Positions 1 through 64,000 of a stretch of DNA of 64,000 nucleotides are shown here, piece by piece (position 1 is the first letter of the stretch; every line of letters begins with the position of its first letter). Source of the stretch: Haloferula helveola (GTDB lineage Bacteria > Verrucomicrobiota > Verrucomicrobiia > Verrucomicrobiales > Akkermansiaceae); assembly GCF_037076345.1 (NCBI RefSeq), contig NZ_AP024702.1, positions 2,480,001 to 2,544,000 of the forward strand, in the 5' to 3' direction. Made by a program: the position numbers and the translations under genes. The notes under the pieces were generated by a model, which was not told where the DNA came from, did not search any database, and worked only from the letters and a program-made list of their open reading frames with translations.

Positions 1-2382
1 ATCGTCCGCTACACCGACGGCACCAAGAGCGAGATCGGCACCGACGGCACATGGAAAACGTCCCGGGCCGAGTCCTGGGTCGGCGGACAACCGCAGCGCA
101 ACGGCGAAGGAGTCGGCCGCATCGAGGAGATCGATGCCCGCGAGCTGACGCCGGACTGGTTCATGCCGTCCTTCAACGACGCGGCGTGGGGTTCCGCGCA
201 CGCAGTCGGCGCCCACCCGGCGGGTCCTTGGACCGGCACTCTCGCTCCGGATCTCAGCCGGATTGTCGAAACCGAACTCGCTCCCGCCAGCATCGCTGAC
301 CTCGGCGGCGGGAAGTATGTGGTGGACCTCGGAAAGGTCTACGCCGGCGTGCCGCGGATCCGGTTCTCGGGTGGCAGCTCGGGCACGACGATCCAGATGC
401 GGGGTGGCTATGAACTCGATGGATCGGGCGAGATCGACACCTCGAAGAACCAGAACACGGACATGACATTCCGCGCGATCCTTGACGGCGGCAACTTCAT
501 CTACGAGCCGGCCGAGTACCTCGGCATGCGGTATTTCCAGATCGACAACGCCCCGATGCCGGTGACCCCGGCGAATTTCAGCTTCATCGAGCGGCACAGC
601 GAGATGGACGTTTCGAGTTCCTCGTTCGACTCGCCGGACGCCACCCTGAATGCCGTCTGGGACCTGATGAAGCACTCGATCCTGACCTGCGCGCAGGAGG
701 AGTATGTCGATACTCCGACGCGCGAGAAGGGAGGCTTCCTCGGTGACGCCGCGATCCAGAGCACGGTGGCCATGCCGGTGATGAACGAAAGGGTCCTTAC
801 CCGCAGGACGCTGCACGAGTTCCTGCAATCGATGGACCAGCACTGGTCGGCGCCCGCCGACCGTGGCCGGATCAATGCGGTCTATCCCAACGTCGACGGA
901 GGCCGCGACATCCCCGACTACACGCAAGCCTACCTGACATGGGTCTGGAACTATTATCTCGAGACCGGCGACCTCGCGTTTCTCTCAGCGAACTACGCCC
1001 GCTTCAGGGACATTGCCGACTACGTCCACACCCACCGCGACTCCGGCACGGGATTGATCACCAACCTGACCGGCGGCAGCGGACCGTATGAGTTCGGGAT
1101 CGTCGATTGGCCGCAGACCATGCGTTTCGGCTACGACATGACCGCCGCCCGGACCGTGATCAACGGCTGGGCGTATGCGGACTACCAGATCATGGCGAAG
1201 ATCGCCGGCGAGCTCGGCAACATCGCCGACCGCAACCTGTTCTGGACCCGCGCCGATGATCTCGAGGTGGCGATGAACGCACAGCTCATCAATGGCGACG
1301 GCGTTTACATCGACGGCCTCGACTCGGGAGGCGGGGCGAGCACCCATGTTTCCCAACACGCGAACATGTTCCCGCTCGCCCTCGGCATGGTGCCGGCGGC
1401 GCAGGAAGCATCAGTGACGGCGAAAGTGAAGGAGCTCGAGATGAGCGTGGGCATGGTGACGCTGCCGTGGCTGGTGCGCGCGGTCGGTGAGGCGGAGGAG
1501 GGTGAGCACCTGATCGAACTGTTCACCAACGACACGTGGCTTGGCTGGGCGCGATGCCTTTCCCTTGGTGCCACCGCCACCTGGGAATCGTGGGATGCCG
1601 ATTCCACCGGCGAGAGCCTTTCGCATGCGTGGGGTGCGGCGGGACTGGAAGGTTATCTCCGCTACATTCTCGGCGTCCGTCCGCTGGAGCCGCAGTATGG
1701 AAAGGTCGAAATCAAGCCGCTCGACTTCGGTGCCTCGCTTGATCGGGCCGAGGGAGTCTTTCCCACCGATCGCGGGGACATCTCGGTCAAGTGGGAGAAG
1801 ACCTCCGACTCATACCGCATGGATGTCGATCTTCCCTTCAACGTGCTGGCGACGGTCTCGATTCCCAAGGGAGCCTCGGCGGATCCGACGGTGTTCATCG
1901 ACGGTTTCGAGGTGGCGGCCACCGTCGAGGATGAGTTCATCCGTGTGCCGTGGATCGGCTCGGGACTACACACGATCGTTCGCGTCGACGGACCGGATTC
2001 GTCGATGGACGCGTGGCGCGTCCAGCACTTCGGCCTGGACTGGTCCGCGAACCCCGACGCACTCGATGGCGCCGACCCGGACCGCGACGGGCTGGACAAC
2101 GACACCGAATACGGTCTCGGATTCGATCCGCTCACGAGTTCGGTCGACCTGCTGCCCAAGCTCGAACGGCAGGGCCAGGACGTGACGATCGCCTACCCGG
2201 CTCCGCGTCCCGAACTCGTCTACTCGGTGCTTGGAACCGAGGACCTCTCACTGGCGCTGGTGAATTGGGACGTGCTACCAACGAGCCCGGAGATCGCGAA
2301 CAACATTCCGATGCTGCGAACGACGGTAAGCCTGCTGGATCACACCGCATACTTCATCCGTCTGGCGATATCGGAGCCCTGA
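1..2382 (+). CDS. Alpha-L-rhamnosidase, GH78 family (5' partial)
   Basis: Exported glycoside hydrolase that removes terminal alpha-L-rhamnose from plant or algal glycans. The frame is open from base 1, so the N-terminus and any signal peptide lie outside the window. The first ~55 residues are the end of the N-terminal beta-sandwich (TDGTWKTS is typical). The (alpha/alpha)6 barrel follows; DTPTREKGGFLGDA fits the GH78 catalytic-acid loop (Arg-Glu then Gly-Asp). A beta-sandwich C-domain comes next. The last ~100 residues carry an Asp-rich calcium motif (DPDRDGLDNDTEYGLG), common in exported verrucomicrobial enzymes. A two-component system starts about 60 bp downstream in the same direction and may sense the products; that link is inference. 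Confidence 0.88.
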   Translation: MVRYTDGTKSEIGTDGTWKTSRAESWVGGQPQRNGEGVGRIEEIDARELTPDWFMPSFNDAAWGSAHAVGAHPAGPWTGTLAPDLSRIVETELAPASIADLGGGKYVVDLGKVYAGVPRIRFSGGSSGTTIQMRGGYELDGSGEIDTSKNQNTDMTFRAILDGGNFIYEPAEYLGMRYFQIDNAPMPVTPANFSFIERHSEMDVSSSSFDSPDATLNAVWDLMKHSILTCAQEEYVDTPTREKGGFLGDAAIQSTVAMPVMNERVLTRRTLHEFLQSMDQHWSAPADRGRINAVYPNVDGGRDIPDYTQAYLTWVWNYYLETGDLAFLSANYARFRDIADYVHTHRDSGTGLITNLTGGSGPYEFGIVDWPQTMRFGYDMTAARTVINGWAYADYQIMAKIAGELGNIADRNLFWTRADDLEVAMNAQLINGDGVYIDGLDSGGGASTHVSQHANMFPLALGMVPAAQEASVTAKVKELEMSVGMVTLPWLVRAVGEAEEGEHLIELFTNDTWLGWARCLSLGATATWESWDADSTGESLSHAWGAAGLEGYLRYILGVRPLEPQYGKVEIKPLDFGASLDRAEGVFPTDRGDISVKWEKTSDSYRMDVDLPFNVLATVSIPKGASADPTVFIDGFEVAATVEDEFIRVPWIGSGLHTIVRVDGPDSSMDAWRVQHFGLDWSANPDALDGADPDRDGLDNDTEYGLGFDPLTSSVDLLPKLERQGQDVTIAYPAPRPELVYSVLGTEDLSLALVNWDVLPTSPEIANNIPMLRTTVSLLDHTAYFIRLAISEP

Positions 2383-2442
2383 CCGCCCGGCTTCGTCCAG
2401 TTGCCTCGACAGCTCCGGGCCGCCGGATCACATTTTGATTCG

Positions 2443-5223
2443 ATGAGATGGTTGCTCACGGCGTTGTTCGCGATTCTGACCTGCCGTGCGCCGGCAGCCG
2501 AATCGCTCGCCGCGGGGTATGGGTTTCTGGTTCACGTCTGGCAGTCCGAAGACGGTCTGCCGGGAAACGTTGTTCGCTCCATCGGCCAGACCGAAGACGG
2601 CTTCCTGTGGGTCGCCACCGCCGAGGGGATCGCTCGTTTCGATGGCCTCGGCTTCACTTCGATCGGGGCACAGGAACCGGCCATCGGCCGACGGTTCGCC
2701 TTCTTCCGTGTTTTCACTCCGGAAGATCATGGCGTTTGGATTTCGACCTCCCTCGGTGGCCTGTTCCGGATCACGGACAACGAGTTGGTGGAGGTGATCG
2801 AGGGGACGGCCGAAGCGAACCCTCCACTCGTGACGCGGCTTTTCAGCCACGATGAACAGATCCATTTCATTCGGTCGAACGACGTTTGGCGACTTGATGC
2901 GGATGGGCCGGTTCAGGTTGCCGATCCGTCGGAGGATCTGGTCGCCAGCATGGTTGCGGACCAACGCGCCCAAATCGCGAGGGGGCGACGGGATGACCGG
3001 AGCACGCCGACGTCCCTGGAGGACTCGGACGAGGACCGATGGATCGTGTCCGGGGACACCTTGCTGCACGAAGGGCAGGAGGGAGCGGGCGCGATCCCCG
3101 TCATTCCCGAACTCGACGGCCAGCTCACCGTAAGCGACATGCTTGAGGACAAGGAGGGCAATCTCTGGCTCTCAAGTCCCGTGCAGGGCCTCATCCGGGT
3201 CAGGAAAAGCCGGGTTTCGTTTCTCGAGACTGAGGAGGGGCCCTTTCTTGCGGATGTCCGGACCGCGATCCGGGACCGTGAAGGGACATGGTGGCTTGGC
3301 GGGCGCGATGGGGGAATCGATCGCATCCGTGACGGCGAAGTGGAGCACCTCGAACTGGTCGAAGGCGGATACCGCCGGCCGATCGCGTGCATTTTCGAGG
3401 ACTCTCGCGGAACCGTTTGGTTCACCGCGGCCCACGGCAGTGTCTTCTCGTGGAACGGCACCGGCTTTGACCTGCGGTTTTCGGAGGTTTCCCAGGCGGC
3501 GAAGGTGAATGCGATCGCGGAAGATCCGACCGGCCGCCTCTGGTTCGGTGGAGACCGGGGATTGTGCGTGATCGAGGACGGCCAGATCGCGGTCTTCACC
3601 GACGATGCCAAGCTGCAGGGTCACGAGATCACGTCGCTTTTTGCCGCGGACGACGGACGCGTTTTCGCCGGCACGGTCGATGGTCATATCGCGATCATCG
3701 AAGACGGATCGGTTTCGCTGATCGGGACTCCGGCGGAGATGAGCCGCCGCTACGTTTCGGAGATCCTCGTTCTCGAAGGCGAAGAAATCTGGGTGACGAC
3801 CATCGACGCCGGTCTGTTCGTTCGGCGGGACGGGAAATGGCATCGTTTCTCAAGAGCGGACGGCCTGCCTGACGAGCGCCTGACCGGGCTTGTGCTTCAC
3901 GGGACCGACCAGTTCTGGATCGGGTCGCTCGGGGGGATCATCCGGGTCTCGCGGTCCGAGCTCATCCGCCGGCTGACCAACAGCTCCATCGTTCCTCGCT
4001 GGGTCCGGCTGGATCGCTCCGACGGCATGAACACCCGCGAGTGCGTCGGCGGTGCGCAACCGGGAGTTTTCGATGATGGTGAAGGAGCGCTGTGGTTTCC
4101 TACCACGCGCGGTGTGGTGGGTGTCCGGCCGGAGGAGATCCGGATCAACCTCGCTCCACCGTCCCTCCACATCGATGCGGTCGAGATCGACGGCATCCGC
4201 CATCCGGCCGGCCAAGGAACGATCGTCACCGGACCCGGGCGCGTTCAGTTGGTCTTCCACTTCGTCGGTGTCAGCCTCAGTGCCCCTGAGAAGGTGACCT
4301 ACCGGATCCGCCTTGACCCGCTGGACCGCGATTCCTCTTTCAACCGCTCGGACCGGACCGCGAGTTATCAGGCGGTGCCGCCGGGAAGTTACACTTTCGA
4401 GGTCCAGAGTGTGAATGGCGACGGAGTCATGAACATTCTCCCCGAGACCGTTTCGATCGTGGTGCGTCGCCATTTCTGGGAGACTCCGCTGTTCATCACC
4501 TCGGCAATCGTCGTGCTTCTTCTGGCAGCACTGGCCAGCGGCTGGGTGGTCGCCCGCCGGCGCATGCGCCGAAGCCTTGAAGCGCTGCGGGTGCAGGGCC
4601 TGATCGAGGGGGAACGGTCGAGAATCTCACGCGACCTCCACGATGATCTTGGAGCAAGCCTGACCGAGCTCTCGATTCTTTCGGCCCTCGGAGCGGAGGA
4701 CGAGGAGGACGCGAATCTCCGTCCGACCATGGAGACGCTGTCGCAGAAGTCGAAGGAAGTCGTCGGAGCCCTCGACGAAATCGTCTGGGCGGCAACGCCG
4801 AGGGAGGACACCTTGCGCTCGCTCGTCGATTACATCGCTGCCTCGGCAAGGGAGTTCCTCGAGAACGCGCAGGTCGGCCTGGACCTCGAATTCCCGCGCT
4901 CGGTCCCCGATCTGATGATCGGTCCGCGTCGTCGCCACAGTGTCTTCCTCACCACGCGCGAGGCCCTCAACAACGCGGTCAAATACTCCGGTGCCGACTC
5001 GATTTCGCTGTCGATCGATCTGACGGACGCCGAACTGGTCGTGACGGTTTCCGACCGCGGGAAGGGATTCGACCTCGAATATGCCGAGACCTTGGGCAAC
5101 GGCCTCACCAACCTCCGCCAGCGGATGCGGGATTGCGGAGGCGCCTGTAGCATCGATAGCATACCCGGCGAAGGCACTACGGTGACCATCCGCCTTCCCT
5201 TGCCCCCTGCACCGACTTCATGA
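2443..5223 (+). CDS. Two-component regulator-propeller sensor histidine kinase (HisKA_3 type)
   Basis: Membrane sensor kinase of about 926 residues. I chose the ATG at 2443 because it begins a clear signal peptide (MRWLLTALFAILTC); a TTG lies 42 bases upstream in frame. Residues ~30-570 are repeated propeller units (DGFLWVAT, GNLWLSSP, GRLWFGGD), ~590-670 a Y_Y_Y-like beta domain, and ~682-704 a single membrane helix. The dimerisation/phosphoacceptor box DLHDDLGA places the histidine near residue 733, followed by a GHKL ATPase domain (N-box EALNNAVKYSG, G-boxes DRGKGFD and GNGLTNLRQRM). Propeller sensors of this sort usually bind oligosaccharides in the periplasm. The stop overlaps the start of the response regulator by 4 bp, so the two are co-translated partners. 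Confidence 0.93.
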   Translation: MRWLLTALFAILTCRAPAAESLAAGYGFLVHVWQSEDGLPGNVVRSIGQTEDGFLWVATAEGIARFDGLGFTSIGAQEPAIGRRFAFFRVFTPEDHGVWISTSLGGLFRITDNELVEVIEGTAEANPPLVTRLFSHDEQIHFIRSNDVWRLDADGPVQVADPSEDLVASMVADQRAQIARGRRDDRSTPTSLEDSDEDRWIVSGDTLLHEGQEGAGAIPVIPELDGQLTVSDMLEDKEGNLWLSSPVQGLIRVRKSRVSFLETEEGPFLADVRTAIRDREGTWWLGGRDGGIDRIRDGEVEHLELVEGGYRRPIACIFEDSRGTVWFTAAHGSVFSWNGTGFDLRFSEVSQAAKVNAIAEDPTGRLWFGGDRGLCVIEDGQIAVFTDDAKLQGHEITSLFAADDGRVFAGTVDGHIAIIEDGSVSLIGTPAEMSRRYVSEILVLEGEEIWVTTIDAGLFVRRDGKWHRFSRADGLPDERLTGLVLHGTDQFWIGSLGGIIRVSRSELIRRLTNSSIVPRWVRLDRSDGMNTRECVGGAQPGVFDDGEGALWFPTTRGVVGVRPEEIRINLAPPSLHIDAVEIDGIRHPAGQGTIVTGPGRVQLVFHFVGVSLSAPEKVTYRIRLDPLDRDSSFNRSDRTASYQAVPPGSYTFEVQSVNGDGVMNILPETVSIVVRRHFWETPLFITSAIVVLLLAALASGWVVARRRMRRSLEALRVQGLIEGERSRISRDLHDDLGASLTELSILSALGAEDEEDANLRPTMETLSQKSKEVVGALDEIVWAATPREDTLRSLVDYIAASAREFLENAQVGLDLEFPRSVPDLMIGPRRRHSVFLTTREALNNAVKYSGADSISLSIDLTDAELVVTVSDRGKGFDLEYAETLGNGLTNLRQRMRDCGGACSIDSIPGEGTTVTIRLPLPPAPTS

Positions 5224-5882
5224 GCACGACAGACAAGATCCAGATCGCGATCGTCGAGGACAACGCGGCCTTGGGCGCGAGCCTGCGAAAGATCATCGAG
5301 GCCACTCCGCACCTTGAGTGTGTCGGCGTCTGGACCAGCGGCGAGGATGCGCTGCGGAAGGTCGACGCCTTCCGGCCCCAGGTGGTGCTGATGGACATCA
5401 ATCTTCCGGGCATTTCCGGCATCGAGGCGACCGGACGGATCAAGTCGCACCTGCCCGGGATCCAGATCATCATGGTCACCGTCTATCGCGACCACGACAA
5501 GATCTTCGCCGCCCTCAAGGCCGGAGCATCCGGCTACCTGCTGAAACGCTCCGCACCCGCGGAAGTCCGCGCCGCGATCGACGATGTCCGGGCAGGCGGC
5601 GCGCCGATGAGCCCCGAAATCGCGCGGCGGGTCGTCGAGGCCTTCCACCAACCGACGGAATCCCAGACCGAGGAACTCAATCTGACGCCGCGCGAAACCG
5701 AGATCCTCGATTGCCTCTGCGACGGTCTCGCGAACAAGGAGATCGCCGATCAGCTCGACATTTCCACCGAGACCGTCCGCGTCCATCTCCGGCACATCTA
5801 TGAGAAGCTGCACGTGCGTTCCCGGACGGAAGCGGCGATGAAATACCGGGACAGCCGCAATCCGGACCACTGGATGAACTGA
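5220..5882 (+). CDS. NarL/LuxR-family response regulator
   Basis: Cytoplasmic DNA-binding response regulator of 220 residues, partner of the overlapping kinase. The receiver domain has the acidic pair in IVEDN, the phospho-acceptor Asp59 in LMDINLPG and the conserved Lys109 in YLLKRSAP. The C-terminal LuxR-type helix-turn-helix reads LTPRETEILDCLCDGLANKE, then STETVRVHLRHIYEKL. Its targets are unknown; the adjacent rhamnosidase is an obvious candidate but no operator was identified. Confidence 0.95.
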   Translation: MSTTDKIQIAIVEDNAALGASLRKIIEATPHLECVGVWTSGEDALRKVDAFRPQVVLMDINLPGISGIEATGRIKSHLPGIQIIMVTVYRDHDKIFAALKAGASGYLLKRSAPAEVRAAIDDVRAGGAPMSPEIARRVVEAFHQPTESQTEELNLTPRETEILDCLCDGLANKEIADQLDISTETVRVHLRHIYEKLHVRSRTEAAMKYRDSRNPDHWMN

Positions 5883-5979
5883 GGAACGGCGGGGTCTCCG
5901 AAGGGTCTAACCTGCCCCGGGTAACCCACTTGTGTGATGGCGGAAAATGGGTCGGATTGCGGAGCATTCCGGCAGACCC

Positions 5980-6678
5980 ATGAAGAACCCATCGAAACCC
6001 GCTCGGAGCCGGAAGGCGTTCACCCTTATCGAATTGCTGATTGTCATCGTGATCGTAGCGGCTCTGTCGTCGCTCGTCTTCGCGCTCAGCAGCAAGGCAC
6101 TCAGGAAGGCACGATCGGCCAAGTGCATCAACAACATGCGCGACTGGAGCATGGTCTTCAACACGGCCTCTCTCGAGCGCAACGGACGTCTCGACCTGCC
6201 CGACAACTGGGCGGCGGTCAGCGGCCTTCCGTACGACCCCGACAGCAGTGGTGATCAGGGCCAATCGCCCTTCCTCCAGTACTGGGACACGGACATCGAG
6301 AACGCCAGGCAGATCCAATTCGAGAAGCGCGGCTGCCCGCTGATCCGCAACGAAGCGCCGGACAACGAGTTCGGAAATCCCGCCGCAACCTACCGGATGA
6401 ATCTCGAACTGCGGGAGGAACCCAGCCGCGGCAACCGCAATCCCTATCCCGAGGTCAACCTGACCCGTCTCAAGCGGGCATCGACCAAGATCATTTTCAT
6501 CGATGGCTACTACACGGGAAACCTCACCCTCGAGAAGGGCGATATCAAAAACGAACTCATTCCCGCGAGCGAGGTCCACGGGAACGGCAAGGTCCACGCG
6601 GTCTTCGCCGACATGCACGTCGAAGCGGTCAACGTCTCCGACATCGAAAGCCAGTGGGACCGCTACATCAAACGCTGA
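5980..6678 (+). CDS. Prepilin-type N-terminal cleavage/methylation domain protein
   Basis: A 232-residue type IV pilin-like or pseudopilin-like protein. After a short basic leader (MKNPSKPARSRKA) comes the processing site with FTLIELLIVIVIVAALSSL, the prepilin-peptidase signature followed by the hydrophobic helix. The globular part is of the verrucomicrobial/planctomycete family of exported pseudopilin-like proteins, which often end in a Asp/His-rich segment such as SEVHGNGKVHAVFADMH. The start at 5980 is preferred over an in-frame ATG at 5947 because it gives the usual short leader. These proteins are abundant in this phylum and their role, probably surface or periplasmic assembly, is not established. 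Confidence 0.88.
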   Translation: MKNPSKPARSRKAFTLIELLIVIVIVAALSSLVFALSSKALRKARSAKCINNMRDWSMVFNTASLERNGRLDLPDNWAAVSGLPYDPDSSGDQGQSPFLQYWDTDIENARQIQFEKRGCPLIRNEAPDNEFGNPAATYRMNLELREEPSRGNRNPYPEVNLTRLKRASTKIIFIDGYYTGNLTLEKGDIKNELIPASEVHGNGKVHAVFADMHVEAVNVSDIESQWDRYIKR

Positions 6679-6704
6679 TCGCCTGATATCCTCAGTCGCG
6701 ACTT

Positions 6705-6727
6705 ACTGGTCCTGAATTTGGACCAGT
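6705..6727. terminator. Perfect 8-bp inverted repeat, likely terminator-like hairpin
   Basis: ACTGGTCC (6705-6712) and GGACCAGT (6720-6727) flank a 7-base loop, 27 bases after the prepilin-like gene. There is no run of T afterwards, so Rho-independent termination is uncertain; it could also be an operator. Confidence 0.4.
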
Positions 6728-6783
6728 GAAATCCGCGAATCCCGTTTGGGCGGGGCGGGCTCCGGCAGTCAGGGTGCGGACAA

Positions 6784-6804
6784 GCGACCGACCGAATCGG
6801 TCGC
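6784..6804. promoter_or_regulatory. Inverted repeat in the leader of the protease gene
   Basis: GCGACCGA (6784-6791) and TCGGTCGC (6797-6804) are perfect 8-bp arms with a 5-base spacer, ending 19 bases before the ATG at 6824. It may be an operator or an RNA hairpin over the ribosome site; no Shine-Dalgarno sequence is seen between it and the start. Confidence 0.35.
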
Positions 6805-6823
6805 CGACGTCCCAACCTGCCCC

Positions 6824-7750
6824 ATGAAATCCCTGCCCCTCCTCGCGGCTCTCGCCCTACTGCCCGTGGCGTTTGCCGAGACGCGGATCGCGTTCCAGCC
6901 TGTCCCGGTCCACAGTACCGACAAGTCGAACCTGTTCGTGATCGATGTCGAAACGGAGGGGAGGCCTGCCCGTTTCCTCCTCGATACCGGCTGTGCGTAC
7001 TCGCTTGCGTACGACACCGGCTTCATCAAGTCGCTCGGCAAGGAGCTGGAGGAAACGGGTGAGGCCCGGGGTGCGGGTGGCAAGGCCACACGTTACTCGG
7101 CCGCGATTTCCAAGACCGTGATCGGTGGTCGCATCGAGCTCGGCTCGCAGCCGAAAGCTACGGTAATTCCCGTAGATCATCTCGACCATCTGACCGTCGG
7201 CGGCGAACCGGCCGATATTTCCGGATTGATGGGGTCGTCGCTTCTGAGGAAGGTGCGCGCGGTCTTCGACTACGGCGGCTCCCGCCTGCTGCTTCCCTCC
7301 ACGGACGCCCCCGCGGGAACCTATACCACGGCGATGAAGCAGCAGGGCGCGACGGTCGTGCCTTTGGAGGAAGGGCGTTTCGGTTTTCCCTATGTGGTGC
7401 TCGAGCTCGAAGGAAAGGAGTTCGCGTTCCTTCTCGATACCGGAGCCAATGCCAACATCATCGAGCCGGCGATCGCGGAAGAGCTGGAGCTGGAAGCGGT
7501 GGATGGAACGTCGACGGTCCGCGGCATGCACAAGACCGGCGGGGTTCCCAAGTTCCGTGCGGAAGACGTCGGGCTTGGGGATGCCTTCGTCCTGGACAAG
7601 CTGGTCTTCACCGCGATGGCGACCCAGGCCGGATTGCAGGAAGACGACGGACCCCGGCTCGGAGGCGTGTTCGGCACTCCGGTGCTCAAGCAGCTCAATG
7701 CCCGCATCGACTTTGACAGCAACACGCTGATTCTTCCGGCCAAGGAGTGA
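6824..7750 (+). CDS. Retropepsin-like aspartyl protease family protein
   Basis: Exported protein of 308 residues with signal peptide MKSLPLLAALALLPVAFA, which fixes the start at 6824 rather than an in-frame ATG at 6746. It has two aspartic-protease-like halves, each with the hydrophobic-Leu-Asp-Thr-Gly motif: RFLLDTGCAYS near residue 45 and FAFLLDTGANAN near residue 204. Single-chain proteins with two such lobes form a pseudo-dimeric active site. It is probably a periplasmic or surface peptidase; its substrate is unknown. It stands alone, convergent with the regulator gene that follows. Confidence 0.85.
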   Translation: MKSLPLLAALALLPVAFAETRIAFQPVPVHSTDKSNLFVIDVETEGRPARFLLDTGCAYSLAYDTGFIKSLGKELEETGEARGAGGKATRYSAAISKTVIGGRIELGSQPKATVIPVDHLDHLTVGGEPADISGLMGSSLLRKVRAVFDYGGSRLLLPSTDAPAGTYTTAMKQQGATVVPLEEGRFGFPYVVLELEGKEFAFLLDTGANANIIEPAIAEELELEAVDGTSTVRGMHKTGGVPKFRAEDVGLGDAFVLDKLVFTAMATQAGLQEDDGPRLGGVFGTPVLKQLNARIDFDSNTLILPAKE

Positions 7751-7759
7751 CCCCGTTCC

Positions 7760-8851
7760 TCAGGCGCCGGTTGCCGCGGGCGGGGCGATGCTTTGGCCTT
7801 CTTCGCTGAGCTGCAGCGTGAGCAGGTGGCGTCCGAGCGGTTGCAATCCGTTGGAGATCCACGAGCGGAAGTGGTTGATCGCCTTGACGTAGGGATAGCG
7901 GGCCATGACCGGTTTCGGTTGCAGCCACTCGAGACGTTCGTCGTGGCTGAGCAGGATCACGGAGAGGTCGGTCGGGATCCGGATGCGGTGCTGGGCACAA
8001 AAGCTGTAGAGCGAGAGCAGGTGGCTTTCCTCCCGCAAGATGAAGGCGGTCGGCTTCAGGCTCGCGAAGCACTTCCGCCAGTATCCGGGCCACGCTTCCG
8101 CAACGGGTTCGGGAAATTCGGGAGCAAGATCGTTCCGGGTGTAGCACGGATGCTTTCCATCAAAGGCAGAGAGGATCCCGTCCTGCACCGTGCTCCGCCC
8201 TTTCGCCCAACCGCCTTCGATCGGTGAGACGATCCGTTCGTGCCCGAGTTCTCGCAGCCTGAGAGCGGCGTCGCGCACGGAGTCGCGAATGGAAAACGCG
8301 CTGAGCGTTCCCGTCCAATCCGGCTCGATGTCGCCACCGGCGCAGTAGGTCGGCAGATGCTTCGCAGCCTCCGCCGCCCAACCCGCCGTCGGCACGAGCA
8401 TGAAGCAGGCGCTGGCGCCGTGGCGGTCGATCAGGCGGCCGAGCGAGGCGGCCGGTCGACGGTAGCGGCCGAAGTCGACCCGCTCGACGAATGCCTCACC
8501 GACGAGGTCCCGCCAGATCCCCGCGATCTTCCACAGGTAGTCCTGCTCGGCGGCACCGAGGACCTGTCGCGTCGAGTGGAGCAGCAGCAGGTTTCCCTGC
8601 ACCACCTTCTCCCGATCCCGGAAGGCGGCGTGGATCCGTCTCCGTTTGCCATGGGCCGGCGGATCGAGAAAGCCGCGCTCGGTCAGGATCCCGAGCGCCG
8701 ACTCACAGGTCTTGCGATCCACCCCGTAGCGCTGGGCGAGCACGCGGGTGCCGGGCAGCTCGGATGGCCACGCGCCGCCGCGGATCTCCTCCATCAGCCG
8801 CTCGGCGAGCAGGTGGGGCAGGGTGGGTTTCCGCATGAAGCGATCCATCAT
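7760..8851 (-). CDS. GntR-type wHTH / LacI-type sensor hybrid transcriptional regulator
   Basis: About 363 residues. The N-terminal ~75 residues are a GntR-like winged helix (LAERLMEEIRGGAWP, PGTRVLAQRYGVDRKTCESA, LTERGFLDPP). The remainder resembles the periplasmic-binding-protein-like sensor of LacI/XylR regulators, ending with a segment containing DLSVILLSHDERLEWL. This architecture is frequent in Verrucomicrobiota, where such regulators sit beside glycan-use genes. A GTG at 8857 and ATGs at 8851 and 8848 are all possible starts. It lies directly downstream of a DUF1593 gene on the same strand and may control it through the palindrome at 10416-10429. A paralogue is encoded at 24039-25103. 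Confidence 0.85.
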   Translation of the reverse strand: MMDRFMRKPTLPHLLAERLMEEIRGGAWPSELPGTRVLAQRYGVDRKTCESALGILTERGFLDPPAHGKRRRIHAAFRDREKVVQGNLLLLHSTRQVLGAAEQDYLWKIAGIWRDLVGEAFVERVDFGRYRRPAASLGRLIDRHGASACFMLVPTAGWAAEAAKHLPTYCAGGDIEPDWTGTLSAFSIRDSVRDAALRLRELGHERIVSPIEGGWAKGRSTVQDGILSAFDGKHPCYTRNDLAPEFPEPVAEAWPGYWRKCFASLKPTAFILREESHLLSLYSFCAQHRIRIPTDLSVILLSHDERLEWLQPKPVMARYPYVKAINHFRSWISNGLQPLGRHLLTLQLSEEGQSIAPPAATGA

Positions 8852-8933
8852 GGGCACGCTACCCTGTCAGGAGACAAAGGCGAGCCGCTACTGGAGGAGT
8901 GGAAGGACCAGTGGATCCATCGTTCGCGCCAGC

Positions 8934-10406
8934 TCAGCGGCTCGATTGTGCCCGGATCACGGTGCGCGCGTAGCGGGTCAGCGCGGGGGTTCCGGAATCG
9001 GTGACCTCGCAGACCATGTGGATGGTGTCGCCGTCGTTTGCGTCGGCCGGGACCTTGATGGCGACCTTCGGCTTGTCGGAGCCGGCCAGTTCGGGTCCCG
9101 AGTAGGTTCCGGCTTCCCGGTAGTGCCACCAGCGTGCCGTGAGGCGGTCACCGTCCGGATCGCGGCTGGCGCTGGCGTCGAGCGTCACGGTCTCGCCGGG
9201 TTTCGCATCGATCTCCAGAGCGGTGTCCTTCAACTCGACGACCGGCGGATGGTTGGCGTCCTCGTAGGACTTCACGCACCAGTCGGCGCGGGCGGCGAAG
9301 TCGTTCTGAACATCATCGAGCCAGCGTGAGATCGGCTTGAAGTAGTGCGCGCGAACCGCCTGATCCTCGGGACTTGAAACATTTTCCAGTTTTTTCGCCC
9401 AGCTCTTGTCGATGGTCCATCGGCCGTCCGGATGCTTCCAGTCGGGAGCCGGCGGCGGATCCATCCAGACGTTCGCCCGGATCTTCACGTAGCGACCGCC
9501 CCAGCCTCCCCAGCCGGGTGACTCGATGCTGCGCAGGCCGTTGGGGATCGTGTGGAGGAAGGCGGGCGTGTCGCCCTCGGCATGGAAGGCGCCATTGAGG
9601 TGCTCGTAGGCGTCGCACAGCGGGCCATGACCTTTCAGGATGTGCTCGCCCATCCAGTCGGCCTCGAAGTAGCGCTTCGTTTTCTCCGGCAGGACCTTCG
9701 GCCAGATGTAGGCCATGCAGTCGAACTGGTCGGAGATGATGGTCGGAATCCCGAACCGCTCCCAGTTCGGACGGATGTAGCTCTGGTAGGTTCCGTCCTG
9801 TTCCCAAATCAGGAAGAGACGCAGCTTGGCCGCGACTTCCTCCATCCGCTCCGGGTGGTCTTCCTCGATGATCCGCAGCGCCCGCGAGATCGTGTTGCAA
9901 CCGCCCCATGCCTGGATCCAGACCGGTCGCGGGTCGGTGTCGTCGAGCAGCACCTTGGCGATCCACTCGGCGCCTTCGGTGCGCTTCTTGTCTTCGCCGT
10001 CCGGGCCGATGTTGCCGACCTTCCAACGGCTCAGCAGGTATTCGGGGGAAGGATAGTTCGGATCGTGGAGCAGCAGGTTGGGATGCACTTTCGCGTACAG
10101 GGCGATGTATTTCTCGACCCAATCGACGGGATGGAACGCGTGCCACCCCTCGCCGCCGACCCAGTGGAACTGCGAGCTGCTGTTGATGATGCCCTCCACC
10201 TCGAACTCGTTTGCGGTGAGGAGAAACCTCACCATCGAGCAGCGGTCGTCCGCTTCACCGTCGGTCGTCACGATCACACGCGGCCGGTCGGGTGCTGGTG
10301 GTTCCGCGGAACTGGCGATTGCTGTCCCAAAGGATGCAGCAAGCGCGAGAAGCGGAGTCGTGGCGGCGCGGAAGTTCATCAGCAGGGAAGACGTCTGCAT
10401 TGCCAT
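8934..10406 (-). CDS. DUF1593 (Sde182/nucleoside hydrolase-like) exported protein
   Basis: Exported protein of about 490 residues. The N-terminal ~340 residues form the DUF1593 domain, related to the nucleoside-hydrolase fold: RVIVTTDGEADDRCSM carries the acidic metal-type motif and the GWGGWGGRY stretch is typical. The C-terminal ~100 residues are a beta-sandwich found in Sde182-like cellulose-binding-annotated proteins (TLDASASRDPDGDRLTARWW). The enzymatic activity of the family is not established; it is usually linked to polysaccharide breakdown. The start at 10406 (or 10400) is preferred over 10433 because a perfect 14-bp palindrome occupies 10416-10429 and because it gives a better signal peptide (LLALAASFGTAIASSAE). 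Confidence 0.85.
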   Translation of the reverse strand: MAMQTSSLLMNFRAATTPLLALAASFGTAIASSAEPPAPDRPRVIVTTDGEADDRCSMVRFLLTANEFEVEGIINSSSQFHWVGGEGWHAFHPVDWVEKYIALYAKVHPNLLLHDPNYPSPEYLLSRWKVGNIGPDGEDKKRTEGAEWIAKVLLDDTDPRPVWIQAWGGCNTISRALRIIEEDHPERMEEVAAKLRLFLIWEQDGTYQSYIRPNWERFGIPTIISDQFDCMAYIWPKVLPEKTKRYFEADWMGEHILKGHGPLCDAYEHLNGAFHAEGDTPAFLHTIPNGLRSIESPGWGGWGGRYVKIRANVWMDPPPAPDWKHPDGRWTIDKSWAKKLENVSSPEDQAVRAHYFKPISRWLDDVQNDFAARADWCVKSYEDANHPPVVELKDTALEIDAKPGETVTLDASASRDPDGDRLTARWWHYREAGTYSGPELAGSDKPKVAIKVPADANDGDTIHMVCEVTDSGTPALTRYARTVIRAQSSR

Positions 10407-10415
10407 GGGGATCAC

Positions 10416-10429
10416 CCGTTTGCAAACGG
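10416..10429. promoter_or_regulatory. Perfect 14-bp palindrome, candidate operator
   Basis: CCGTTTGCAAACGG is identical to its reverse complement and lies 10 bases before the preferred start of the DUF1593 gene. The centre is TGCA, as in the palindrome at 23950-23963 beside the paralogous regulator. The half-site resembles LacI-family operators. Binding by the adjacent hybrid regulator is inference. Confidence 0.6.
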
Positions 10430-10479
10430 ACATCGCCCACTGACACGGAAGTCAGCTCGACTCCGGGCGCAAGGAAAAG

Positions 10480-10542
10480 GGACCGCGCGAGCCCACTCGC
10501 GCTCCATCGGTCCGGCGATGCGCGAGTGGGCTCGCGCGGTCC
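10480..10542. repeat. REP-like element, perfect 23-bp inverted repeat
   Basis: The 23 bases at 10480-10502 are exactly the reverse complement of those at 10520-10542, with a 17-base loop. The same unit recurs at 54110-54173 (one mismatch) and as a half copy at 11856-11878. It lies between the histidine kinase stop and the DUF1593 gene, so it is extragenic, as REP/REPIN elements usually are. Confidence 0.85.
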
Positions 10543-10608
10543 GCCTGCGGCTCGTTCCAATTTCCGAAATGGTCCCTTTGCGGTTCCACCAATCGCCATC
10601 GGAAGCGC

Positions 10609-11736
10609 TCAATTCCCGTCGTTACCCGCGACGGCGCTTGCCGGGAGCGAGATGGTCAGGCGTGAGCCTCCGAGCGGCGATTCGGCTGCCGAGATCTTCC
10701 AGCCGTGCTCATCGAGGATGCGGCGGCAGAAGGCGAGCCCCATGCCGTGGCCGTCGCGGTCACTCGAGTCGTCGCTCCGGTAACCGGCGCCGAAGACGCG
10801 CTCGCGGTCATCCGGATCGATGCCTCTCCCGTTGTCGTCGAAGTGCAGAAGCACCCGGTCTTCCGACCGGACCGCCGACACCCGGATCTCGGGATCCGCA
10901 GATCCGCTGTACTTGAGGGCGTTTTCGACGAGGTTCAGGCAGACATGGAAAATGGCATCGCGGTCGGCTTTCGCGACGGGGAGGTCCTCCCAGACCAAGG
11001 TGCCGCGTTTGACCAGGATCACCGACGAGACCGCCGCCTTCACATCGCCCATGAGGGCACCGAGATCGACATCCTCGATGGCTGCCGGAGTGCCGGCCTT
11101 CAGATCGACCTTGAGGCTTTCGAGCTGGCGATTCATCGCGCGCAGCGAGTCGGCGATCATGCTCAGGTTCTCGGATGTCCGGAGCTCGCTGCTTTCGACG
11201 GCGAGGTCCGCCATCATCACGGCGCTGGACAACGGGTTGCGGAGGTCGTGCGCGACCATCGAAGACAGCATCTTCAGCTCGCGGTTGGCCATCTCTGCGC
11301 GGATCTCCGCCTGGCGCCGTCGCTCGAGTTCGTCGGTCAGCCGCGAGTTGATCGCTTTCAATTCGGGCAGCTCGAGCGCTCCGGGAATTTTGCGCCAGAG
11401 GTAGAAGACGGTCACCCACGACACGAGCGCCGTGAGCAGCTTGGTCAGTCCCGAGAGGCGGTAGAGCGGGTGGTAGAAAATGATCGCGTCGATCAGGTGG
11501 ACGGTCCCGCAACTCAGGATGAAGGCGGCGAAGAGGAACACGACCCGGTTGAGCAGGATGTTGCTGCTCTTCTTCCGCGCGAAGTGGATCAGCATCAGCG
11601 GGATCGTGAAATACGCCGCCCAGACGGCGATGTCCGAAACGATGTGGAGCCACCCGTGGAACGGATCCCAGTCACCGCAGTGCCAGCGCGCCGGGAAATC
11701 CGAGGTGTCGAAAAGCTTGGAAAAGAAATCGCTCAA
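10609..11736 (-). CDS. Sensor histidine kinase with ethylene-receptor-like membrane domain
   Basis: A 375-residue membrane histidine kinase. Residues ~30-115 form three helices matching the ethylene-binding domain of ETR1 position by position: SD followed by AYFTIPL gives Asp35, Tyr42, Ile45 and Pro46; FAAFILSCGTVHLI gives Ile73, Cys76 and His80. These correspond to ETR1 Asp25, Tyr32, Ile35, Pro36, Ile62 and the copper ligands Cys65 and His69. The third helix (TKLLTALVSWVTV) also aligns. A coiled coil (~122-155) leads to a canonical HisKA box (VAHDLRNPL, His163) and an HATPase with CLNLVENALKYSG, DDNGRGID and GHGMGLAFC. There is no GAF or receiver domain and no adjacent response regulator. 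Ligand binding is inferred from conserved residues; other small hydrophobic or metal ligands remain possible. Confidence 0.88.
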   Translation of the reverse strand: MSDFFSKLFDTSDFPARWHCGDWDPFHGWLHIVSDIAVWAAYFTIPLMLIHFARKKSSNILLNRVVFLFAAFILSCGTVHLIDAIIFYHPLYRLSGLTKLLTALVSWVTVFYLWRKIPGALELPELKAINSRLTDELERRRQAEIRAEMANRELKMLSSMVAHDLRNPLSSAVMMADLAVESSELRTSENLSMIADSLRAMNRQLESLKVDLKAGTPAAIEDVDLGALMGDVKAAVSSVILVKRGTLVWEDLPVAKADRDAIFHVCLNLVENALKYSGSADPEIRVSAVRSEDRVLLHFDDNGRGIDPDDRERVFGAGYRSDDSSDRDGHGMGLAFCRRILDEHGWKISAAESPLGGSRLTISLPASAVAGNDGN

Positions 11737-11855
11737 CGGCGTGGGGGTTGCGGATCGCGTAAGGGCGGCGCGGGTTGTTCACCTTTTGTGCGCGAGCGGG
11801 AGCGTGACTCGCCGGATCGGCGCCGCAAGCAGATTTATCGCGCGGAATCACCGGG

Positions 11856-11878
11856 GCGCGAGTGGGCTCGCGCGGTCC
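11856..11878. repeat. Half copy of the 23-bp REP-like unit
   Basis: The 23 bases equal the right arm of the element at 10520-10542, and the following GCCTGCGG is also shared. No matching left arm is seen nearby. It sits in the 151-bp gap between modB and the kinase gene. Confidence 0.75.
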
Positions 11879-11887
11879 GCCTGCGGC

Positions 11888-12562
11888 CTAGAGCCGGGGT
11901 CCGGCGGACTTCGCGACCCACTGGCGGAGGGCGACGCAGAGCACGGCGATGCCGACCGAGACGCCGGCAAGCATCCAGGCGCGCGAGTCGTCGCCGGACT
12001 GCACGCCGCGGTAGATCGCGAGTGGCAAGGTTTCGGTCACGCCGGGAATGAAACCGGCGACCATGATGGTCGCGCCGAACTCGCCGAGCGAGCGTGAGAA
12101 ACCGAGCAGCACGCCGGAGGCGATGCCGCGCTTCGCCTGTGGCAGGCTGACCCGGAAGAACACCCGCCACGGCCGCGTACCGAGGGTGCGGGCGGCGTTC
12201 TCGAGCGGCTCGGGAATTTCCTCGAAGGCGGTGCGGATGCTGCCGAGCAGCAGCGGGAACGACATGACCGCCATCGCGATGACCACCGCCTTCCACGTGA
12301 AGATCACCTCAATGCCGAACCATGCTTCGAGCGGCTGGCCCAATGGCCCGTTGCGACCGAAGAGCATCAGCAAGACCAATCCGGTGACGACCGGGGGCAC
12401 GACAAGCGGCAACAGCACGATGGCTTCGACGAGTGTTTTGCCACGCCATCGTTTCTTGGCGAGCAGCCATCCGAGGGCGATGGCGAAAGGCAACGCGATC
12501 ATCACCGCCAGTGCCGCGGAACCGACGGTGAACAGGATCAGTCGGAAGTCGGCGGGGATCAC
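11888..12562 (-). CDS. modB: Molybdate ABC transporter permease ModB
   Basis: Inner-membrane permease of 224 residues with about five helices. The cytoplasmic EAA loop, where the ATPase docks, is visible as ENAARTLGTRPWRVFFRVSLP without any gap in it. LLPLVVPPVVTGLVLL and SLGEFGATIMVAG are typical ModB segments. It passes molybdate (or tungstate) delivered by ModA. Its ATG overlaps the modA stop by 4 bp, so the two form an operon. No modC ATPase gene follows; the next gene is the histidine kinase after 151 bp. Confidence 0.93.
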   Translation of the reverse strand: MIPADFRLILFTVGSAALAVMIALPFAIALGWLLAKKRWRGKTLVEAIVLLPLVVPPVVTGLVLLMLFGRNGPLGQPLEAWFGIEVIFTWKAVVIAMAVMSFPLLLGSIRTAFEEIPEPLENAARTLGTRPWRVFFRVSLPQAKRGIASGVLLGFSRSLGEFGATIMVAGFIPGVTETLPLAIYRGVQSGDDSRAWMLAGVSVGIAVLCVALRQWVAKSAGPRL

Positions 12563-13305
12563 GGCTCGGAATTCGCGAGACCGAAGCCCCGGCGTTTGAA
12601 TATGGCGGCGGAGGATTCACCCCTCAGGAACGCGACGAAACGCTTCGCTTCTTCGGGCGCGGTGGATCGCATGCATACCGCGACCGGATAGCGAATCTCG
12701 GGTGACTCGTCGGCTGGGATTTCAAACGCGATGCGCACCTTGTCCGAGATCGCGGCATCGGTTCGGTAAACGATCGCGGCATCGACATTGCCGGCTCCGG
12801 CCGCGGCGAGCGCTCCGCGAACATGAGCGGTGCCGACGCAACGGCTTTGCAACGACTTCCACACTCCTGCGCGCTCCAGCCACGATTTCGCATACATGCC
12901 CGCAGGGTTTCCGCCGGGGTCACCGATCGCGAGCCGGTGCAATTGAAGGAGATCATCGGCTCTTCCAATCTTCGCCGGAGAGTGCTTCGGAATGATCACC
13001 ACCAGCCGGTTGGTCAGCAGCGCTTGCGGCTTTTCCACGAGCTTCTTTCCGACCAGCCGCTCCATGCTTCGTTCATCCGCGGCAATGAAGACATCGATCG
13101 GTGCGCCGTGCTCGATCTGGCGGGCGAGGGTGTTCGAGCCGGCGATGACCGGCCGGACCGCGATGCCGGTTTCCTTTTCAAAGGCCGCGGCAATCTCGCC
13201 CATCGCCTCATCGAGGCTGGCCGCCGCCGCCACCCGCAACTCGTCGGCGTGAGCGATCGCGGCGAGAGCCAGAGGCAGGAACCAACGGAGCGGGTGGAGG
13301 GTCAT
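12559..13305 (-). CDS. modA: Molybdate ABC transporter substrate-binding protein ModA
   Basis: Periplasmic oxyanion-binding protein of 248 residues. The signal peptide (MTLHPLRWFLPLALAAIAHA) supports the start at 13305 rather than an in-frame codon at 13344. The mature protein begins ELRVAAAASLDEAM and includes PVIAGSNTLARQIEHGAPID and DVFIAADERSMERL, the typical ModA ligand-site segments, and AIVYRTDA near the end. It feeds ModB, encoded immediately downstream with a 4-bp overlap. Specificity for molybdate versus tungstate cannot be read from sequence alone. Confidence 0.93.
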   Translation of the reverse strand: MTLHPLRWFLPLALAAIAHADELRVAAAASLDEAMGEIAAAFEKETGIAVRPVIAGSNTLARQIEHGAPIDVFIAADERSMERLVGKKLVEKPQALLTNRLVVIIPKHSPAKIGRADDLLQLHRLAIGDPGGNPAGMYAKSWLERAGVWKSLQSRCVGTAHVRGALAAAGAGNVDAAIVYRTDAAISDKVRIAFEIPADESPEIRYPVAVCMRSTAPEEAKRFVAFLRGESSAAIFKRRGFGLANSEP

Positions 13306-13401
13306 CGGGTGGTTGTGGTCAACCCGAACCAACCAGAGCGGCACCGCGCTGTCGAACGCAACACCGCGGTCCGTGATGACTCCCGTTCAGCCGTACGATG
13401 A

Positions 13402-13432
13402 AAGAGGAGGAACGCGGGGCGCTCCTCCTCTT
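13402..13432. terminator. Strong hairpin between modA and the metalloprotease gene
   Basis: AAGAGGAGGA (13402-13411) pairs perfectly with TCCTCCTCTT (13423-13432) around an 11-base loop. It lies 43 bases past the stop of the minus-strand metalloprotease gene and is placed to terminate it, although only a short T-rich stretch follows on that strand. Confidence 0.55.
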
Positions 13433-13474
13433 CCGGGGTGGCGGTGCTTGCCCGCCGGTTGCCTTGGGGGATGG

Positions 13475-15841
13475 TCAGGGCGTCTGCCCGTTCACGGTGT
13501 AGGCGCCGAGCGATCCGTAGTCGGTGTAGCCCGCGACCTGCGGGTCACCCTTCCCGGTGCCGCTGACGTGTAGGTAGTAGGTGCCGGGATTGAGCGTGAC
13601 GACCGGGTTGGAGCGCAGGATGTCCGGGTGGTTGTCGCTCGCCAGCAGCGTGCCGTTGACGTCGCGGATCTCGGCGAGGATGTCGAGATTGGCGCTGGGG
13701 TAGGCGGCTTCAACGAGGATGCCGACCGGGCCGGCTGCGGTGATGGTGAAGCTGAACACGTCGAGGTCGGACGAGGTGGTGATCAGCCCTTCGCCGTGGA
13801 CGAAGAGTCCGTTGCGGTCGAGCGGCGTGGCCGCGCCCGAGCTGTCGGCGTGATCGTCCGTGCGGTAACCGAAGCCGTTCTGTCCGGTAATGATCGCAAG
13901 GTCGTCTTCCGGGTTGTTGGCATTCAGGTATTCGCCCTTCGACCACTGCGTCAGCCAGCGGTAGTAACCGACGCCCATGATCGGTGCCCAGCCGGTCTCG
14001 CCAGTACCATGACCCTGGTAGTAAGCCTCGGAAGGAGTTGTGCGACCGTCGTGAAGGAGACCGAGCGTGTGTCCGATCTCGTGCGAGCAGGCTTCGGCAA
14101 TGTACGAGCCCGAGTTCGACAGCATGTCGGAGAACACCCAGCACGGCGTGTCGCCGGTCCAGGTGAACGAGTTGAGGTAGGCGACGCCGCCGGCGGCTCC
14201 GTACCACTCGTTATCGGGCGTGATCACGCAGCGGGTGCGCATCGCCGGAGGAGCGGCCAGATAGGCGGCCTCGTCGGTGGTCACGTTGATCTGGAACGGG
14301 GCGAAGTCCTCGGCGACCCGCTTCCAGATGTCGGTCATCGCCGCCTGGGTGAAAGTCCCGGCAATGCCTTGGGCGACGATCGTGTTGCCGCCGTTCCAAG
14401 GGGTTCCGCTGCTGACGTGACCGTCCATGTCGAGGTAGGCGACCGCGGTGGCGCCGGGCAGGCTGTCGAGCAGGGGCACGGTCGACGGCGAAAGGTCGTC
14501 GTTGAGGATCAGGCATCCCGCCTGCGCGACATCGATCGGCGCGCCGACGGCGTTCGAGAGCACCAGTGAGAAGGCCTCGGCATACTCGTAGTCGGTATCG
14601 CCGATGACCTGAACCGGGACGAGCTTGGTCGTCTCACCGGGAAGGAAGGTGAGCGATCCGGAAGTCGCGACGTAGTCGCTGCCGGCGAAGGCCGAGCCGT
14701 CGGCGGTGGCATAGTCAACCGTGACCGGCGAGGCAGCCGCCTGGCTGAGGTCGACCGAGAAGTTGACAGTGGTCGTTCCACTATCTCCCTCGTAGGTCAC
14801 GATGTTGAAGGTCGAGAGCGTCGGCCCCTGGTCGTCGTTGAGGATCGTGCCTGTGGCCGTCGCGGTGCCGAGACTCGCGCCCGAAGCGTTCGAGAGCGTG
14901 ACGGTCAATGTCTCGTCACTTTCGGCCAGCGAGTCCGGGTTCACCGGCACGGTGACGGTGGTCTGGGTCGAACGCCGTGGAATGACCGCCGTGCCGCTGG
15001 TGGCGGTGTAGTCGTCCGGCGCGGTCGCGGTGCCGTCGCTGGTCGCGAAGTCGACCGTGATGTCGTTCTTCTTGTCGGACGAACTCAGGGTGAGCGTGAA
15101 GGTCAGTTCGCTGCTGCCGCCGGTGCCCTCGGTGATGCTGGCATCGGAGATCGAGATGGTGCGGCCACCGCCGCCGCCGTTGCCACCTCCTCCATTCCCA
15201 CCGCCGCCGTTGCCATTGCCGCGGCCTTCCATGATCTCGGGTTCAGGCAGGCCCATGGCGAGAACTTCGCCATCGTTTCCGACCATCGAGCAGATCAGGT
15301 CGCTGACCGGATGGCGCTCGGCGACGAGGCCGTCACCGGATTCGCGGAACTCGTACGCGACCGGATCGTTCTCGTAGTAAAGCTGCGCCAGGAAGAATCC
15401 TGCGGCTTGGTTTTCCTGAATGATCAACTCGCCCTCCGGAGTTCCGGCGATCATGAGATGGGTCACGCGAGTGCCGTCGTCCTGCACCGCGTCATTGGCG
15501 ACCTCGGCGTCGAGATTCGGAATGCGTCGGGAGAGGTCGAGCTTGAGACGGTCGCCCGCTTTCGCTTCCCGAATCGAAGCGAAGGCTTCGGCGCGGATGG
15601 GGATCGAGTGACGTCGCGCCTCGGCGGCAGTCTCGGCATGGGGTTCCCAAAGGTGGCCGCGGGGCGCCAGGGTTTCTCGGAGCGGAGCGGTTCGGATGGC
15701 GGCCCTCTCGAGTCGGGCGCGCGGGGCGGTTGCGGTTTCGCGTTCGGGTGCGGTGGATTCGGCGGAGGGCCGTGGAAGCAGAGCGACACCGGCGACGACC
15801 AGCAGGCCGCCGCTGATCCAGAGGGGAGCAGTCGGTTTCAT
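13475..15841 (-). CDS. Calx-beta domain zinc metalloprotease, exported
   Basis: Exported protein of 788 residues with an N-terminal signal anchor (LWISGGLLVVAGVALLP). A novel-looking ~180-residue N-domain is followed by a Gly/Asn linker (GNGNGGGGNGGGGN), then two Calx-beta domains (SITEGTGGSSELTF; YEGDSGTTTVNFSVDL) between ~225 and 450. The catalytic domain has the metzincin-type zinc motif HEIGHTLGLLHD with the first His at residue 587, preceded by a planctomycete/verrucomicrobial-type AYLDMDGH segment. The C-terminal ~120 residues resemble the bacterial pre-peptidase domain (DVFSFTITAAGPVGI, NPGTYYLHVSGTG). It probably acts on extracellular protein in a calcium-dependent way. It is followed by a hairpin and precedes a divergent regulator. 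Confidence 0.85.
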   Translation of the reverse strand: MKPTAPLWISGGLLVVAGVALLPRPSAESTAPERETATAPRARLERAAIRTAPLRETLAPRGHLWEPHAETAAEARRHSIPIRAEAFASIREAKAGDRLKLDLSRRIPNLDAEVANDAVQDDGTRVTHLMIAGTPEGELIIQENQAAGFFLAQLYYENDPVAYEFRESGDGLVAERHPVSDLICSMVGNDGEVLAMGLPEPEIMEGRGNGNGGGGNGGGGNGGGGGRTISISDASITEGTGGSSELTFTLTLSSSDKKNDITVDFATSDGTATAPDDYTATSGTAVIPRRSTQTTVTVPVNPDSLAESDETLTVTLSNASGASLGTATATGTILNDDQGPTLSTFNIVTYEGDSGTTTVNFSVDLSQAAASPVTVDYATADGSAFAGSDYVATSGSLTFLPGETTKLVPVQVIGDTDYEYAEAFSLVLSNAVGAPIDVAQAGCLILNDDLSPSTVPLLDSLPGATAVAYLDMDGHVSSGTPWNGGNTIVAQGIAGTFTQAAMTDIWKRVAEDFAPFQINVTTDEAAYLAAPPAMRTRCVITPDNEWYGAAGGVAYLNSFTWTGDTPCWVFSDMLSNSGSYIAEACSHEIGHTLGLLHDGRTTPSEAYYQGHGTGETGWAPIMGVGYYRWLTQWSKGEYLNANNPEDDLAIITGQNGFGYRTDDHADSSGAATPLDRNGLFVHGEGLITTSSDLDVFSFTITAAGPVGILVEAAYPSANLDILAEIRDVNGTLLASDNHPDILRSNPVVTLNPGTYYLHVSGTGKGDPQVAGYTDYGSLGAYTVNGQTP

Positions 15842-15971
15842 GGAGCAGGGTAGTGGGGTTCGAGGGCGTGGATGGCCCTGTTACCCGCTCCTAAAACACG
15901 GCGCTGCGGAAGATTCGCGAAAAGTGCCCTCGTTTTCCCAAAGCTCCGATCCGCCTTCCCCGGGGGGAGGG

Positions 15972-16007
15972 CATGCCGGCCCCCGGGGGGGGTGTGAGGC
16001 CGGCATG
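15972..16007. promoter_or_regulatory. GC-rich hairpin between divergent genes
   Basis: CATGCCGGCC (15972-15981) pairs perfectly with GGCCGGCATG (15998-16007), with a C/G-run loop. It lies in the 257-bp gap between the divergent metalloprotease and MarR-like genes. An operator, a small RNA or a terminator are all possible; TTGCGTTCTTT follows on the plus strand. Confidence 0.35.
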
Positions 16008-16098
16008 TTGCGTTCTTTGGGGAGGAGCCGAAAGCCGGCTACCATGTCGCGAAACGCCCTAGCACACTGCGTATCTTGAAGTTAGAAAGGAAGCATAG

Positions 16099-16494
16099 GT
16101 GCGTATATGCACGTATCGGATGATGAGAATGGGGTTTTCGCGGATGGAACGTGAGGCGGTTGAACTCGCGGCAGGCTTCTATCTTCTTCTCCAGAAATAC
16201 CTTCCTCCGACGACGACCCTCGGCGAGTTGAGGGTGCTCACCGAAGTGGCGCTCGGGATGTACCGGGCGGAGCCGGTCTGCGTCACCCAGGTCAGCGAGC
16301 GCGTCGGTCTCACCCGCTGGGCGGTGGGGCGCATCATCCAGCGCTACATCGAGGCCGGAATGATCCGCGAGGAAAAGGACCCGGCCGACTCGCGGCGGAA
16401 CCTGCTCGTTTGGACCGACGATGCCTTCCGGGCCAATCGCGACTGGTCGCAGGATCTCCTGCAGCTTTGGCAGGAGCGGGGGATGGGGAGCTAG
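16099..16494 (+). CDS. MarR-like winged-helix transcriptional regulator
   Basis: A small DNA-binding protein of 131 residues with a MarR-type winged helix: helix-turn-helix CVTQVSERVGLTRWAVGRII and wing EEKDPADSRRNLLVWTD. It starts at a GTG at 16099, chosen because AGAAAGGAAG lies six bases upstream; ATGs at 16120, 16123 and 16129 are alternatives. The gene is divergent from the metalloprotease and its stop shares a CTAG with the stop of the convergent heparinase-like gene. Its target is unknown; the hairpin in the divergent gap is a candidate operator. Confidence 0.75.
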   Translation: MRICTYRMMRMGFSRMEREAVELAAGFYLLLQKYLPPTTTLGELRVLTEVALGMYRAEPVCVTQVSERVGLTRWAVGRIIQRYIEAGMIREEKDPADSRRNLLVWTDDAFRANRDWSQDLLQLWQERGMGS

Positions 16495-18248
16495 TCAGTG
16501 GCTGGTTCCCAGCGGACTTCGATCGTCATCCGGTCCGAAGGTTCGGCGGTGAATCCGATCATCCGGAATCCTTCGTTCTGATTCTCGGCGGCGGTCGGCG
16601 GTGTCATGGAAAACTCCCGCCACTCTCCTCCGGAGTTGTCGATGCGGGTGAGTGAGAGAGACTTGCCGTCCCGAACGAGCGTCACGCCGGCGCCGTCGAT
16701 GCGAGGCTCGGCCCGGGTCACAGCCGCCCATCGGACGGGACCTTCGGGGCTGATGATCTCGTCGCGTATCACGACCGAGCCGTCGGCCGCATCGAAGGTC
16801 ACGGTGCGTGTGACCGACTTCGCCTGTCCCCGGTACACCGGAGTCAGATCGATGCGCGCCTGGTGGAGCGAGGTGTCGGTTTCCCACCCCTCAATCGTGC
16901 AACCGGTGTGCGGATCGTCCTGGGGCTTCCCGCCGATGACCAGGGTGTTGTGGGAATGGTTGGTGAGCCGGAAGTAGTTCCAGCGCTTGTCTCCGAAGTA
17001 GCCCGGCATGTTGTAGTCGTCGCTGCCGAGATCGTCGAACCAGCGGACGCCGCCGGCATCGTAGACGAAGGCGCCCGCGTCGAGGTGACCGTGGCTCGCC
17101 GCTCCGGTGCCGCCCTTGATCCCGATCCACGCCGCGTCACGGCCCCAGCCGGTCCGCGCGAAGGCGAGCGACTGTTCGCCCTCGAAGGAAGCGGTCAGCG
17201 GCATCGAGGCGTCGGCATCCGGCTGCTCCGGTAACCATAGTAGATGAAGCGGGAAGTAGCCGCCCGGTTTTTCCTCTCCTTCCGCAAGCCCGGACTCCAG
17301 CTCGCCGCGCACGTAGTTCGCCTGGGCGGCGTCACCGAACTGCCTGGCGAGCCAGCTCTGCGCCGGGGTCGGCAGCCTGCGGCGGGCGGGTCCGTCGGCA
17401 TAGTTGAATGGCAGGCCGGTCGGGCCGTGGACGTGCATCATGAAGTCGCCGCTGCGGCCGAGCACGGCCGGCAGGTCAACATCCCGCCCGAGCGCCTGCC
17501 ATGCGGCCAGCCCCATGATGTGGTAGTTGGTACCATATGCCCAGTAGCCCGGGCCCTCGGGATAGGCGCCGTCGGGGAGATAGAAGGCCTTGCAGGCTTC
17601 GACGAGCCGCTGCGACTCGTCGGCAATCTTCGCGCACAGCTCCGGCTCCCGTTCGCGGACCGCCTCGGCCGCGATGCCCATGCCCGATCCGCAGACCTGC
17701 GACCAGTTGTTTCGCGGACCACGCGCCCACCAGTGCTGCTTGCCGACGACCCGCTCGACCTGTTGGAGGCCCTTTCGGATCAGCGCGTCCTCGTAGCGCT
17801 TGCGCTGCCCTTCGGTCAGCGAGTGGTAGAGCCAGTCATAGCCAATCGCGACCGCGGCCGACATCTCCGCGGTGTCGAGGAAGTGTGACGGGTTCCAGTC
17901 CTTCAGCGCCACCGCCGCATCGAGCTCCCGGATCACCCTTTCGCGGAAGCGCGGATCACCGGTCGTCCGCCATGCCATACCGCAGTTCAGGATGTTCGAA
18001 AGCGCTCGACGCGACTCGCGGAGCAAGCGGCGTCCGTCGGGGATGAGATACTCGCAGGTGCGCTCTTCGAGCACCTCTTCCGCACGTTCGAGCACGGTCG
18101 AATGGATTGCCTTGGCCAACGGGTCATTGGCGATCCGGTCCTTCACGTCCGCCTCCATCGCCGGCGGGAAAAGGATGCGCGGGTGGGGCTCGGCGGAGGC
18201 CATGCCCCCAAGGATCGAAAGGATGAGCAGGAATCTCACTGCCCCCAT
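16491..18248 (-). CDS. Heparinase II/III family protein
   Basis: Exported polysaccharide lyase-like enzyme of 585 residues. The signal peptide MGAVRFLLILSILGGMASAE fixes the start at 18248; the frame extends upstream to 18344. Residues ~60-320 form an alpha/alpha toroid (YDWLYHSLTEGQRKRYEDAL; GPRNNWSQVCGSG), and ~370-580 the heparinase II/III beta-sandwich, with GGTGAASHGHLDAGAFVYD giving the conserved His-Asp segment and LTNHSHNTLVIGG following. Such enzymes cleave uronate-containing glycans (heparin, alginate, ulvan) by beta-elimination; this one cannot be assigned a substrate. It is convergent with the MarR-like gene, sharing a CTAG at the stops. Confidence 0.88.
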   Translation of the reverse strand: MGAVRFLLILSILGGMASAEPHPRILFPPAMEADVKDRIANDPLAKAIHSTVLERAEEVLEERTCEYLIPDGRRLLRESRRALSNILNCGMAWRTTGDPRFRERVIRELDAAVALKDWNPSHFLDTAEMSAAVAIGYDWLYHSLTEGQRKRYEDALIRKGLQQVERVVGKQHWWARGPRNNWSQVCGSGMGIAAEAVREREPELCAKIADESQRLVEACKAFYLPDGAYPEGPGYWAYGTNYHIMGLAAWQALGRDVDLPAVLGRSGDFMMHVHGPTGLPFNYADGPARRRLPTPAQSWLARQFGDAAQANYVRGELESGLAEGEEKPGGYFPLHLLWLPEQPDADASMPLTASFEGEQSLAFARTGWGRDAAWIGIKGGTGAASHGHLDAGAFVYDAGGVRWFDDLGSDDYNMPGYFGDKRWNYFRLTNHSHNTLVIGGKPQDDPHTGCTIEGWETDTSLHQARIDLTPVYRGQAKSVTRTVTFDAADGSVVIRDEIISPEGPVRWAAVTRAEPRIDGAGVTLVRDGKSLSLTRIDNSGGEWREFSMTPPTAAENQNEGFRMIGFTAEPSDRMTIEVRWEPATD

Positions 18249-18312
18249 ACGGCTGAGGCCGGAGGGTCCTTGCCGTGCTTGCAGGCTGGGCTCCGGGGAA
18301 AACCAAGGATTG

Positions 18313-18328
18313 TGCTGTCTTGACAGCA
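18313..18328. promoter_or_regulatory. Inverted repeat over the vapBC -35 region
   Basis: TGCTGTC and GACAGCA are perfect 7-bp arms around TT. The element contains TTGACA (18320-18325), an ideal -35 box, with CATGAT at 18342-18347 as a possible -10 after 16 bases. The predicted start of transcription falls near the ATG at 18354, so the message may be leaderless. This is the layout of an autorepressed toxin-antitoxin operator. Confidence 0.6.
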
Positions 18329-18353
18329 AACTGAGGTGCATCATGATGTCTTC

Positions 18354-18605
18354 ATGAGAACCACGGTCACGATCGACCCGGATACCGAGGCCTTGCTGAA
18401 GGAGGAGGTCAGGCGATCCGGACGCTCATTCAAGGAGGTGCTGAATCTGGCGATTCGGTCGGCTTTGGCGCGCCGGGAAGGTGATGGCGCCGAGCTTGTG
18501 CCGTTGTTTCCTGCCCCGTTCCCGCCTGAGTTCGCGAATGTCAGCATGAATCGTCTGGCGGACGAGCTTGATGATTTCGACACCCTGCACGAACTGGGCA
18601 AATGA
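18354..18605 (+). CDS. vapB: VapB-like antitoxin (ribbon-helix-helix)
   Basis: A 83-residue antitoxin. The N-terminus MRTTVTIDPDTEALLKEEV is a ribbon-helix-helix start with the expected alternating strand, followed by the RHH helices (RSFKEVLNLAIRSALAR). The acidic C-terminal tail (NRLADELDDFDTLHELGK) would wrap the toxin active site. The start at 18354 is preferred over a GTG at 18336 because it opens the beta-strand. It overlaps the toxin gene by 4 bp and should repress the shared promoter through the palindrome at 18313-18328. Confidence 0.88.
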   Translation: MRTTVTIDPDTEALLKEEVRRSGRSFKEVLNLAIRSALARREGDGAELVPLFPAPFPPEFANVSMNRLADELDDFDTLHELGK

Positions 18606-19039
18606 TCATCCCGGATCTCAACCTCCTGCTCTACGCCTACAACCCGCACACGCCGCAGCACGCCCGCGCGGCCGACTGGTGGCGGGATTGCATGGCGGGA
18701 GAGGAACTTATCGGACTTCCGCACGAGGTGTTGTTCGGCTTCGTCCGGATTGCCACGAATCCACGTCTCGGCCCGGCGGCGGTACCGCTCGCCAAGGCGC
18801 GCGAGGTGGTCGAGCACTGGCTCGGTTTGCCCCATGTCCGGGTGCTTGTCCCGGAGCCGGAACACTTCCGGCGCTGCATGGATCTGCTCGCATCCTCAGG
18901 CGGCGCCGGGACACTTACGTCGGATGCCGTACTTGCCGCGCATGCCATCGCCAACCGGGCTGTGCTGCACTCGAACGATTCGGACTTTTCCCGCTTTCCC
19001 GGGTTGGCATGGAAGAATCCGTTGCAGGCACCTGAGTGA
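18602..19039 (+). CDS. vapC: VapC-like PIN-domain toxin ribonuclease
   Basis: A 145-residue PIN-domain endoribonuclease. The metal-binding acids are all present: Asp5 in MIIPDLNLLLYAYN, Glu42 in LPHEVL, Asp108 in TSDAVLAAHA, and Asp126/Asp128 in NDSDFSRFPGL. VapC toxins cleave tRNA or rRNA when freed from the antitoxin. The gene begins inside the antitoxin stop (ATGA overlap), the usual order. It has no neighbours of phage or integron type, so this is a stand-alone chromosomal pair. Confidence 0.92.
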   Translation: MIIPDLNLLLYAYNPHTPQHARAADWWRDCMAGEELIGLPHEVLFGFVRIATNPRLGPAAVPLAKAREVVEHWLGLPHVRVLVPEPEHFRRCMDLLASSGGAGTLTSDAVLAAHAIANRAVLHSNDSDFSRFPGLAWKNPLQAPE

Positions 19040-19053
19040 GGGCGTGACGACCG

Positions 19054-20406
19054 TCACTCTCCGCGCAGGTCGTAGCAGATCAGGCGACGCCCGGCATCGG
19101 CCGCGGGCGTGTTCTGCACGACGTAGAGCAAACCGCGATGCAGGGCAGGCAGCGTCCACGCTTCCCGTGCGGTGAAGAGACGCGTCCGCTGGACCTCCTC
19201 GGTGCCTTTCGGAGAGATCCGGAGTTCGATGAAGATTCCGTCTTCCCCGAGCGCGAAGTAGCGATCTCCCGCCTGCAGCAGGCTGCCGCGGAAGAGCCCC
19301 TCGATCATGCCGTTCTCCTGCCAGCGGTAGTCCTTGGTCCAAGCGATCTCGCCCTTCTCCAGATCGACGCATTTGAACTCGGTGTCGGGCGGGTTCCTCC
19401 CTGCGAAGCCGAACAGGTGACCGTCCTTCACGATCGGCATCATGAAGTGCATCCCGAACTCACGCTGCTTCCACACCGGGCGTGATTTCAGTTCCTCATC
19501 GAACTCGAGCAGCACGCCGCCGAGCTCGTAGCACTCGGAAATGAAAACTCGCCGGTCATCGATCGCGAGTGGCGAGGACGCGAGCACCGACTCGTACTTC
19601 CGCGCCCGCCACGGGAAACGGTCGAGCACCTTGCCGGTCTCCACCTCGATCGTCAGCAGTCCGCCATGGGCCGGCTTGCTCTCGCCGCCCGCCATCACCA
19701 GGGCACAGGTCTTGCCGCGCAACTCGGCAACCATCGGCGACGCGTAGCTCGCGCCCCAGGTGTCGGTTACTTCCCACAAGGTCTTGCCGGTCTTCACGTC
19801 GAAGGCCGCGACGCACACGCCCTTGTCGCCATCTGCCTTGCCACCGACATTGATGATCAGTTTGTCGCCGTGGACGAACGGCGTGGGCCCGTAGCCGAAG
19901 AAGTACTGCGGCACCGCGTAGTCCTTCTCGAGATCCCGATGCCAGATCCGCTTGCCGGTTTTGGCATCGATGCAGTTCAGCTGCGCCGTGACGCCGGCGA
20001 TGAACACGCGGCCGTCCGCGACCACCGGACTCGACCGCGGCCCCGCACTGAAGCCGTAGCGATCGCGATACTCGATCGGATAGGAAAACGACCACTCCTT
20101 CTCTCCGGTAGCCGGATCGAGGCAGTCCAAGGTCTCCCCGCCGTCCACCTGGTGGAAATGGAACAGTCGCCCATCGGCAATCACCGGACAGCTGTAGCCT
20201 TCGCCGCGCGGGGCTTCCCACACGACTTTCAGCCCCGCCTCCGGCCACTTCTCCAGCAGTGGTTGTTCGCGGGTGGTTGCGTCAAAGTGCGGTCCGAGAA
20301 AGTGCGGCCACTCCTCGGTGGTGGCGTTGTCGGCGAGAGGTGCCGGATCCGCGGCACGGATGTCCGGCAGCAGGACGGGGATGAGCAATATCGCCAGCAC
20401 TCGCAT
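19054..20406 (-). CDS. PQQ-binding-like beta-propeller repeat protein, exported
   Basis: Exported propeller of 450 residues with signal peptide MRVLAILLIPVLLPDIRA, giving the start at 20406. Repeats of the PQQ-like type recur along the chain: LDCLDPATGEKEWSF, LNCIDAKTGKRIWHRD, VAAFDVKTGKTLWEV, LLTIEVETGKVLDRF and FKCVDLEKGEIAWTKD. The opening WPHFLGPHFDATT is common to BamB-like proteins of Verrucomicrobiota and Planctomycetota, many of which are of unknown function and do not bind PQQ. It stands alone between the vapC gene and a terminator. Confidence 0.88.
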   Translation of the reverse strand: MRVLAILLIPVLLPDIRAADPAPLADNATTEEWPHFLGPHFDATTREQPLLEKWPEAGLKVVWEAPRGEGYSCPVIADGRLFHFHQVDGGETLDCLDPATGEKEWSFSYPIEYRDRYGFSAGPRSSPVVADGRVFIAGVTAQLNCIDAKTGKRIWHRDLEKDYAVPQYFFGYGPTPFVHGDKLIINVGGKADGDKGVCVAAFDVKTGKTLWEVTDTWGASYASPMVAELRGKTCALVMAGGESKPAHGGLLTIEVETGKVLDRFPWRARKYESVLASSPLAIDDRRVFISECYELGGVLLEFDEELKSRPVWKQREFGMHFMMPIVKDGHLFGFAGRNPPDTEFKCVDLEKGEIAWTKDYRWQENGMIEGLFRGSLLQAGDRYFALGEDGIFIELRISPKGTEEVQRTRLFTAREAWTLPALHRGLLYVVQNTPAADAGRRLICYDLRGE

Positions 20407-20449
20407 TTTGAGTCTACGGGGCTCCCGCCGTTTTCCTACCGGAGGGGAA

Positions 20450-20485
20450 CACAAAGAATCCCGGCCTGCCGAAGCAGGCCGGGAT
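20450..20485 (-). terminator. Rho-independent terminator of the large secreted protein gene
   Basis: A perfect 12-bp stem (20458-20469 with 20474-20485) closed by a tetraloop, which on the minus strand reads TTCG. It is followed on that strand by TTCTTTGTGTT. It lies 36 bases after the stop of the minus-strand gene at 20521-23931. Confidence 0.85.
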
Positions 20486-20520
20486 CATGCGCCATCAACA
20501 GTTGAAGGTCTTTCGTCGGG

Positions 20521-23500
20521 TTATGGAACCGCGATCAGCACCTGCAGCCGCGCAAACAGCCGGCCGTCCATCTCGAAGGCGCTGCGCCGCAGCTTCACCT
20601 CGACGGAGTCAACCGCGCCCAGCTCGGTTTCGGTGATGATGATGTCGGTGCCGTCGTGAACCGCATCGGTCCAGCCGACGAGGTCGTTGCCATACTGCAC
20701 CGCGATCGATGTGAAGCCGTCGGCCTCGGCGTCGTCGGACTCGAGATAGGTGAAGATGAAGAAGTCCGGATCCGACGTGTTGTCGAAGGTCGGCGCGAGG
20801 CCGGCGTCATCGCTACCGTCGGACGGGTCTCCACCGACCACCCATTCGATGCCGGTCTGCAGGCCACCGCCGTCGTCGTCTCCTTCAGGCGAAGGATCAC
20901 TAAGACCCGGGAAACCGCCGGTCCAGGTATCGTAAGGCGAGCCGGCTGCCGTGCTGATGATCGTCAGCGGCTCGGAGAGGGCGTAGACCGAGTTGAGGTT
21001 GTTGCCGTTCTCTTTCCATTGCACGAACCAGAACTGGTTCGAGTCTGACTGCCCGGTCCGCACGCCATCGCCGTCGAGCACGCCCAGCGGCTTGTCGCCT
21101 CCGCCGGTTCCGACCGAGGTCCCGTTGAAGTTGCTGCCCGTGAACACCCGGTTTTCAACCAAGGCAGAAGCGTTCTCGTCGAGGCTCACGGTGTTCTCGA
21201 TGAAGCCGTCCCAGAAGTCGGCGTTGTCGTTGGCGGCCTTGGTCACGCCGTCCATCAGGAAGACGGCCACGCCGGTCCCGGAACCGGGATTGGTTCCGGT
21301 GTTGTCGCGGGCATCCACGGTCTCGGTGGAGGCGACGATCTTCCAGCTCCCGTTGCCGAGATCGGGGTAGGTCGAGCTGGCGGCGGCAACGCCTTGCACG
21401 AAGGTGTTGTAGGTGGCGATGTCCGTCGAGGTGGCGTCGGTCGTCTGGCTGGTCAGGAAGATCAGCCGGTAAGTGTCTCCCGCCGCCCATGCCAGTCCGG
21501 TGACCGGGTTGATGCCGCCGTTGGCGTTGACCACATCCAGCACACCCAGCTGACCCGCGAGTTCGGGTGCCGGATTCACGGTGATGGTGGTGTCGTCCGG
21601 CAGGGCCACGCCGGTATCCAATGCGTTGGCGGACAGATCCTCGACCACCGCTCCGGCCGCGATCTGCAGGATGAGTGTGCCTGCGGTGGAGGTGGTCACC
21701 GCCACTTGGAAAACCGCCGGATCGCCGGTGGATGAAACGCTGTCGATCGTGACTCCTGCCGTTCCGCCATTTTCAAAGTCGTCGGTGGTGAGAGAGGACG
21801 GCTCGATCGCCTCGTCGAAGGTGACGGTGTAAGTCGGTGTGGCCGTTTGGGTGGCGACGATCGGTCCGCCCGAAACGTTGTCGACGATCGAAACCAGCGT
21901 CGGTGCGGTGTTGTCGTCGATCACCGTGATGGTGGTGTCGTCGTTGATCGGCGAACCGGTATCGACCGCGTTTCCGACCGGATCCTCGATCACCGCCCCG
22001 CCCAGCACCTGGAGCTGGAGCGTGCCGGCGGTGGTCGGCGTGACGGTGACCTCGAAGACGGACGAGTCGAGCGTGCCGCGGATCGTGTCGACGGTGAATC
22101 CGGCGGTTCCGGCGTTGCCGAAGTCGGCGGTGGTGAGCGTCTCGGCGTCGATCGGCTCGCTGAAGGTCACGGTGTAGACCACCGAGGCGGCTCCGAGATT
22201 GAGATCGGCTCCGGCACGGTCGTCGACCAGCGACACGACGCTCGGCGCGACGGTTTCGGCGAGATCGACAATCGTGAGCGGGACGGAGATGGCGTAGACC
22301 CTCAGGCTCGTCGTGTTGTTCTGTGTGAACCGGTTCCAGACCCGGCTGGTGTTGTTGGCGTTGGAGCTGCCGTTGTTGTAATTGGTATTGTCAGTGGTGT
22401 CCCCGAGCGCGTTGACATGGCTTCCGCTGTTGCTGCAGCCTGTGGCGACATCCACGCCGTGGATGTTTGCCGAATCACCGAGGCCGAACTGATTGAGGTA
22501 TGGTGAGTAGTGCACGTTTTGTGAGGCCGTCACCGGGTTTCCGTCGGAGTTGAGATTGGTGCTGCCGGAAGCAATGCGAATCACGGCATCTCCCGCGAAG
22601 GGGTTGCTCCAGCTGTTCCAGATGTCCGCGTTGTTTCGGGCAATGCAGGTCGTTCCGTTCACGACGTAAACCGGTTCACCGGCGCCACCCGCACCCGTGC
22701 CACCGGTGAGATCGCCGGTTCCGGTGTTAGCTTTCGCCTCACTCTTCGGTGACAGTGCCTGGGTGGTGGCGGAATCGAGGTTCACGGTCACCATGGCCCT
22801 CCAGTAGGTGCCCTTTAGATTCGATGCTTGCCAGGCTTCGGAGGTTGCAAAGTCGTTGTAGTAGTCCGGATCGTTGGACTGCGCCGCTGTGGTGCCACTG
22901 GTGTAGAACGCGAGCCTGTACTTGTCGCCGACCTGCCACGGGTTGCCGGTGTTGGGGTTGATCCCGCCGTTGGCATTCAGATCGAGAATGCCGAGCTGGC
23001 CGGCGACGGGTGCGGCGAGCGTCACCGTGCCTTCGGCGGTGGAGGTCTTCGGCGTGGGCGACGAGTCGTCGGTCACCCGCAGCTTGATCGTGTTCGCTCC
23101 GACCACCATGCCGTAGGTCGACTGAAGGTCGCCGTAGGGAATGGATGCCGGAGTGGCGCCGCTGATCAGTTCGTCGTAGTCGCCGTCATTGTCGAGATCC
23201 CACTCGTAGGTGGTGATCGACTGGCCGTCGGGCGGCAGCGAGCCGCTGCCGTCGAGCGAGAGCGATCCGCTGATCGGCACCGTGTAGGGACCACCGGCGT
23301 TGGCGATCGGACTGGTCAGGGTCGCGGTGAGCTGGACATCGTCGAAATCGGTCTCGCCGTTGGATCCACCCGACTGGCCTTTTGCGAGCAAACGGATTTC
23401 CAGGGGTTGGCCGACGAGTGCGGCGTCGCCGGCGTCGTAGGTGTAGTTCACCGTCGAGGTGACGAAGGTGCCGGCCGCGGGTGAGAGGGTGTTGTCGTCT

Positions 23501-23931
23501 TCAGCCAGCAGCGTGCCACCCGCCAACAGCTGGACGCGATAGCCGTCGAAGAGGTAGGAGTTCGACTGCCCGACTTCGACGCTCAGGCTGTAGTTGGCGT
23601 CGGCTTGGAACAGGCCCGTCCCGCCGGCGAGGACTTGGGAGAGCCCGGCATCCACCACGCCTCCGTAGACGTAGGCGACATTCGTTCCCTCCGGAGCCTC
23701 GGCCGGGTAGGCGGCGATACCGGGGTTCCACGAACCGTCATCACTCGGGCTGCCGAAGGAGGACCAGCCCGTCGGGTCGCCCAGATCATTGTCCGAAGGA
23801 AGAACGGGGTCCTCGAAGCCCGCGTTGGTGATCGGGACCGGGGTTTGCGCAGCGGCCGTGAGGGTCAGGCCGAGGGTGCCGAAGACACCCAGAAGCATGC
23901 GGTTCAGTTGGTGGGGATTTGGTCTTTTCAT
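20521..23931 (-). CDS. Large secreted modular protein with duplicated GDTYRL-type module
   Basis: Exported protein of 1136 residues (signal peptide ending LGLTLTAAAQ). Residues ~30-215 are a jelly-roll-like domain (PITNAGFEDP start), ~215-310 a PKD/Ig-like domain (SLDGSGSLPPDGQSITTYEW). A module opening GQLGILDLNANGGINP then GDKYRLAFYTSG occurs near residue 310 and again near 820 as GQLGVLDVVNANGGINP with GDTYRLIFLTSQ; two Ig-like/SwmB-like domains (VTFSEPIDAETLTTADF; VTFDEAIEPSSLTTDDF) lie between. The C-terminus carries the GGLQTGIEWVVGGDPSDG segment frequent in secreted verrucomicrobial proteins. No catalytic motif was recognised; a binding or adhesion role is likely. A 14-bp palindrome lies 19 bases before the start, next to a divergent regulator. 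Confidence 0.75.
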   Translation of the reverse strand: MKRPNPHQLNRMLLGVFGTLGLTLTAAAQTPVPITNAGFEDPVLPSDNDLGDPTGWSSFGSPSDDGSWNPGIAAYPAEAPEGTNVAYVYGGVVDAGLSQVLAGGTGLFQADANYSLSVEVGQSNSYLFDGYRVQLLAGGTLLAEDDNTLSPAAGTFVTSTVNYTYDAGDAALVGQPLEIRLLAKGQSGGSNGETDFDDVQLTATLTSPIANAGGPYTVPISGSLSLDGSGSLPPDGQSITTYEWDLDNDGDYDELISGATPASIPYGDLQSTYGMVVGANTIKLRVTDDSSPTPKTSTAEGTVTLAAPVAGQLGILDLNANGGINPNTGNPWQVGDKYRLAFYTSGTTAAQSNDPDYYNDFATSEAWQASNLKGTYWRAMVTVNLDSATTQALSPKSEAKANTGTGDLTGGTGAGGAGEPVYVVNGTTCIARNNADIWNSWSNPFAGDAVIRIASGSTNLNSDGNPVTASQNVHYSPYLNQFGLGDSANIHGVDVATGCSNSGSHVNALGDTTDNTNYNNGSSNANNTSRVWNRFTQNNTTSLRVYAISVPLTIVDLAETVAPSVVSLVDDRAGADLNLGAASVVYTVTFSEPIDAETLTTADFGNAGTAGFTVDTIRGTLDSSVFEVTVTPTTAGTLQLQVLGGAVIEDPVGNAVDTGSPINDDTTITVIDDNTAPTLVSIVDNVSGGPIVATQTATPTYTVTFDEAIEPSSLTTDDFENGGTAGVTIDSVSSTGDPAVFQVAVTTSTAGTLILQIAAGAVVEDLSANALDTGVALPDDTTITVNPAPELAGQLGVLDVVNANGGINPVTGLAWAAGDTYRLIFLTSQTTDATSTDIATYNTFVQGVAAASSTYPDLGNGSWKIVASTETVDARDNTGTNPGSGTGVAVFLMDGVTKAANDNADFWDGFIENTVSLDENASALVENRVFTGSNFNGTSVGTGGGDKPLGVLDGDGVRTGQSDSNQFWFVQWKENGNNLNSVYALSEPLTIISTAAGSPYDTWTGGFPGLSDPSPEGDDDGGGLQTGIEWVVGGDPSDGSDDAGLAPTFDNTSDPDFFIFTYLESDDAEADGFTSIAVQYGNDLVGWTDAVHDGTDIIITETELGAVDSVEVKLRRSAFEMDGRLFARLQVLIAVP

Positions 23932-23949
23932 GGTCTCAGTGAATTCTCC

Positions 23950-23963
23950 AAGAATGCATTCTT
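23950..23963. promoter_or_regulatory. Perfect 14-bp palindrome between divergent genes, candidate operator
   Basis: AAGAATGCATTCTT equals its reverse complement. It lies 19 bases upstream of the large secreted-protein gene and 76 bases before the divergent regulator. It shares the TGCA centre and 14-bp length with the palindrome at 10416-10429. Confidence 0.65.
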
Positions 23964-24038
23964 ACGATCCGCACACCACCGCCTCGGTCGAGTGCATTGG
24001 CGGTTGCGAACCATGGTCGAATTGGGGTAGGTTTGCGG

Positions 24039-25103
24039 GTGTCCCAATGGCAGCTTCGTTCCGCGACCGAGCAGTTTGCCAACTTTCTTCGTGAGGGAGT
24101 GCGAAGAGGGCAGTGGACCGCGACCATGCCGGGGGTTCACCGCTTGTCGGCGGAGTTCCAGATCAACCGGAAGACGGTGGAGGCCGCGCTGCGAGTGCTT
24201 GAAGAGGAGGGCCTTCTGATCGGGCAGGGGCCCGGCCGACGTCGGACGATCAACCCGGCCGCCGCTGCCGATGCGGCCGCGATGAGGGTCGCGATCCTTC
24301 TTTTCGAACCGTCGGATACCGGCATGCGGAGCATCGTGGACATCCGGCACCAGCTCGAGGAAAGCGGGCACACGGTGACCTTTGCGCCGAAGACCCTGAC
24401 GGAGATGAAAATGGACCCCTCCCGGGTCAGCCGGGTCGTGGAGAGCCACGATGCGGATGCGTGGATCGTGGTCGCCGGTTCGCCGCCGGTGTTGCAGTGG
24501 TTCGTCGAGCAGCCCCGTCCGGCTTTCGCCTTGTTCGGAAGGCACACCGACATCAATATCGCCACCGCGTCGGCCAACCGTCGTGACGCGATCGTCGATG
24601 CGGTGCGGGAGTTGGCACGGCTCGGCCATCGACGGGTCGTCCTTCTGGGCCGCTCGCTTTTCCGGTTCCCCAATCCGGCGCAGGATGCACAGACATTCTT
24701 GTCGGAACTCGAGGCCCACGGCATCCCGACCGGTGCTTACAACCTGCCCGATTGGGACGACACCGCAGACGGATTCATCCAGAGCCTCGACCGGCTCTTT
24801 GCGGCAACTCCGCCCACCGCATTGCTGATCGACGAACCGTTCCTTTTCCATGCGGCCCAAACCCACCTCGCCCAGCATGGCATTCTCGCCCCGAAGCACG
24901 TCTCGCTGGTTTGCCTGGAGTCCGACTTCTCGTTCTCTTGGTGCCGGCCGACGGTTGCCCATGTCCGCATGAACGTGGACCCGATCGTCCGGCATGCCGT
25001 TCGTTGGGCGAACCGCGTCGTGCGAGGAAAGGATGACCCGAGGAAGCTGCTCACCAAGGCCAGCTTCGTCACGGGTGGAACCGTCGGCGCGGCGCCTTCA
25101 TGA
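24039..25103 (+). CDS. GntR-type wHTH / LacI-type sensor hybrid transcriptional regulator
   Basis: About 354 residues, paralogue of the regulator at 7760-8851. The N-terminal winged helix includes PGVHRLSAEFQINRKTVEAA and ALRVLEEEGLLIGQG. The sensor domain starts at MRVAILLFEP and contains ELARLGHRRVVLLG and PKHVSLVCLESDFSFSW, like LacI-family effector domains. I prefer the GTG at 24039, preceded by GGGGTAGG; a TTG at 23997 gives 14 more residues. It is divergent from the 1136-residue secreted protein, and the palindrome between them is its likely operator. The ligand is unknown, probably a sugar. Confidence 0.85.
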   Translation: MSQWQLRSATEQFANFLREGVRRGQWTATMPGVHRLSAEFQINRKTVEAALRVLEEEGLLIGQGPGRRRTINPAAAADAAAMRVAILLFEPSDTGMRSIVDIRHQLEESGHTVTFAPKTLTEMKMDPSRVSRVVESHDADAWIVVAGSPPVLQWFVEQPRPAFALFGRHTDINIATASANRRDAIVDAVRELARLGHRRVVLLGRSLFRFPNPAQDAQTFLSELEAHGIPTGAYNLPDWDDTADGFIQSLDRLFAATPPTALLIDEPFLFHAAQTHLAQHGILAPKHVSLVCLESDFSFSWCRPTVAHVRMNVDPIVRHAVRWANRVVRGKDDPRKLLTKASFVTGGTVGAAPS

Positions 25104-25145
25104 TCTTCTCTATGGACCCTGCCCGTGAGTTCTGCGGTGGCTGCT

Positions 25146-26714
25146 TCAGATCGCGCCCGCCTCGGCAGGCGGATCATCGGGCGGCTTGCCCGGTTCGTCG
25201 GACGTGCGGGGGAGCTCGTCCTTACCTTTCTTGCGACGCGCCGATTTCCGGAGCATTTCGTACGGAAACGCGGTCATCCGTCGCATGCCCATGCTAAGCC
25301 CGGAAGTGGAGAAGATGCTGGTCCGTACCGAGCTCATCACCTCTTCGCGAACCGCCGACTCGCTGACGGTTCCCTCTTCCTCGATCAGCGACAGCCGGTG
25401 CCAGGCGTAGAAGCCGGTCAGCGCCGCAGCGAAGAACACGAAGTCGATACCGCGGAAGCTCAGTGCCGAAATGGTGAACGCCTCGTCCACCTTCGACGCG
25501 TCGGCGCGGTAGAACAGATCAATGCTCACCTCCTTGATCTCGAAGAACCCGGCGATGGCACCGCCGAGGATCGGAGCGATCGTCGCGGCCAGGCCGGAGA
25601 CGAAAGCGTTCGCGCCGAGATAGGCTGTGGCGTTTCCGTGGGGCGCCAGACGCAATGCGATGTTCGATGCGCAAAGGTTGAAGCCGGCGGTCGAGATGCC
25701 GCCGATCAGGTGGATCAGGATCAGCAGCGGCACCGTGAGCGCGTAGCGTTCCGGCATCGTGGTGAAGGGATAAAGCAGCAGCAGCACGATGAAGAGCGGC
25801 ACCGACACGGCGAGCACGCTCTTGTTGCTGAAGCGGTCCGAGATGCGGCCCCAGAGGCGGAAGAAGTAGATGTTGGTCACCTGGCTGAGCACCGCCAGCA
25901 GGATCACCCAGCTCATCGGAATGCCGATGCGCTTGAGCATGTAGACGGTGAAGAACGCGCCGGACATGATCACCGTGAAGCTCCACGCCGCGGAAAAGAT
26001 CAGCACGCGTCGGAAGTTCGGATCCTTCACCGGTCGCGCGAGACTGCTGATCCAGCCGCCGCCGTCCGTGCGCTTCGGCATCCGCGGTTCGGGCATCCAC
26101 GCGACCGATGCCGCTCCGAAGAGACCGCATGCGGCGGCCACGAGGAAGATCACCGCATACGCCGCGGGTTCGTTGAGAAGCTTGGTCAGGCCATCGATAC
26201 TGAAACCCGCCGCCACGCTCAGCACGGCGCCGAGCGCGGTCGCCGCGGCCAGTCGCGAGGCGAGGATCGAGCCGCGCTGCTTTTCCGGAACGAGGTCCTT
26301 GATCAGCGACGCCCGCGAGCAACCGGCGAAAGATCCGCCGATGAAGAAGATCACCATGAAGAGGGTGAAGAGGAACACCGCGGAGCCCTCCGGCGCGAAG
26401 AACGGCACCAGCGCGGCCGCGACCAGTGCCAGCCGCGAGAACAGCCCGAAGGCGACCGTCAGCAGCTTCCGCAGCCCGACTTTCTCGACGATCAGGATCG
26501 CCGGAATCTGGGCCATCTGGGCGATTGGCGCGAAGCTCGCCAGCAGGCCGATGATGAAGTTGCTCGCGCCGAGGGCCAGCGCCATGCCGGGCAGGAACGC
26601 GCCGGTGACCAGCAGGGTCATCGCGTGCGAGCTGAGGCTTTCGTAGAACAGGACCTTCAGGCCCTTCTGCTGGTCCGCCTCACTCAGTGAATCGGTTGGA
26701 GTGTACCAAGCCAT
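25146..26714 (-). CDS. MFS transporter
   Basis: Inner-membrane carrier of 522 residues with about 12 predicted helices. The first half has FIGGSFAGCSRASLIKDLVP, and the short cytoplasmic loop LWGRISDRFSNKSVLA is the usual MFS loop between helices in the second half. The C-terminal ~70 residues are a basic then proline-rich cytoplasmic tail (SARRKKGKDELPRTS). Transport substrate cannot be inferred; in this phylum such carriers are often next to glycan-use genes. It is convergent with the regulator at 24039-25103, from which it is 42 bases away. Confidence 0.85.
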   Translation of the reverse strand: MAWYTPTDSLSEADQQKGLKVLFYESLSSHAMTLLVTGAFLPGMALALGASNFIIGLLASFAPIAQMAQIPAILIVEKVGLRKLLTVAFGLFSRLALVAAALVPFFAPEGSAVFLFTLFMVIFFIGGSFAGCSRASLIKDLVPEKQRGSILASRLAAATALGAVLSVAAGFSIDGLTKLLNEPAAYAVIFLVAAACGLFGAASVAWMPEPRMPKRTDGGGWISSLARPVKDPNFRRVLIFSAAWSFTVIMSGAFFTVYMLKRIGIPMSWVILLAVLSQVTNIYFFRLWGRISDRFSNKSVLAVSVPLFIVLLLLYPFTTMPERYALTVPLLILIHLIGGISTAGFNLCASNIALRLAPHGNATAYLGANAFVSGLAATIAPILGGAIAGFFEIKEVSIDLFYRADASKVDEAFTISALSFRGIDFVFFAAALTGFYAWHRLSLIEEEGTVSESAVREEVMSSVRTSIFSTSGLSMGMRRMTAFPYEMLRKSARRKKGKDELPRTSDEPGKPPDDPPAEAGAI

Positions 26715-26783
26715 CGCCCCGACCGGTGCAGATCGGATGCCAGATGCCGTCGACGGTCCGGTGCAACTTGCACCCCGTGATCG

Positions 26784-29306
26784 CTATTCCAGATCCGACT
26801 CGCTGAGGCACTGGATGACATCGCCTTCCATCAAGCCGGCGGTGCCTCCAGGAGGTTCGACGAAGACCGTGCAGTGGTCACCGCCGTTTCCTTCTTTGTG
26901 GAGGATTTCGAAATAGTAGCGAACGCCTGCGGTCAGTGAGATGGGCGAGGAGATTTGGGACGCCTGCTGCGTGAAGTTGCGCCGCCCTGTCCACCCGCTC
27001 AGCGATGCGACCGTCGATGCCGCGGCCGGATTCGCCGATGACGAAAGCCGGAACTGGCTGGCGTCGTCGCCAGCGATCATGAAGACATGCTGGCCGCTGA
27101 CCGCCGGAACGTAGTAGCCGCGGGTCCGCTCAAAGTATCGGTCGCCGGCAAGGCTGTCGGTCTCGGCATGCCATGCCGCTTCCGAACTCACGGTTAGAAT
27201 CGTCAGATCGGCCGGCCGGCTGTTGGCCACCGCAAGGCCCGAGGCGATGTCGGAACCGGCGATATCGGTCCAGATTTCGTGGTAGAGCAGTCCCCGCCTG
27301 CCGAGCAGCAAAGGGTGGACGTGTGCATAGTCTTCCATGCAGTCGGGCTCCGCCTTCCGAACGCGGGCATCGGTGAGATACTCGAGGTAGTAGGGAACAT
27401 CCGGCAGCCATGGAGTGATAAAGCGCTGGTCAGGACTCGAATCCGACTCGTACGGAAGGTTCCAAAGGGTGCCGAACCCGTACTCCCGCGTGATTCCGTC
27501 ATGGTTCGGATCCGACCATGACAGCGTGTCGATGCTGGGGCTGACCCGGGCGAAGCCACGTCCTTCAGGTCCTTGGGGGAGGGCCACATGCAGGTCCATC
27601 TCCGCTCCGTTCGGCTGCGGTGCCATCGAGGTCTGGGCTGCCGTGACCCAGGCGTCGAAGTCAGCGGACGATTCGACTTCGAGTTCAAGGTAAGGACCTG
27701 AACGAACCGAAGGAAAGGTTGCCCACGGAGCGTCGTCGACCATGCCGACCGATGCGGGCGATGGTGCATCCGCGACGAGGGGATCTCCACCAAGAGCGAG
27801 ATCGACCCAGTTCACCATCCCGTCGCCATCCCAGTCGCCGAGGTACGGAAGGTCCGGGAGTTCCCACAAATTGTGCGCGAGGATGAATTCGTCCAGCGCC
27901 GTCAGCGTGGTCGCCCGGAAGACGACCGGGTCGGCCGAAACCGACTCAAGGAAATCGTGCCATCTCGAGCGCTCCACCCAGGATCTCGTGCCGAAGTAGC
28001 GTGCCATCCGATTCAGCGAGCGGAGCCGCGACCGGTTGGGATCGTGGCGGACGTTTGGCTGCAGGTAGTAGAAAAACTGCAGGATCTCCTTGGAAAATGG
28101 GTGGGTCGCCAGGAATTCGGAGCCGCGGTGGCGGAAGGATTCGGGATGGTCGAGTAGGAAGTGGAAAGCCCGCCATGCGGCGAGCGCTTCCGGAGTCCGG
28201 CGTGTGTAGTACAATGCGTCGATGATCTCACCAAGCACCTCCTCGGTCCGGCCGGAGGTGATGTCCGCTTTCCAACGTGCTTCCGCTTCCTTTCCCGCCA
28301 GGCGCTCCGCCGGGTTCGAAGGCGTTACCTGAGACTCGAACCACTGGAACACCTGCCGGATGGTCGCGTCCGGTGCGGCGGCGTGGCCGCCCGAGAAACT
28401 GTAGTCGGTGATGTCGCCGGCATCGAGGAACCGCTGCAGGTGAGTGCGGTCATCCGTCATGTAAAGGTTGGCCCCGGTATCATTGGTTCCGTTCGCACGC
28501 GCGACAAGTAGCCCCGGGAGATAGCGGTCCTTCAGCAACGAGCGCTGGTTGCCGAGCCAGCCGCCCATCGAGAACACCCCGCGGCTGATCGGCGCATGGC
28601 ATTTCGCAGCACGGAAGGACAGCCACCCGCCACCGGAGAATCCACCGAAGAAGATCTGGTTCGGATCGACGTCGAGATGCAGGAGCACATGTTCGACGAG
28701 GCGCTGGTTCCACAGGCCCTGATCGAAGAATGACTGGCCGTTGCGGCTGTTCACCACCCCGACGATGACCCATCCCCGTTCTTCCGCCACCGTCTGGAAG
28801 CGGTTGACCATTCCGCCTCCGCTCGGGTTGAAGGTGATCAGGACAGGTCGCGGACCCGCAGCCGTCGCATACGAACTCGGCAGGTAGAGATGATAGGCCG
28901 CCGGGGTGCCGGGGACCCGCACATAGCCCTTGGTTCCGGGCGTGACGCTGATCGGATCGGGCTCGATCAACTGCGGGCTCACCGGTTCGCTGGCGGCGGT
29001 CTTACCGGAACCGTCGGTCACGACGACATGGTAGGCGCCCAGCTTGCTGGTCGATACGGCGGTCAGATGCAGTTCGTCCGAGGTTGCGCCAGCGACGGCC
29101 GTGGTGCCGTTCTTGAACCATTGGTAGCTCAGCGAGTCTCCGCGGGCATCGACGGTCGCGATGAAGTCGTGCGACTCGAAGACCTCGTAGGATCGTGACT
29201 GGCCGACGATGACCGGTTGGGCGAACGAGAACTCGACGGAAACGAGTGCGGCGATGGCAGCGGCCGACAACAATCGGGCGACCGGGAAGAACGGGACAAC
29301 AGGCAT
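26784..29306 (-). CDS. Exported esterase (PHB depolymerase/feruloyl esterase-like) with Ig and PA14 domains
   Basis: Exported multi-domain protein of 840 residues; the signal peptide MPVVPFFPVARLLSAAAIAA sets the start at 29306, with 27 codons of frame upstream. Order: Ig-like domain (~30-115, LSYQWFKNGTTAVAG), alpha/beta-hydrolase of the LpqC/PHB-depolymerase type (~150-330) with nucleophile elbow GGFSGGGWLS, acid in NGTNDTGANL and His in SFSGGHAAAP, then a long linker with DWDGDGMVNWVDLALGGDP calcium motif, and a C-terminal PA14-like lectin domain (~690-830, YYVPAVSGQHVFMIAGDDAS). It probably removes ester groups from polysaccharides at the cell surface. It lies between two MFS genes on the same strand. 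Confidence 0.8.
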   Translation of the reverse strand: MPVVPFFPVARLLSAAAIAALVSVEFSFAQPVIVGQSRSYEVFESHDFIATVDARGDSLSYQWFKNGTTAVAGATSDELHLTAVSTSKLGAYHVVVTDGSGKTAASEPVSPQLIEPDPISVTPGTKGYVRVPGTPAAYHLYLPSSYATAAGPRPVLITFNPSGGGMVNRFQTVAEERGWVIVGVVNSRNGQSFFDQGLWNQRLVEHVLLHLDVDPNQIFFGGFSGGGWLSFRAAKCHAPISRGVFSMGGWLGNQRSLLKDRYLPGLLVARANGTNDTGANLYMTDDRTHLQRFLDAGDITDYSFSGGHAAAPDATIRQVFQWFESQVTPSNPAERLAGKEAEARWKADITSGRTEEVLGEIIDALYYTRRTPEALAAWRAFHFLLDHPESFRHRGSEFLATHPFSKEILQFFYYLQPNVRHDPNRSRLRSLNRMARYFGTRSWVERSRWHDFLESVSADPVVFRATTLTALDEFILAHNLWELPDLPYLGDWDGDGMVNWVDLALGGDPLVADAPSPASVGMVDDAPWATFPSVRSGPYLELEVESSADFDAWVTAAQTSMAPQPNGAEMDLHVALPQGPEGRGFARVSPSIDTLSWSDPNHDGITREYGFGTLWNLPYESDSSPDQRFITPWLPDVPYYLEYLTDARVRKAEPDCMEDYAHVHPLLLGRRGLLYHEIWTDIAGSDIASGLAVANSRPADLTILTVSSEAAWHAETDSLAGDRYFERTRGYYVPAVSGQHVFMIAGDDASQFRLSSSANPAAASTVASLSGWTGRRNFTQQASQISSPISLTAGVRYYFEILHKEGNGGDHCTVFVEPPGGTAGLMEGDVIQCLSESDLE

Positions 29307-29403
29307 GCGAGGTGAGAGGGTTCCGTGAGGGAAAGTCACGGACGGCCGACACTCAATCAGTCCCGTCCCACCGCGGCAATCTCTCATGCCGGTGACGGAT
29401 CGG

Positions 29404-30768
29404 TCACGCTTCGTCCAAGTGGATCTGTTTCGGCTGGACGAAGGGAATGATCGCGAGGAAGACGAGGCCGAGCAGGGTGTCGACCAGGAAGATTTGCCAC
29501 AGCGTCCAGTTCCAGGCGCCGGTATCGAGAGCCTGACCCTGCCAGAAGTAGGTGTACGCGGTCACGAGGTTGAGCATCGCCATCAGCGCGGTGAAGTGGG
29601 TGCCGGCGATTTTCGGATTCACGATGTCCATGAAGAACGCCGCGCGCACGCCATACATCAGTCCGTTGAACACGCTGAAGATGATTGTCGCGATCCACCA
29701 GTATCCGATGAGCTGGTCCTGCCGCGGCCACACGCCGTCGACACCCTCGGGCGGATGGTCCCATCCGAGTCGTCGGAGCTGGTAGCCCATCCACAATCCC
29801 GGCAGCACCGAGAGGATGGAAAAGGTCGCGACCGAGAGGCGCCGGCCGAAGCGGTCGGAGAACCACCCGCCGGACAGACAGGCAGGGACCCAGAACAAGG
29901 TACCGACCAGATTCAGTTTCGCCAGTTCGCTGTCGTCCATCCCGAGGCTCGGCGCGATGACGGTCGACACGGTCATGCTCAGCGCCATCCCGCCGAAGGG
30001 TAGGATCGCGAGTGCGAAACCGAGGAAGCCGCGGCGGGTGCCGAAGATCGTCTTGCCGACGGTGATCGCATAGTCGCGGATCTGGTCGACCGCCGCCCGC
30101 ATGCCGGTGTCGCCGGGCTCGGGTGCCGGCATTTCGCCCTCGGCCATTTCCCGTGCCGCCGACTTCTCGCAGATCATCGTGATGGTGCAGGCGAGAATGG
30201 CGAGCAGCAGGAACGGGACGAGCAGGCTGGCGGTGCCGAAGCTGCCGGTCAGGTCCTTGATGAAAAGAACGCCCGAACCGCCGATCGCGTTGCCGGCCTG
30301 GGCGCAGCCGAACATCAGGCCGTTCGCCAGCCCGCGTTCCTCCTTCTTCAGCACCGAGCACGCGAGCGCGTCGATGGCGACATCCTGCGTCGCGGCGAAG
30401 ACGTTATGCAGCACCATCAATGTGGTGAACAATCCGAGCCCGACCGCACCGGCTGCGGTGAATTCAGGCATCCGCATCAGTGCGAACGCGAGACACGCGA
30501 GCATGCCGACCTGCGCGAAGACGATCCACTGCTTGCGCGCGCCGAAGCGGCGGATGTGCAGGTTGTCGACGAAAGGACCCATGATGAACTTCCACGTCCA
30601 TGGCAGCATGATCGTCGCCGCGAAGGTTCCCAAGGCCGCCGCATCCATCCCGCGCCGCTTGAATTCCAGTGCCAGCGCCACGCCCGCGAATCCCTGCGGC
30701 AGGCCTTCGCTCATGTACAGTCCGCCAAAGGCGGCCAACCGTCCGGTCTTGGTCTTGAGGAGGTTCAT
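29404..30768 (-). CDS. AmpG-like MFS permease
   Basis: Inner-membrane carrier of 454 residues, about 12 helices. GGLYMSEGLPQGFAGVAL and HNVFAATQDVAIDALA are the AmpG-family signatures; the helix 7 region has GMALSMTVSTVIAPSLGM. AmpG imports GlcNAc-anhydroMurNAc peptides for cell-wall recycling, but many AmpG-like proteins in Verrucomicrobiota are uncharacterised, so the substrate is inference. An in-frame ATG at 30768 gives a short basic N-terminus before helix 1. It is 98 bases downstream of the esterase gene's start, on the same strand, and probably has its own promoter in the repeat-rich region upstream. Confidence 0.8.
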   Translation of the reverse strand: MNLLKTKTGRLAAFGGLYMSEGLPQGFAGVALALEFKRRGMDAAALGTFAATIMLPWTWKFIMGPFVDNLHIRRFGARKQWIVFAQVGMLACLAFALMRMPEFTAAGAVGLGLFTTLMVLHNVFAATQDVAIDALACSVLKKEERGLANGLMFGCAQAGNAIGGSGVLFIKDLTGSFGTASLLVPFLLLAILACTITMICEKSAAREMAEGEMPAPEPGDTGMRAAVDQIRDYAITVGKTIFGTRRGFLGFALAILPFGGMALSMTVSTVIAPSLGMDDSELAKLNLVGTLFWVPACLSGGWFSDRFGRRLSVATFSILSVLPGLWMGYQLRRLGWDHPPEGVDGVWPRQDQLIGYWWIATIIFSVFNGLMYGVRAAFFMDIVNPKIAGTHFTALMAMLNLVTAYTYFWQGQALDTGAWNWTLWQIFLVDTLLGLVFLAIIPFVQPKQIHLDEA

Positions 30769-31226
30769 GACGACTCAACCGTCCGCGGGGACGGCACGCG
30801 GATTACACCGGGCCGGTGGCGGATTTGTCACGGAACGATGTGAGGAAGCAGTATGACCGTTCGGGGTCAACTTTGGGTGTCATTGCCGGGCGGGGGACCT
30901 GCCGTTCGAAGATGAACCACGAATCGACACGAATTCACACGAATGCCGATCGAGCTTCGAACAGGAGTAGAGCGAACCGCGAAAAACGCGAAACCTCGCG
31001 AAATTGGACTTGGGACTTGGGACTTGGGACTTGGGACTGGCCCCTGACCCCCGGCCGCTGACTCCAACCCCTCCCCCAGAGCCCCGAAGTCCCTCCGAAA
31101 TTTCGCGGAGTTTCGCCCGTTTCGCGGTTGCCTCATTCTCACTGTCGCCAGACGCGCGCACACTTCGTCGCGCGTTGCTTGGTTTCGTCGTGCAACCATT
31201 CCCACTCCATCGGGTTGAATCGGCTC
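30769..31226. repeat. Repeat-rich 458-bp intergenic region
   Basis: No gene is seen. It holds CACGAAT at 30918, 30928 and 30938 (exact 10-bp period); CGCGAAA at 30978, 30987 and 30997; a tandem heptamer GGGACTT (31006-31038, about 4.7 copies); and the reverse-complement triplet TTTCGCG/TTTCGCC/TTTCGCG at 31101, 31111 and 31120. The forward and reverse CGCGAAA triplets face each other about 100 bp apart. Confidence 0.85.
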
Positions 31227-32180
31227 ATGAAGGCTATGGTTCTGCTGCTGGTCCTTTCGGTATTCGCCGCGGGGAAGGAGATCTCCTACGATCCCGCGAG
31301 TAAGGACGGCGAGTTCGAGACGGAGCTGACCGAGTTCCGCTACACGGATCGCGAAGTTCCGTTGAAGGTCTATCTGCCGGAGAAGAAGCCGGCGCCGGTG
31401 ATCCTGCTCAGCCACGGCCTCGGCGGATCGAGGGAGGTCGGCACCTATCTCGGTGAATACTGGGCCGCCCGGGGCTACGTGGTCGTCGCGATGCAACACG
31501 CCGGCAGTGACGAGTCGGTGTGGAAGGACGTGCCGCGCGCCCGTCGTCTGGCCGCCGCGAAGGAAGCGGCCAACGGCGAGACTTTCCTCGATCGCATGCG
31601 CGATGTCCCGGCGACCCTCGACCAGCTTGAGAAGTGGAATGCGCAGAAGGGACACTTCCTCAAGGGCCGGATGGATCTCGAACACATCGGTATGGCCGGG
31701 CATTCGTACGGTGCCGTGACCACCCAGGCGGTTTGTGGCCAGGTCTTCGGTATCGCCGGAGCGAAGTTCGCGGACAGCCGGATCGATGCGGGTCTCGCGC
31801 TGAGTCCGAGTCCGCCGAATTTTGGCGATGCCGCCAAGGCCTTCGGGCAGATCACGCTGCCGATGATGCTCATGACGGGAACGGAAGACCGCAGCGTCGT
31901 CGGCCGCACCACGCCGGAGTCGAGGCGCGAGGTCTACCCCGCGCTGCCCGATGGCTCGAAGTACGAGCTCGTCCTGAAGGACGCCGAGCATATGGCCTTC
32001 TCCGACCGCACCCTCCGCGGCGCCGAACAGCGCAATCCGGAGCACCACAAGGTGATCCTCGCCCTCAGCACGGCCTTCTGGGATGCCTACCTCAAGGAGG
32101 ACCCGGCCGCCCGCAAGTGGCTCGATGGCAAGACGCCCTCGTCCATCCTCGCCGAAGACGACATTTGGCAAAGGAAGTGA
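31227..32180 (+). CDS. Alpha/beta hydrolase (dienelactone/PAF-acetylhydrolase-like), exported
   Basis: Exported hydrolase of 317 residues with signal peptide MKAMVLLLVLSVFAAGK, so the ATG at 31227 is used rather than an in-frame codon at 31128. The oxyanion strand PVILLSHGLGGSREVG and the nucleophile elbow IGMAGHSYGAVTTQA are clear; the acid is probably in LMTGTEDRSV and the His in LKDAEHMAFSD. The family includes chlorophyllase-like and platelet-activating-factor acetylhydrolase-like enzymes; the substrate is unknown. It stands alone and is convergent with the endonuclease-family gene, 15 bases away. Confidence 0.88.
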   Translation: MKAMVLLLVLSVFAAGKEISYDPASKDGEFETELTEFRYTDREVPLKVYLPEKKPAPVILLSHGLGGSREVGTYLGEYWAARGYVVVAMQHAGSDESVWKDVPRARRLAAAKEAANGETFLDRMRDVPATLDQLEKWNAQKGHFLKGRMDLEHIGMAGHSYGAVTTQAVCGQVFGIAGAKFADSRIDAGLALSPSPPNFGDAAKAFGQITLPMMLMTGTEDRSVVGRTTPESRREVYPALPDGSKYELVLKDAEHMAFSDRTLRGAEQRNPEHHKVILALSTAFWDAYLKEDPAARKWLDGKTPSSILAEDDIWQRK

Positions 32181-32195
32181 AGGCGTTTGATAGCC

Positions 32196-33131
32196 TCACG
32201 GTTCCCTCTCCGAGCCCGCAGGTCCATTGCTGTCCACGAACTCCGCCACGACCGCCCGGTGATCCGACGGGTAGGGGGTGATCACCACGTCGGCGCGCTT
32301 CGGGTCTTCGCCGATCACCCGTGCCTCGCCCAGGCGGATTCCGTCGCCTTTGAAATACACGAAGTCGATTCGGTCGTGATGGTCTTTCGGATCGTCGGGT
32401 TTCGTCAGTGGCGTCCACGTGAATCCCGGTCGGGTGAGCTCGTCCGGGTGCGCCGTCCGCCAGGCGTCGCGGAATCCCGCAGCAGTCACCGCCGTGGACG
32501 CCGGGTAGGCGACAGCAATCGGATGCGTTCCCTTGTCCGCCGCTTTCTTTGTCCAGTCGAGATGCGAGGGTTCGTTGAAGTCGCCGGTCAGGAAAACCGG
32601 CAGGCCGTCGTCGGCAAGTGCGGCCACGTTCTTCAGCACCGCCGCCACCTGGTCGCCCCGCGCCGCATTCGCCGCCTTGATGGTCTCGGCCTCCGTTGTG
32701 AGGAATGGCGAGTTGTGATACGGGATCTTTAGTAGTTGATACGGCTGGTAGGGCGCCGGCCGGAGGTGAACGTTGAACACATCCGCTTCCCGGCCCGAAT
32801 CCAGCTTCACCCGGACCCCGTCCTGATGTTCCGCGGTGATCTCGAAGCGGGTGACGATTCCCTTGCTGCCGAAGCCGGCGTGACTCCAGCCGAGCAGTTT
32901 CGCGAGAGGCTCGAGATTCCCTCCGATCTCCTGCAAGCCCGCGACATCGGCCTTCGCCTCGCGGATCACCTTGGCCGTCTGCTCGAGAGGCTGGCCCCGA
33001 GCCGTCCCGCCGCGCAGCACGTTGAAGGTCATGACGCGGAGGGACGATGGCGGCTCGGCGTGCACGGTCGTGCACGCCGCCGCGAGCAGCAGTTTGAGGG
33101 CAACAAGCGCAGGATGGATTCGATTTTGCAT
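32196..33131 (-). CDS. Endonuclease/exonuclease/phosphatase (EEP) family protein, exported
   Basis: Exported protein of 311 residues with signal peptide LVALKLLLAAACTTVHA. The EEP core is complete: RVMTFNVLRGG, VAGLQEIGG with the metal Glu, VFNVHLRPAP, FLTGDFNEP with the catalytic Asp-Asn, HDRIDFVYF and the final SDHRAVVAEF with the Asp-His pair. Exported EEP enzymes act as nucleases or phosphodiesterases, including for phosphate scavenging. It is followed by the CbpM/CbpA operon on the same strand upstream, but 25 bases separate them. Confidence 0.9.
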   Translation of the reverse strand: MQNRIHPALVALKLLLAAACTTVHAEPPSSLRVMTFNVLRGGTARGQPLEQTAKVIREAKADVAGLQEIGGNLEPLAKLLGWSHAGFGSKGIVTRFEITAEHQDGVRVKLDSGREADVFNVHLRPAPYQPYQLLKIPYHNSPFLTTEAETIKAANAARGDQVAAVLKNVAALADDGLPVFLTGDFNEPSHLDWTKKAADKGTHPIAVAYPASTAVTAAGFRDAWRTAHPDELTRPGFTWTPLTKPDDPKDHHDRIDFVYFKGDGIRLGEARVIGEDPKRADVVITPYPSDHRAVVAEFVDSNGPAGSEREP

Positions 33132-33156
33132 GGAATGGCGGCGGTTCGCCGTTTTA

Positions 33157-33444
33157 TCACCGACGGAATCGCAGCTCTTCCCGCAGGGCTTCGACCTGGT
33201 CGAGCAGCGAAACGATCGTCCTGATGGCGGCCCAGTTCATCCGGTGCTGTTGGCGCAGTGTCTCGATGTGGCGGAGGCGGGCGACGGCCTCCTCGTCGAA
33301 GAGCCAATCCTCTCCGCTGTCGCGCGCCGGACGGATCACGCCTTGGCGACAGTAAAAGACAATCTTCCGGCGCGAGGAGCCCGTAAGTTTCACAACGACT
33401 TCCATCGAATGCGTCCGATGCGGATCCGGTTCGATCGTGTCCAT
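33157..33444 (-). CDS. cbpM: CbpM-like chaperone-modulator, MerR-type HTH
   Basis: A 95-residue protein with a MerR-like helix-turn-helix (KIVFYCRQGVIRPAR, WLFDEEAVARLRHIETLR) and a C-terminal helix (IRTIVSLLDQVEALREEL). CbpM binds the J-domain of CbpA and blocks its stimulation of DnaK. The ATG at 33444 lies one base after the cbpA stop, which favours this start over an in-frame codon at 33513 and supports the assignment. Translational coupling should keep the two proteins in balance. Confidence 0.85.
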   Translation of the reverse strand: MDTIEPDPHRTHSMEVVVKLTGSSRRKIVFYCRQGVIRPARDSGEDWLFDEEAVARLRHIETLRQQHRMNWAAIRTIVSLLDQVEALREELRFRR

Positions 33445-33445
33445 G

Positions 33446-34426
33446 TCAGTCCTCCCTCGGTTTGAATTTCGATACATCCCGTAGTTTCTCCCACAGCTCT
33501 TTTTCCTCACCACCGACGTCGGATGGAGCCTCGATCGAGATCTCGACGTAGAGGTCGCCCGGCGCGTTCTTTTTCGGCAGCCCGTAGCCCTTGAGCCGCA
33601 GTTGGTCCTCCGACCCCGTGCCCGGAGGAATCTTGAGCTGCACCGTTTTGCCTCCGGGGATCTTCAGCGGAAGCGTCGTGCCCAGCACGGCCTCCCATGG
33701 CGCGAGAACGAGGTCGCAGTAGAGGTCGTGACCCTTCACCCGGAAGTCGGGATGAGCCGCGATGCGGACCCGCAGGTAGAGATCGCCCGCCGCGCCGCCA
33801 CCACTTCCCTGGCCACCGTGACCCGGGACGCGCAGCTGTTGGCCTTCACCGATCCCGGCGGGGATACGGACCTGAACTTCATCCGTGGCAACCTGGCCGG
33901 TGCGCGGATCCATCCGCCGCAGGGAGATGGTGCGCATCGATCCCGCGAAGGCTTCCTCCAGCGTGACCATCAGGTCGCCTTCGATGTCCTGCCCACGCAT
34001 CGCTCCACCACCACCATGAAATCCGCCGCCCCCGAATCCTGCCGCCCTCCGGGTGCCACCACCCGAGAAGTACTGCTCGAAGAAATCACTGAAGCCGGTG
34101 CCGCCGAACTCGAACTCGAAGCCTTCCGGCATCGGTCCGCCGCCGCTGCTCTGCCAGCGCGCGCCGCCTCCGCCCGGAGGAGGTGGTCCTCCCTGCTGGT
34201 TCCAGTTCGCCCCGAGCGTGTCGTACTTCTTGCGCTTCTCCGGATCACTGAGGACCTCGTAGGCCTCGTTGATTTCCTTGAACTTCTCTTCCGCGCCCGA
34301 CTTGTCCTGCGCCACGTCCGGGTGGTGGACGCGCGCCAGCTTGCGGAACGCCTGCTTCACCTCCGCCGGAGTCGCATCCCGCGAAATCCCGAGCGTCTCG
34401 TAGTAGTCCCTGAATTCTGCAGCCAT
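33446..34426 (-). CDS. cbpA: DnaJ-family co-chaperone CbpA
   Basis: A 326-residue type-II J-protein. The J-domain (residues 6-72) carries the HPD motif in VHHPDVAQD, a Gly/Pro-rich linker (~75-145) follows, then two C-terminal beta-domains (QDIEGDLMVTLEEAFAGS; GDLYLRVRIAAHPDF; VLGTTLPLKIPGGK). There are no zinc-finger cysteines, as expected for CbpA rather than DnaJ. It presents unfolded clients to DnaK and may associate with nucleoid DNA. It precedes the cbpM gene by one base. Confidence 0.93.
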   Translation of the reverse strand: MAAEFRDYYETLGISRDATPAEVKQAFRKLARVHHPDVAQDKSGAEEKFKEINEAYEVLSDPEKRKKYDTLGANWNQQGGPPPPGGGGARWQSSGGGPMPEGFEFEFGGTGFSDFFEQYFSGGGTRRAAGFGGGGFHGGGGAMRGQDIEGDLMVTLEEAFAGSMRTISLRRMDPRTGQVATDEVQVRIPAGIGEGQQLRVPGHGGQGSGGGAAGDLYLRVRIAAHPDFRVKGHDLYCDLVLAPWEAVLGTTLPLKIPGGKTVQLKIPPGTGSEDQLRLKGYGLPKKNAPGDLYVEISIEAPSDVGGEEKELWEKLRDVSKFKPRED

Positions 34427-34588
34427 GGGCTTTGGAAGATCGATCGCCTACGATTTTGATCCGTCCAGCGGATGGATGGAACCACGGAATACACGGAGCA
34501 CACGGAAATGGGGATCCGGAATGCAGCAGTTCTCCGCCTTCTTGGATGTTAGGCCAAGGACTGCAAATGAAGATGCTCTGAGATCAGC
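34427..34588. repeat. Intergenic triplet repeat CACGGA
   Basis: CACGGA occurs at 34483, 34492 and 34501 (9-bp period), preceded by AAC and followed by AATGGGG. It belongs to the same class of short triplet repeats as those at 30918-31130 and 41208-41493. No gene or promoter was recognised in this gap. Confidence 0.7.
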
Positions 34589-37500
34589 TCACGGTTTGAC
34601 CACTTCGAGGCGCAGGAACTCGCTGGGGTTGGCGGCGGTGGGGAAGAGGGAGCGGTCGGTGATCTGGGTGTCGGTGCCGGATTGCCAAGTGGTGTCGTCG
34701 CTGGACCACGGGTCGGTTTGTCCGAGGTCGGTGGAGCGCTGCGTGAAGATACCGAGCAGGCCGATGGCATCGGGATTTCTCGTGTAGGTCAGGGTCAGGT
34801 AGTTCTGGCCGCCGCTCTCCTCGATGGAAGGGGTCAGCGTCGGGGTGTCGGGGATGGTCGGATTCAGCCCGAGAGCGAACTCGACGATGGCCGGGTAGAG
34901 GTCACCGTCGCTGTTGTCGATGGGACTCAGGCTGGTGGTGTCGGGGCCGTACAGTTCCTCCCAATCGTCGCTCAGGCCGTCACCATCGGTGTCGATTTTG
35001 ACGGCGCTGGTGAGCAGCAGCATGTCGCCGGAGACGGCGAGGCTGAAGCCGGTCGGGAGCGGCGGGGAAACCTGGAAGTCGGCCGGGGTGACCGGGCCAC
35101 CTCCGGACGAGAAGTCGATCAGCGGGACGTCGCCGGACTTGATCGATGCCGGGTGGATGCGGAGCGGCACCGGGGTATCGACGCTGAAGGTCCCGCCGGT
35201 AATGACGACCGGATCATCGAGCGAGGTCCCGAAGTCGATCTGTGATCCGGACAGGCTGGTGATCAGGTTGCCTTCGGTGATGCGCAAAGCGCCGGTGCCG
35301 GGGACGAGCGTGGTGCCCGTGCCGACGGATCCGTCCTGAACGAGACGGATGCGCGCCTTGCCCTCGAACTGGTCGACGAGCACGTCGCCGATGAAGCCGC
35401 TCGGCACTCCGCCGAGCTGGAGACGGCTCAGCGAGACCGCGGCACCGACGAAAGGCACTCCGGCATACGGGCCGGCGGGCAGGTTGAGGAACTCGGTTCC
35501 GCCACCGAGTTCGAAGGCGCCGATGACCGGTGTCGGGCGGGTGTTGAACTCGATGCGGTTGGCGAATCCGGCGAGGCCGACTTCGGGAGCGTTGAAGGCG
35601 AAGCCACCAAGCGAGAGACCACCCGCGACGCCCGAGCTGTTGGCAAGCAAAGTGCCGGAGCAACCGAAGGCATCCAGCAATGCGGGACCCATCGAGAAGC
35701 CGACGTCAACCGCTTGCAGGCCGACCGTGTCCGGTGCGACTTTCTCGATCAGGAAGCTGCCGACCAGGTCGAGGCCCGCGATCTGCAACGCGATGCTTTC
35801 GCCGACGAGGCGGAGGAAGTTTCCGCCGGGAACGGAGACCGAGAAGATCGAGCCGTTGACCTCCACGGCTTGGTCGACGGGGGTGTTCGTCGTATTGATC
35901 TGAAGTGCGAATGGCGCAGCCGAAACGAGACCCGGGATGGCGAGCGCGGGAATGCCATCGAGCGCGCCGGCGACGCCGGTGCTGAAGAACAGAAGCGGGC
36001 CGCTGAGGTCGTTGAGCGCGGTGAGTCCGCCGCCTTGGACGTAGAGTCCCCCGGTGACGAGCGCCACGATGGTGCCGTCACTCTTGCGTTCGAAGACGAA
36101 GTTGCCGGTCAGCGTTTGGCCTTGGATGGAGAAGGCGGCACCGGCGCCGGTCAGTTGGAGAAACGGGCCGGGCGGGAGGTCGAGCGAAACGATCCCGGCG
36201 CCGATGCTCAGGGTTTCGTTGACCGCCGAGCTTCCGGTGTTGGCGGCGGCGGTGAAGATTCCGGACGCGCTGGTTCCGGGAACCGAGGTCGCGATGTTGC
36301 CGGAGAACTCGATCGCGGTGCCCGCGGCGCTCATGACGACGACGCCGGTCGGGCCGGACACGGTGACGAGTTCGATTGAGCCGTCGTCGAGGGCGAGAGC
36401 TGGATTGGAGACCACACCGGCGACATCGCCACCGCCGGTTTTCTCGAACTGGAAATCCCCGATGAGAGTCGATCCGAGAATCTCCAGCTGGGCACCGGTG
36501 GCGGTCATCTCGAGGGTGTTGCTTGCGCCGAATTCGAGAATCCCGGTGATGCCGGCGACCGTCACCGTCTCGCTGATGACCTGTCCGGTCAGGTTGATCC
36601 GGAGGTCGAGTGTTCCGCTGAGCGAGGCATCCGGATCCGCAGTGGTGGCGAGGCCGTTGAAAGTCGCCGCTGGTCCGGTGGAATTCAGCAGCAGCACACC
36701 GTTGCCAGCGGTGAGACTGAGAAGGTCATTGCCCGGGCTGCCGAAGACACTCGTGACCGAAGTCGCGCTGCCGACGACCGAGCCCGAGTCTTGTTCGAAA
36801 GTGAAATCACCGACGACCTCCTGGCCACCGAGCGTCACGCCCACGCCCGCGGCGCCGATCCGCGCGTAGTTGCCCGCCGCGAGGTCGAGAGTGAAAAGGG
36901 ACCCGCCGATGTCGAAGGTGCGGTTCACCGCGAGCGAGGTGCTGTTGATCGACAGCTCGAAGCTGTCCGAGACGCTCGCATCGGGGACGTTCAGCGAGAG
37001 CAGGCCGCCGAGTTGGCCGGCGGCACCGGAGGGCGTCAGCAAGAGTGCGCCGCTCCCGTCGAACAGGGTCATCAGGTCGGTCGGACCGTCGGTGAAGGAG
37101 GTGATGACATTGATGGCCAGGACCGACACGTCACCGCTCGGATCCTGCTGGAACAGAAAGTCGCCGCTGAGCGTTTGGCCGAGGATTTCGAGCAGGCTGC
37201 CAAGTCCGACGATTCGGATGAAGTTGCCGGCCTCGACCATCACGTTGGCCAAGCCACCGCCGGTATCGAAGGTCTCGTCGACGGGCGTGTCGGTGGTGTT
37301 GATTTCGAAATGGTAGGCGCCGGCATTGGCGGCTCCGGTGACGGCCACATTGCCGCTGAGCGATCCGGCGAGTCCGTCGGAGAAGGCGAGGACGTATCCG
37401 GTCGCGTCGGCCATCGAGACCAGATCGGTCATGCCGTTACCGAAGCCGGTGATGCCGTTGAACACACCGAGGCTCAGCGCTGTTTCCGGTCCGCTGCTGC

Positions 37501-38062
37501 GAACGACGGAAAGCTTCCTCACGTCGAGGTCGCCGACGATCGTCTGGCCGTTGATGTCGATGCCGAATCCGGCGCCGGTGATGCTGTAGAATGGATCGCC
37601 GGGACCGCCCGAAGTTTCGGCGCCGGAGAAAGCGACGTTTACCAGGTTCGAGGTGCCGGGCACGGTGATCGTTTCATCGATCGCGAAGCCAAGCATGTTC
37701 ACCCGGGCGGTGATCGATCCCGCCACGGTCAGGCCCGGGATGCCGGCCGAACTCGCGCCGCCGCTGGCAACAACGGCGTAGTCGGTGCCGGATTTGACAA
37801 TGCCCACGGTGGCATTGGTGAGGAAGATCCCGCGCGCGGCCGGATCGATCCCGCCGCCGGGCAGAAATCCGGAGCCGTCGCCGATGAAGACCTGCACGTT
37901 TTCGGCGGCCCCGACCTCGAAGGGTCCCTGAACGGACAGCGGGATGGTGCCTTCGATGGTGAGGACGCCATCGACGTCGAGATCGGCATGGGCGAGCGGA
38001 GCGACGGCGACCAGGGTCGAGAAGGCGAGGCCGAAAACGCGTGAGAAGGGGGAAGGGCTCAT
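34589..38062 (-). CDS. Secreted tandem-repeat protein (about seven ~117-residue repeats)
   Basis: Exported protein of 1157 residues with signal peptide FGLAFSTLVAVAPLAHA. About seven beta-rich repeats run from residue ~157 to ~930; each has a GNFIRIVGLG-like strand, a GQTLSGDFLF-like strand about 18 residues on, a GxLLLTPSGxAG-like segment and an INTTxTPVxETF-like segment. Copies read ILGQTLSGDFLF, LGGQEVVGDFTF, ILGSTLIGDFQF, IQGQTLTGNFVF and IAGLDLVGSFLI. The C-terminus has DTDGDGLSDDWEELYG, a calcium type-3 repeat, and a sandwich domain. No catalytic residue pattern was found. It is probably a surface or extracellular structural protein. It stands alone upstream of the CbpA operon on the same strand. 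Confidence 0.75.
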   Translation of the reverse strand: MSPSPFSRVFGLAFSTLVAVAPLAHADLDVDGVLTIEGTIPLSVQGPFEVGAAENVQVFIGDGSGFLPGGGIDPAARGIFLTNATVGIVKSGTDYAVVASGGASSAGIPGLTVAGSITARVNMLGFAIDETITVPGTSNLVNVAFSGAETSGGPGDPFYSITGAGFGIDINGQTIVGDLDVRKLSVVRSSGPETALSLGVFNGITGFGNGMTDLVSMADATGYVLAFSDGLAGSLSGNVAVTGAANAGAYHFEINTTDTPVDETFDTGGGLANVMVEAGNFIRIVGLGSLLEILGQTLSGDFLFQQDPSGDVSVLAINVITSFTDGPTDLMTLFDGSGALLLTPSGAAGQLGGLLSLNVPDASVSDSFELSINSTSLAVNRTFDIGGSLFTLDLAAGNYARIGAAGVGVTLGGQEVVGDFTFEQDSGSVVGSATSVTSVFGSPGNDLLSLTAGNGVLLLNSTGPAATFNGLATTADPDASLSGTLDLRINLTGQVISETVTVAGITGILEFGASNTLEMTATGAQLEILGSTLIGDFQFEKTGGGDVAGVVSNPALALDDGSIELVTVSGPTGVVVMSAAGTAIEFSGNIATSVPGTSASGIFTAAANTGSSAVNETLSIGAGIVSLDLPPGPFLQLTGAGAAFSIQGQTLTGNFVFERKSDGTIVALVTGGLYVQGGGLTALNDLSGPLLFFSTGVAGALDGIPALAIPGLVSAAPFALQINTTNTPVDQAVEVNGSIFSVSVPGGNFLRLVGESIALQIAGLDLVGSFLIEKVAPDTVGLQAVDVGFSMGPALLDAFGCSGTLLANSSGVAGGLSLGGFAFNAPEVGLAGFANRIEFNTRPTPVIGAFELGGGTEFLNLPAGPYAGVPFVGAAVSLSRLQLGGVPSGFIGDVLVDQFEGKARIRLVQDGSVGTGTTLVPGTGALRITEGNLITSLSGSQIDFGTSLDDPVVITGGTFSVDTPVPLRIHPASIKSGDVPLIDFSSGGGPVTPADFQVSPPLPTGFSLAVSGDMLLLTSAVKIDTDGDGLSDDWEELYGPDTTSLSPIDNSDGDLYPAIVEFALGLNPTIPDTPTLTPSIEESGGQNYLTLTYTRNPDAIGLLGIFTQRSTDLGQTDPWSSDDTTWQSGTDTQITDRSLFPTAANPSEFLRLEVVKP

Positions 38063-38262
38063 GGGGAGGAATCAGGGGGCGGTTAGCAGAGATGGGCCGC
38101 CGGGCCGCATCGCGCCATCAGAAAAGCAAGTGGCGGGCCGGTCTTTGCGCAGGATCCGCCGGGAAGGAAATGGTCAGGCGGCTGCCCGGCGCGAATGCGA
38201 TTCCGCGCTCGTCAGGTGGCTCGGCGGTCGACTCTGGCCTTTGTGACGCATCAGAGAGACAA

Positions 38263-38381
38263 GGTAGGGACAAGCGCCCTGCTTGTCCGCGGCTGGAGAG
38301 CCCGTGGGAATTTCCGACACGAGAGATGATCGCGAGGCCGGTGGGTGACGCGACGGTCGACCGGGGGCGGTCGACCCTACC
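38263..38381. repeat. Composite element with GGTAGGG/CCTACC ends (119 bp)
   Basis: The left end GGTAGGGACAAGC continues into a perfect 8-bp hairpin GGACAAGC/GCTTGTCC (38268-38288). The right end is a 28-bp unit (38354-38381) with two GGTCGACC palindromes ending CCTACC. Both end units recur in the opposite order at 56819-56913. The region from 38063 to 38399 is otherwise without a gene; the rest shows nothing further. Confidence 0.8.
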
Positions 38382-38399
38382 CTGCGGGAGCCCGACCGC

Positions 38400-39083
38400 C
38401 TACGGTTCGAGATGCCCATCCCGCTGTAGCGCTTCCATGATTTTCAGCGCGGCGTAGGCGTCGTTGGCGGCGTAGAGGAGCTGGTTGGGACGGAGCTCGG
38501 GCGCGGCCCAGTTGCTGGTGGTGATCGACTTCGACTTCTTGAAGCCAAGCTTGAGCAGCGCGCCCATCGCGCCGCGGACGCCGATCTGTCGGGTGTAGCC
38601 CAACTTGCGGAAGACCTGGTCGAGATCGAGCACGGGGCTCAGCGCGATGCCGAGCCGGTCGCGGATCTGCCCGTGGTCGTTCTTCAGCCCGAAGCCGACC
38701 TTGAGCACTTTCCCTGAAGCGATCAGCACGGCGGCGGCCTTCTCACACTCCTTGCGGTGGAGTTGGAAAATGAAGGCGCGGTCCGCCAGGGCGAATTGCA
38801 CGACGTGCGGGCCATCGCTTTTCTGCCCGGCCTTGAAAGTGGGCTTTGCCTCGGTGTCAAACCCACCGAGTCCCGCGGCGATGACCTGTTCAACGGCATC
38901 CATGCACTCGGTCCGGGTGGCGGGCACGTGGATCTGCTCATGGCCCAGACCCTCAAAGGCGGGAAGAAGGGCGGTCTCCGCCTTGGTCGGTGCGCTCCGT
39001 CGTGGCGCGTCGTTCCCTTTCGGTGACGAGGGGGCGGAACGGCGGCGTGGGGTTCGGCGGGGGCGGGGGGTGGCTTCGCTCAT
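38400..39083 (-). CDS. DEDDy-type 3'-5' exonuclease (RNase D-like)
   Basis: A 227-residue cytoplasmic exonuclease. After a ~35-residue basic, low-complexity N-terminus (RPRRTPRRRSAPSSPKG) the fold shows GGFDTEAKP (Asp-x-Glu of motif I), GFGLKNDHGQI (motif II region) and YAANDAYAALKI (Tyr-x3-Asp of motif III). It resembles the nuclease part of RNase D and WRN and probably trims RNA 3' ends. The start is uncertain; an in-frame codon at 39104 adds seven residues. It stands alone. Confidence 0.85.
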   Translation of the reverse strand: MSEATPRPRRTPRRRSAPSSPKGNDAPRRSAPTKAETALLPAFEGLGHEQIHVPATRTECMDAVEQVIAAGLGGFDTEAKPTFKAGQKSDGPHVVQFALADRAFIFQLHRKECEKAAAVLIASGKVLKVGFGLKNDHGQIRDRLGIALSPVLDLDQVFRKLGYTRQIGVRGAMGALLKLGFKKSKSITTSNWAAPELRPNQLLYAANDAYAALKIMEALQRDGHLEP

Positions 39084-39158
39084 TTCGCTTCGGCTGCCAT
39101 CCATACTGCCTCATCCGTTCGCATCTGCAAATCCCCGATGTGGGTTAGGGAGAGCCCC

Positions 39159-39192
39159 CCTTCGCGAAGGCTACGGAAAGCGAGCCATCGAA
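39159..39192. repeat. 34-bp dispersed repeat, copy 1
   Basis: The 34 bases match those at 41114-41147 at 29 of 34 positions without gaps. The first 12 bases, CCTTCGCGAAGG, are a perfect palindrome. It sits in the gap between the exonuclease gene and the SNase-like gene. Confidence 0.65.
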
Positions 39193-39222
39193 TGCTCGTG
39201 GAGGAATCGTGACGGCCTCCCG

Positions 39223-40092
39223 CTATTCGAAAGTGAGGAAGGGCGTGATTCGCTCAAGGGTCTTGGTGCCGATGCCGTTGACGCGTTGGAGGTCCTCGGC
39301 GGTTTGGTATTTGCCGTCCTCGCGACCCTCGATGATCCGGTTGGCCGTGACTTCGCCGATGCCGGGAAGCTTCATCAGTTCGTCGCGGGCGGCGGTGTTC
39401 GGGTTGATGGACCCCTGTTCCGCTTGGGCGCCATCGATCGCAATCTTGAGTTCGGCTTCCTCGGCACGTTCGATCCGCCGTTCTTCAGGGAGGCGGTCCC
39501 AGTCGGTGAGTTTCCAGATGCCGGCGCGACGGTTGGCGGCTTGGAATTCGAGGTCGGCCAGTTCCTCTTTCCAATCATCGCGGCTCAGTCCGTCGGGAGT
39601 TTCGCGATAGACGCCATACGCCCGGGCGAGTCCTTCCGTCACGAGCTGGGCGGCGAGGTCTTTGCCTTCGGCGGTGGTGATGAAGCCGTAGATCCGGGCG
39701 TGTTTGCCGTCGCCCCGGGCGTCGGCGCGAGCGGTGTGGAGCGTGAACGGTTTCGCGAGCAGCTCCCGGGTGCGGACGGTGGCCTTCTTGCCCCACGCCT
39801 TCGCCGCATCGATCGAAGCCTGCGGAGTGCCGCCGTGGTCGGAGATTCCGAAATACCGGCGCTGGGCGCGCAGGCGCCGGGCATCCGAGTCGTCGGAGGC
39901 GCGGGTCTCGATGCAGTCGACCCCATAGAGGCGCACGGTCAGTTCCTCTTTGCCTTCCGGAATCCGGACGAGGAAGCTGTCGCCATCCGCCCAGTCGGTC
40001 GGGACCAGCGAACAGCCCTCGATGCGTTCAAGCGGCTCGGCGCGGATGAAGCCGGCGAGGGAAAGGATGACAAAGGTGAGGCGGAGGATCAC
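39223..40092 (-). CDS. Exported thermonuclease (SNase) with C-terminal ComEA-like helix-hairpin-helix
   Basis: A 289-residue exported protein (signal peptide MILRLTFVILSLAGFIRAE). Residues ~30-190 are an SNase fold with VRLYGVDCIETRAS holding the equivalent Arg and Glu positions and ARIYGFITTAEGKDL; ~220-285 are two helix-hairpin-helix motifs (PNTAARDELMKLPGIGEV, VNGIGTKTLERI) as in the DNA-uptake protein ComEA. Together the domains suggest a nuclease that holds and cuts DNA outside the cytoplasm, for nutrient use or uptake. The arrangement is inferred from motifs. It stands alone. Confidence 0.82.
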   Translation of the reverse strand: MILRLTFVILSLAGFIRAEPLERIEGCSLVPTDWADGDSFLVRIPEGKEELTVRLYGVDCIETRASDDSDARRLRAQRRYFGISDHGGTPQASIDAAKAWGKKATVRTRELLAKPFTLHTARADARGDGKHARIYGFITTAEGKDLAAQLVTEGLARAYGVYRETPDGLSRDDWKEELADLEFQAANRRAGIWKLTDWDRLPEERRIERAEEAELKIAIDGAQAEQGSINPNTAARDELMKLPGIGEVTANRIIEGREDGKYQTAEDLQRVNGIGTKTLERITPFLTFE

Positions 40093-40215
40093 GGTAGTGC
40101 GGGAAGATCAGGCATCGGATCCTCGACGTCGAACGAAGAAAAATCGGGGGAGCAAGGCGATCGCTTGAACGGATGAAGCCGCCGGTCTTCCGGCCGCACG
40201 GCAGGCTCCAAATTT

Positions 40216-40749
40216 CTACGACGACGATGTGACGCTGCGCAGGTTCGCCAGAACGCGGGGCTTTTGCTCGACCGGGATGTCGAGTGCGTCGAGGCGCACA
40301 GAGATCTCTTCTGCCGGGATTCGGCCCGTTGAGATCAGCATCCGGACGAGGTCGAGATCCTTGGGTCGGGCGACCTGCAGTTTGATGGCCGCCAGATCGA
40401 TGGGGTCGAGGGCTTTTGCCTTCGGGCATTCCGGGACGTCCACCAATCGCCCGCGCCAACCGGAGGGGAGGGTGTCGAGAATCGAGCTCCGGAGGACATC
40501 GGCGTGGTAGCCATGACGCCGGAAGTATGCCCGGTCTTCTCCCAGCGCTTCCTCAAGCATCGTCCCGGTCAGCTCATCGAAGGGCTCCGGGCAAATGTCG
40601 GCGTCGTAGGTGGAGGCGAGTGGAGCGGTGGCTTCACCCAGTTCCGGAAAGCTGGCGAGGAGGGAGGCGGAACCGAGTACCAGGAAGTCGAGGTCTTCCG
40701 CCAAGGCGGTCGCCGCCCGGATGAGGTGCTGGAGGGCGGTCAGATTCAT
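40216..40749 (-). CDS. DUF6036-type nucleotidyltransferase, possible toxin-like partner
   Basis: A 177-residue protein with the start of a nucleotidyltransferase fold: FLVLGSASLLASF gives the Gly-Ser motif and STYDADICPE the Asp-x-Asp metal motif. It resembles AbiEii/DUF6036-type enzymes. The ATG overlaps the stop of the upstream small gene by 4 bp, so the pair is co-translated. Type IV toxin-antitoxin systems of the AbiE kind have a similar NTase, but the upstream partner here is not the usual AbiEi, so a toxin role is inference. An in-frame codon at 40800 is less likely because it lies in the upstream gene. Confidence 0.72.
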   Translation of the reverse strand: MNLTALQHLIRAATALAEDLDFLVLGSASLLASFPELGEATAPLASTYDADICPEPFDELTGTMLEEALGEDRAYFRRHGYHADVLRSSILDTLPSGWRGRLVDVPECPKAKALDPIDLAAIKLQVARPKDLDLVRMLISTGRIPAEEISVRLDALDIPVEQKPRVLANLRSVTSSS

Positions 40750-41063
40750 GACGCGGGACGGGCATCGGCACGCAGCGGAAGTCCGACAAAGGGCGAGCAC
40801 GACTTGATCGGCTCGGAGTCATGGTTCGGCGCCTCGAGAAACCCGATGAGTGCGTTCATGCCCGCATCGGACGCCATCGCGGTTCGGATCCGTTCACGCC
40901 AGCAGCGAATCGGCTCCGGGTGGACACGACCCAGCGTTTCCCACCGGTCCATGTTCTCGAGAGCGATCGCGAGATCTTCCGGGTGATCACGCAGGTGCGC
41001 GGCGATCCGCTTCCACTTCCGCGACCGGTCCTCACGATTGAAATGATGGTCCGAGGCTTCCAT
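40746..41063 (-). CDS. Small helical protein co-transcribed with the nucleotidyltransferase
   Basis: A 105-residue protein of unknown function. It is rich in helix (WKRIAAHLRDHPEDLAIALE; HPEPIRCWRERIRTAM) and ends with PIKSCSPFVGLPL. It lies directly before the DUF6036-type gene, overlapping it by 4 bp. The pairing suggests a two-component unit, perhaps antitoxin and toxin, but no DNA-binding fold is evident. The start at 41063 is the first with a helix continuing from it; the open frame extends to 41267 over repeat sequence. Confidence 0.6.
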   Translation of the reverse strand: MEASDHHFNREDRSRKWKRIAAHLRDHPEDLAIALENMDRWETLGRVHPEPIRCWRERIRTAMASDAGMNALIGFLEAPNHDSEPIKSCSPFVGLPLRADARPAS

Positions 41064-41521
41064 CCCGGAGAACTCTGCCTTCGGGCCGGGCTCGATGCAA
41101 GGCGATGAAACCGCCTTCGCCGAGGCTTCGGAAGGGGAGCCATCGAAGGTTGATTGGCTCGGGAGTGAGGCCCGTTTCCCAAACGGTTGTGGCTTGATTG
41201 GATTCACCGCCAAGTCGCCAAGGGCGCCAAGATGGATGTTGGAGCACTTGAACGGTCGTAGCCGCATGCGAGCGGATCACGACGACCGGCCTCACACCAG
41301 GACAGGGGCTACGAACCAACCGCGAAAGTCGCGAAAGGCCGCGAAATCCGAAGCAAGCGGGTATTTGAAACTATACAGATTTTGCGCGAATTCGCGATTT
41401 TCGCGGTTCAACCCCTTCATCGGGAATCGCGAAACGGCTACTGAATCGGATCAACCACGGATGGCTTTCCTTTGCGTGCTTGGCGACTTGGCGGTTCCAT
41501 GCCTTGCCATCGGAAATCGTA
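41064..41521. repeat. Repeat-rich 458-bp intergenic region with two facing triplet pairs
   Basis: No gene is seen. In order: a 34-bp repeat (41114-41147, 29/34 identical to 39159-39192); CGCCAAG at 41208, 41216 and 41225; CGTAGCC/GGCTACG at 41257 and 41307; CGCGAAA at 41321, 41330 and 41340; reverse triplet TTTGCGCG, TTCGCG, TTTCGCG at 41381, 41391 and 41399; and reverse triplet CTTTGCG, CTTGGCG, CTTGGCG at 41470, 41479 and 41487. The CGCGAAA pair is nested inside the CGCCAAG pair. Confidence 0.85.
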
Positions 41522-42619
41522 TCACACCCGCAGGAAGATCTTCTTCTTCCAAAGCACCCAGAGCACGAGCCATTCGATGAGGAGCGTGGTGGCGGCGAGG
41601 ATGACGGGGCCGAAGTCGCCGGAGAGCCGGGCGATTCCTCCGGCGAAGAAAGTGGCGATGGCGGCGAAGGGGACGATTCGGGCGAGAAGGTAGATCGTCA
41701 GCGGATTCATGCCGACGATCTGCAGCGGCAGGCTCCAGTTGAAGCGGACGAAGTCGATGGCGAGGTGGAAGACGGCGAGCAGGACGAGCGAGATGCCGCC
41801 GGCATAGAGATTGAAGGTGCCGGTCCACCCGGCCTTGATCGGCGGGTATCCCAAGGTCTGGGACAGCCAGCCGGCCATGATGGCAACGCCGCCACAACCG
41901 GCGAGGAGGAGGACGTTCGCCAATCGGGGAGCCGGGGCTTTCCGCAATCGCTCGCCGGCAAAGGCTCCGGCGAGAGGAAGCACCGCGGCGGATACGAAGC
42001 AGAGGATGCCTTCCGGATCGAAGCTCCCGCCGTAGAGTCTTCCGGGCAGAAGGTGGCGGTCGATCCAGCCGTTGATGATGCCTTCCTCGGTGAGAACTCC
42101 GGCCCCATGGCCGGGCACGGGAACGAGGAGTTGGAGGACCGCGACGAGGACGAACAGTCCGGTCATCACCGCGATGCGGCCGCCGTTGTGCCGGACGAAC
42201 AGCCAGGTCAGGGCGGCGAATCCGTAAGCCATGCCGATCTGGCCGAGCACGCTGGCAACGCGCAGCGTTTCGAAGCGGAGATCGAGGAGCCCGTTGTAGA
42301 CCATGCCGAGAACCACCAGCAGCACGACCCGGCGGAGGATGCCGAGAGCGAGCTTGAGGCGGGACTTTCCTCCGTCCTGCTTCGCGCCGACCGACCACGG
42401 AATCGCGACGCCGGACAGGAACATGAAGAGCGGGAAGATGAGGTCGTAGGCGCGCAGGCCATCCCACGGCACGTGTTCCAGCTGGTGGGCCCAGGCATCG
42501 AGGAACGGGACATCGGTTGCCGCGGCGAGTCCGCGGAAGAAGGCGTCGAGCCCGATGATCCAGAGCATGTCGAAGCCGCGAAGCGCGTCGAGCGAGCGGA
42601 GGCGTCGGGTGGGTTCCAT
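41522..42619 (-). CDS. Membrane acyltransferase, HGSNAT/DUF5009-like
   Basis: Multi-helix membrane protein of 365 residues, about 10 helices. The start at 42619 gives MEPTRRLRSLDALRGFDML, the characteristic opening of DUF5009/heparan-alpha-glucosaminide N-acetyltransferase-like proteins; WDGLRAYDLIFPLFMFLSG and NPLTIYLLARIVPF are other family landmarks. Relatives move an acetyl group across the membrane onto glucosamine sugars; the acceptor here is unknown. An upstream frame to 42838 lacks family features. Confidence 0.85.
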   Translation of the reverse strand: MEPTRRLRSLDALRGFDMLWIIGLDAFFRGLAAATDVPFLDAWAHQLEHVPWDGLRAYDLIFPLFMFLSGVAIPWSVGAKQDGGKSRLKLALGILRRVVLLVVLGMVYNGLLDLRFETLRVASVLGQIGMAYGFAALTWLFVRHNGGRIAVMTGLFVLVAVLQLLVPVPGHGAGVLTEEGIINGWIDRHLLPGRLYGGSFDPEGILCFVSAAVLPLAGAFAGERLRKAPAPRLANVLLLAGCGGVAIMAGWLSQTLGYPPIKAGWTGTFNLYAGGISLVLLAVFHLAIDFVRFNWSLPLQIVGMNPLTIYLLARIVPFAAIATFFAGGIARLSGDFGPVILAATTLLIEWLVLWVLWKKKIFLRV

Positions 42620-42823
42620 CGGGGACAGGCGTAGCGGAGGAATCCAGCGGGGAGAAGTGCGGGGTGGGACGATGCGGTTGCCCGGCGATGGGAGATCGGG
42701 CGCCGATTTGTAGCAGCGGGATGGATCCTGCGCGGGCACAGTCGCGACCACAGATGCGCGGCGTTCCCCACGCGGGCGGGCGCGTTCTTTGAATGGTAGA
42801 GGCGCAAATTCGCCAACAGCACC

Positions 42824-42862
42824 ATGAACACGATCCACTCACTTGCCCGTCTGCTCGAATAG
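42824..42862 (+). other. Start of the M28 peptidase frame ended by an in-frame TAG
   Basis: ATG at 42824 opens 12 codons (MNTIHSLARLLE) in the same frame as the downstream peptidase, then TAG at 42860-42862. Eleven codons later the frame has an ATG at 42896. CAG in place of TAG would give an unbroken N-terminal helix before RMVGTPGH, the conserved opening of M28 peptidases. This could be a natural nonsense mutation or a sequence error. Confidence 0.6.
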
Positions 42863-42895
42863 GACACCCGCCAACTCTGCCAGCCCGCCGGTCGG

Positions 42896-43837
42896 ATGGT
42901 CGGCACTCCGGGTCACGCCGTGGCCGAAGACTTCGTCGCCCGGCGCCTCGCGGAGATCGGTTGCCAACCGTATCGCGGCGATTCGTTCGCCCTGCCCTAC
43001 CGGCGGCACGATACCGACTTCACGAACTTTGTCGGGGTCGTCCCGGGAACAGACCGCACGCTGCCGCCGCTCCTGATCGGCGCGCATTACGACAGCGTGA
43101 TCGCCGCCCCCTGTGCCGACGACAATGGTGCGGCCGTGGCGATCTGTCTGGCGCTCGGGAAACGCGCGGCGGATCTGGGCGGGTTCAAGCGGGATCTGGT
43201 GGTGGCGATCTTCGACGCCGAGGAGCCGCCCTATTTCCAGTCCGACGCGATGGGCAGCAACCGTTTCCACGAGGACCAGCTGGACGATCGCGGCGTCCAT
43301 CTTGCGATCATCTACGATCTCGTCGGCCACGACATCCGTATCCCGGGAGTGAGAATGGCGGTCCCCGGGCTGGCCGGCCTCACCTTCGTCACCGGGTGCG
43401 AAAGCCATCCGGAACTGCCCGATCTCGTCGGGTCGGTCGAGCTGCCCGACAAGTTCAAGCTGGTCGCCACCCTCAACCGCTACGTCGGCGACATGAGCGA
43501 CCACGGTGCGTTTCGGAAGAGCGGCACGCCGTACCTGTTTTTCTCCTGCGGTCGCTGGGAGCACTATCACGAGCCGACCGACACCCCGGACCGTCTGAAC
43601 TACAGGAAGATGGCGCGCCTGACCGAGCTCTCGGCCGGTGTGTTGGAGCGTGCGGACAACGCCGGTCTCGACGAGTCCTCCGAGGCCGCCGATCCGGCAT
43701 CATTCGAGGCCCGCACTTTCCGTCGTTCGCTCGGTGTTGCCTATCCCTTGTTCTGCAAGTGGGCGGGAGTTTCGGAGATCGACGACCGGGACTCGCTCGA
43801 CCGGGTCGCCGGCAAACTGCTCGGCCTCGGGCTCTAG
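42896..43837 (+). CDS. M28-family metallopeptidase
   Basis: A zinc-dependent peptidase of 313 residues as written from the ATG at 42896. MVGTPGHAVAEDF is the usual opening after a GR..GT motif; IGAHYDSV, CADDNGAA and IFDAEEPP carry the zinc and catalytic residues of the family; EHYHEPTDTPDRLNY near the end holds the last ligand. There is no signal peptide. Upstream the frame is interrupted by TAG at 42860, so the natural start may be at 42824 and the gene may be a pseudogene or be re-initiated at 42896, where no ribosome site is obvious. Confidence 0.78.
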   Translation: MVGTPGHAVAEDFVARRLAEIGCQPYRGDSFALPYRRHDTDFTNFVGVVPGTDRTLPPLLIGAHYDSVIAAPCADDNGAAVAICLALGKRAADLGGFKRDLVVAIFDAEEPPYFQSDAMGSNRFHEDQLDDRGVHLAIIYDLVGHDIRIPGVRMAVPGLAGLTFVTGCESHPELPDLVGSVELPDKFKLVATLNRYVGDMSDHGAFRKSGTPYLFFSCGRWEHYHEPTDTPDRLNYRKMARLTELSAGVLERADNAGLDESSEAADPASFEARTFRRSLGVAYPLFCKWAGVSEIDDRDSLDRVAGKLLGLGL

Positions 43838-43841
43838 CGGG

Positions 43842-44822
43842 TCACGGATTCGCAGGACGGAGGTCGGCCAGCGACAGTTTGCGGGAGACCAGCTCGGTGC
43901 CTTCGGTGTCGACGGCGCGAAAGGTCACCGACGGCGTTTCTCCCCACTCGAAGGTCAGGAAACCCGCCTTGTCTCTGGCATGGATGACCGGTCCGACCCG
44001 GTTCCGATTGGCCGACTCCTTCTCGTCCTGATTGACGCCGGCGAAGGTGAACTCGACCGCATCGTAGCCGAAGCCTCCGGCCACTTCCGAGATCTCGGCG
44101 TAATGCTGGTCTCCGGATACGAGGAAGACTCCCTCGGTGGCCTTTTGTCGGATCAGGTCCAGCAGTCGTTGCTGCTCCTTGCCCGCCTTGGACCATGCTT
44201 CGAATGCCGAATCTTCGGTAAGCAGGACCTGTTGGCCCGAGACGATGACCCGGAATTCGGCCGGGCGCTCCAGCTCTTCGGCGAGCCACTTCCACTGCGT
44301 CTCGCTGAGCATCCGCGTCTTGTCCTTCGAGTAGCGGGTGTCGAGCATGATGACCTGCACGCGCTTTCCCGAAGGGCCGAAGACCCGAGCGCTGTAAACT
44401 CCCGGTCGGGCCCGCACGGCCGGATCATCCGGGAAGTTCCAGAAGTCCATGAAGATGGCCTTGCTCTCGTCGCGCTTCGGATAGCTCGCGCCCGAATTGT
44501 CCCAGCCGAAGTCGTGGTCGTCCCAGGTCGCCATCATCGGAATCGACTCCAAGGCCTTGAAATCGGGTCGCTTCGCGAGCGCGGCGTAGGCGGACTTCAG
44601 CTCCTCCATGTCGAGCGTGTCGCAGTAGAGATTGTCGCCCATCCACAGGAGCAGGTCGGGCTCTTGCACCGCGTAGCGTTCGAGAGCCGGCGCCTCTTTC
44701 GTGTGCCGCAGGCACGCGATCAGCCCGATGGATTCGAGAGGCTCGGCAAGGTCGGAGTCGCGCACCTCGCGGGCTTGGAGAATCACGGGAAATGTTAGCA
44801 GCAGGGTAAACCAACGGCTCAT
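43842..44822 (-). CDS. PhoD-like alkaline phosphatase family protein, exported
   Basis: Exported phosphoesterase of 326 residues; MSRWFTLLLTFPVILQARE sets the start at 44822 rather than an in-frame codon at 44867. PhoD motifs are present: LLLWMGDNLYCDT, MMATWDDHDFGWDN, FWNFPDDPA, VIMLDTRYSK, VSGQQVLLTED and FLVSGDQHYAEISE. PhoD enzymes hydrolyse phosphodiesters and monoesters with iron and calcium. The gene is convergent with the M28 peptidase. Confidence 0.9.
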   Translation of the reverse strand: MSRWFTLLLTFPVILQAREVRDSDLAEPLESIGLIACLRHTKEAPALERYAVQEPDLLLWMGDNLYCDTLDMEELKSAYAALAKRPDFKALESIPMMATWDDHDFGWDNSGASYPKRDESKAIFMDFWNFPDDPAVRARPGVYSARVFGPSGKRVQVIMLDTRYSKDKTRMLSETQWKWLAEELERPAEFRVIVSGQQVLLTEDSAFEAWSKAGKEQQRLLDLIRQKATEGVFLVSGDQHYAEISEVAGGFGYDAVEFTFAGVNQDEKESANRNRVGPVIHARDKAGFLTFEWGETPSVTFRAVDTEGTELVSRKLSLADLRPANP

Positions 44823-44973
44823 GGGCGGAGGATTGGCAGCGGGAATCACGACGACAAGCACCTGCACTGCGAAAGTCCCGAATCCGGCCGGGAGACGTGT
44901 TAGGCCGGAGAAACGCGACCATTTCGCGTAAACGCATCGTCCATACCCGCGATCTAACGCCCGAAGAATTGGT

Positions 44974-45002
44974 TTGCCGGAATGAAATTCGACCCGTAAA
45001 AA
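44974..45002 (+). promoter_or_regulatory. Candidate sigma-70 promoter of the 3D lipoprotein gene
   Basis: TTGCCG (44974-44979) and TAAAAA (44997-45002) are separated by 17 bases, each matching four of six consensus positions. Transcription would begin near 45009, about 50 bases before the ATG at 45059. A GAACGTTC palindrome at 45021-45028 lies just downstream. Confidence 0.4.
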
Positions 45003-45058
45003 AGCCCCCTCGTTAAATTAGAACGTTCTGACGTTCAACGAATCCGAAAGATTCCCGC

Positions 45059-45697
45059 ATGCGATTCCGCTATCTTTTCCTCGCCCTCTCGTCCGTCGTC
45101 TTCCTCGCCAGCTGCGGGAATGATCTGAGCATCGTCTCCAAAGAGCGGTCGCTGCGAAGTGGGTACTCCTACAGTGGAGGAGGAGGCTACACGACCGACG
45201 CACCGTCGAGCCGGGTCGTCTCGGCAGGCCAATCCAAGCCCAAGGACAAGCACGGGATGCCGCTTTATTCGGGTGACCGCCTGCGCCACGTTCGAACCAC
45301 CGCCTACACCTGCACCGAGTCGGATCACCTGCAGTATGGCTCGATGAATGCCGCCGGCACCCCGCTGCGCTACAGCAGCCGCGTCCGCAGCGCAGCCGCC
45401 GACTGGTCGGTCTATCCCGTTGGCACGACTTTCAAAATCAAGGGGATGCCGCAGCTCTTCGTCGTCGATGATTACGGCTCCGCCCTCACCGGCACCGGCA
45501 CCATCGACATCTACACGCCTTCCAAGGCCCACATGAAACAGTGGGGCCGCCGCAACGTTGAGATCGCGATTGTCCGCTGGGGTTCGTACGAGCGCAGCGC
45601 CCAGTTGCTCTCCAAGCGCACCCACCACGCGCACTGCCATCAGATGTATGCGTCGATCCAGCGGAAGCTGCAGAGTGGCTCGACCGCGATGCGCTGA
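45059..45697 (+). CDS. 3D-domain lipoprotein (RlpA/MltA-like)
   Basis: A 212-residue lipoprotein. The signal peptide ends in the lipobox LASCG, with Cys at residue 19. After a Gly/Ser-rich linker, residues ~75-185 form the 3D fold: RHVRTTAYTCTESDH opens it and VVDDYGSALTGTGTIDIY gives the three conserved Asp of the double-psi beta-barrel found in MltA and related cell-wall enzymes. It may be a lytic transglycosylase-like wall protein; the catalytic role is not certain. The gene is 27 bases upstream of endonuclease III and reads the same way. Confidence 0.87.
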   Translation: MRFRYLFLALSSVVFLASCGNDLSIVSKERSLRSGYSYSGGGGYTTDAPSSRVVSAGQSKPKDKHGMPLYSGDRLRHVRTTAYTCTESDHLQYGSMNAAGTPLRYSSRVRSAAADWSVYPVGTTFKIKGMPQLFVVDDYGSALTGTGTIDIYTPSKAHMKQWGRRNVEIAIVRWGSYERSAQLLSKRTHHAHCHQMYASIQRKLQSGSTAMR

Positions 45698-45724
45698 TTT
45701 CCGGAGCGTTCTTGTTCTCCCCCG

Positions 45725-46378
45725 ATGACCCGGGCCGAACGCGCGGCGCATGTCGATCGCAGGCTCGCCGAGTTGTATCCGGAGACCCCGGTCCCGCTCG
45801 ATCACCGCGACGCCTACACTCTGCTGGTCGCGGTTCTGCTGTCCGCCCAGTGCACCGACCTGAGGGTCAATCAGGTCACACCGGCCCTGTTCGAGTTGGC
45901 GTCCCGACCCGAGGACATGATGCGTGTCCCGGTCGAGCAGATCCGCGAGATCATCCGGCCATGCGGACTTTCGCCGCGGAAATCGAAAGCGATCTCCGAT
46001 CTCTCCCGAATCCTTGTCGAGCAGCACGCCGGCGAGGTGCCGGCCGACTTCGCGGCGCTCGAGGCGCTGCCGGGTGTCGGCCACAAGACCGCATCCGTGG
46101 TCATGGCCCAGGCTTTCGGCGTGCCGGCGTTTCCGGTCGATACCCACATCCACCGGCTCGCCCAGAGATGGAAGCTGACCGGCGGGAAGAATGTCGATCA
46201 GACCGAGCGTGACCTGAAGAAACTGTTCCCTCGCGGAAGATGGAACGAGTTGCACCTACAGATCATCTTCTACGGTCGCGAACATTGCACCGCCAGAGGA
46301 TGTGACGGGACCGTCTGTACACTCTGCCGGGAGATGTTTCCACGACGTCGCAAAGGCGTAGTAGTCACAAAGTCCTGA
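45725..46378 (+). CDS. nth: Endonuclease III (DNA glycosylase/AP lyase)
   Basis: A 217-residue base-excision repair enzyme acting on oxidised pyrimidines. The core is clear: LLVAVLLSAQCTD, helix-hairpin-helix LPGVGHKTASVV with the catalytic Lys, and VDTHIHRL with the catalytic Asp. The C-terminal cysteines read HCTARGCDGTVCTLC; spacing is Cys-x4-Cys-x4-Cys-x2-Cys rather than the usual Cys-x6-Cys-x2-Cys-x5-Cys, so the iron-sulphur cluster loop may be altered or absent. It follows the lipoprotein gene and ends 135 bases before the exbB gene. Confidence 0.93.
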   Translation: MTRAERAAHVDRRLAELYPETPVPLDHRDAYTLLVAVLLSAQCTDLRVNQVTPALFELASRPEDMMRVPVEQIREIIRPCGLSPRKSKAISDLSRILVEQHAGEVPADFAALEALPGVGHKTASVVMAQAFGVPAFPVDTHIHRLAQRWKLTGGKNVDQTERDLKKLFPRGRWNELHLQIIFYGREHCTARGCDGTVCTLCREMFPRRRKGVVVTKS

Positions 46379-46513
46379 CACGGATATTTGCGACCCGGAT
46401 TCGCCCCAAGATTCCTTGGAGTACCGTAGTTTCTTTTTGAAATCTTTCCTTGCGGGGCAGGGAGGGATTCCGAGAATGCCGCCCCTACTTTGATACGAGA
46501 ACAATCCCCGATC

Positions 46514-47299
46514 ATGATCGAAAAACTCCAAAATCGTGCCGGCCGTACCGCCGCCGCAGTTATTACGACCGTCTTTGTCACCGCTCCGATGCTCATGGCG
46601 CAGGACGCGACTCCCGGTGACAAGAACGCCCTCCAGAAGTACGTTCTCGATGGTGGCGCGACCATGATCTTCATCGGTCTCGCGGTCCTCGCCCTGATCG
46701 CCCTCTGCGTCTTCAACTTCATCAACCTGACGAAGTCGAAGTTCTGCCCGGACGATCTCAAGATGGCGCTGATGGATCACATGACCAACTGCCGGGTGCG
46801 CTCCGCGATCGAGCTCGCCGCTTCCCATCCCTCCTACCTCGGCCGCATGATGGCCTACTCGCTTCCGAACATCGACGCGACCCGCCCGGAAGACCTCGGC
46901 CGCGACCAGATCGAGGACGCGATCGCCGACTTCTCGATCAACGAGAACCGCAAGTCGATGACCTGGGTCAACTACATCTCCCTCGTCGCGCAGGCCGCTC
47001 CGATGCTCGGACTTCTCGGAACGGTTATCGGTATGGTCCAGGCGTTCGGCATCCTCGCGGAAACCGGCTCGGCCGACCCCGCCCAGCTCGCCGGTTCGAT
47101 CTCGGTCGCCCTTTTGACCACCATGTGGGGTCTTATCACCGCCATCCCGTCGCTGCTCGCCTACTTCTTCTTCAAGAACCGCCTCAACAACCTCGTCGCC
47201 GAGTGCCATCACGCCGCCGAGGACCTGATCAACGCGTCGGTCCAGACCGTCAATCAGGACGCATATCTTGCCAAGATTCCGGAAGGCGTCGCCGTTTGA
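46514..47299 (+). CDS. exbB: MotA/TolQ/ExbB proton-channel protein
   Basis: Inner-membrane protein of 261 residues that with ExbD forms a proton-driven motor. Helices are seen at ~10-30, ~43-65, ~155-180 and ~200-225; the conserved third-helix region APMLGLLGTVIGMVQAFG and the fourth SISVALLTTMWGLITAIPS fit the family. The cytoplasmic loop between them is long. The start at 46514 begins a short signal-like helix (AVITTVFVTAPMLMAQ). The gene leads a five-gene operon with two ExbD proteins and two TPR proteins. Confidence 0.92.
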   Translation: MIEKLQNRAGRTAAAVITTVFVTAPMLMAQDATPGDKNALQKYVLDGGATMIFIGLAVLALIALCVFNFINLTKSKFCPDDLKMALMDHMTNCRVRSAIELAASHPSYLGRMMAYSLPNIDATRPEDLGRDQIEDAIADFSINENRKSMTWVNYISLVAQAAPMLGLLGTVIGMVQAFGILAETGSADPAQLAGSISVALLTTMWGLITAIPSLLAYFFFKNRLNNLVAECHHAAEDLINASVQTVNQDAYLAKIPEGVAV

Positions 47300-47367
47300 T
47301 CCGGTGGGAACGGGCGGTTCCGACATGCGGATCCGCCCTCCCGTGAAACTCCGAACCAAACCGAACG

Positions 47368-47826
47368 ATGGCCTCCGGCAACAAACTCCGCGCCGCCAAA
47401 GCGAACGAAGGCGACGATCTCCAGATCGACATGTCGCCGATGATCGACATGGTCTTCCTCCTGTTGATCTTCTTCTTGGTCAACGCGACGATGATCATCG
47501 TCAAGCAGGACACCCGGGTGACCCCGCCGATCGCCAAGAACTCGAAGAAAGCGAAGGACGGCAACGGCCGGATCGTGATCAACATCCTTGAGGACGGCAG
47601 CTTCTATGACGAGACCGGCACGGTAAAGCTGGAGACGGACGAAGACATCTTCGACCTCGTCAAGGAGGAGAAGGAGAAGGTCGACCTGCAGGGCTACGAG
47701 CCGAAGCTCCACCTTCGCGGTGACCAGGAGGCGGTCTTCAAGTACTGCCGCCAGGCCATCCGTGCCTCCGCCAAGGCGGGCGTCGACAAGGTCCTGTTCG
47801 CCACCTACGCGTTCCCGCGCAACTGA
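47368..47826 (+). CDS. exbD: ExbD/TolR-family biopolymer transport protein (first copy)
   Basis: A 152-residue protein with one membrane helix near residues 25-45 (DMVFLLLIFFLVNATMIIV) and a periplasmic domain. The essential membrane aspartate is Asp27 in MSPMIDMVFL. ExbD proteins carry protons through the ExbB ring and pass energy to an outer-membrane partner via TonB. It begins 68 bases after exbB. It differs clearly from the second copy, so the pair probably forms a heteromeric unit. Confidence 0.92.
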   Translation: MASGNKLRAAKANEGDDLQIDMSPMIDMVFLLLIFFLVNATMIIVKQDTRVTPPIAKNSKKAKDGNGRIVINILEDGSFYDETGTVKLETDEDIFDLVKEEKEKVDLQGYEPKLHLRGDQEAVFKYCRQAIRASAKAGVDKVLFATYAFPRN

Positions 47827-47861
47827 GCCATCGACGGACCGAAAAAACTCCCACGACTTCC

Positions 47862-48326
47862 ATGTCCCGCCATAAGAGAGACGAAGCCCTTGAGGAAGAC
47901 GAACCGAAGCTCGACATCTCGTCGTTGATTGACGCGACCTTCCTTCTGCTCATCTACTTCCTGGTCACCACCACCATTGTCCCGCGCGAGCAGGACGTGC
48001 CTATGACCCTGCCGGCCGCGGCGCCGAGCGAGACTCCTCCGGAGATCGAGCCCAAGCTGATCAAGATCGATGCCAACGGCGCGATCTTCGTCGGCTCCGG
48101 TGCCTCGCAGATCCCGATGGACAGCGACGCCGAGAACCGCGACGTGCCGATGCTCTACGAGGATCTCAAGTCGTATGCCGACGCCGCGAAGTCCGCGAGC
48201 ACCGAGCCTCTCGTGCAGATCTATGTCGATGGCGGTGCCAAGCAACAGCGCGTCATCGATGTCCTCAACGCGCTGACCGGCGTCGAGATCTCGAAAGTCA
48301 CCTTCACGGATCTCGTCGATCCGTGA
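47862..48326 (+). CDS. exbD: ExbD/TolR-family biopolymer transport protein (second copy)
   Basis: A 154-residue ExbD/TolR protein, one membrane helix at ~22-43 with the essential Asp24 in ISSLIDATFLLLIYFLV. The periplasmic domain ends VLNALTGVEISKVTF, as in TolR/ExbD. It begins 35 bases after the first ExbD gene and completes the ExbB-ExbD-ExbD motor. Confidence 0.92.
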   Translation: MSRHKRDEALEEDEPKLDISSLIDATFLLLIYFLVTTTIVPREQDVPMTLPAAAPSETPPEIEPKLIKIDANGAIFVGSGASQIPMDSDAENRDVPMLYEDLKSYADAAKSASTEPLVQIYVDGGAKQQRVIDVLNALTGVEISKVTFTDLVDP

Positions 48327-48375
48327 CCGCGTGGCGGGCGCTCTACGTGAGACCCCGCAACCGGAAAACTCCAAG

Positions 48376-48424
48376 ATCCCGCGGCGCCGGCCCGTTGTCC
48401 CTTGCGGGATGCGCGAGTCGGCGC
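48376..48424 (+). other. Crossing inverted repeats in the exbD-TPR gap
   Basis: ATCCCGC (48376-48382) can pair with GCGGGAT (48404-48410), and GCGCCG (48384-48389) with CGGCGC (48419-48424). The two pairings cross, so they would form either a pseudoknot or alternative hairpins before CTTCTCTTTTAA. They lie in the 151-base gap before the TPR gene and could adjust expression within the operon. Confidence 0.3.
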
Positions 48425-48477
48425 TTCTCTTTTAAGACAAGAACCATCCAACCCGAAACCACCCCGATCCACCAGCC

Positions 48478-51400
48478 ATGAATCCTCTCCGGCGAATCCT
48501 CGCGCCCCTGCTTGGCGCATGCATTGCGGCGGGCTTCCTCGCGGCCCCGGCCGCGCATGCCCAGCTCGATGCCACCCCGCAGTCGCTCAACGCGAAGGCG
48601 ACCGACGAAATGAAGGCGGGCAACTGGGAGGCGGCGCTCAAGCTGCTGACCACCTGCGTCGACCGCTTCGACAAGAATGCGATGACCCTCTTCGGTCCGC
48701 AATTCGGTGTCACGTGGTACCGCAAGGGCTACTGCGAGCTGAAGCTGCAGCGTTGGGACGAAGCGAAGAAGTCCTTCGAGAAGTGCTATCGCGACTATGC
48801 CAACAACGCCTCCACCGCGGAGAGCGGCGGCAATGTCTACAACAAGCGCTCGCTCCTCTACTGGGGTCAGGCCGCCCAAGGCGGTGAGGACTGGGAAGAG
48901 GCGATCCGGATGTACAAGAAGTTCGTCGCCGAGCGCGACAAGGCCCGCGACAAGTTCGAGCCGGGTCCGTACTTCATCAACATGGCCATCTGCAACCTGA
49001 AGCTGAACCGCATCCCGGAGGGCATCGAGCACTTCGAGACCGCGCTGAAGAACAAGGTCGCCTATCGCACCCCGGAGGCCGGGATCGTCGCCGCCTTCCA
49101 GGCACTCGTCGACGCGGTGATCGAGAAGCGCGACGAGAAGGCGCTGCTCTCGTTCATCGAGGCCAACCGCGCCGACATCGTGATCGAGCCGTACGACATG
49201 CAGCCTTACTGCTCGCTGTTCCTCAGCCTCGCCGGTAAGGCCTACAACGCCGAGATGGAGGCCAGCGCGTTCGCGCTCTACCAGCTCATCCCCTCGACCA
49301 AGGTGATGCAGGAGGACATCAAGTCGCGCGTGACCCGCATGGGTGACCGTCCGGGGATGGTGGACGGCACACGGACCATCCGGCGCACCTCGCTTGAGAA
49401 ATCGCAGGATGCGCTGGAAGCGCAGGTCAAGTCGGGTGACCCGAACGAGGTGATCCAGCTCTCCGCCACCGCCTTCCTCCACGAGAACAAGGGCAACGTC
49501 CGCGGCGCCTACGCCAGCTACGAGCAGCTCGAGCTCTTCTACGACAAGAGCAAGAAGCGTGAGACCCACCTCTACAACCTCGTCCGCACCGCCTCGGTGA
49601 TCGGCGAGGTGATGCCGACCGAAAAGTACGGCTCCCGTTTCCTTCGCGACTTCCCCGACTCCAAGCATGTGCCGGCGGTCCGCCGCCTGATGCTCACCTC
49701 GCTGTTCTACGGCGGCCAGTACGAGAAGTGCATCGAGATCGCCACCGAGATGCTGCCGAAGCTGAAGGAAGGCACCAAGGAACACGACATCTGCCTGCAC
49801 GTCCTCGGCGGCAGCTACTACTACACCGGCCAGTACAAGGATGCGCAGCCGCTGCTCGACCAACACGTCGAGATTTATCCGAAGAGCGGCTTCGAACAGG
49901 CCGCCCTCTACTTCCAGGCCTCGAACCTCTCACGCCTGCAGTTCTGGTCGAAGTCGGCCAAGCTCCTCGACGGCTTCTTCGAGAAGCATCCGGATCCGTC
50001 GCAGAACATCTACTTCCCGTTCGCGCTGTATGACCGGGCCAACTGCCACTACGCGCTCGACGAGTTCGAAGCCGCGCTGACCAAGCTCGACCGACTCGAA
50101 ACCGAGTTCCCGAACGCGGACGTGATCGACATGGCCTACAACCTGAAGGGCAACGTCCTCCAGAACCTCAACCGTCGCGACGAAGCCGAGACCTACTACA
50201 TCAAGGCCCTCGAACTGGCGGAACGCCGTGAGAACGACATCGTCGCCGGCGAGGCGCTCAACTACCTCGTGGCGATGCTCGGCGAGAAGCCGAAGAAGAA
50301 GGACGACCCGGGCCGCATGAAGGATGCGATCCCGTATGCCGACAAGTTCTGGAAGGAATACGGCGACGAGTCCCCCTACAAGGCGCAGGTCGCCGTCGGC
50401 CAGATCCACGCGATGCAGTCGGTCGGCCGCGGCGAAGAGGCCCTCGACCGCCTCCGCGACGTGATCGCCGACCTCGCCGGCAGCCCCGGTGCGGTGGGAC
50501 TGGAGGAAGCGATCGGATCCTATACAGAGGCATTCCTTGATGCGGGGAATACCCCGGAGCAGCTCAAGGAGCTTTACTACAACTTCCCGGGCATCAAGGC
50601 CTCGAACAAGGCCGCTCGCGCGCTGCTGCGCATCGCTCTCATCGGGGTCTTCGAAGAGCAGGTCAAAAAGGCCGGCGACGATGAGCAGAAGCGGATCCAG
50701 GCCGAGGCCGGTATCAAGGTCCTTTTCACCGACCTCAAGAACGAGTTCGACCTGAGCGACCTCTCGAACTTCATCCTCGTCCGCGTTGGTGACTTCATCC
50801 GCGAGACGAACAGCCCGCGTGAGGCGCTGCCCTACTACGACGAGGCCCTCAAGCGTGAGGACAAGAGCTACCGCTTCCCGGCCCTCTTCGGCCGCGCCGC
50901 GGTGCTCGCGGGCGGAACCGCCGCCGAGAAGTCCAAGGCGATCGACGACTTCAAGCGCGTGCTGAAGGACTCCGAAGACCGCGCCGACCGTGACCGCGCA
51001 CTGTTCCGCATGATCGCGACGCAGATGGACACCGGCAAATACCAGGAGGCCAAGGACAACGCGCGGAAGTACCTCGATCCGAAGGACGGCTTCAACAAGA
51101 ACAAGATGGAGGTCGCGATGCTGCTGGCCGAAGCCTACGACAAGCTCGGCATGGCCGAGGAGGCGATGGCCGCCTACATCAACGTGATGAACTCCTACAA
51201 GGGAGCCATCCGGATCTCGGCACCCGCCGTGAAGCGGGCGATGGAGCTCTTCTGGGCACGCAACAGCGAAAGCAACGGCGTCTCCGACAAGCAGGGCGCC
51301 TACAACCTGGGCCGGATCTACGTCGACCAGACGCGCCGCATTGTCCTCGGTGACGCGAACACACAGGCCAAGGCTTCCGACGAGGAAGTCGAGCTGTGGA

Positions 51401-51486
51401 AGGAAGTCGAACGGTTGGTCGAGCAATACGTCGCCAGCCCCGACGTGAAGTCGAAGGAGCAACTGGCTGAAGAAGCCAAGAAGTGA
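48478..51486 (+). CDS. TPR-repeat protein, exported (1002 residues)
   Basis: Periplasmic tetratricopeptide-repeat protein with signal peptide ending FLAAPAAHAQL. Helical pairs run through most of its length (NWEAALKLLTTCVDRFDK; RWDEAKKSFEKCYRDY; QYKDAQPLLDQHVEIYPKS; KYQEAKDNARKYLDPKDG). No enzymatic motif was seen. The place of this gene behind ExbB and two ExbD proteins suggests it works with the motor at the inner face of the outer membrane or in the periplasm, as a scaffold. Its stop is 35 bases before the next TPR-like gene. Confidence 0.87.
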   Translation: MNPLRRILAPLLGACIAAGFLAAPAAHAQLDATPQSLNAKATDEMKAGNWEAALKLLTTCVDRFDKNAMTLFGPQFGVTWYRKGYCELKLQRWDEAKKSFEKCYRDYANNASTAESGGNVYNKRSLLYWGQAAQGGEDWEEAIRMYKKFVAERDKARDKFEPGPYFINMAICNLKLNRIPEGIEHFETALKNKVAYRTPEAGIVAAFQALVDAVIEKRDEKALLSFIEANRADIVIEPYDMQPYCSLFLSLAGKAYNAEMEASAFALYQLIPSTKVMQEDIKSRVTRMGDRPGMVDGTRTIRRTSLEKSQDALEAQVKSGDPNEVIQLSATAFLHENKGNVRGAYASYEQLELFYDKSKKRETHLYNLVRTASVIGEVMPTEKYGSRFLRDFPDSKHVPAVRRLMLTSLFYGGQYEKCIEIATEMLPKLKEGTKEHDICLHVLGGSYYYTGQYKDAQPLLDQHVEIYPKSGFEQAALYFQASNLSRLQFWSKSAKLLDGFFEKHPDPSQNIYFPFALYDRANCHYALDEFEAALTKLDRLETEFPNADVIDMAYNLKGNVLQNLNRRDEAETYYIKALELAERRENDIVAGEALNYLVAMLGEKPKKKDDPGRMKDAIPYADKFWKEYGDESPYKAQVAVGQIHAMQSVGRGEEALDRLRDVIADLAGSPGAVGLEEAIGSYTEAFLDAGNTPEQLKELYYNFPGIKASNKAARALLRIALIGVFEEQVKKAGDDEQKRIQAEAGIKVLFTDLKNEFDLSDLSNFILVRVGDFIRETNSPREALPYYDEALKREDKSYRFPALFGRAAVLAGGTAAEKSKAIDDFKRVLKDSEDRADRDRALFRMIATQMDTGKYQEAKDNARKYLDPKDGFNKNKMEVAMLLAEAYDKLGMAEEAMAAYINVMNSYKGAIRISAPAVKRAMELFWARNSESNGVSDKQGAYNLGRIYVDQTRRIVLGDANTQAKASDEEVELWKEVERLVEQYVASPDVKSKEQLAEEAKK

Positions 51487-51521
51487 GCCCAGCGAGAAAA
51501 CCGAACCTGATCACGATCATG

Positions 51522-52514
51522 AAATCCCGTTTCACTCCCGCCCTCGCCGCCATCCTGATGGCGCTACCCGCGGCCCACGCCCAGCGCTTCCAGCAGGAAG
51601 CCATGCTGGTCTTCAGCGACGCTGACTACGAGCGCGTCTGGATCGCCGATGCCAACAAGGCGAGCATCCTCTACTTCGAGACCGAACAAGGCGTCGACTC
51701 GAAGAAGATGAGCATCTCCGAGCCACAGTCGATCTGGCTGATGGAACCGCCGGAATACACCGAGGCCATGGAGCTCTACCAAGGCCGCAAGTACGAGGAA
51801 GCCCGCGAGAAGTTCGCGACGGTGCGCGAGAAGTACAAGAAGCTGATCACGCTGCCCGACAACCACTCGAGCCTCGCTGCTTTCTACGAAATGGAATGCC
51901 TCCGCAAGCTGGGCATGCTCGACGAGCTTGCCGAGGCGGAGAAGACCTTCCTGCCGGACGACCGCAACAGCCTGACCCGCGAACATCACCTGAAGCAACT
52001 CGACCTCTACACGATGTGGGAAGCGGTGCGGGTTAAGGAATGGCCGCGTCTTGAACTGATGGCCAAGGAGTGGCTCGAGAAGAACATTCCCGGTTACCAG
52101 CGTGCGCAGGTCGGTTACTGCCTCGGACTTTCGCTCGAGGGCCAGAAGCGGCCGATCGAGGCGATCAACGCCTACAACATCGGCATGACCGCCGATACCG
52201 GGGCTTCCGAGCGCATCACATCCGAGTCGGCGCTCAACGCGCTGCGTCTCTACCAGGAAGACGAGACAGTGAAGCTGGCGGTCAAGCTGTACGGCACGCC
52301 CGACGAGGACCCGGACTCAAGCGGCATGCTCAAGCTCCGGGAAGCCGCCTCGCTTGCCTCGCTCTACGAGCTGACGCTCGGCGGCGGCCAGCCGCTTCCG
52401 GCATCGGCCAAGGGCCTGCTCAAGTACAAGGACGACAGCAAGCCGAAGCCCGCTCCCGAGAAAGAGGAGGGCGAGAAGCCGAAGGAAGATCCGAAGAAGA
52501 AAAAGGACAAGTAA
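51522..52514 (+). CDS. TPR-like exported protein with charged C-terminus
   Basis: A 330-residue exported protein (MKSRFTPALAAILMALPAAHA sets the start at 51522, not the in-frame codon at 51483). Helical repeats are weak but visible (LYQGRKYEEAREKFATVREK; KRPIEAINAYNIGMTAD). The last ~35 residues are mostly Lys, Glu and Pro (PKPAPEKEEGEKPKEDPKKK). It ends the Exb operon, 16 bases before a strong terminator. Its role with the motor is unknown. Confidence 0.82.
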   Translation, partial: KSRFTPALAAILMALPAAHAQRFQQEAMLVFSDADYERVWIADANKASILYFETEQGVDSKKMSISEPQSIWLMEPPEYTEAMELYQGRKYEEAREKFATVREKYKKLITLPDNHSSLAAFYEMECLRKLGMLDELAEAEKTFLPDDRNSLTREHHLKQLDLYTMWEAVRVKEWPRLELMAKEWLEKNIPGYQRAQVGYCLGLSLEGQKRPIEAINAYNIGMTADTGASERITSESALNALRLYQEDETVKLAVKLYGTPDEDPDSSGMLKLREAASLASLYELTLGGGQPLPASAKGLLKYKDDSKPKPAPEKEEGEKPKEDPKKKKDK

Positions 52515-52532
52515 GCCTTCCCTGATTTCACG

Positions 52533-52565
52533 GCGGCTGCGGGTGTTCCCGCAGCCGCTTTTTTT
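52533..52565 (+). terminator. Rho-independent terminator of the Exb operon
   Basis: A perfect 11-bp GC-rich stem (52533-52543 with 52548-52558), TGTT loop and seven T (52559-52565). Confidence 0.95.
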
Positions 52566-52656
52566 GTGCAAGAGTTCACGCTCAACGGGTCAGCGGCGAA
52601 AGGGCAGGTTTACTTCGGCGTATCGGCGGGTTACCCAGATCCGACACCGACCCGCC

Positions 52657-54021
52657 ATGATCCGTCCTCTCGCCTTTATCCTGCTGCTCGCCGCCTCGGC
52701 ATTCGCCAAGCCCAACATCCTTTTCATCATCACCGACGATCTCGGTTACGGAGACCTCGGCTGTTACGGGCAGAAGCATTTCAAGACTCCGGTGCTCGAC
52801 GGCCTCGCGAAGAACGGCCTGCGGTTCACCGACCACTACTCCGGCACGACGGTCTGCGCGCCTTCCCGTTGCGCGTTGATGACCGGCCGTGATACCGGGC
52901 ATGCCTCGATCCGCGGCAACGGAGCCTTCACCTTGCTCCCCGACCCGCAGGATCCGACGATCGCCTCGATGCTGAAGTCGGCCGGCTACCGCACGGCGAT
53001 GATCGGCAAGTCGTGCGTCACCGGAAATACGCAGGATCCGAAGGTCGTGCTGAACAAGGGCTTCGATGTCTTCTACGGGACCACCAGCCATGTCGACGGC
53101 CACTGGCGCTACCCCGAGTTCATTTACGACCAGGCCGAGAAGGTGACCCTCAAGGGCAACTCGCTCCACGACGGGGATCAGTACGATGCCGAACTCTACA
53201 CCAAGCGTGCCGAGAAGTTCATCGCCGAGACCGAGGGCCCGTTCTTCCTTCTGCTGTCCTACCCGATCCCCCACGCTTCCGTGCTGGCCCCCAAGGGAGG
53301 GGAGGCCGACATCCCGAACGACGTCGACTACATGCCGAAGAAGTTCCACTACTCGCAGGTCAAGGGCGTGAAGGGGAACTACGGTGGCATGGTCATGGCG
53401 ATCGATGATTACGTCGGGCGTTTGATGAAGGCGCTGGAGTCGAAGGGCGTGAGCGATGACACCCTGATCCTTTTCACGAGCGACAACGGTTCGCACTTCG
53501 AGGGTGGCTACAAGGCACAGATGCTCGACTCGAACGCGCCGCTCCGTGGGGGCAAGCGGGACCTCTACGAGGGTGGCATCCGGGTGCCGCTCATCGCCCA
53601 CTGGCCGAACGGCATCAAGACCCCCGGCGAGCCTTCGCATCCGTCCGCGTTCTGGGACTTCATGCCGACCGCCTGTGAGCTCGCGGGGATCGAGGTGCCT
53701 GCCGGGATCGAAGGCATTTCCTATGCGCCGACGCTCACCGGCAAGGGCGAGCAGAAAAAGCACGAGTACCTCTACTGGGAGTTCCACGAGCAAGGTGGCC
53801 GACGGGCGCTGCGCGTTGGCGACTGGAAGTTGGTCCAGTACGGTCTCAAGCCCGGTGGCAAGTTCGGCAAGCCGCAGCTTTTCGATCTGAGCAAGGACAT
53901 CGGTGAGCAGAACGATCTCGCCGCGAAGCACGCGGACCGGGTGAAGGAGATGATGTCGACGATGGACGCGGCCCGTGTGGAGAGCCCCCGCTTCAAGCAG
54001 GCGGGGCTGGACGGGCTGTGA
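52657..54021 (+). CDS. Sulfatase, exported, Cys-type
   Basis: Exported arylsulfatase-type enzyme of 454 residues; MIRPLAFILLLAASAFAK sets the start at 52657. The active-site motif CAPSR has Cys67, to be converted to formylglycine, followed by CALMTGR. Metal residues are in FIITDDLGYGDLG near the start, and FTSDNGSHFEGG holds the second half of the site. It removes sulfate from polysaccharides or other esters. A maturation enzyme (anSME or FGE) is needed and was not seen in this window. Confidence 0.93.
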   Translation: MIRPLAFILLLAASAFAKPNILFIITDDLGYGDLGCYGQKHFKTPVLDGLAKNGLRFTDHYSGTTVCAPSRCALMTGRDTGHASIRGNGAFTLLPDPQDPTIASMLKSAGYRTAMIGKSCVTGNTQDPKVVLNKGFDVFYGTTSHVDGHWRYPEFIYDQAEKVTLKGNSLHDGDQYDAELYTKRAEKFIAETEGPFFLLLSYPIPHASVLAPKGGEADIPNDVDYMPKKFHYSQVKGVKGNYGGMVMAIDDYVGRLMKALESKGVSDDTLILFTSDNGSHFEGGYKAQMLDSNAPLRGGKRDLYEGGIRVPLIAHWPNGIKTPGEPSHPSAFWDFMPTACELAGIEVPAGIEGISYAPTLTGKGEQKKHEYLYWEFHEQGGRRALRVGDWKLVQYGLKPGGKFGKPQLFDLSKDIGEQNDLAAKHADRVKEMMSTMDAARVESPRFKQAGLDGL

Positions 54022-54109
54022 CCGGACTACTTTTCGAAATGTCGTAGCCGTCTGGAAGCAAACGGCGACGTCCGATTTGTGGTAAGAGCAGGCCGCTGAC
54101 TGCACAAGC

Positions 54110-54173
54110 GGACCGCGCGAGCCCACTCGCGCATTTGCCGGACTAACGGGGCGCGAGTGGGCACGCGCGGTCC
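54110..54173. repeat. REP-like element, 23-bp inverted repeat with one mismatch
   Basis: The left arm (54110-54132) is identical to the arm at 10480-10502; the right arm (54151-54173) differs by one base from 10520-10542. The 18-base loop is different. It lies in the 519-base gap between the sulfatase and SH3 genes. Confidence 0.85.
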
Positions 54174-54228
54174 TTTGGATCAGGCGAACTCCCGGCCGTC
54201 AAAGTGGCTCGTGGAGCGGAGTGGATCA

Positions 54229-54330
54229 CCACGACCGGAGAGGGAAAAAACCCATGAAATCCCTCTCCGGTCGTGGATCACCGTGACAGGTCGGGGGACA
54301 AACCCAGAGAAACTCCCCGACCTGCCACGG
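54229..54330. ncRNA. Tandem hairpins with unlike stems and like loops
   Basis: Hairpin 1 has a perfect 17-bp stem (54229-54245 with 54260-54276); hairpin 2 a 16-to-17-bp stem with one mismatch (54281-54297 with 54314-54330). The stems differ in sequence but both loops have AAACCCA followed two bases later by GAAA. This could be a structured RNA, or DNA sites made by repeated insertion. The region 54022-54540 has no gene; a CGTAGCC-type segment is at 54047. Confidence 0.45.
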
Positions 54331-54540
54331 AACCATCCACGAGAAAATGTTTAGCAGCACCGGTGCCAAGTTTTCGGTGGGCGATTCGATTCCGGGGCGC
54401 ATTTTTTTGGAAAGGGCCCCTTCGGTGCGCCCCCTTCATGGTCGGATTTTTCCGCCATGAGCGTGCCGCATGTTCGGGACAAACTGTCCGTACCTGACTT
54501 GGCTCTTGGAACTGACGATCCGACGGGACAGCATCCGAAC

Positions 54541-54882
54541 ATGCCTGAATTCGTGGCGAATGCGGACTATGAGGAGAAGGATAGCAACCCGATCCGATTG
54601 CGGGCGGGTGACGAGGTGACGGTCGGACCGGTCGACCGGGCGTGGCCGGGTTGGGTCTGGGCGGTGGATGGCAACGAGAACGATGGTTACGTTCCCGAGC
54701 AAATCCTCGAACCTCTCGGTGAGGGGCGATTTTCCGCGATGGAGGACTTCGATCCGACCGTGCTGCATGTCCGGCGTGGCGACGTCCTTGAGTCGCTGAA
54801 GCAGATTCACGGCTGGCACTGGTGCCGGAACGAGTCCGGCCAGCACGGATGGGTGGCCGGCTACCTCCTGCGCCCGCGCTGA
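54541..54882 (+). CDS. Tandem SH3-like domain protein
   Basis: A small cytoplasmic protein of 113 residues made of two SH3-like barrels: residues ~1-55 (FVANADYEEKDSNPIRLRAG, GWVWAVDGNENDGYVPEQIL) and ~60-113 (AMEDFDPTVLHVRRGD, GWHWCRNESGQHGWVAGYLL). No catalytic function is evident; a binding role is likely. An in-frame ATG at 54457 would add 28 residues without a domain, so 54541 is preferred; neither has an obvious ribosome site. Confidence 0.7.
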   Translation: MPEFVANADYEEKDSNPIRLRAGDEVTVGPVDRAWPGWVWAVDGNENDGYVPEQILEPLGEGRFSAMEDFDPTVLHVRRGDVLESLKQIHGWHWCRNESGQHGWVAGYLLRPR

Positions 54883-54972
54883 GTTGCCGAAAGCATCGGG
54901 TGTCCTTGAGCAACCGGCGCGGAGGTGCTAGCAGTCTCATCCGTGCGGACACGCCGAACAGGAGGTTGGTCG

Positions 54973-56817
54973 ATGCTGGCGATCGGGATCGCCCTGCTTT
55001 CGGCATCCTGCGATTCGCCCGGCAAGCGGGCGATGAAGGAACTGAGCGCCCGCAAGATCGAGGCGAGCGGGCCCGCCCTTTTGCGGGCGGTCGAGGAGAA
55101 CGACGTCTCCAACCTTCAACTGCTGCTGGCGGCCGGAGTCTTCACCGATCAGCGGGATGAGCAGGGACGCTCGCCGCTTCACCGGGCGATCGAAGCCGGG
55201 CAGATGGATGCGGCGTGGTTGTTGATCGACGGTGGAGCCGATGTCCACGCGGAGACCCCGGATGGCGTAACTCCTCTGACCCTGGCGGTGGTTTCCGAAC
55301 AGCAGGCGCTGGTGGACCGCTTGCTCGATGCCGGGGCGAAACCCGACGGACTCACACCGGACGGATCGATGCTCATTCCGTGGGCCATCCGCAACGGCAG
55401 GATCGACTTGGTCCGCAGCCTGATGAAAGGCGGAGCCGATCCCCACCAGAAGGACGTCGACGGCAACCCGCTGCTCCACGTCGCGATGGAAGCGGGACGC
55501 AAGCAGTTGGCGGCGGAGTTGGTTTCTCTCGGCGCGGATTGCGGAGCCACGAATGCGGCGGGCGAGTCGGCGCTGGTCATCGCGATCCGCAAAGGCTGGC
55601 GCGACCAGGTCGGCCCGCTGGTACGACGGGGGGCGGATCCGAACCTGCCGGATGCGGAAGGCCTCACGCCGCTGGAGCGTGCGATCCGGGAGGAAGACTT
55701 CAGCTTCGCCGCCGAGCTTGGCCGTCTTGGTGCGGTGCCGGCGGGTGGCAGCCTGGAAGTCGCGCTCGCCGATGCCTATGACCGCCGCGATGCTGACCGG
55801 GCCCGCTGGCTGCTGCGCTTCGGCGCGCGGCCCTCGCCAGATGGTGGACGTTGCCTCGTCCGTCAGGCGGTGGAGGATGACGAGATCGGATTCCTCCATC
55901 TGTTTCTCGGTTACACCGGAGTGCCCGACGGCTTGTTGTACGAGAACTGCCGTAGCGGCAGGACGCACATTGTCTCTTTGCTGCTCGCTCATGGTGCCAA
56001 CCCGAACCCGTGCCGAGCTCCGTTTCTCGAGACACCCTTCACTGCGGCTGTTTCCCGCTGTGGGGACGGGCTTGCGATGCGGCTGTTGGCAGCCGGCGCG
56101 AATCCGAACCTGCGTGGAGCTTCCGGCGCGCGTCCCCTGCACGTCGCGATCGCGCGCGGCCGACCGGCTTCCGTTCGGATGCTGCTCGGGGCGGGAGTCA
56201 ATGTGAACTCGCCGCTCGAGACCCCGGCCGACCCGAGATTTCTCAAGATGGTCCGGGGGGCGACGATGCGCTTCCTGTTGAAGAAGGACCAGCGGGTGAC
56301 TCCGTTGATGCTGGCGGTGGACAGTGGATCGGTCGAGACCGCGAGACTCCTGTTGGAACGAGGTGCCGACATCAATGTCTGGACCCGACGCCACCGGATC
56401 TGGCCGATCAACATCGCCGGCCGGAACAGCGACGTGCCGATGATGCGGCTGCTGCTCGGCAAGGATCCCCACGTCGAACAGCGGGAGGTCATCATCGATC
56501 TTTCCGACCAGCGCCTGCAGGTGTTCGGGACCTCGGGTGAGGAAATCTTCAACACCAAGGTGTCGACCGGGAGGAAAGGCTACGAGACGCGGACCGGAGA
56601 GTTCGCGATCACCAACCGCTACCGCCACTGGACTTCGACGATCTACAACGCGGGCATGCCCTACTTCCAACGCCTGAGTTGCAGCGACTTCGGTTTTCAC
56701 CAGGGCTACGTGCCGAGCTACCCGGCCTCGCACGGCTGCATCCGGGTGCCGGCCGGGAACGCTTCGAAGCTGTTCACCCTGCTCGAGCTCGGAGACCGGG
56801 TGCGGATTGTGCCGTGA
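54973..56817 (+). CDS. Ankyrin-repeat / L,D-transpeptidase fusion lipoprotein
   Basis: A 614-residue lipoprotein. The ATG at 54973 is chosen because AGGAGG lies at 54960-54965 and the signal peptide MLAIGIALLSASC ends in a lipobox; a GTG at 54925 is upstream. Residues ~30-480 are ankyrin repeats (GRSPLHRAIEAGQMDAAWLL; RVTPLMLAVDSGSVETARLL). Residues ~495-614 form a YkuD L,D-transpeptidase domain: VIIDLSDQRLQVF opens it and YPASHGCIRVP holds the catalytic Cys589 with its His. The enzyme should cross-link or trim peptidoglycan; the ankyrin part probably locates it by protein contact. This order is rare. Confidence 0.88.
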   Translation: MLAIGIALLSASCDSPGKRAMKELSARKIEASGPALLRAVEENDVSNLQLLLAAGVFTDQRDEQGRSPLHRAIEAGQMDAAWLLIDGGADVHAETPDGVTPLTLAVVSEQQALVDRLLDAGAKPDGLTPDGSMLIPWAIRNGRIDLVRSLMKGGADPHQKDVDGNPLLHVAMEAGRKQLAAELVSLGADCGATNAAGESALVIAIRKGWRDQVGPLVRRGADPNLPDAEGLTPLERAIREEDFSFAAELGRLGAVPAGGSLEVALADAYDRRDADRARWLLRFGARPSPDGGRCLVRQAVEDDEIGFLHLFLGYTGVPDGLLYENCRSGRTHIVSLLLAHGANPNPCRAPFLETPFTAAVSRCGDGLAMRLLAAGANPNLRGASGARPLHVAIARGRPASVRMLLGAGVNVNSPLETPADPRFLKMVRGATMRFLLKKDQRVTPLMLAVDSGSVETARLLLERGADINVWTRRHRIWPINIAGRNSDVPMMRLLLGKDPHVEQREVIIDLSDQRLQVFGTSGEEIFNTKVSTGRKGYETRTGEFAITNRYRHWTSTIYNAGMPYFQRLSCSDFGFHQGYVPSYPASHGCIRVPAGNASKLFTLLELGDRVRIVP

Positions 56818-56818
56818 A

Positions 56819-56913
56819 GGTAGGGTCGACCGCCCCCGGTCGACCGTTGAATGGCCGAACAGCTCCGACGACTTGGGCGGGGTGACGGACAAGCGAGGGC
56901 GCTTGTCCCTACC
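56819..56913. repeat. Composite element with GGTAGGG/CCTACC ends (95 bp)
   Basis: The left 28 bases (56819-56846) are the exact reverse complement of 38354-38381; the right unit (56887-56913) matches 38263-38288 in reverse complement with a one-base indel. The two loci therefore hold the same end units in opposite order. It lies between the ankyrin fusion and the radical SAM gene. Confidence 0.85.
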
Positions 56914-56923
56914 TTTGTCAACC

Positions 56924-58258
56924 CTACCCCCGCGCGTAGTACCGACAAAACGAGTCGAGCTGGCCATCCGGCCGGATGACATGGGTGCAGCAGCGGTCGA
57001 TGCGGTCCTCGTCCCAGTCCCACTCGTCCATGAAAGGCTTGATGAAGACGCGGAACGCGTGGCGCTCCTTCATCTCGTAGCGGTGGAGGATCTCGCCCAG
57101 CTCGGTGTTCTCACAGCCGCACCGGATCAGGTCGGCCAGCTCGTAGCGGACCTTGTCGCGGAGGAAGCCCTGCACTTCTGTGAAGTCGATGAACTCGGAA
57201 ATGCTGCGCACCCCGACCGGGGTCCGCAGCAAGTAGCCGATGATGGCGCAGTTCGGATCCCCGCACGGCAGAGGCGTCAGGTCGCGCTCGGAGAGCCGGC
57301 TCTCCGGATGGGCGAGCAATTCCAGCACGACGTCGGCCGCATTCAGCCGGCGGGACGTCGGTCCGGGCACGCGGCCGCTGCCGAAGGCGGGTTGGAACGA
57401 GACCCCGCGGCAGGCATCGAAGGGCAGGCCGACCTCGATCGTCGGCCAGACCTGGTCGAGGTTCGCCGGAGTGACGGTCATGGCGAGGGTGAAGGGGATG
57501 GCCTTCCGGTCGCACAGCCGCATGACCTCCATCTTGGTCGCCCGCAGGTCGGCGCCTCGCAATTCCTTCTGGCCGGCCTCACCCGGTCCGTCGAACTGAA
57601 GGTAGAGCTGGAAGGCCCCACGAGCGGCGCGCTCGGCGAGTCCGTCGAGGAACTCAGGGTCCTGCTTCAGCCGCAGACCGTTGGTGTTCAGCAGGCAGTA
57701 GTCGATCCGGGGCTCGGCGTGGATCCAGTCGAGAAGTTTGAAAAATTCCGGGTGCAGGGTCGGCTCACCTCCCGAGAGCTGGAGGATCTCGATGCTCCCC
57801 TTTCGATCGAGCACGCCCAGGATCCGCTCCCTGAGCTGTTCGAATGGATGATACAGCAAGCGGTCGGCATGGGTGCCGGTCGGAGAGTCGGCGAAGCAGG
57901 TCGGACATGCCAGATTGCAGGAGTCGACGATCTCGATCAGCGCGAGGCAGGTCGAGAGTTCCTCGGGGCCACCGGGCTTGCCGGCATTCTGGCCAAGCGT
58001 GCCCGGGGTGGCCGAGCCGCCGGACGGGCAGGCACACCCTGGCCCGCAGGCATTCGCCGGATCGCCCTTGGCCAGCCAGTGGAAGCGGGCGTCGGTGGCG
58101 ATGCAGACATCGTGCCCGCCATGGTCCGGACAGGTCCGGGTGAGGTAGACGCGACCCTTCTCCCCCTCGGCTTTCCACACCTCTCCCGGGCATGGCTTCC
58201 GGCAGACGGGGCACTTTGATGTCGTATGCTTCAGGGACTGCTTGAAGGTCGGGAGCAT
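56924..58258 (-). CDS. Radical SAM protein, Mj0619-like methyltransferase family
   Basis: A 444-residue radical SAM enzyme. The N-terminus has KCPVCRKPC and TRTCPDHGGHD, possible zinc ligands. The SAM cluster motif is Cys114-x3-Cys118-x2-Cys121 in SCNLACPTCFADS, with GGEPTLHPEF following. A Cys/Gly/Pro-rich insert of ~30 residues (CGPGCACPSGG) precedes the cluster. The C-terminal half has further Cys pairs (CGDPNCA; RCGCEN; DRCCTH). The fold resembles the family that includes Mj0619, which methylates a pterin; the substrate here is unknown. The start at 58258 is followed by MLPTFKQSLK. Confidence 0.8.
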   Translation of the reverse strand: MLPTFKQSLKHTTSKCPVCRKPCPGEVWKAEGEKGRVYLTRTCPDHGGHDVCIATDARFHWLAKGDPANACGPGCACPSGGSATPGTLGQNAGKPGGPEELSTCLALIEIVDSCNLACPTCFADSPTGTHADRLLYHPFEQLRERILGVLDRKGSIEILQLSGGEPTLHPEFFKLLDWIHAEPRIDYCLLNTNGLRLKQDPEFLDGLAERAARGAFQLYLQFDGPGEAGQKELRGADLRATKMEVMRLCDRKAIPFTLAMTVTPANLDQVWPTIEVGLPFDACRGVSFQPAFGSGRVPGPTSRRLNAADVVLELLAHPESRLSERDLTPLPCGDPNCAIIGYLLRTPVGVRSISEFIDFTEVQGFLRDKVRYELADLIRCGCENTELGEILHRYEMKERHAFRVFIKPFMDEWDWDEDRIDRCCTHVIRPDGQLDSFCRYYARG

Positions 58259-58260
58259 GA

Positions 58261-58788
<528 letters not shown>

Positions 58789-58822
58789 CCCGCCCCCCAG
58801 TTTTTCTCTGCTGTTTCATGGT

Positions 58823-58856
58823 CGGCCGCTTCCTTCGGGAAGCGGCCGTTCTTTTT
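58823..58856 (+). terminator. Rho-independent terminator of the PII gene
   Basis: A perfect 11-bp stem (58823-58833 with 58838-58848) closed by a TTCG tetraloop and followed by TTCTTTTT. Confidence 0.95.
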
Positions 58857-59117
58857 GAGGGACGGGGAAGGTCCCGTCCTTGAGAACTGACCACTCTGCC
58901 TGCGCCCCTTCGGGGCTAAAGAATACCGCAAGCGACGGGACCACGGGGTGAACCCCGTGGCTAACTGCCGACGCACCTTCGGCGCTCTCTTAGGTGGCAC
59001 GGTGGGTCATCGTGCCGGCGTGCCACGGCTGTAACGGCGTGGTGCGGCTGCGGACTTGCCGACTTGCCGACTTGCCGACTTGCCGGCGCGCTGCGGCTGC
59101 CGGACGTGCCAGCGTGG
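58857..59117. repeat. Intergenic region with hairpins and an octamer tandem repeat
   Basis: No gene is seen. GCCCC/GGGGC (58904-58916), CCACGGGG/CCCCGTGG with TGAA loop (58941-58960), and GTGGCACG/CGTGCCAC (58994-59026) are inverted repeats. GACTTGCC is repeated four times exactly at 59053-59084. It lies between the PII terminator and the stop of the transglutaminase gene. Confidence 0.75.
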
Positions 59118-61289
59118 TCAGTTGAGGATCACTTCTGCGGTCGGGCACGACTTGGGGTCGGGTCGGGCGGCGAGGGCAGCTTCGATCACCTTCACGCTGC
59201 GGCGTGGCTCGAAGGTCTTTGCTGGCTGATCGTTCACCGTAACGCTCACCGGTTGGTCGAGATCGATCAGGGCGTCGTTCAGAAGCAAGCGGGTGCCCTT
59301 CGGCACGTCGCCGCTCAAGTGGACCGTCTGTCCGTCGACCGTCGCTTCTATGCGTTGGTCCTTCTTCGCCGCTCCGTCCGGTAGCTGGATCCAGTAGAAG
59401 CGGTCGTGGGTGACATCGTCCTGCAGCCACACGATCTTCTTCGGCCATGCTTCACGCGTGAACTTGGCCATCCATGGCACGGCCTCGGCGTCCTTGCGGT
59501 TCATCCAGTGAGGCAGGCCCGGGTAGATGCGGGACATGTGGACGTAACCTTCCGGGTCGGCCTTGTGGAGCTCGTCGAGTCGCTTGGAGCGCTCGGCCGC
59601 GATCTTGTTGCGGTCGTAGGCGGCATCGTTGCCGCCCATGAAGATCGCGAACGGCAGGTTCCGGAGGCCGTCGAGTTGGGCCTCGTTCGGGTGTCCGGCC
59701 ATCATCGAAGCGGCGGCAAACCGATCGGCCATCCGCGGCCCGAGCTGCCAGACGCCGTCGCCGCCGGCCGAGTAGCCCATCAGGTAGACCTTGTCCGGAT
59801 TGACGCCACGCAGCGCGACCATGTCCTCGATGAGCCGGGAGAACATCGGATCGATGTGTCCTTGGTGCCAAAGATTCCACGTGTCGGTGGGGGCGCGGGG
59901 CGCGACGTAGATCCCTTCCTTGGGCTCGTAGAGTCGGATCTGGTTCTGCCACTGCTGGTCGTTCACACGGGCCGGGGCGCCGCCACCGCCGTGCATCGAG
60001 ATCCATAGGCTGCGGCCGTCGGCCGGTGCGTCGCCGAAGGTCTTCTCCAGCCACTTCAGGGTCTTGTCGCCATGCTTGATTTCCTTTGCCGCCAATTCAC
60101 CGGCGCGGGCTTCAAGGTCACTGGCGAGGGTCTTGAGGTAGCTGAGGCGGATGGCCGAGGGCGCGGATTCGGCGGTGATCGGTCCCGCCGGGATTTCCGC
60201 TTTCTTCAAATCGTCGCGACGCGCGTCGAAGGTCGACTCGCCCGCGGTCGCCGTGATCGGTCCGGACTCGAGCAGGCTGCCATCGACCATGAACCATGCC
60301 CGATAGCGGGTCCCCGGAGTGACCGCGACACGGGGCATGTCGTTCAGGTCCGCCGTGCCGGCCTTCGTCAGGAAATGCTGAAGCTGTCCGCCGGTTTCGG
60401 GAGCCACGAATCCGTGCACGACCTTTCGCTCGTCGCCGTCGAAGAAACGGATGCCCAAGACGGGTTTGGCTTCGGCGGGTTTCGCGTAGCGATCCGTCAC
60501 GTTGACCGCCGCCACGCTCTTCGACTGCGGCGACCAGACCAGCGGGAAGCTCAATCCGTCCTTCTTCCATGAGGTCGCGTAAATCGCGTGGATCGGCTCA
60601 TCGGCGCGGGCCTTGCCGGCGTCGCCGGTAAACCATCCGCGGTTCAGCCCCTTGGCGTTGTATTCATCGGCTCCGGTGAAGTGCCAATCCTGATCCCAGA
60701 TCTCGACCCAAGTGTGGTTGCCGCGGCCGTTGGTCCACATCGGGGTGCCCACGGCGCGGGCGGGGATGCCGACCGCGCGACAGACATCGACGAGGATGAT
60801 CGAGAGTCCGGTGCAGGTCGCCTTACCCTGTTCGATCGACTCCTTCGGGCTCTGGTTGGTCCGCTTGCGCTCGGTGTTGTAGTGGGTGTTGATCAGCTTG
60901 AAGAAGTACCGGTTGAGGATCTGGGCGGCCTCGGTGGCGGTCTTGGCATCCTTCACCAACGGGGTTGCTTTCTCCAGGAAGTCGGCGCGCCACGGGTCGC
61001 GCGGCTCGTCGAAGACGGCGTACGGGAGGACGTCGTTGAGGAAGATATCCTCGGGGACTTCTTTGGCCCACGGGAAGGTCTCGCGTGCCTTCAACGCAAG
61101 ATCGAGGTTCTCCGTGAGGAACTCCGCCGAGAGGGATTCGCGGTCCTTCTCGGGCATGTGCTCGACGAGGAACTTCGCGGCCTTCTCTCCGAAGTTGCCG
61201 TGCTTCTCTTTCGCGGCAGTGATGAATTCGTCAGTCGGCCCGGCCACGGCAAAGGTCGCGGTGGCGAGCAGAAATAGGATGGGTCTCAT
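59118..61289 (-). CDS. Transglutaminase-like / alpha-beta hydrolase fusion, exported
   Basis: Exported protein of 723 residues (signal peptide MRPILFLLATATFAVAG gives start 61289). Residues ~115-215 have a transglutaminase-type site: Cys159 in GKATCTGLS, His192 in GNHTWVEIW and an Asp a few residues later in WHFTGADEY. Residues ~430-640 are an esterase-like alpha/beta-hydrolase with the nucleophile in LMGYSAGGDGVW (Ser near 505), the oxyanion region WISMHGGGG and HWMNRKD as a possible His. The middle and C-terminal parts are beta-rich. Function is unknown; both parts may act on cell-wall or extracellular peptides. Confidence 0.83.
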   Translation of the reverse strand: MRPILFLLATATFAVAGPTDEFITAAKEKHGNFGEKAAKFLVEHMPEKDRESLSAEFLTENLDLALKARETFPWAKEVPEDIFLNDVLPYAVFDEPRDPWRADFLEKATPLVKDAKTATEAAQILNRYFFKLINTHYNTERKRTNQSPKESIEQGKATCTGLSIILVDVCRAVGIPARAVGTPMWTNGRGNHTWVEIWDQDWHFTGADEYNAKGLNRGWFTGDAGKARADEPIHAIYATSWKKDGLSFPLVWSPQSKSVAAVNVTDRYAKPAEAKPVLGIRFFDGDERKVVHGFVAPETGGQLQHFLTKAGTADLNDMPRVAVTPGTRYRAWFMVDGSLLESGPITATAGESTFDARRDDLKKAEIPAGPITAESAPSAIRLSYLKTLASDLEARAGELAAKEIKHGDKTLKWLEKTFGDAPADGRSLWISMHGGGGAPARVNDQQWQNQIRLYEPKEGIYVAPRAPTDTWNLWHQGHIDPMFSRLIEDMVALRGVNPDKVYLMGYSAGGDGVWQLGPRMADRFAAASMMAGHPNEAQLDGLRNLPFAIFMGGNDAAYDRNKIAAERSKRLDELHKADPEGYVHMSRIYPGLPHWMNRKDAEAVPWMAKFTREAWPKKIVWLQDDVTHDRFYWIQLPDGAAKKDQRIEATVDGQTVHLSGDVPKGTRLLLNDALIDLDQPVSVTVNDQPAKTFEPRRSVKVIEAALAARPDPKSCPTAEVILN

Positions 61290-61407
61290 GTTGCCGAGCC
61301 TAGCGATGCCGACCGCGGGAGCCATCTATTTGGAGTGCTATGGAAGTCCTGAAAGCCAGAGCTTCCGGAAGATTGTCAGGGCAGGACCGGCCTGATACTC
61401 GACGCGG

Positions 61408-62271
61408 ATGCAGAGGGATGTGCGCGGCTGGCTTGGCTGCATCATGGCGCCACTGGTCGCCACCGCGGTGGGGCCGGTTGCTTTTGTCGTGCTATGGCTC
61501 GTGGACCAGCTGCGGTATGTTAGGGTACCGCCCGGTGGCGGGCCGCTGGATCTGTATTGGCGTGACGTACTCGAGGTCTTTCTCGCGGTAGCGGTCGTCT
61601 TCCATCCCACGCTGTTTCTCGCCTATCTGATCTTCCACCTGTTGGTGAGGCGGAAGGTCGTCGGAAGGTTCAAAAGGCCGTACCTCACCTTCTCTCTGGC
61701 GGGTGGGGGAATGCTCGGCGTGCTCCTGTTGTTCGCGATGCTGGTGATCGGTCTGACGTGCTCCGATGACCGATGGGTCAGCTGGGAGTGGCTTGATGTG
61801 TGGATCCGCCATTTGGCCACTTGGGAAGGTGCCTCTTTCTATCTGGGCTGCGTCTTCATCTCATCGATGATGCTCGGGCTGGCTGCCGGGATCTTCCTGC
61901 CGCCACCGATGCCGGGTCAGGGACGTCAGCCCATCAAGCGGCGCCTGTTGATCTCCGCCGGGCTTTTCATCACTGTCCTCATCTCGGCATGGGCACCGGT
62001 GTATTTCATCTGGAAGCGGGGGTCGGACCGGGCGGGGTGCATCATGAACATCCGCAACGTCCAGCAGGCGTTGCGCTCCTATCAGGGGATGAACAGCTCA
62101 GAACTCGCACCCAAGGAGAAGCTGGTGGGTCCCGGCCTATTCATCGAGGTCGAGCCCGAGTGCCCGAGAGGCGGGACCTATTCTTGGCATCAGGTGGGGT
62201 GGAACATGGGCCAGCTCATGCTCCGGTGCTCGTGTGAGGAGCACGTTCCGCCGAACCATAAGGATTGGTGA
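61408..62271 (+). CDS. Membrane protein of unknown function
   Basis: A 287-residue protein with five likely membrane helices (~12-35, ~52-75, ~92-115, ~142-166, ~183-204) and a ~85-residue C-terminal soluble tail with CIMNIRNVQQALRSYQGMN, a motif shared with prepilin-like proteins of this phylum. CPRGGTYSW and RCSCEEH are Cys-containing segments typical of that same group. I do not recognise the family. It is divergent from the transglutaminase fusion and convergent with the carboxypeptidase, 3 bases away. Confidence 0.65.
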   Translation: MQRDVRGWLGCIMAPLVATAVGPVAFVVLWLVDQLRYVRVPPGGGPLDLYWRDVLEVFLAVAVVFHPTLFLAYLIFHLLVRRKVVGRFKRPYLTFSLAGGGMLGVLLLFAMLVIGLTCSDDRWVSWEWLDVWIRHLATWEGASFYLGCVFISSMMLGLAAGIFLPPPMPGQGRQPIKRRLLISAGLFITVLISAWAPVYFIWKRGSDRAGCIMNIRNVQQALRSYQGMNSSELAPKEKLVGPGLFIEVEPECPRGGTYSWHQVGWNMGQLMLRCSCEEHVPPNHKDW

Positions 62272-62274
62272 CGA

Positions 62275-63024
62275 CTAGTCGCGGGACGAGGACGTCCCGC
62301 CTCCCAGCACGGCCCGCACGGCGGCGACGTGCGCGGCAGTCCGCTCCTCGATGGCGGCGCTGCTGGGGGTCTCGAAAGTAAACGAGAGCGGGCAGCCGAG
62401 CTCGGCCATGAAGATCGCCTCGGGCCAGTGGTCGGGAAGGTCGGCGGTGGCCGGGTGGTAGATCCAGCCGGGCTCGCGGACGTCGTGGTCGTCGATCACC
62501 GCATTCGGCTCGGCCGGAAACCATGGCGCGACGGCGTCGAGGATCCGGCTCGCCCGTGCGGGGCGGTCGGTCCCGAGGTTGATCTCGTAAAAGTAGAAAC
62601 CGCTGCTTTCCCAGTCTTCGTGCAGCGAGAGGAAGAGGTGGGGCAGGGGGCGTTTCTCCAGCCACTCGGCGTGGGCGCGCGCTTCCGGGGTGACCCGCCG
62701 CAGGTAGTCGCGGTTGATGTCGAATCCCGCGGCTGTGTCGCGCGTGCCGGCAGCGAGCCCGGTAGGATTCACCGCCGGGCACAGGGTCCAGGCCTGGGGC
62801 CCATCGAAGGCTCCGGTTTTCAGGAGCTCCAGCGCGGCCAAGGGTCCGGCCGGTTCGTCGCCGTGGATCCCGGCCGACAGGTAAGCGGGCTGGCCGTGCT
62901 CGGGACCGACGAAGCCAAGGATCGGCCCGGCTGCGGTTTCGAGGAGTGTTTCGGTCGAAAACCCCCGGGCCTCGGCCTCGCGACGGAAGTCACGGAGGAA
63001 GGCGGCGGGGTCGAAGTCGCTCAC
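62275..63024 (-). CDS. M14-like zinc carboxypeptidase / succinylglutamate desuccinylase-like
   Basis: A 249-residue cytoplasmic enzyme. GIHGDEPAG gives the His and Glu zinc ligands of the M14/AstE fold, FDINRDYLR the Asn-Arg substrate segment, SLHEDWESSGFYFYE the third ligand region and SFTFETPSSAA the catalytic Glu. The family includes the murein peptide amidase MpaA and desuccinylases; the exact substrate is unknown. The stop of citrate synthase lies 3 bases upstream of its start, so they probably share a transcript. Confidence 0.87.
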   Translation of the reverse strand: MSDFDPAAFLRDFRREAEARGFSTETLLETAAGPILGFVGPEHGQPAYLSAGIHGDEPAGPLAALELLKTGAFDGPQAWTLCPAVNPTGLAAGTRDTAAGFDINRDYLRRVTPEARAHAEWLEKRPLPHLFLSLHEDWESSGFYFYEINLGTDRPARASRILDAVAPWFPAEPNAVIDDHDVREPGWIYHPATADLPDHWPEAIFMAELGCPLSFTFETPSSAAIEERTAAHVAAVRAVLGGGTSSSRD

Positions 63025-63027
63025 GGC

Positions 63028-64000
63028 TCAGCGATTTTCGATCGGCGGCACCGGCATCAGCTCGCTGGGTCCGACGTAGAGGGTCATCGGGCGATAGAGG
63101 CGGTTGTCGCGGAGCTGTTCGAGCACCTGCGCGGTCCAGCCGGAGGCGCGGGCGATCGCAAAGATCGGGGTGAAAAGATCGGTCGGGATGCCCAGCGAGT
63201 AGTAAACGGTGGCCGAGTAGAAATCGACGTTGGCGTTGAGCCCCTTGCGCTCGCGCATGATCTCGGCGATGCGCTCGGACATCTGGATCCACTTCGGCTC
63301 GCCGAGTTCCTCGGTGAGCTGGACGGCGAGCTTGCGGAGGTGCGGGGCGCGGGGGTCGAGCACCTTGTAAACGCGGTGGCCGATGCCCATGATCTTCTCC
63401 TTCCGGGTCAGCTTGCCTTCGACGTATTCGTCGACCTTCGCAGGATCGCCGATTTCCTCGAGCATGTGGATCACGCCCTCGTTGGCGCCGCCGTGGAGCG
63501 GTCCCTTGAGCGTGCCGACCGCCGAGGTGATGGCGGAATACATGTCCGAGAGGGTCGCGACCGTGACCCGGGCCGAGAAGGTCGAGGCGTTCATGCCGTG
63601 GTCGGCATGGAGGGTCAGGGCGACGTCGAGCGTGCGGATGGCGCGGTCGGTCGGAACCTCACCGCCATTGATCAGGTAGAGGAAGTGGGCGGCCTCGCAG
63701 AGATCCTCGCGGATCGGCGGCAACTCGAGACCTTGGCGGAAGCGGTGGAAGGCGGCGACCAGGACCGGGATCTTGGCGCAGATCGAAAGCGCGATGGCGG
63801 CGTCTTTCTCGAGGTCCGGCTCACCGATGGTGGCGCGTTTGTCGTAGAGCCCGAGCATCGACACGCCGGTGCGCACGATATCCATCGGGTTGGCGTCCTT
63901 CGGGGCGTTCTTGAGGAAGTCGATCACCCCGGCAGGAAGCTCGCGGTCGGTGCGGAATGCCTTCTCGAAGGCCTCGAGCTCGTCCTGCTTCGGCAGCCGG
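63028..64000 (-). CDS. gltA: Citrate synthase (N-terminal coding part missing at window edge)
   Basis: Citrate synthase condenses acetyl-CoA and oxaloacetate at the entry of the TCA cycle. The reading frame is open to base 64000, so the start lies outside. Visible parts include DHGMNASTFSAR with the catalytic His, VGTLKGPLHGGANEGV, MGIGHRVYKVLDPRAPHL with another catalytic His, and VDFYSATVYYSLGIP with the catalytic Asp. The C-terminus ends VPPIENR. It is 3 bases before the carboxypeptidase gene on the same strand. Confidence 0.96.
   Translation of the reverse strand, partial: RLPKQDELEAFEKAFRTDRELPAGVIDFLKNAPKDANPMDIVRTGVSMLGLYDKRATIGEPDLEKDAAIALSICAKIPVLVAAFHRFRQGLELPPIREDLCEAAHFLYLINGGEVPTDRAIRTLDVALTLHADHGMNASTFSARVTVATLSDMYSAITSAVGTLKGPLHGGANEGVIHMLEEIGDPAKVDEYVEGKLTRKEKIMGIGHRVYKVLDPRAPHLRKLAVQLTEELGEPKWIQMSERIAEIMRERKGLNANVDFYSATVYYSLGIPTDLFTPIFAIARASGWTAQVLEQLRDNRLYRPMTLYVGPSELMPVPPIENR

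Follow-up and report, generated by a model that had tools for sequence, protein, structure and literature searches.

The question raised by this locus is what a histidine kinase with the membrane domain of an ethylene receptor senses in the bacterium Haloferula helveola, whether ethylene, copper or another small molecule, and where its signal goes. We analysed the kinase within the 64,000-nucleotide stretch of the genome that contains it (hereafter the window). By its sequence, the protein combines an ETR1-type three-helix domain with an intact kinase, with no extra sensory domain and no linked regulator. The reading that we favour, with a probability of about 0.7, is that it is an inner-membrane ethylene sensor of minimal layout, which would be loaded with Cu(I), would bind ethylene and would signal to an unlinked regulator.

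An earlier note on this DNA had described a histidine kinase with an ethylene-receptor membrane domain and had proposed a profile search as a check. The profile of that domain (ETR1_N) matched the protein with an E-value of 6.5e-32, scoring 110.1 bits in the Pfam scan and 113.6 bits in a search of the whole genome, far over the curated cut-off of 27, and the description holds. No other ETR1_N domain was found in the H. helveola genome by the latter search. The HisKA and HATPase_c domains (Table 1) are intact, with N, G1 and G2 boxes that read by eye as NLVENALK, DDNGRG and GHGMGL; one further ATPase model, below its threshold, overlaps HATPase_c. Between the upstream stop and the membrane domain, TTG is the sole start codon in frame. 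When the whole protein was used to scan a collection of genome contigs, four loci were returned, three of which matched the kinase part only (query 136-365), while the fourth matched over a longer stretch (query 62-369) at 26% identity.

Table 1. Coordinates and supporting evidence for the features discussed in the text. Positions without a prefix are those of the window; paired bit scores are score and cut-off.
Feature	Position	Strand	Evidence or context
ETR1_N histidine kinase gene, 375 aa, TTG start	10609..11736	-	ORF and Pfam domains; orthologues in 8/17 other genus genomes
N-terminal motif with Cys20, PARWHCGDW (aa 15-23), predicted to lie outside the membrane	11668..11694	-	other bacteria have a PHGxCYxW-like motif, of which this is a variant
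Ethylene-binding domain ETR1_N, aa 27-123, three predicted transmembrane helices	11368..11658	-	Pfam PF25487, E 6.5e-32
Asp35 codon (= ETR1 Asp25)	11632..11634	-	alignment to ETR1
Cys76 codon (= ETR1 Cys65, copper ligand)	11509..11511	-	alignment to ETR1, genus alignment
His80 codon (= ETR1 His69, copper ligand)	11497..11499	-	alignment to ETR1, genus alignment
Lys99 codon (= ETR1 Lys91)	11440..11442	-	alignments; PMC11819568
Helical linker, aa 124-155, helix 3 to kinase, without GAF or PAS match	11272..11367	-	Pfam, predicted structure
HisKA, aa 156-208, phospho-acceptor His163 in VAHDLRNP	11113..11271	-	Pfam 29.4 vs 26.9 bits; sequence
HATPase_c, aa 258-366, with N, G1, G2 boxes	10639..10965	-	Pfam 87.6 vs 26.4 bits; sequence
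Dispersed REP-like repeat, downstream copy	10522..10551	+	identical 30-mer
Dispersed REP-like repeat, upstream copy	11858..11887	+	identical 30-mer
modB, upstream neighbour	11888..12562	-	NCBIfam 221 vs 182.6 bits
modA, upstream neighbour	12559..13344	-	NCBIfam 172.9 vs 62.5 bits
Stand-alone ETR1_N	L114:2983-3354		muramidase gene within 2 kb
Stand-alone ETR1_N	L116:3808-4176		Phage_lysozyme2 gene within 2 kb
Stand-alone ETR1_N	L120:5001-5381		GH108 gene within 2 kb
Stand-alone ETR1_N	L122:4986-5369		GH19 gene within 2 kb
Stand-alone ETR1_N, gp065 of Maribacter phage Molly_1, 289 aa	L117:4890-5759		next gene is an amidase endolysin

The Pfam scan found no GAF, PAS or phytochrome domain in the window kinase, and a single predicted helix connects the membrane domain to the kinase, as had been claimed. 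The absence of a GAF domain is not special in itself, because ETR1_N runs straight into the kinase, with seven of seven ligand-site residues present, in two plasmid-encoded proteins, one of 384 aa in Novosphingobium sp. ES2-1 and one of 381 aa in Blastomonas sp. RAC04. For the membrane domain, AlphaFold2 predicted helices at aa 25-56, 60-86 and 93-120 (mean pLDDT 72.7, pTM 0.44), in keeping with the three transmembrane helices of the ETR1_N family; the single-sequence fold of the full-length protein was poor (mean pLDDT 53). A Foldseek search of PDB and BFVD for another membrane-sensor family to which the helices might belong gave no match at E <= 0.001, a weak check because a sequence search of solved structures with the ETR1_N domain was empty at E <= 5.

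All seven of the residues that ETR1 requires for ethylene binding are retained. Specifically, Asp35, Tyr42, Ile45, Pro46, Ile73, Cys76 and His80 align to ETR1 Asp25, Tyr32, Ile35, Pro36, Ile62, Cys65 and His69, and the two copper ligands fall in the same columns in both proteins, as the earlier note had stated. The N-terminal sequence of ETR1 in these alignments is presumed correct, with a partial check in that each of the seven residues stands at its published number. The alignment over the first two helices had been described as gapless; there is one single-residue gap, placed within aa 27-85 by MAFFT and between helices 1 and 2 in a second alignment. The residue equivalent to Lys99, ETR1 Lys91, has been tied to receptor output (PMC11819568).

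We also examined the N-terminal cysteine. Among 45 bacterial rows (this count and that of the 24 loci outside the genus include L055, which at 22.9 bits misses the family cut-off, and two weaker rows, L069 and L070, none of which is in the tree), the Cys20 column holds Cys in all 33 rows with an intact seven-residue site and in seven of the 12 with a changed site. The association has a Fisher p of 0.0006 with relatedness ignored, and three of the five Cys-less rows are weak family members. Positions 17-18 are Arg-Trp, the type of the window kinase, in 19 rows and His-Gly in 18. Cyanobacterial receptors have one N-terminal Cys, and it may take the place of the plant pair (PMC6682694). Three second or divergent ETR1_N paralogues (L064, L065 and L067, in genomes G423 and G374) have altered ligand residues, with Asp changed to Asn, Pro to Ser and His to Tyr, and two of the three also lack the N-terminal Cys; from these changes they are possibly re-tuned or non-binding receptors.

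Bacterial ethylene receptors are already known in cyanobacteria and proteobacteria, and putative ones occur in further phyla (PMC11819568). AzoEtr1 of Azospirillum brasilense resembles the window kinase in all seven residues, a single N-terminal Cys and kinase output, and 40 of 96 residues over aa 27-123 are identical; the sequence compared is a 525-aa protein of strain Sp7, whose record has no annotation and which its strain, length and domain lead us to equate with AzoEtr1. Binding of 14C-ethylene has been measured for residues 1-130 of AzoEtr1, and the variants D35A and C75A were constructed in the expectation that they would not bind (PMC11819568). Unlike the window kinase, AzoEtr1, at 525 aa, contains a PAS domain, and its gene overlaps that of a response regulator (PMC11819568), and the N-terminal motif of the A. 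brasilense protein is LPHGVCLFW where ours is PARWHCGDW. SynEtr1 (slr1212) and GeiEtr1 share the ethylene-binding domain, the histidine kinase and the one N-terminal Cys, but the former has a cyanobacteriochrome-type domain and the latter a GAF domain (PMC6682694), and the window kinase has neither.

The two minimal sphingomonad kinases differ from ours in their surroundings: that of Novosphingobium has an adjacent response regulator, and that of Blastomonas, a kinase of the HWE type, neighbours two regulator genes on the opposite strand. Plant ETR1, which carries a GAF domain, is alike in the seven binding residues, in Lys91 as the counterpart of Lys99, and in 36 of 96 residues over aa 27-123. 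It has a receiver domain and two N-terminal Cys (PMC6586836, PMC6682694), whereas the window protein is a plain bacterial HisKA kinase. The minimal layout is known in sphingomonads and hence not unique; the window kinase is an orphan, minimal, lineage-specific form of a known kind of protein. Our literature search, with most subscription papers outside its scope, gave for an ethylene receptor in Verrucomicrobiota only work on tomato and alfalfa, judged by title, and nothing for ethylene and a histidine kinase in Luteolibacter.

The domain is unevenly distributed. It is present in nine of the 18 genomes of the host genus, the window genome included, with two of the nine lacking it less than 75% complete; the kinase is therefore dispensable. 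A match was found in 18 of 57 genomes among relatives (17 above the cut-off, again counting the window genome), in 24 of 387 across the phylum (23 above the cut-off, in a sample that overlaps the relatives) and in none of 14 control genomes; in G380 there is a sub-threshold match of 20.7 bits. The nine genus proteins, of 372-391 aa, form one clade with support 100/98. A split supported at 100/99 sets 20 rows, the window kinase among them and every one from this phylum, apart from 22 rows to which ETR1, the plasmid proteins and further genomes of the phylum belong. For the plasmids, 12 of the 18 records with an ETR1_N match were used, and L109 was left out of the tree, its N-terminus repeating that of L098.

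Within the genus, the sensor is more conserved than the kinase. The eight orthologues are 51-62% identical to the window kinase in ETR1_N, 32-40% in HisKA and 29-38% in HATPase_c, and invariant positions over the nine proteins number 36 of 97, 13 of 60 and 19 of 115, respectively. All eight keep the seven ligand-site residues. In other words, the output side has drifted and the ligand site has not.

The gene neighbourhood had been described as modAB on one side and REP-like repeats on both. Both mod genes do lie directly upstream on the same strand, above their NCBIfam cut-offs, and an identical 30-mer flanks the kinase; the 24-base core of the repeat is dispersed, with 27 genome copies at <=1 mismatch vs 0 for the reversed pattern. 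We clustered the ORFs found within 12 kb on each side of the kinase start (116 clusters), and those in common with other loci were the kinase and an antisense ORF only. Because no other carrier has the neighbours of the window kinase, we regard modAB as incidental and rejected a functional tie to molybdate transport. Several neighbours are common to three close carriers (L050, L053 and L054). No modC scored above the cut-off in the genome (best 177 bits vs 285, a strict cut-off that one of the 14 control genomes passes); modAB has no modC adjacent, and the ETR1_N kinase occupies the spot where modC might be expected. Our scan of 10400-12000 found no sigma-70 promoter-like site, and five terminator-like sites vs 0.8 expected.

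We looked for receiver domains in 33 loci, using a profile built from those loci. None of the nine genus loci has a fused receiver or a receiver within 1 kb, with the surroundings of L050 and L053, near contig ends, seen in part. Elsewhere in the phylum, 22 of 24 loci have a regulator fused (13) or encoded in a touching or adjacent ORF (nine, among them L049, where the next ORF reads like the remainder of a hybrid kinase); the two with neither are L055 and L061. Within 12 kb of the window kinase the nearest receiver, at 5220-5882, is 4.7 kb off and beside its own kinase (2401-5223), in agreement with the claim that no response regulator lies nearby. The window kinase thus has neither the fused nor the adjacent regulator of a canonical linked two-component system, and the ETR1_N kinases of the genus are a clade of short kinases without one, described here for the first time. 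The kinase may not be an orphan in every carrier, because three of them (genomes G008, G011 and G015) encode a related hybrid PAS kinase with a receiver nearby, at a distance of 1.3 kb in L054, 2.1 kb in L053 and 3.1 kb in L051, where it is a possible partner. No hybrid PAS kinase of that type was found near the window kinase.

The earlier note had also suggested a search of the genome for an orphan response regulator. We found 26 receiver matches and 25 HATPase_c matches in H. helveola; the latter list is incomplete, having missed the kinase beside the regulator at 4686211; two of its matches are GyrB/ParE-like by sight, and two others, at 4011142 and 4103530, are among its weakest. The search did yield regulators without a clear kinase, namely a receiver-only protein at 480155, an NtrC-like sigma-54 activator at 3817824 and, less clearly, an OmpR-type regulator at 3354088 with a kinase 4 kb away, but no specific partner. 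The sigma-54 activator (G000:C1:3817824-3819197) is in all 18 genus genomes, with best matches 74-82% identical in the other 17, and is the only one of the unpaired regulators searched across the genus that occurs in every carrier. Being present with or without the ETR1_N kinase, it is an available but not a specific partner. The receiver-only protein had no counterpart in the nearest carrier, G014, at E <= 1e-12, and outside G000 one match fell in a comparably short ORF, in G012.

Three other candidates found no support. The Rcp1-like regulator at 2733481 has a PAS-like kinase of its own, with which it overlaps, and the regulator at 4686211 has an adjacent kinase. The single-domain type encoded behind the kinase in G027, a sister genus, occurs as a 150-aa ORF in only two of nine carriers (G000 and G002); a 150-aa match is also present in the non-carrier G010, and the remaining matches are within longer ORFs.

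Another check concerns the copper supply. Two P-type ATPases were found in the genome, scoring 348 and 242 bits against a Cu-ATPase cut-off of 397 bits; 13 of the 14 control genomes score above it. The second ATPase, at G000:C1:5216496, has the motifs CPC, CxxC and MPISS, typical of CcoI/FixI copper pumps, and by these motifs it is likely to be the copper supplier, as RAN1 is in plants. No ACC deaminase exceeded the cut-off (28 vs 392 bits), which none of the 14 controls passes, and for this reason nothing else that we found ties the genome to ethylene.

We favour the ethylene-sensor reading because of the ETR1_N match, the seven residues in all nine genus proteins, the likeness to AzoEtr1, the conservation of the sensor, the single clade, the lack of a receiver within 1 kb at all nine loci, the copper-type ATPase motifs and the predicted helix pattern. 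The points against it are the want of a specific partner, the hybrid kinases near the gene in three carriers, the patchy presence, the missing ACC deaminase, the failure of either ATPase to reach the Cu-ATPase cut-off and the poor fold of the full-length protein. In the mechanism that we envisage, two chains would dimerise, perhaps held by a disulfide through Cys20, and each would hold Cu(I), probably delivered by the CcoI/FixI-like pump, through Cys76 and His80, while Asp35 would orient His80 and touch Lys99. Ethylene on Cu(I) would alter the packing of the helices. Through a continuous helix from membrane helix 3 along the linker to His163, this change would affect autophosphorylation, and the phosphate would pass to a regulator encoded elsewhere in the genome.

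ETR1_N also occurs without a kinase in phages. Our scans of viral contigs were pattern-based, so that the five sources found, four IMG/VR contigs and the cultured Maribacter phages Molly and Colly, are a lower bound; a phage collection was also searched, and the window ETR1_N domain itself gave no match there. All five proteins exceed the Pfam cut-off (E 6.6e-10 to 2.7e-18), and those of IMG/VR are 122 to 127 aa long with start codons chosen by us. Cys20, Tyr42, Ile45, Ile73, Cys76 and His80 are kept in all five, Asp35 in one, and Pro46 and Lys99 in none. In each of the five sources a gene for a wall-degrading enzyme lies <=2 kb away (Table 1), although the L116 Phage_lysozyme2 protein is tape-measure-like by PHROGs. 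No PHROGs family was found for the three stand-alone proteins scanned. In the Molly paper the amidase is the sole lysis gene in Table 3, proteins with 1-4 transmembrane domains are reported near the lysins of the phages, and the main text does not contain the word 'ethylene' (PMC8776804). No account of a phage ethylene receptor with a holin was found in our literature search, which had most subscription papers outside its scope. From their position and size, we would guess at a holin or lysis-timing role, and this finding is perhaps more novel than the kinase.

Directly before the ETR1_N gene, three of the contigs encode related small proteins (L116:3302-3811, L122:4504-4989 and L120:4535-5011; 27-32% identity, E 1e-20 to 1e-31) with a hydrophobic N-terminus and no Pfam match in the two scanned. 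On a further viral contig (L113:2914-4498), an ETR1_N histidine kinase that keeps Asp35, Cys76 and His80 and lacks Tyr42, Pro46 and Cys20 overlaps a single-domain response regulator; the gene next to them resembles that of a head-maturation protease.

How else might the window kinase be read? It could sense copper itself, with Cu(I) occupancy of Cys76 and His80 as the signal and the domain kept for that purpose. Neither ligand varies among the nine genus proteins, and binding a metal may be what the domain does more generally, given that all five phage proteins keep the two ligands but lose Pro46 and Lys99 and, in four cases, Asp35. We nonetheless consider a copper sensor improbable, for the other five ethylene-binding residues are all retained in the window kinase, and the copper affinity reported for the ETR1 domain, 1.3e-15 M, suits a permanent cofactor (PMC6586836). 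A wider proposal, to which we give a low probability, is that the ETR1-type domain may be a general mobile Cu(I) membrane module and not an ethylene receptor as such; it would serve here in a minimal orphan kinase that has lost its dedicated regulator and feeds an unlinked one, and in tailed phages as a stand-alone protein of the lysis region, where, being sensitive to copper or a gas, it could act as or time a holin.

Several small molecules can bind at Cu(I) sites, and the same chemistry might therefore serve to detect CO, oxygen or another small alkene; ACC deaminase, the sole other ethylene-related enzyme sought, fell below its cut-off, as this would allow. Such a ligand seems very improbable to us when the residues defined by loss of ethylene binding in ETR1 are fully retained and the tested bacterial homologues bind ethylene (PMC11819568, PMC6682694). 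We give hardly any credence to a decaying or neutral passenger gene, moved about the genome and with no physiological role. The occurrence in half of the genus genomes, the neighbours not common to other carriers, the repeat copy on each side and the TTG start would all fit one, but both domains are intact, the ligand site is invariant in nine of nine proteins of a single well-supported clade, and L050, L053 and L054 do have neighbours in common.

Ethylene perception has been shown directly in few bacterial species. A receptor made of the domain, a helix and a kinase would be a simple system for studying how ethylene binding alters the kinase, a step still obscure for plants (PMC6586836), and the presence and absence of the gene within the genus supply natural pairs for finding its regulator and its benefit. 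Should the phage proteins prove to bind copper or ethylene, they would place the sensor domain wholly outside signalling. Among the plasmids we also observed early-ending ETR1_N ORFs, of 298 and 301 aa in Acaryochloris (L108 and L107) and of 207 aa in A. brasilense MTCC4038 (L109); in L108 an IS1 transposase gene lies directly behind the shortened ORF.
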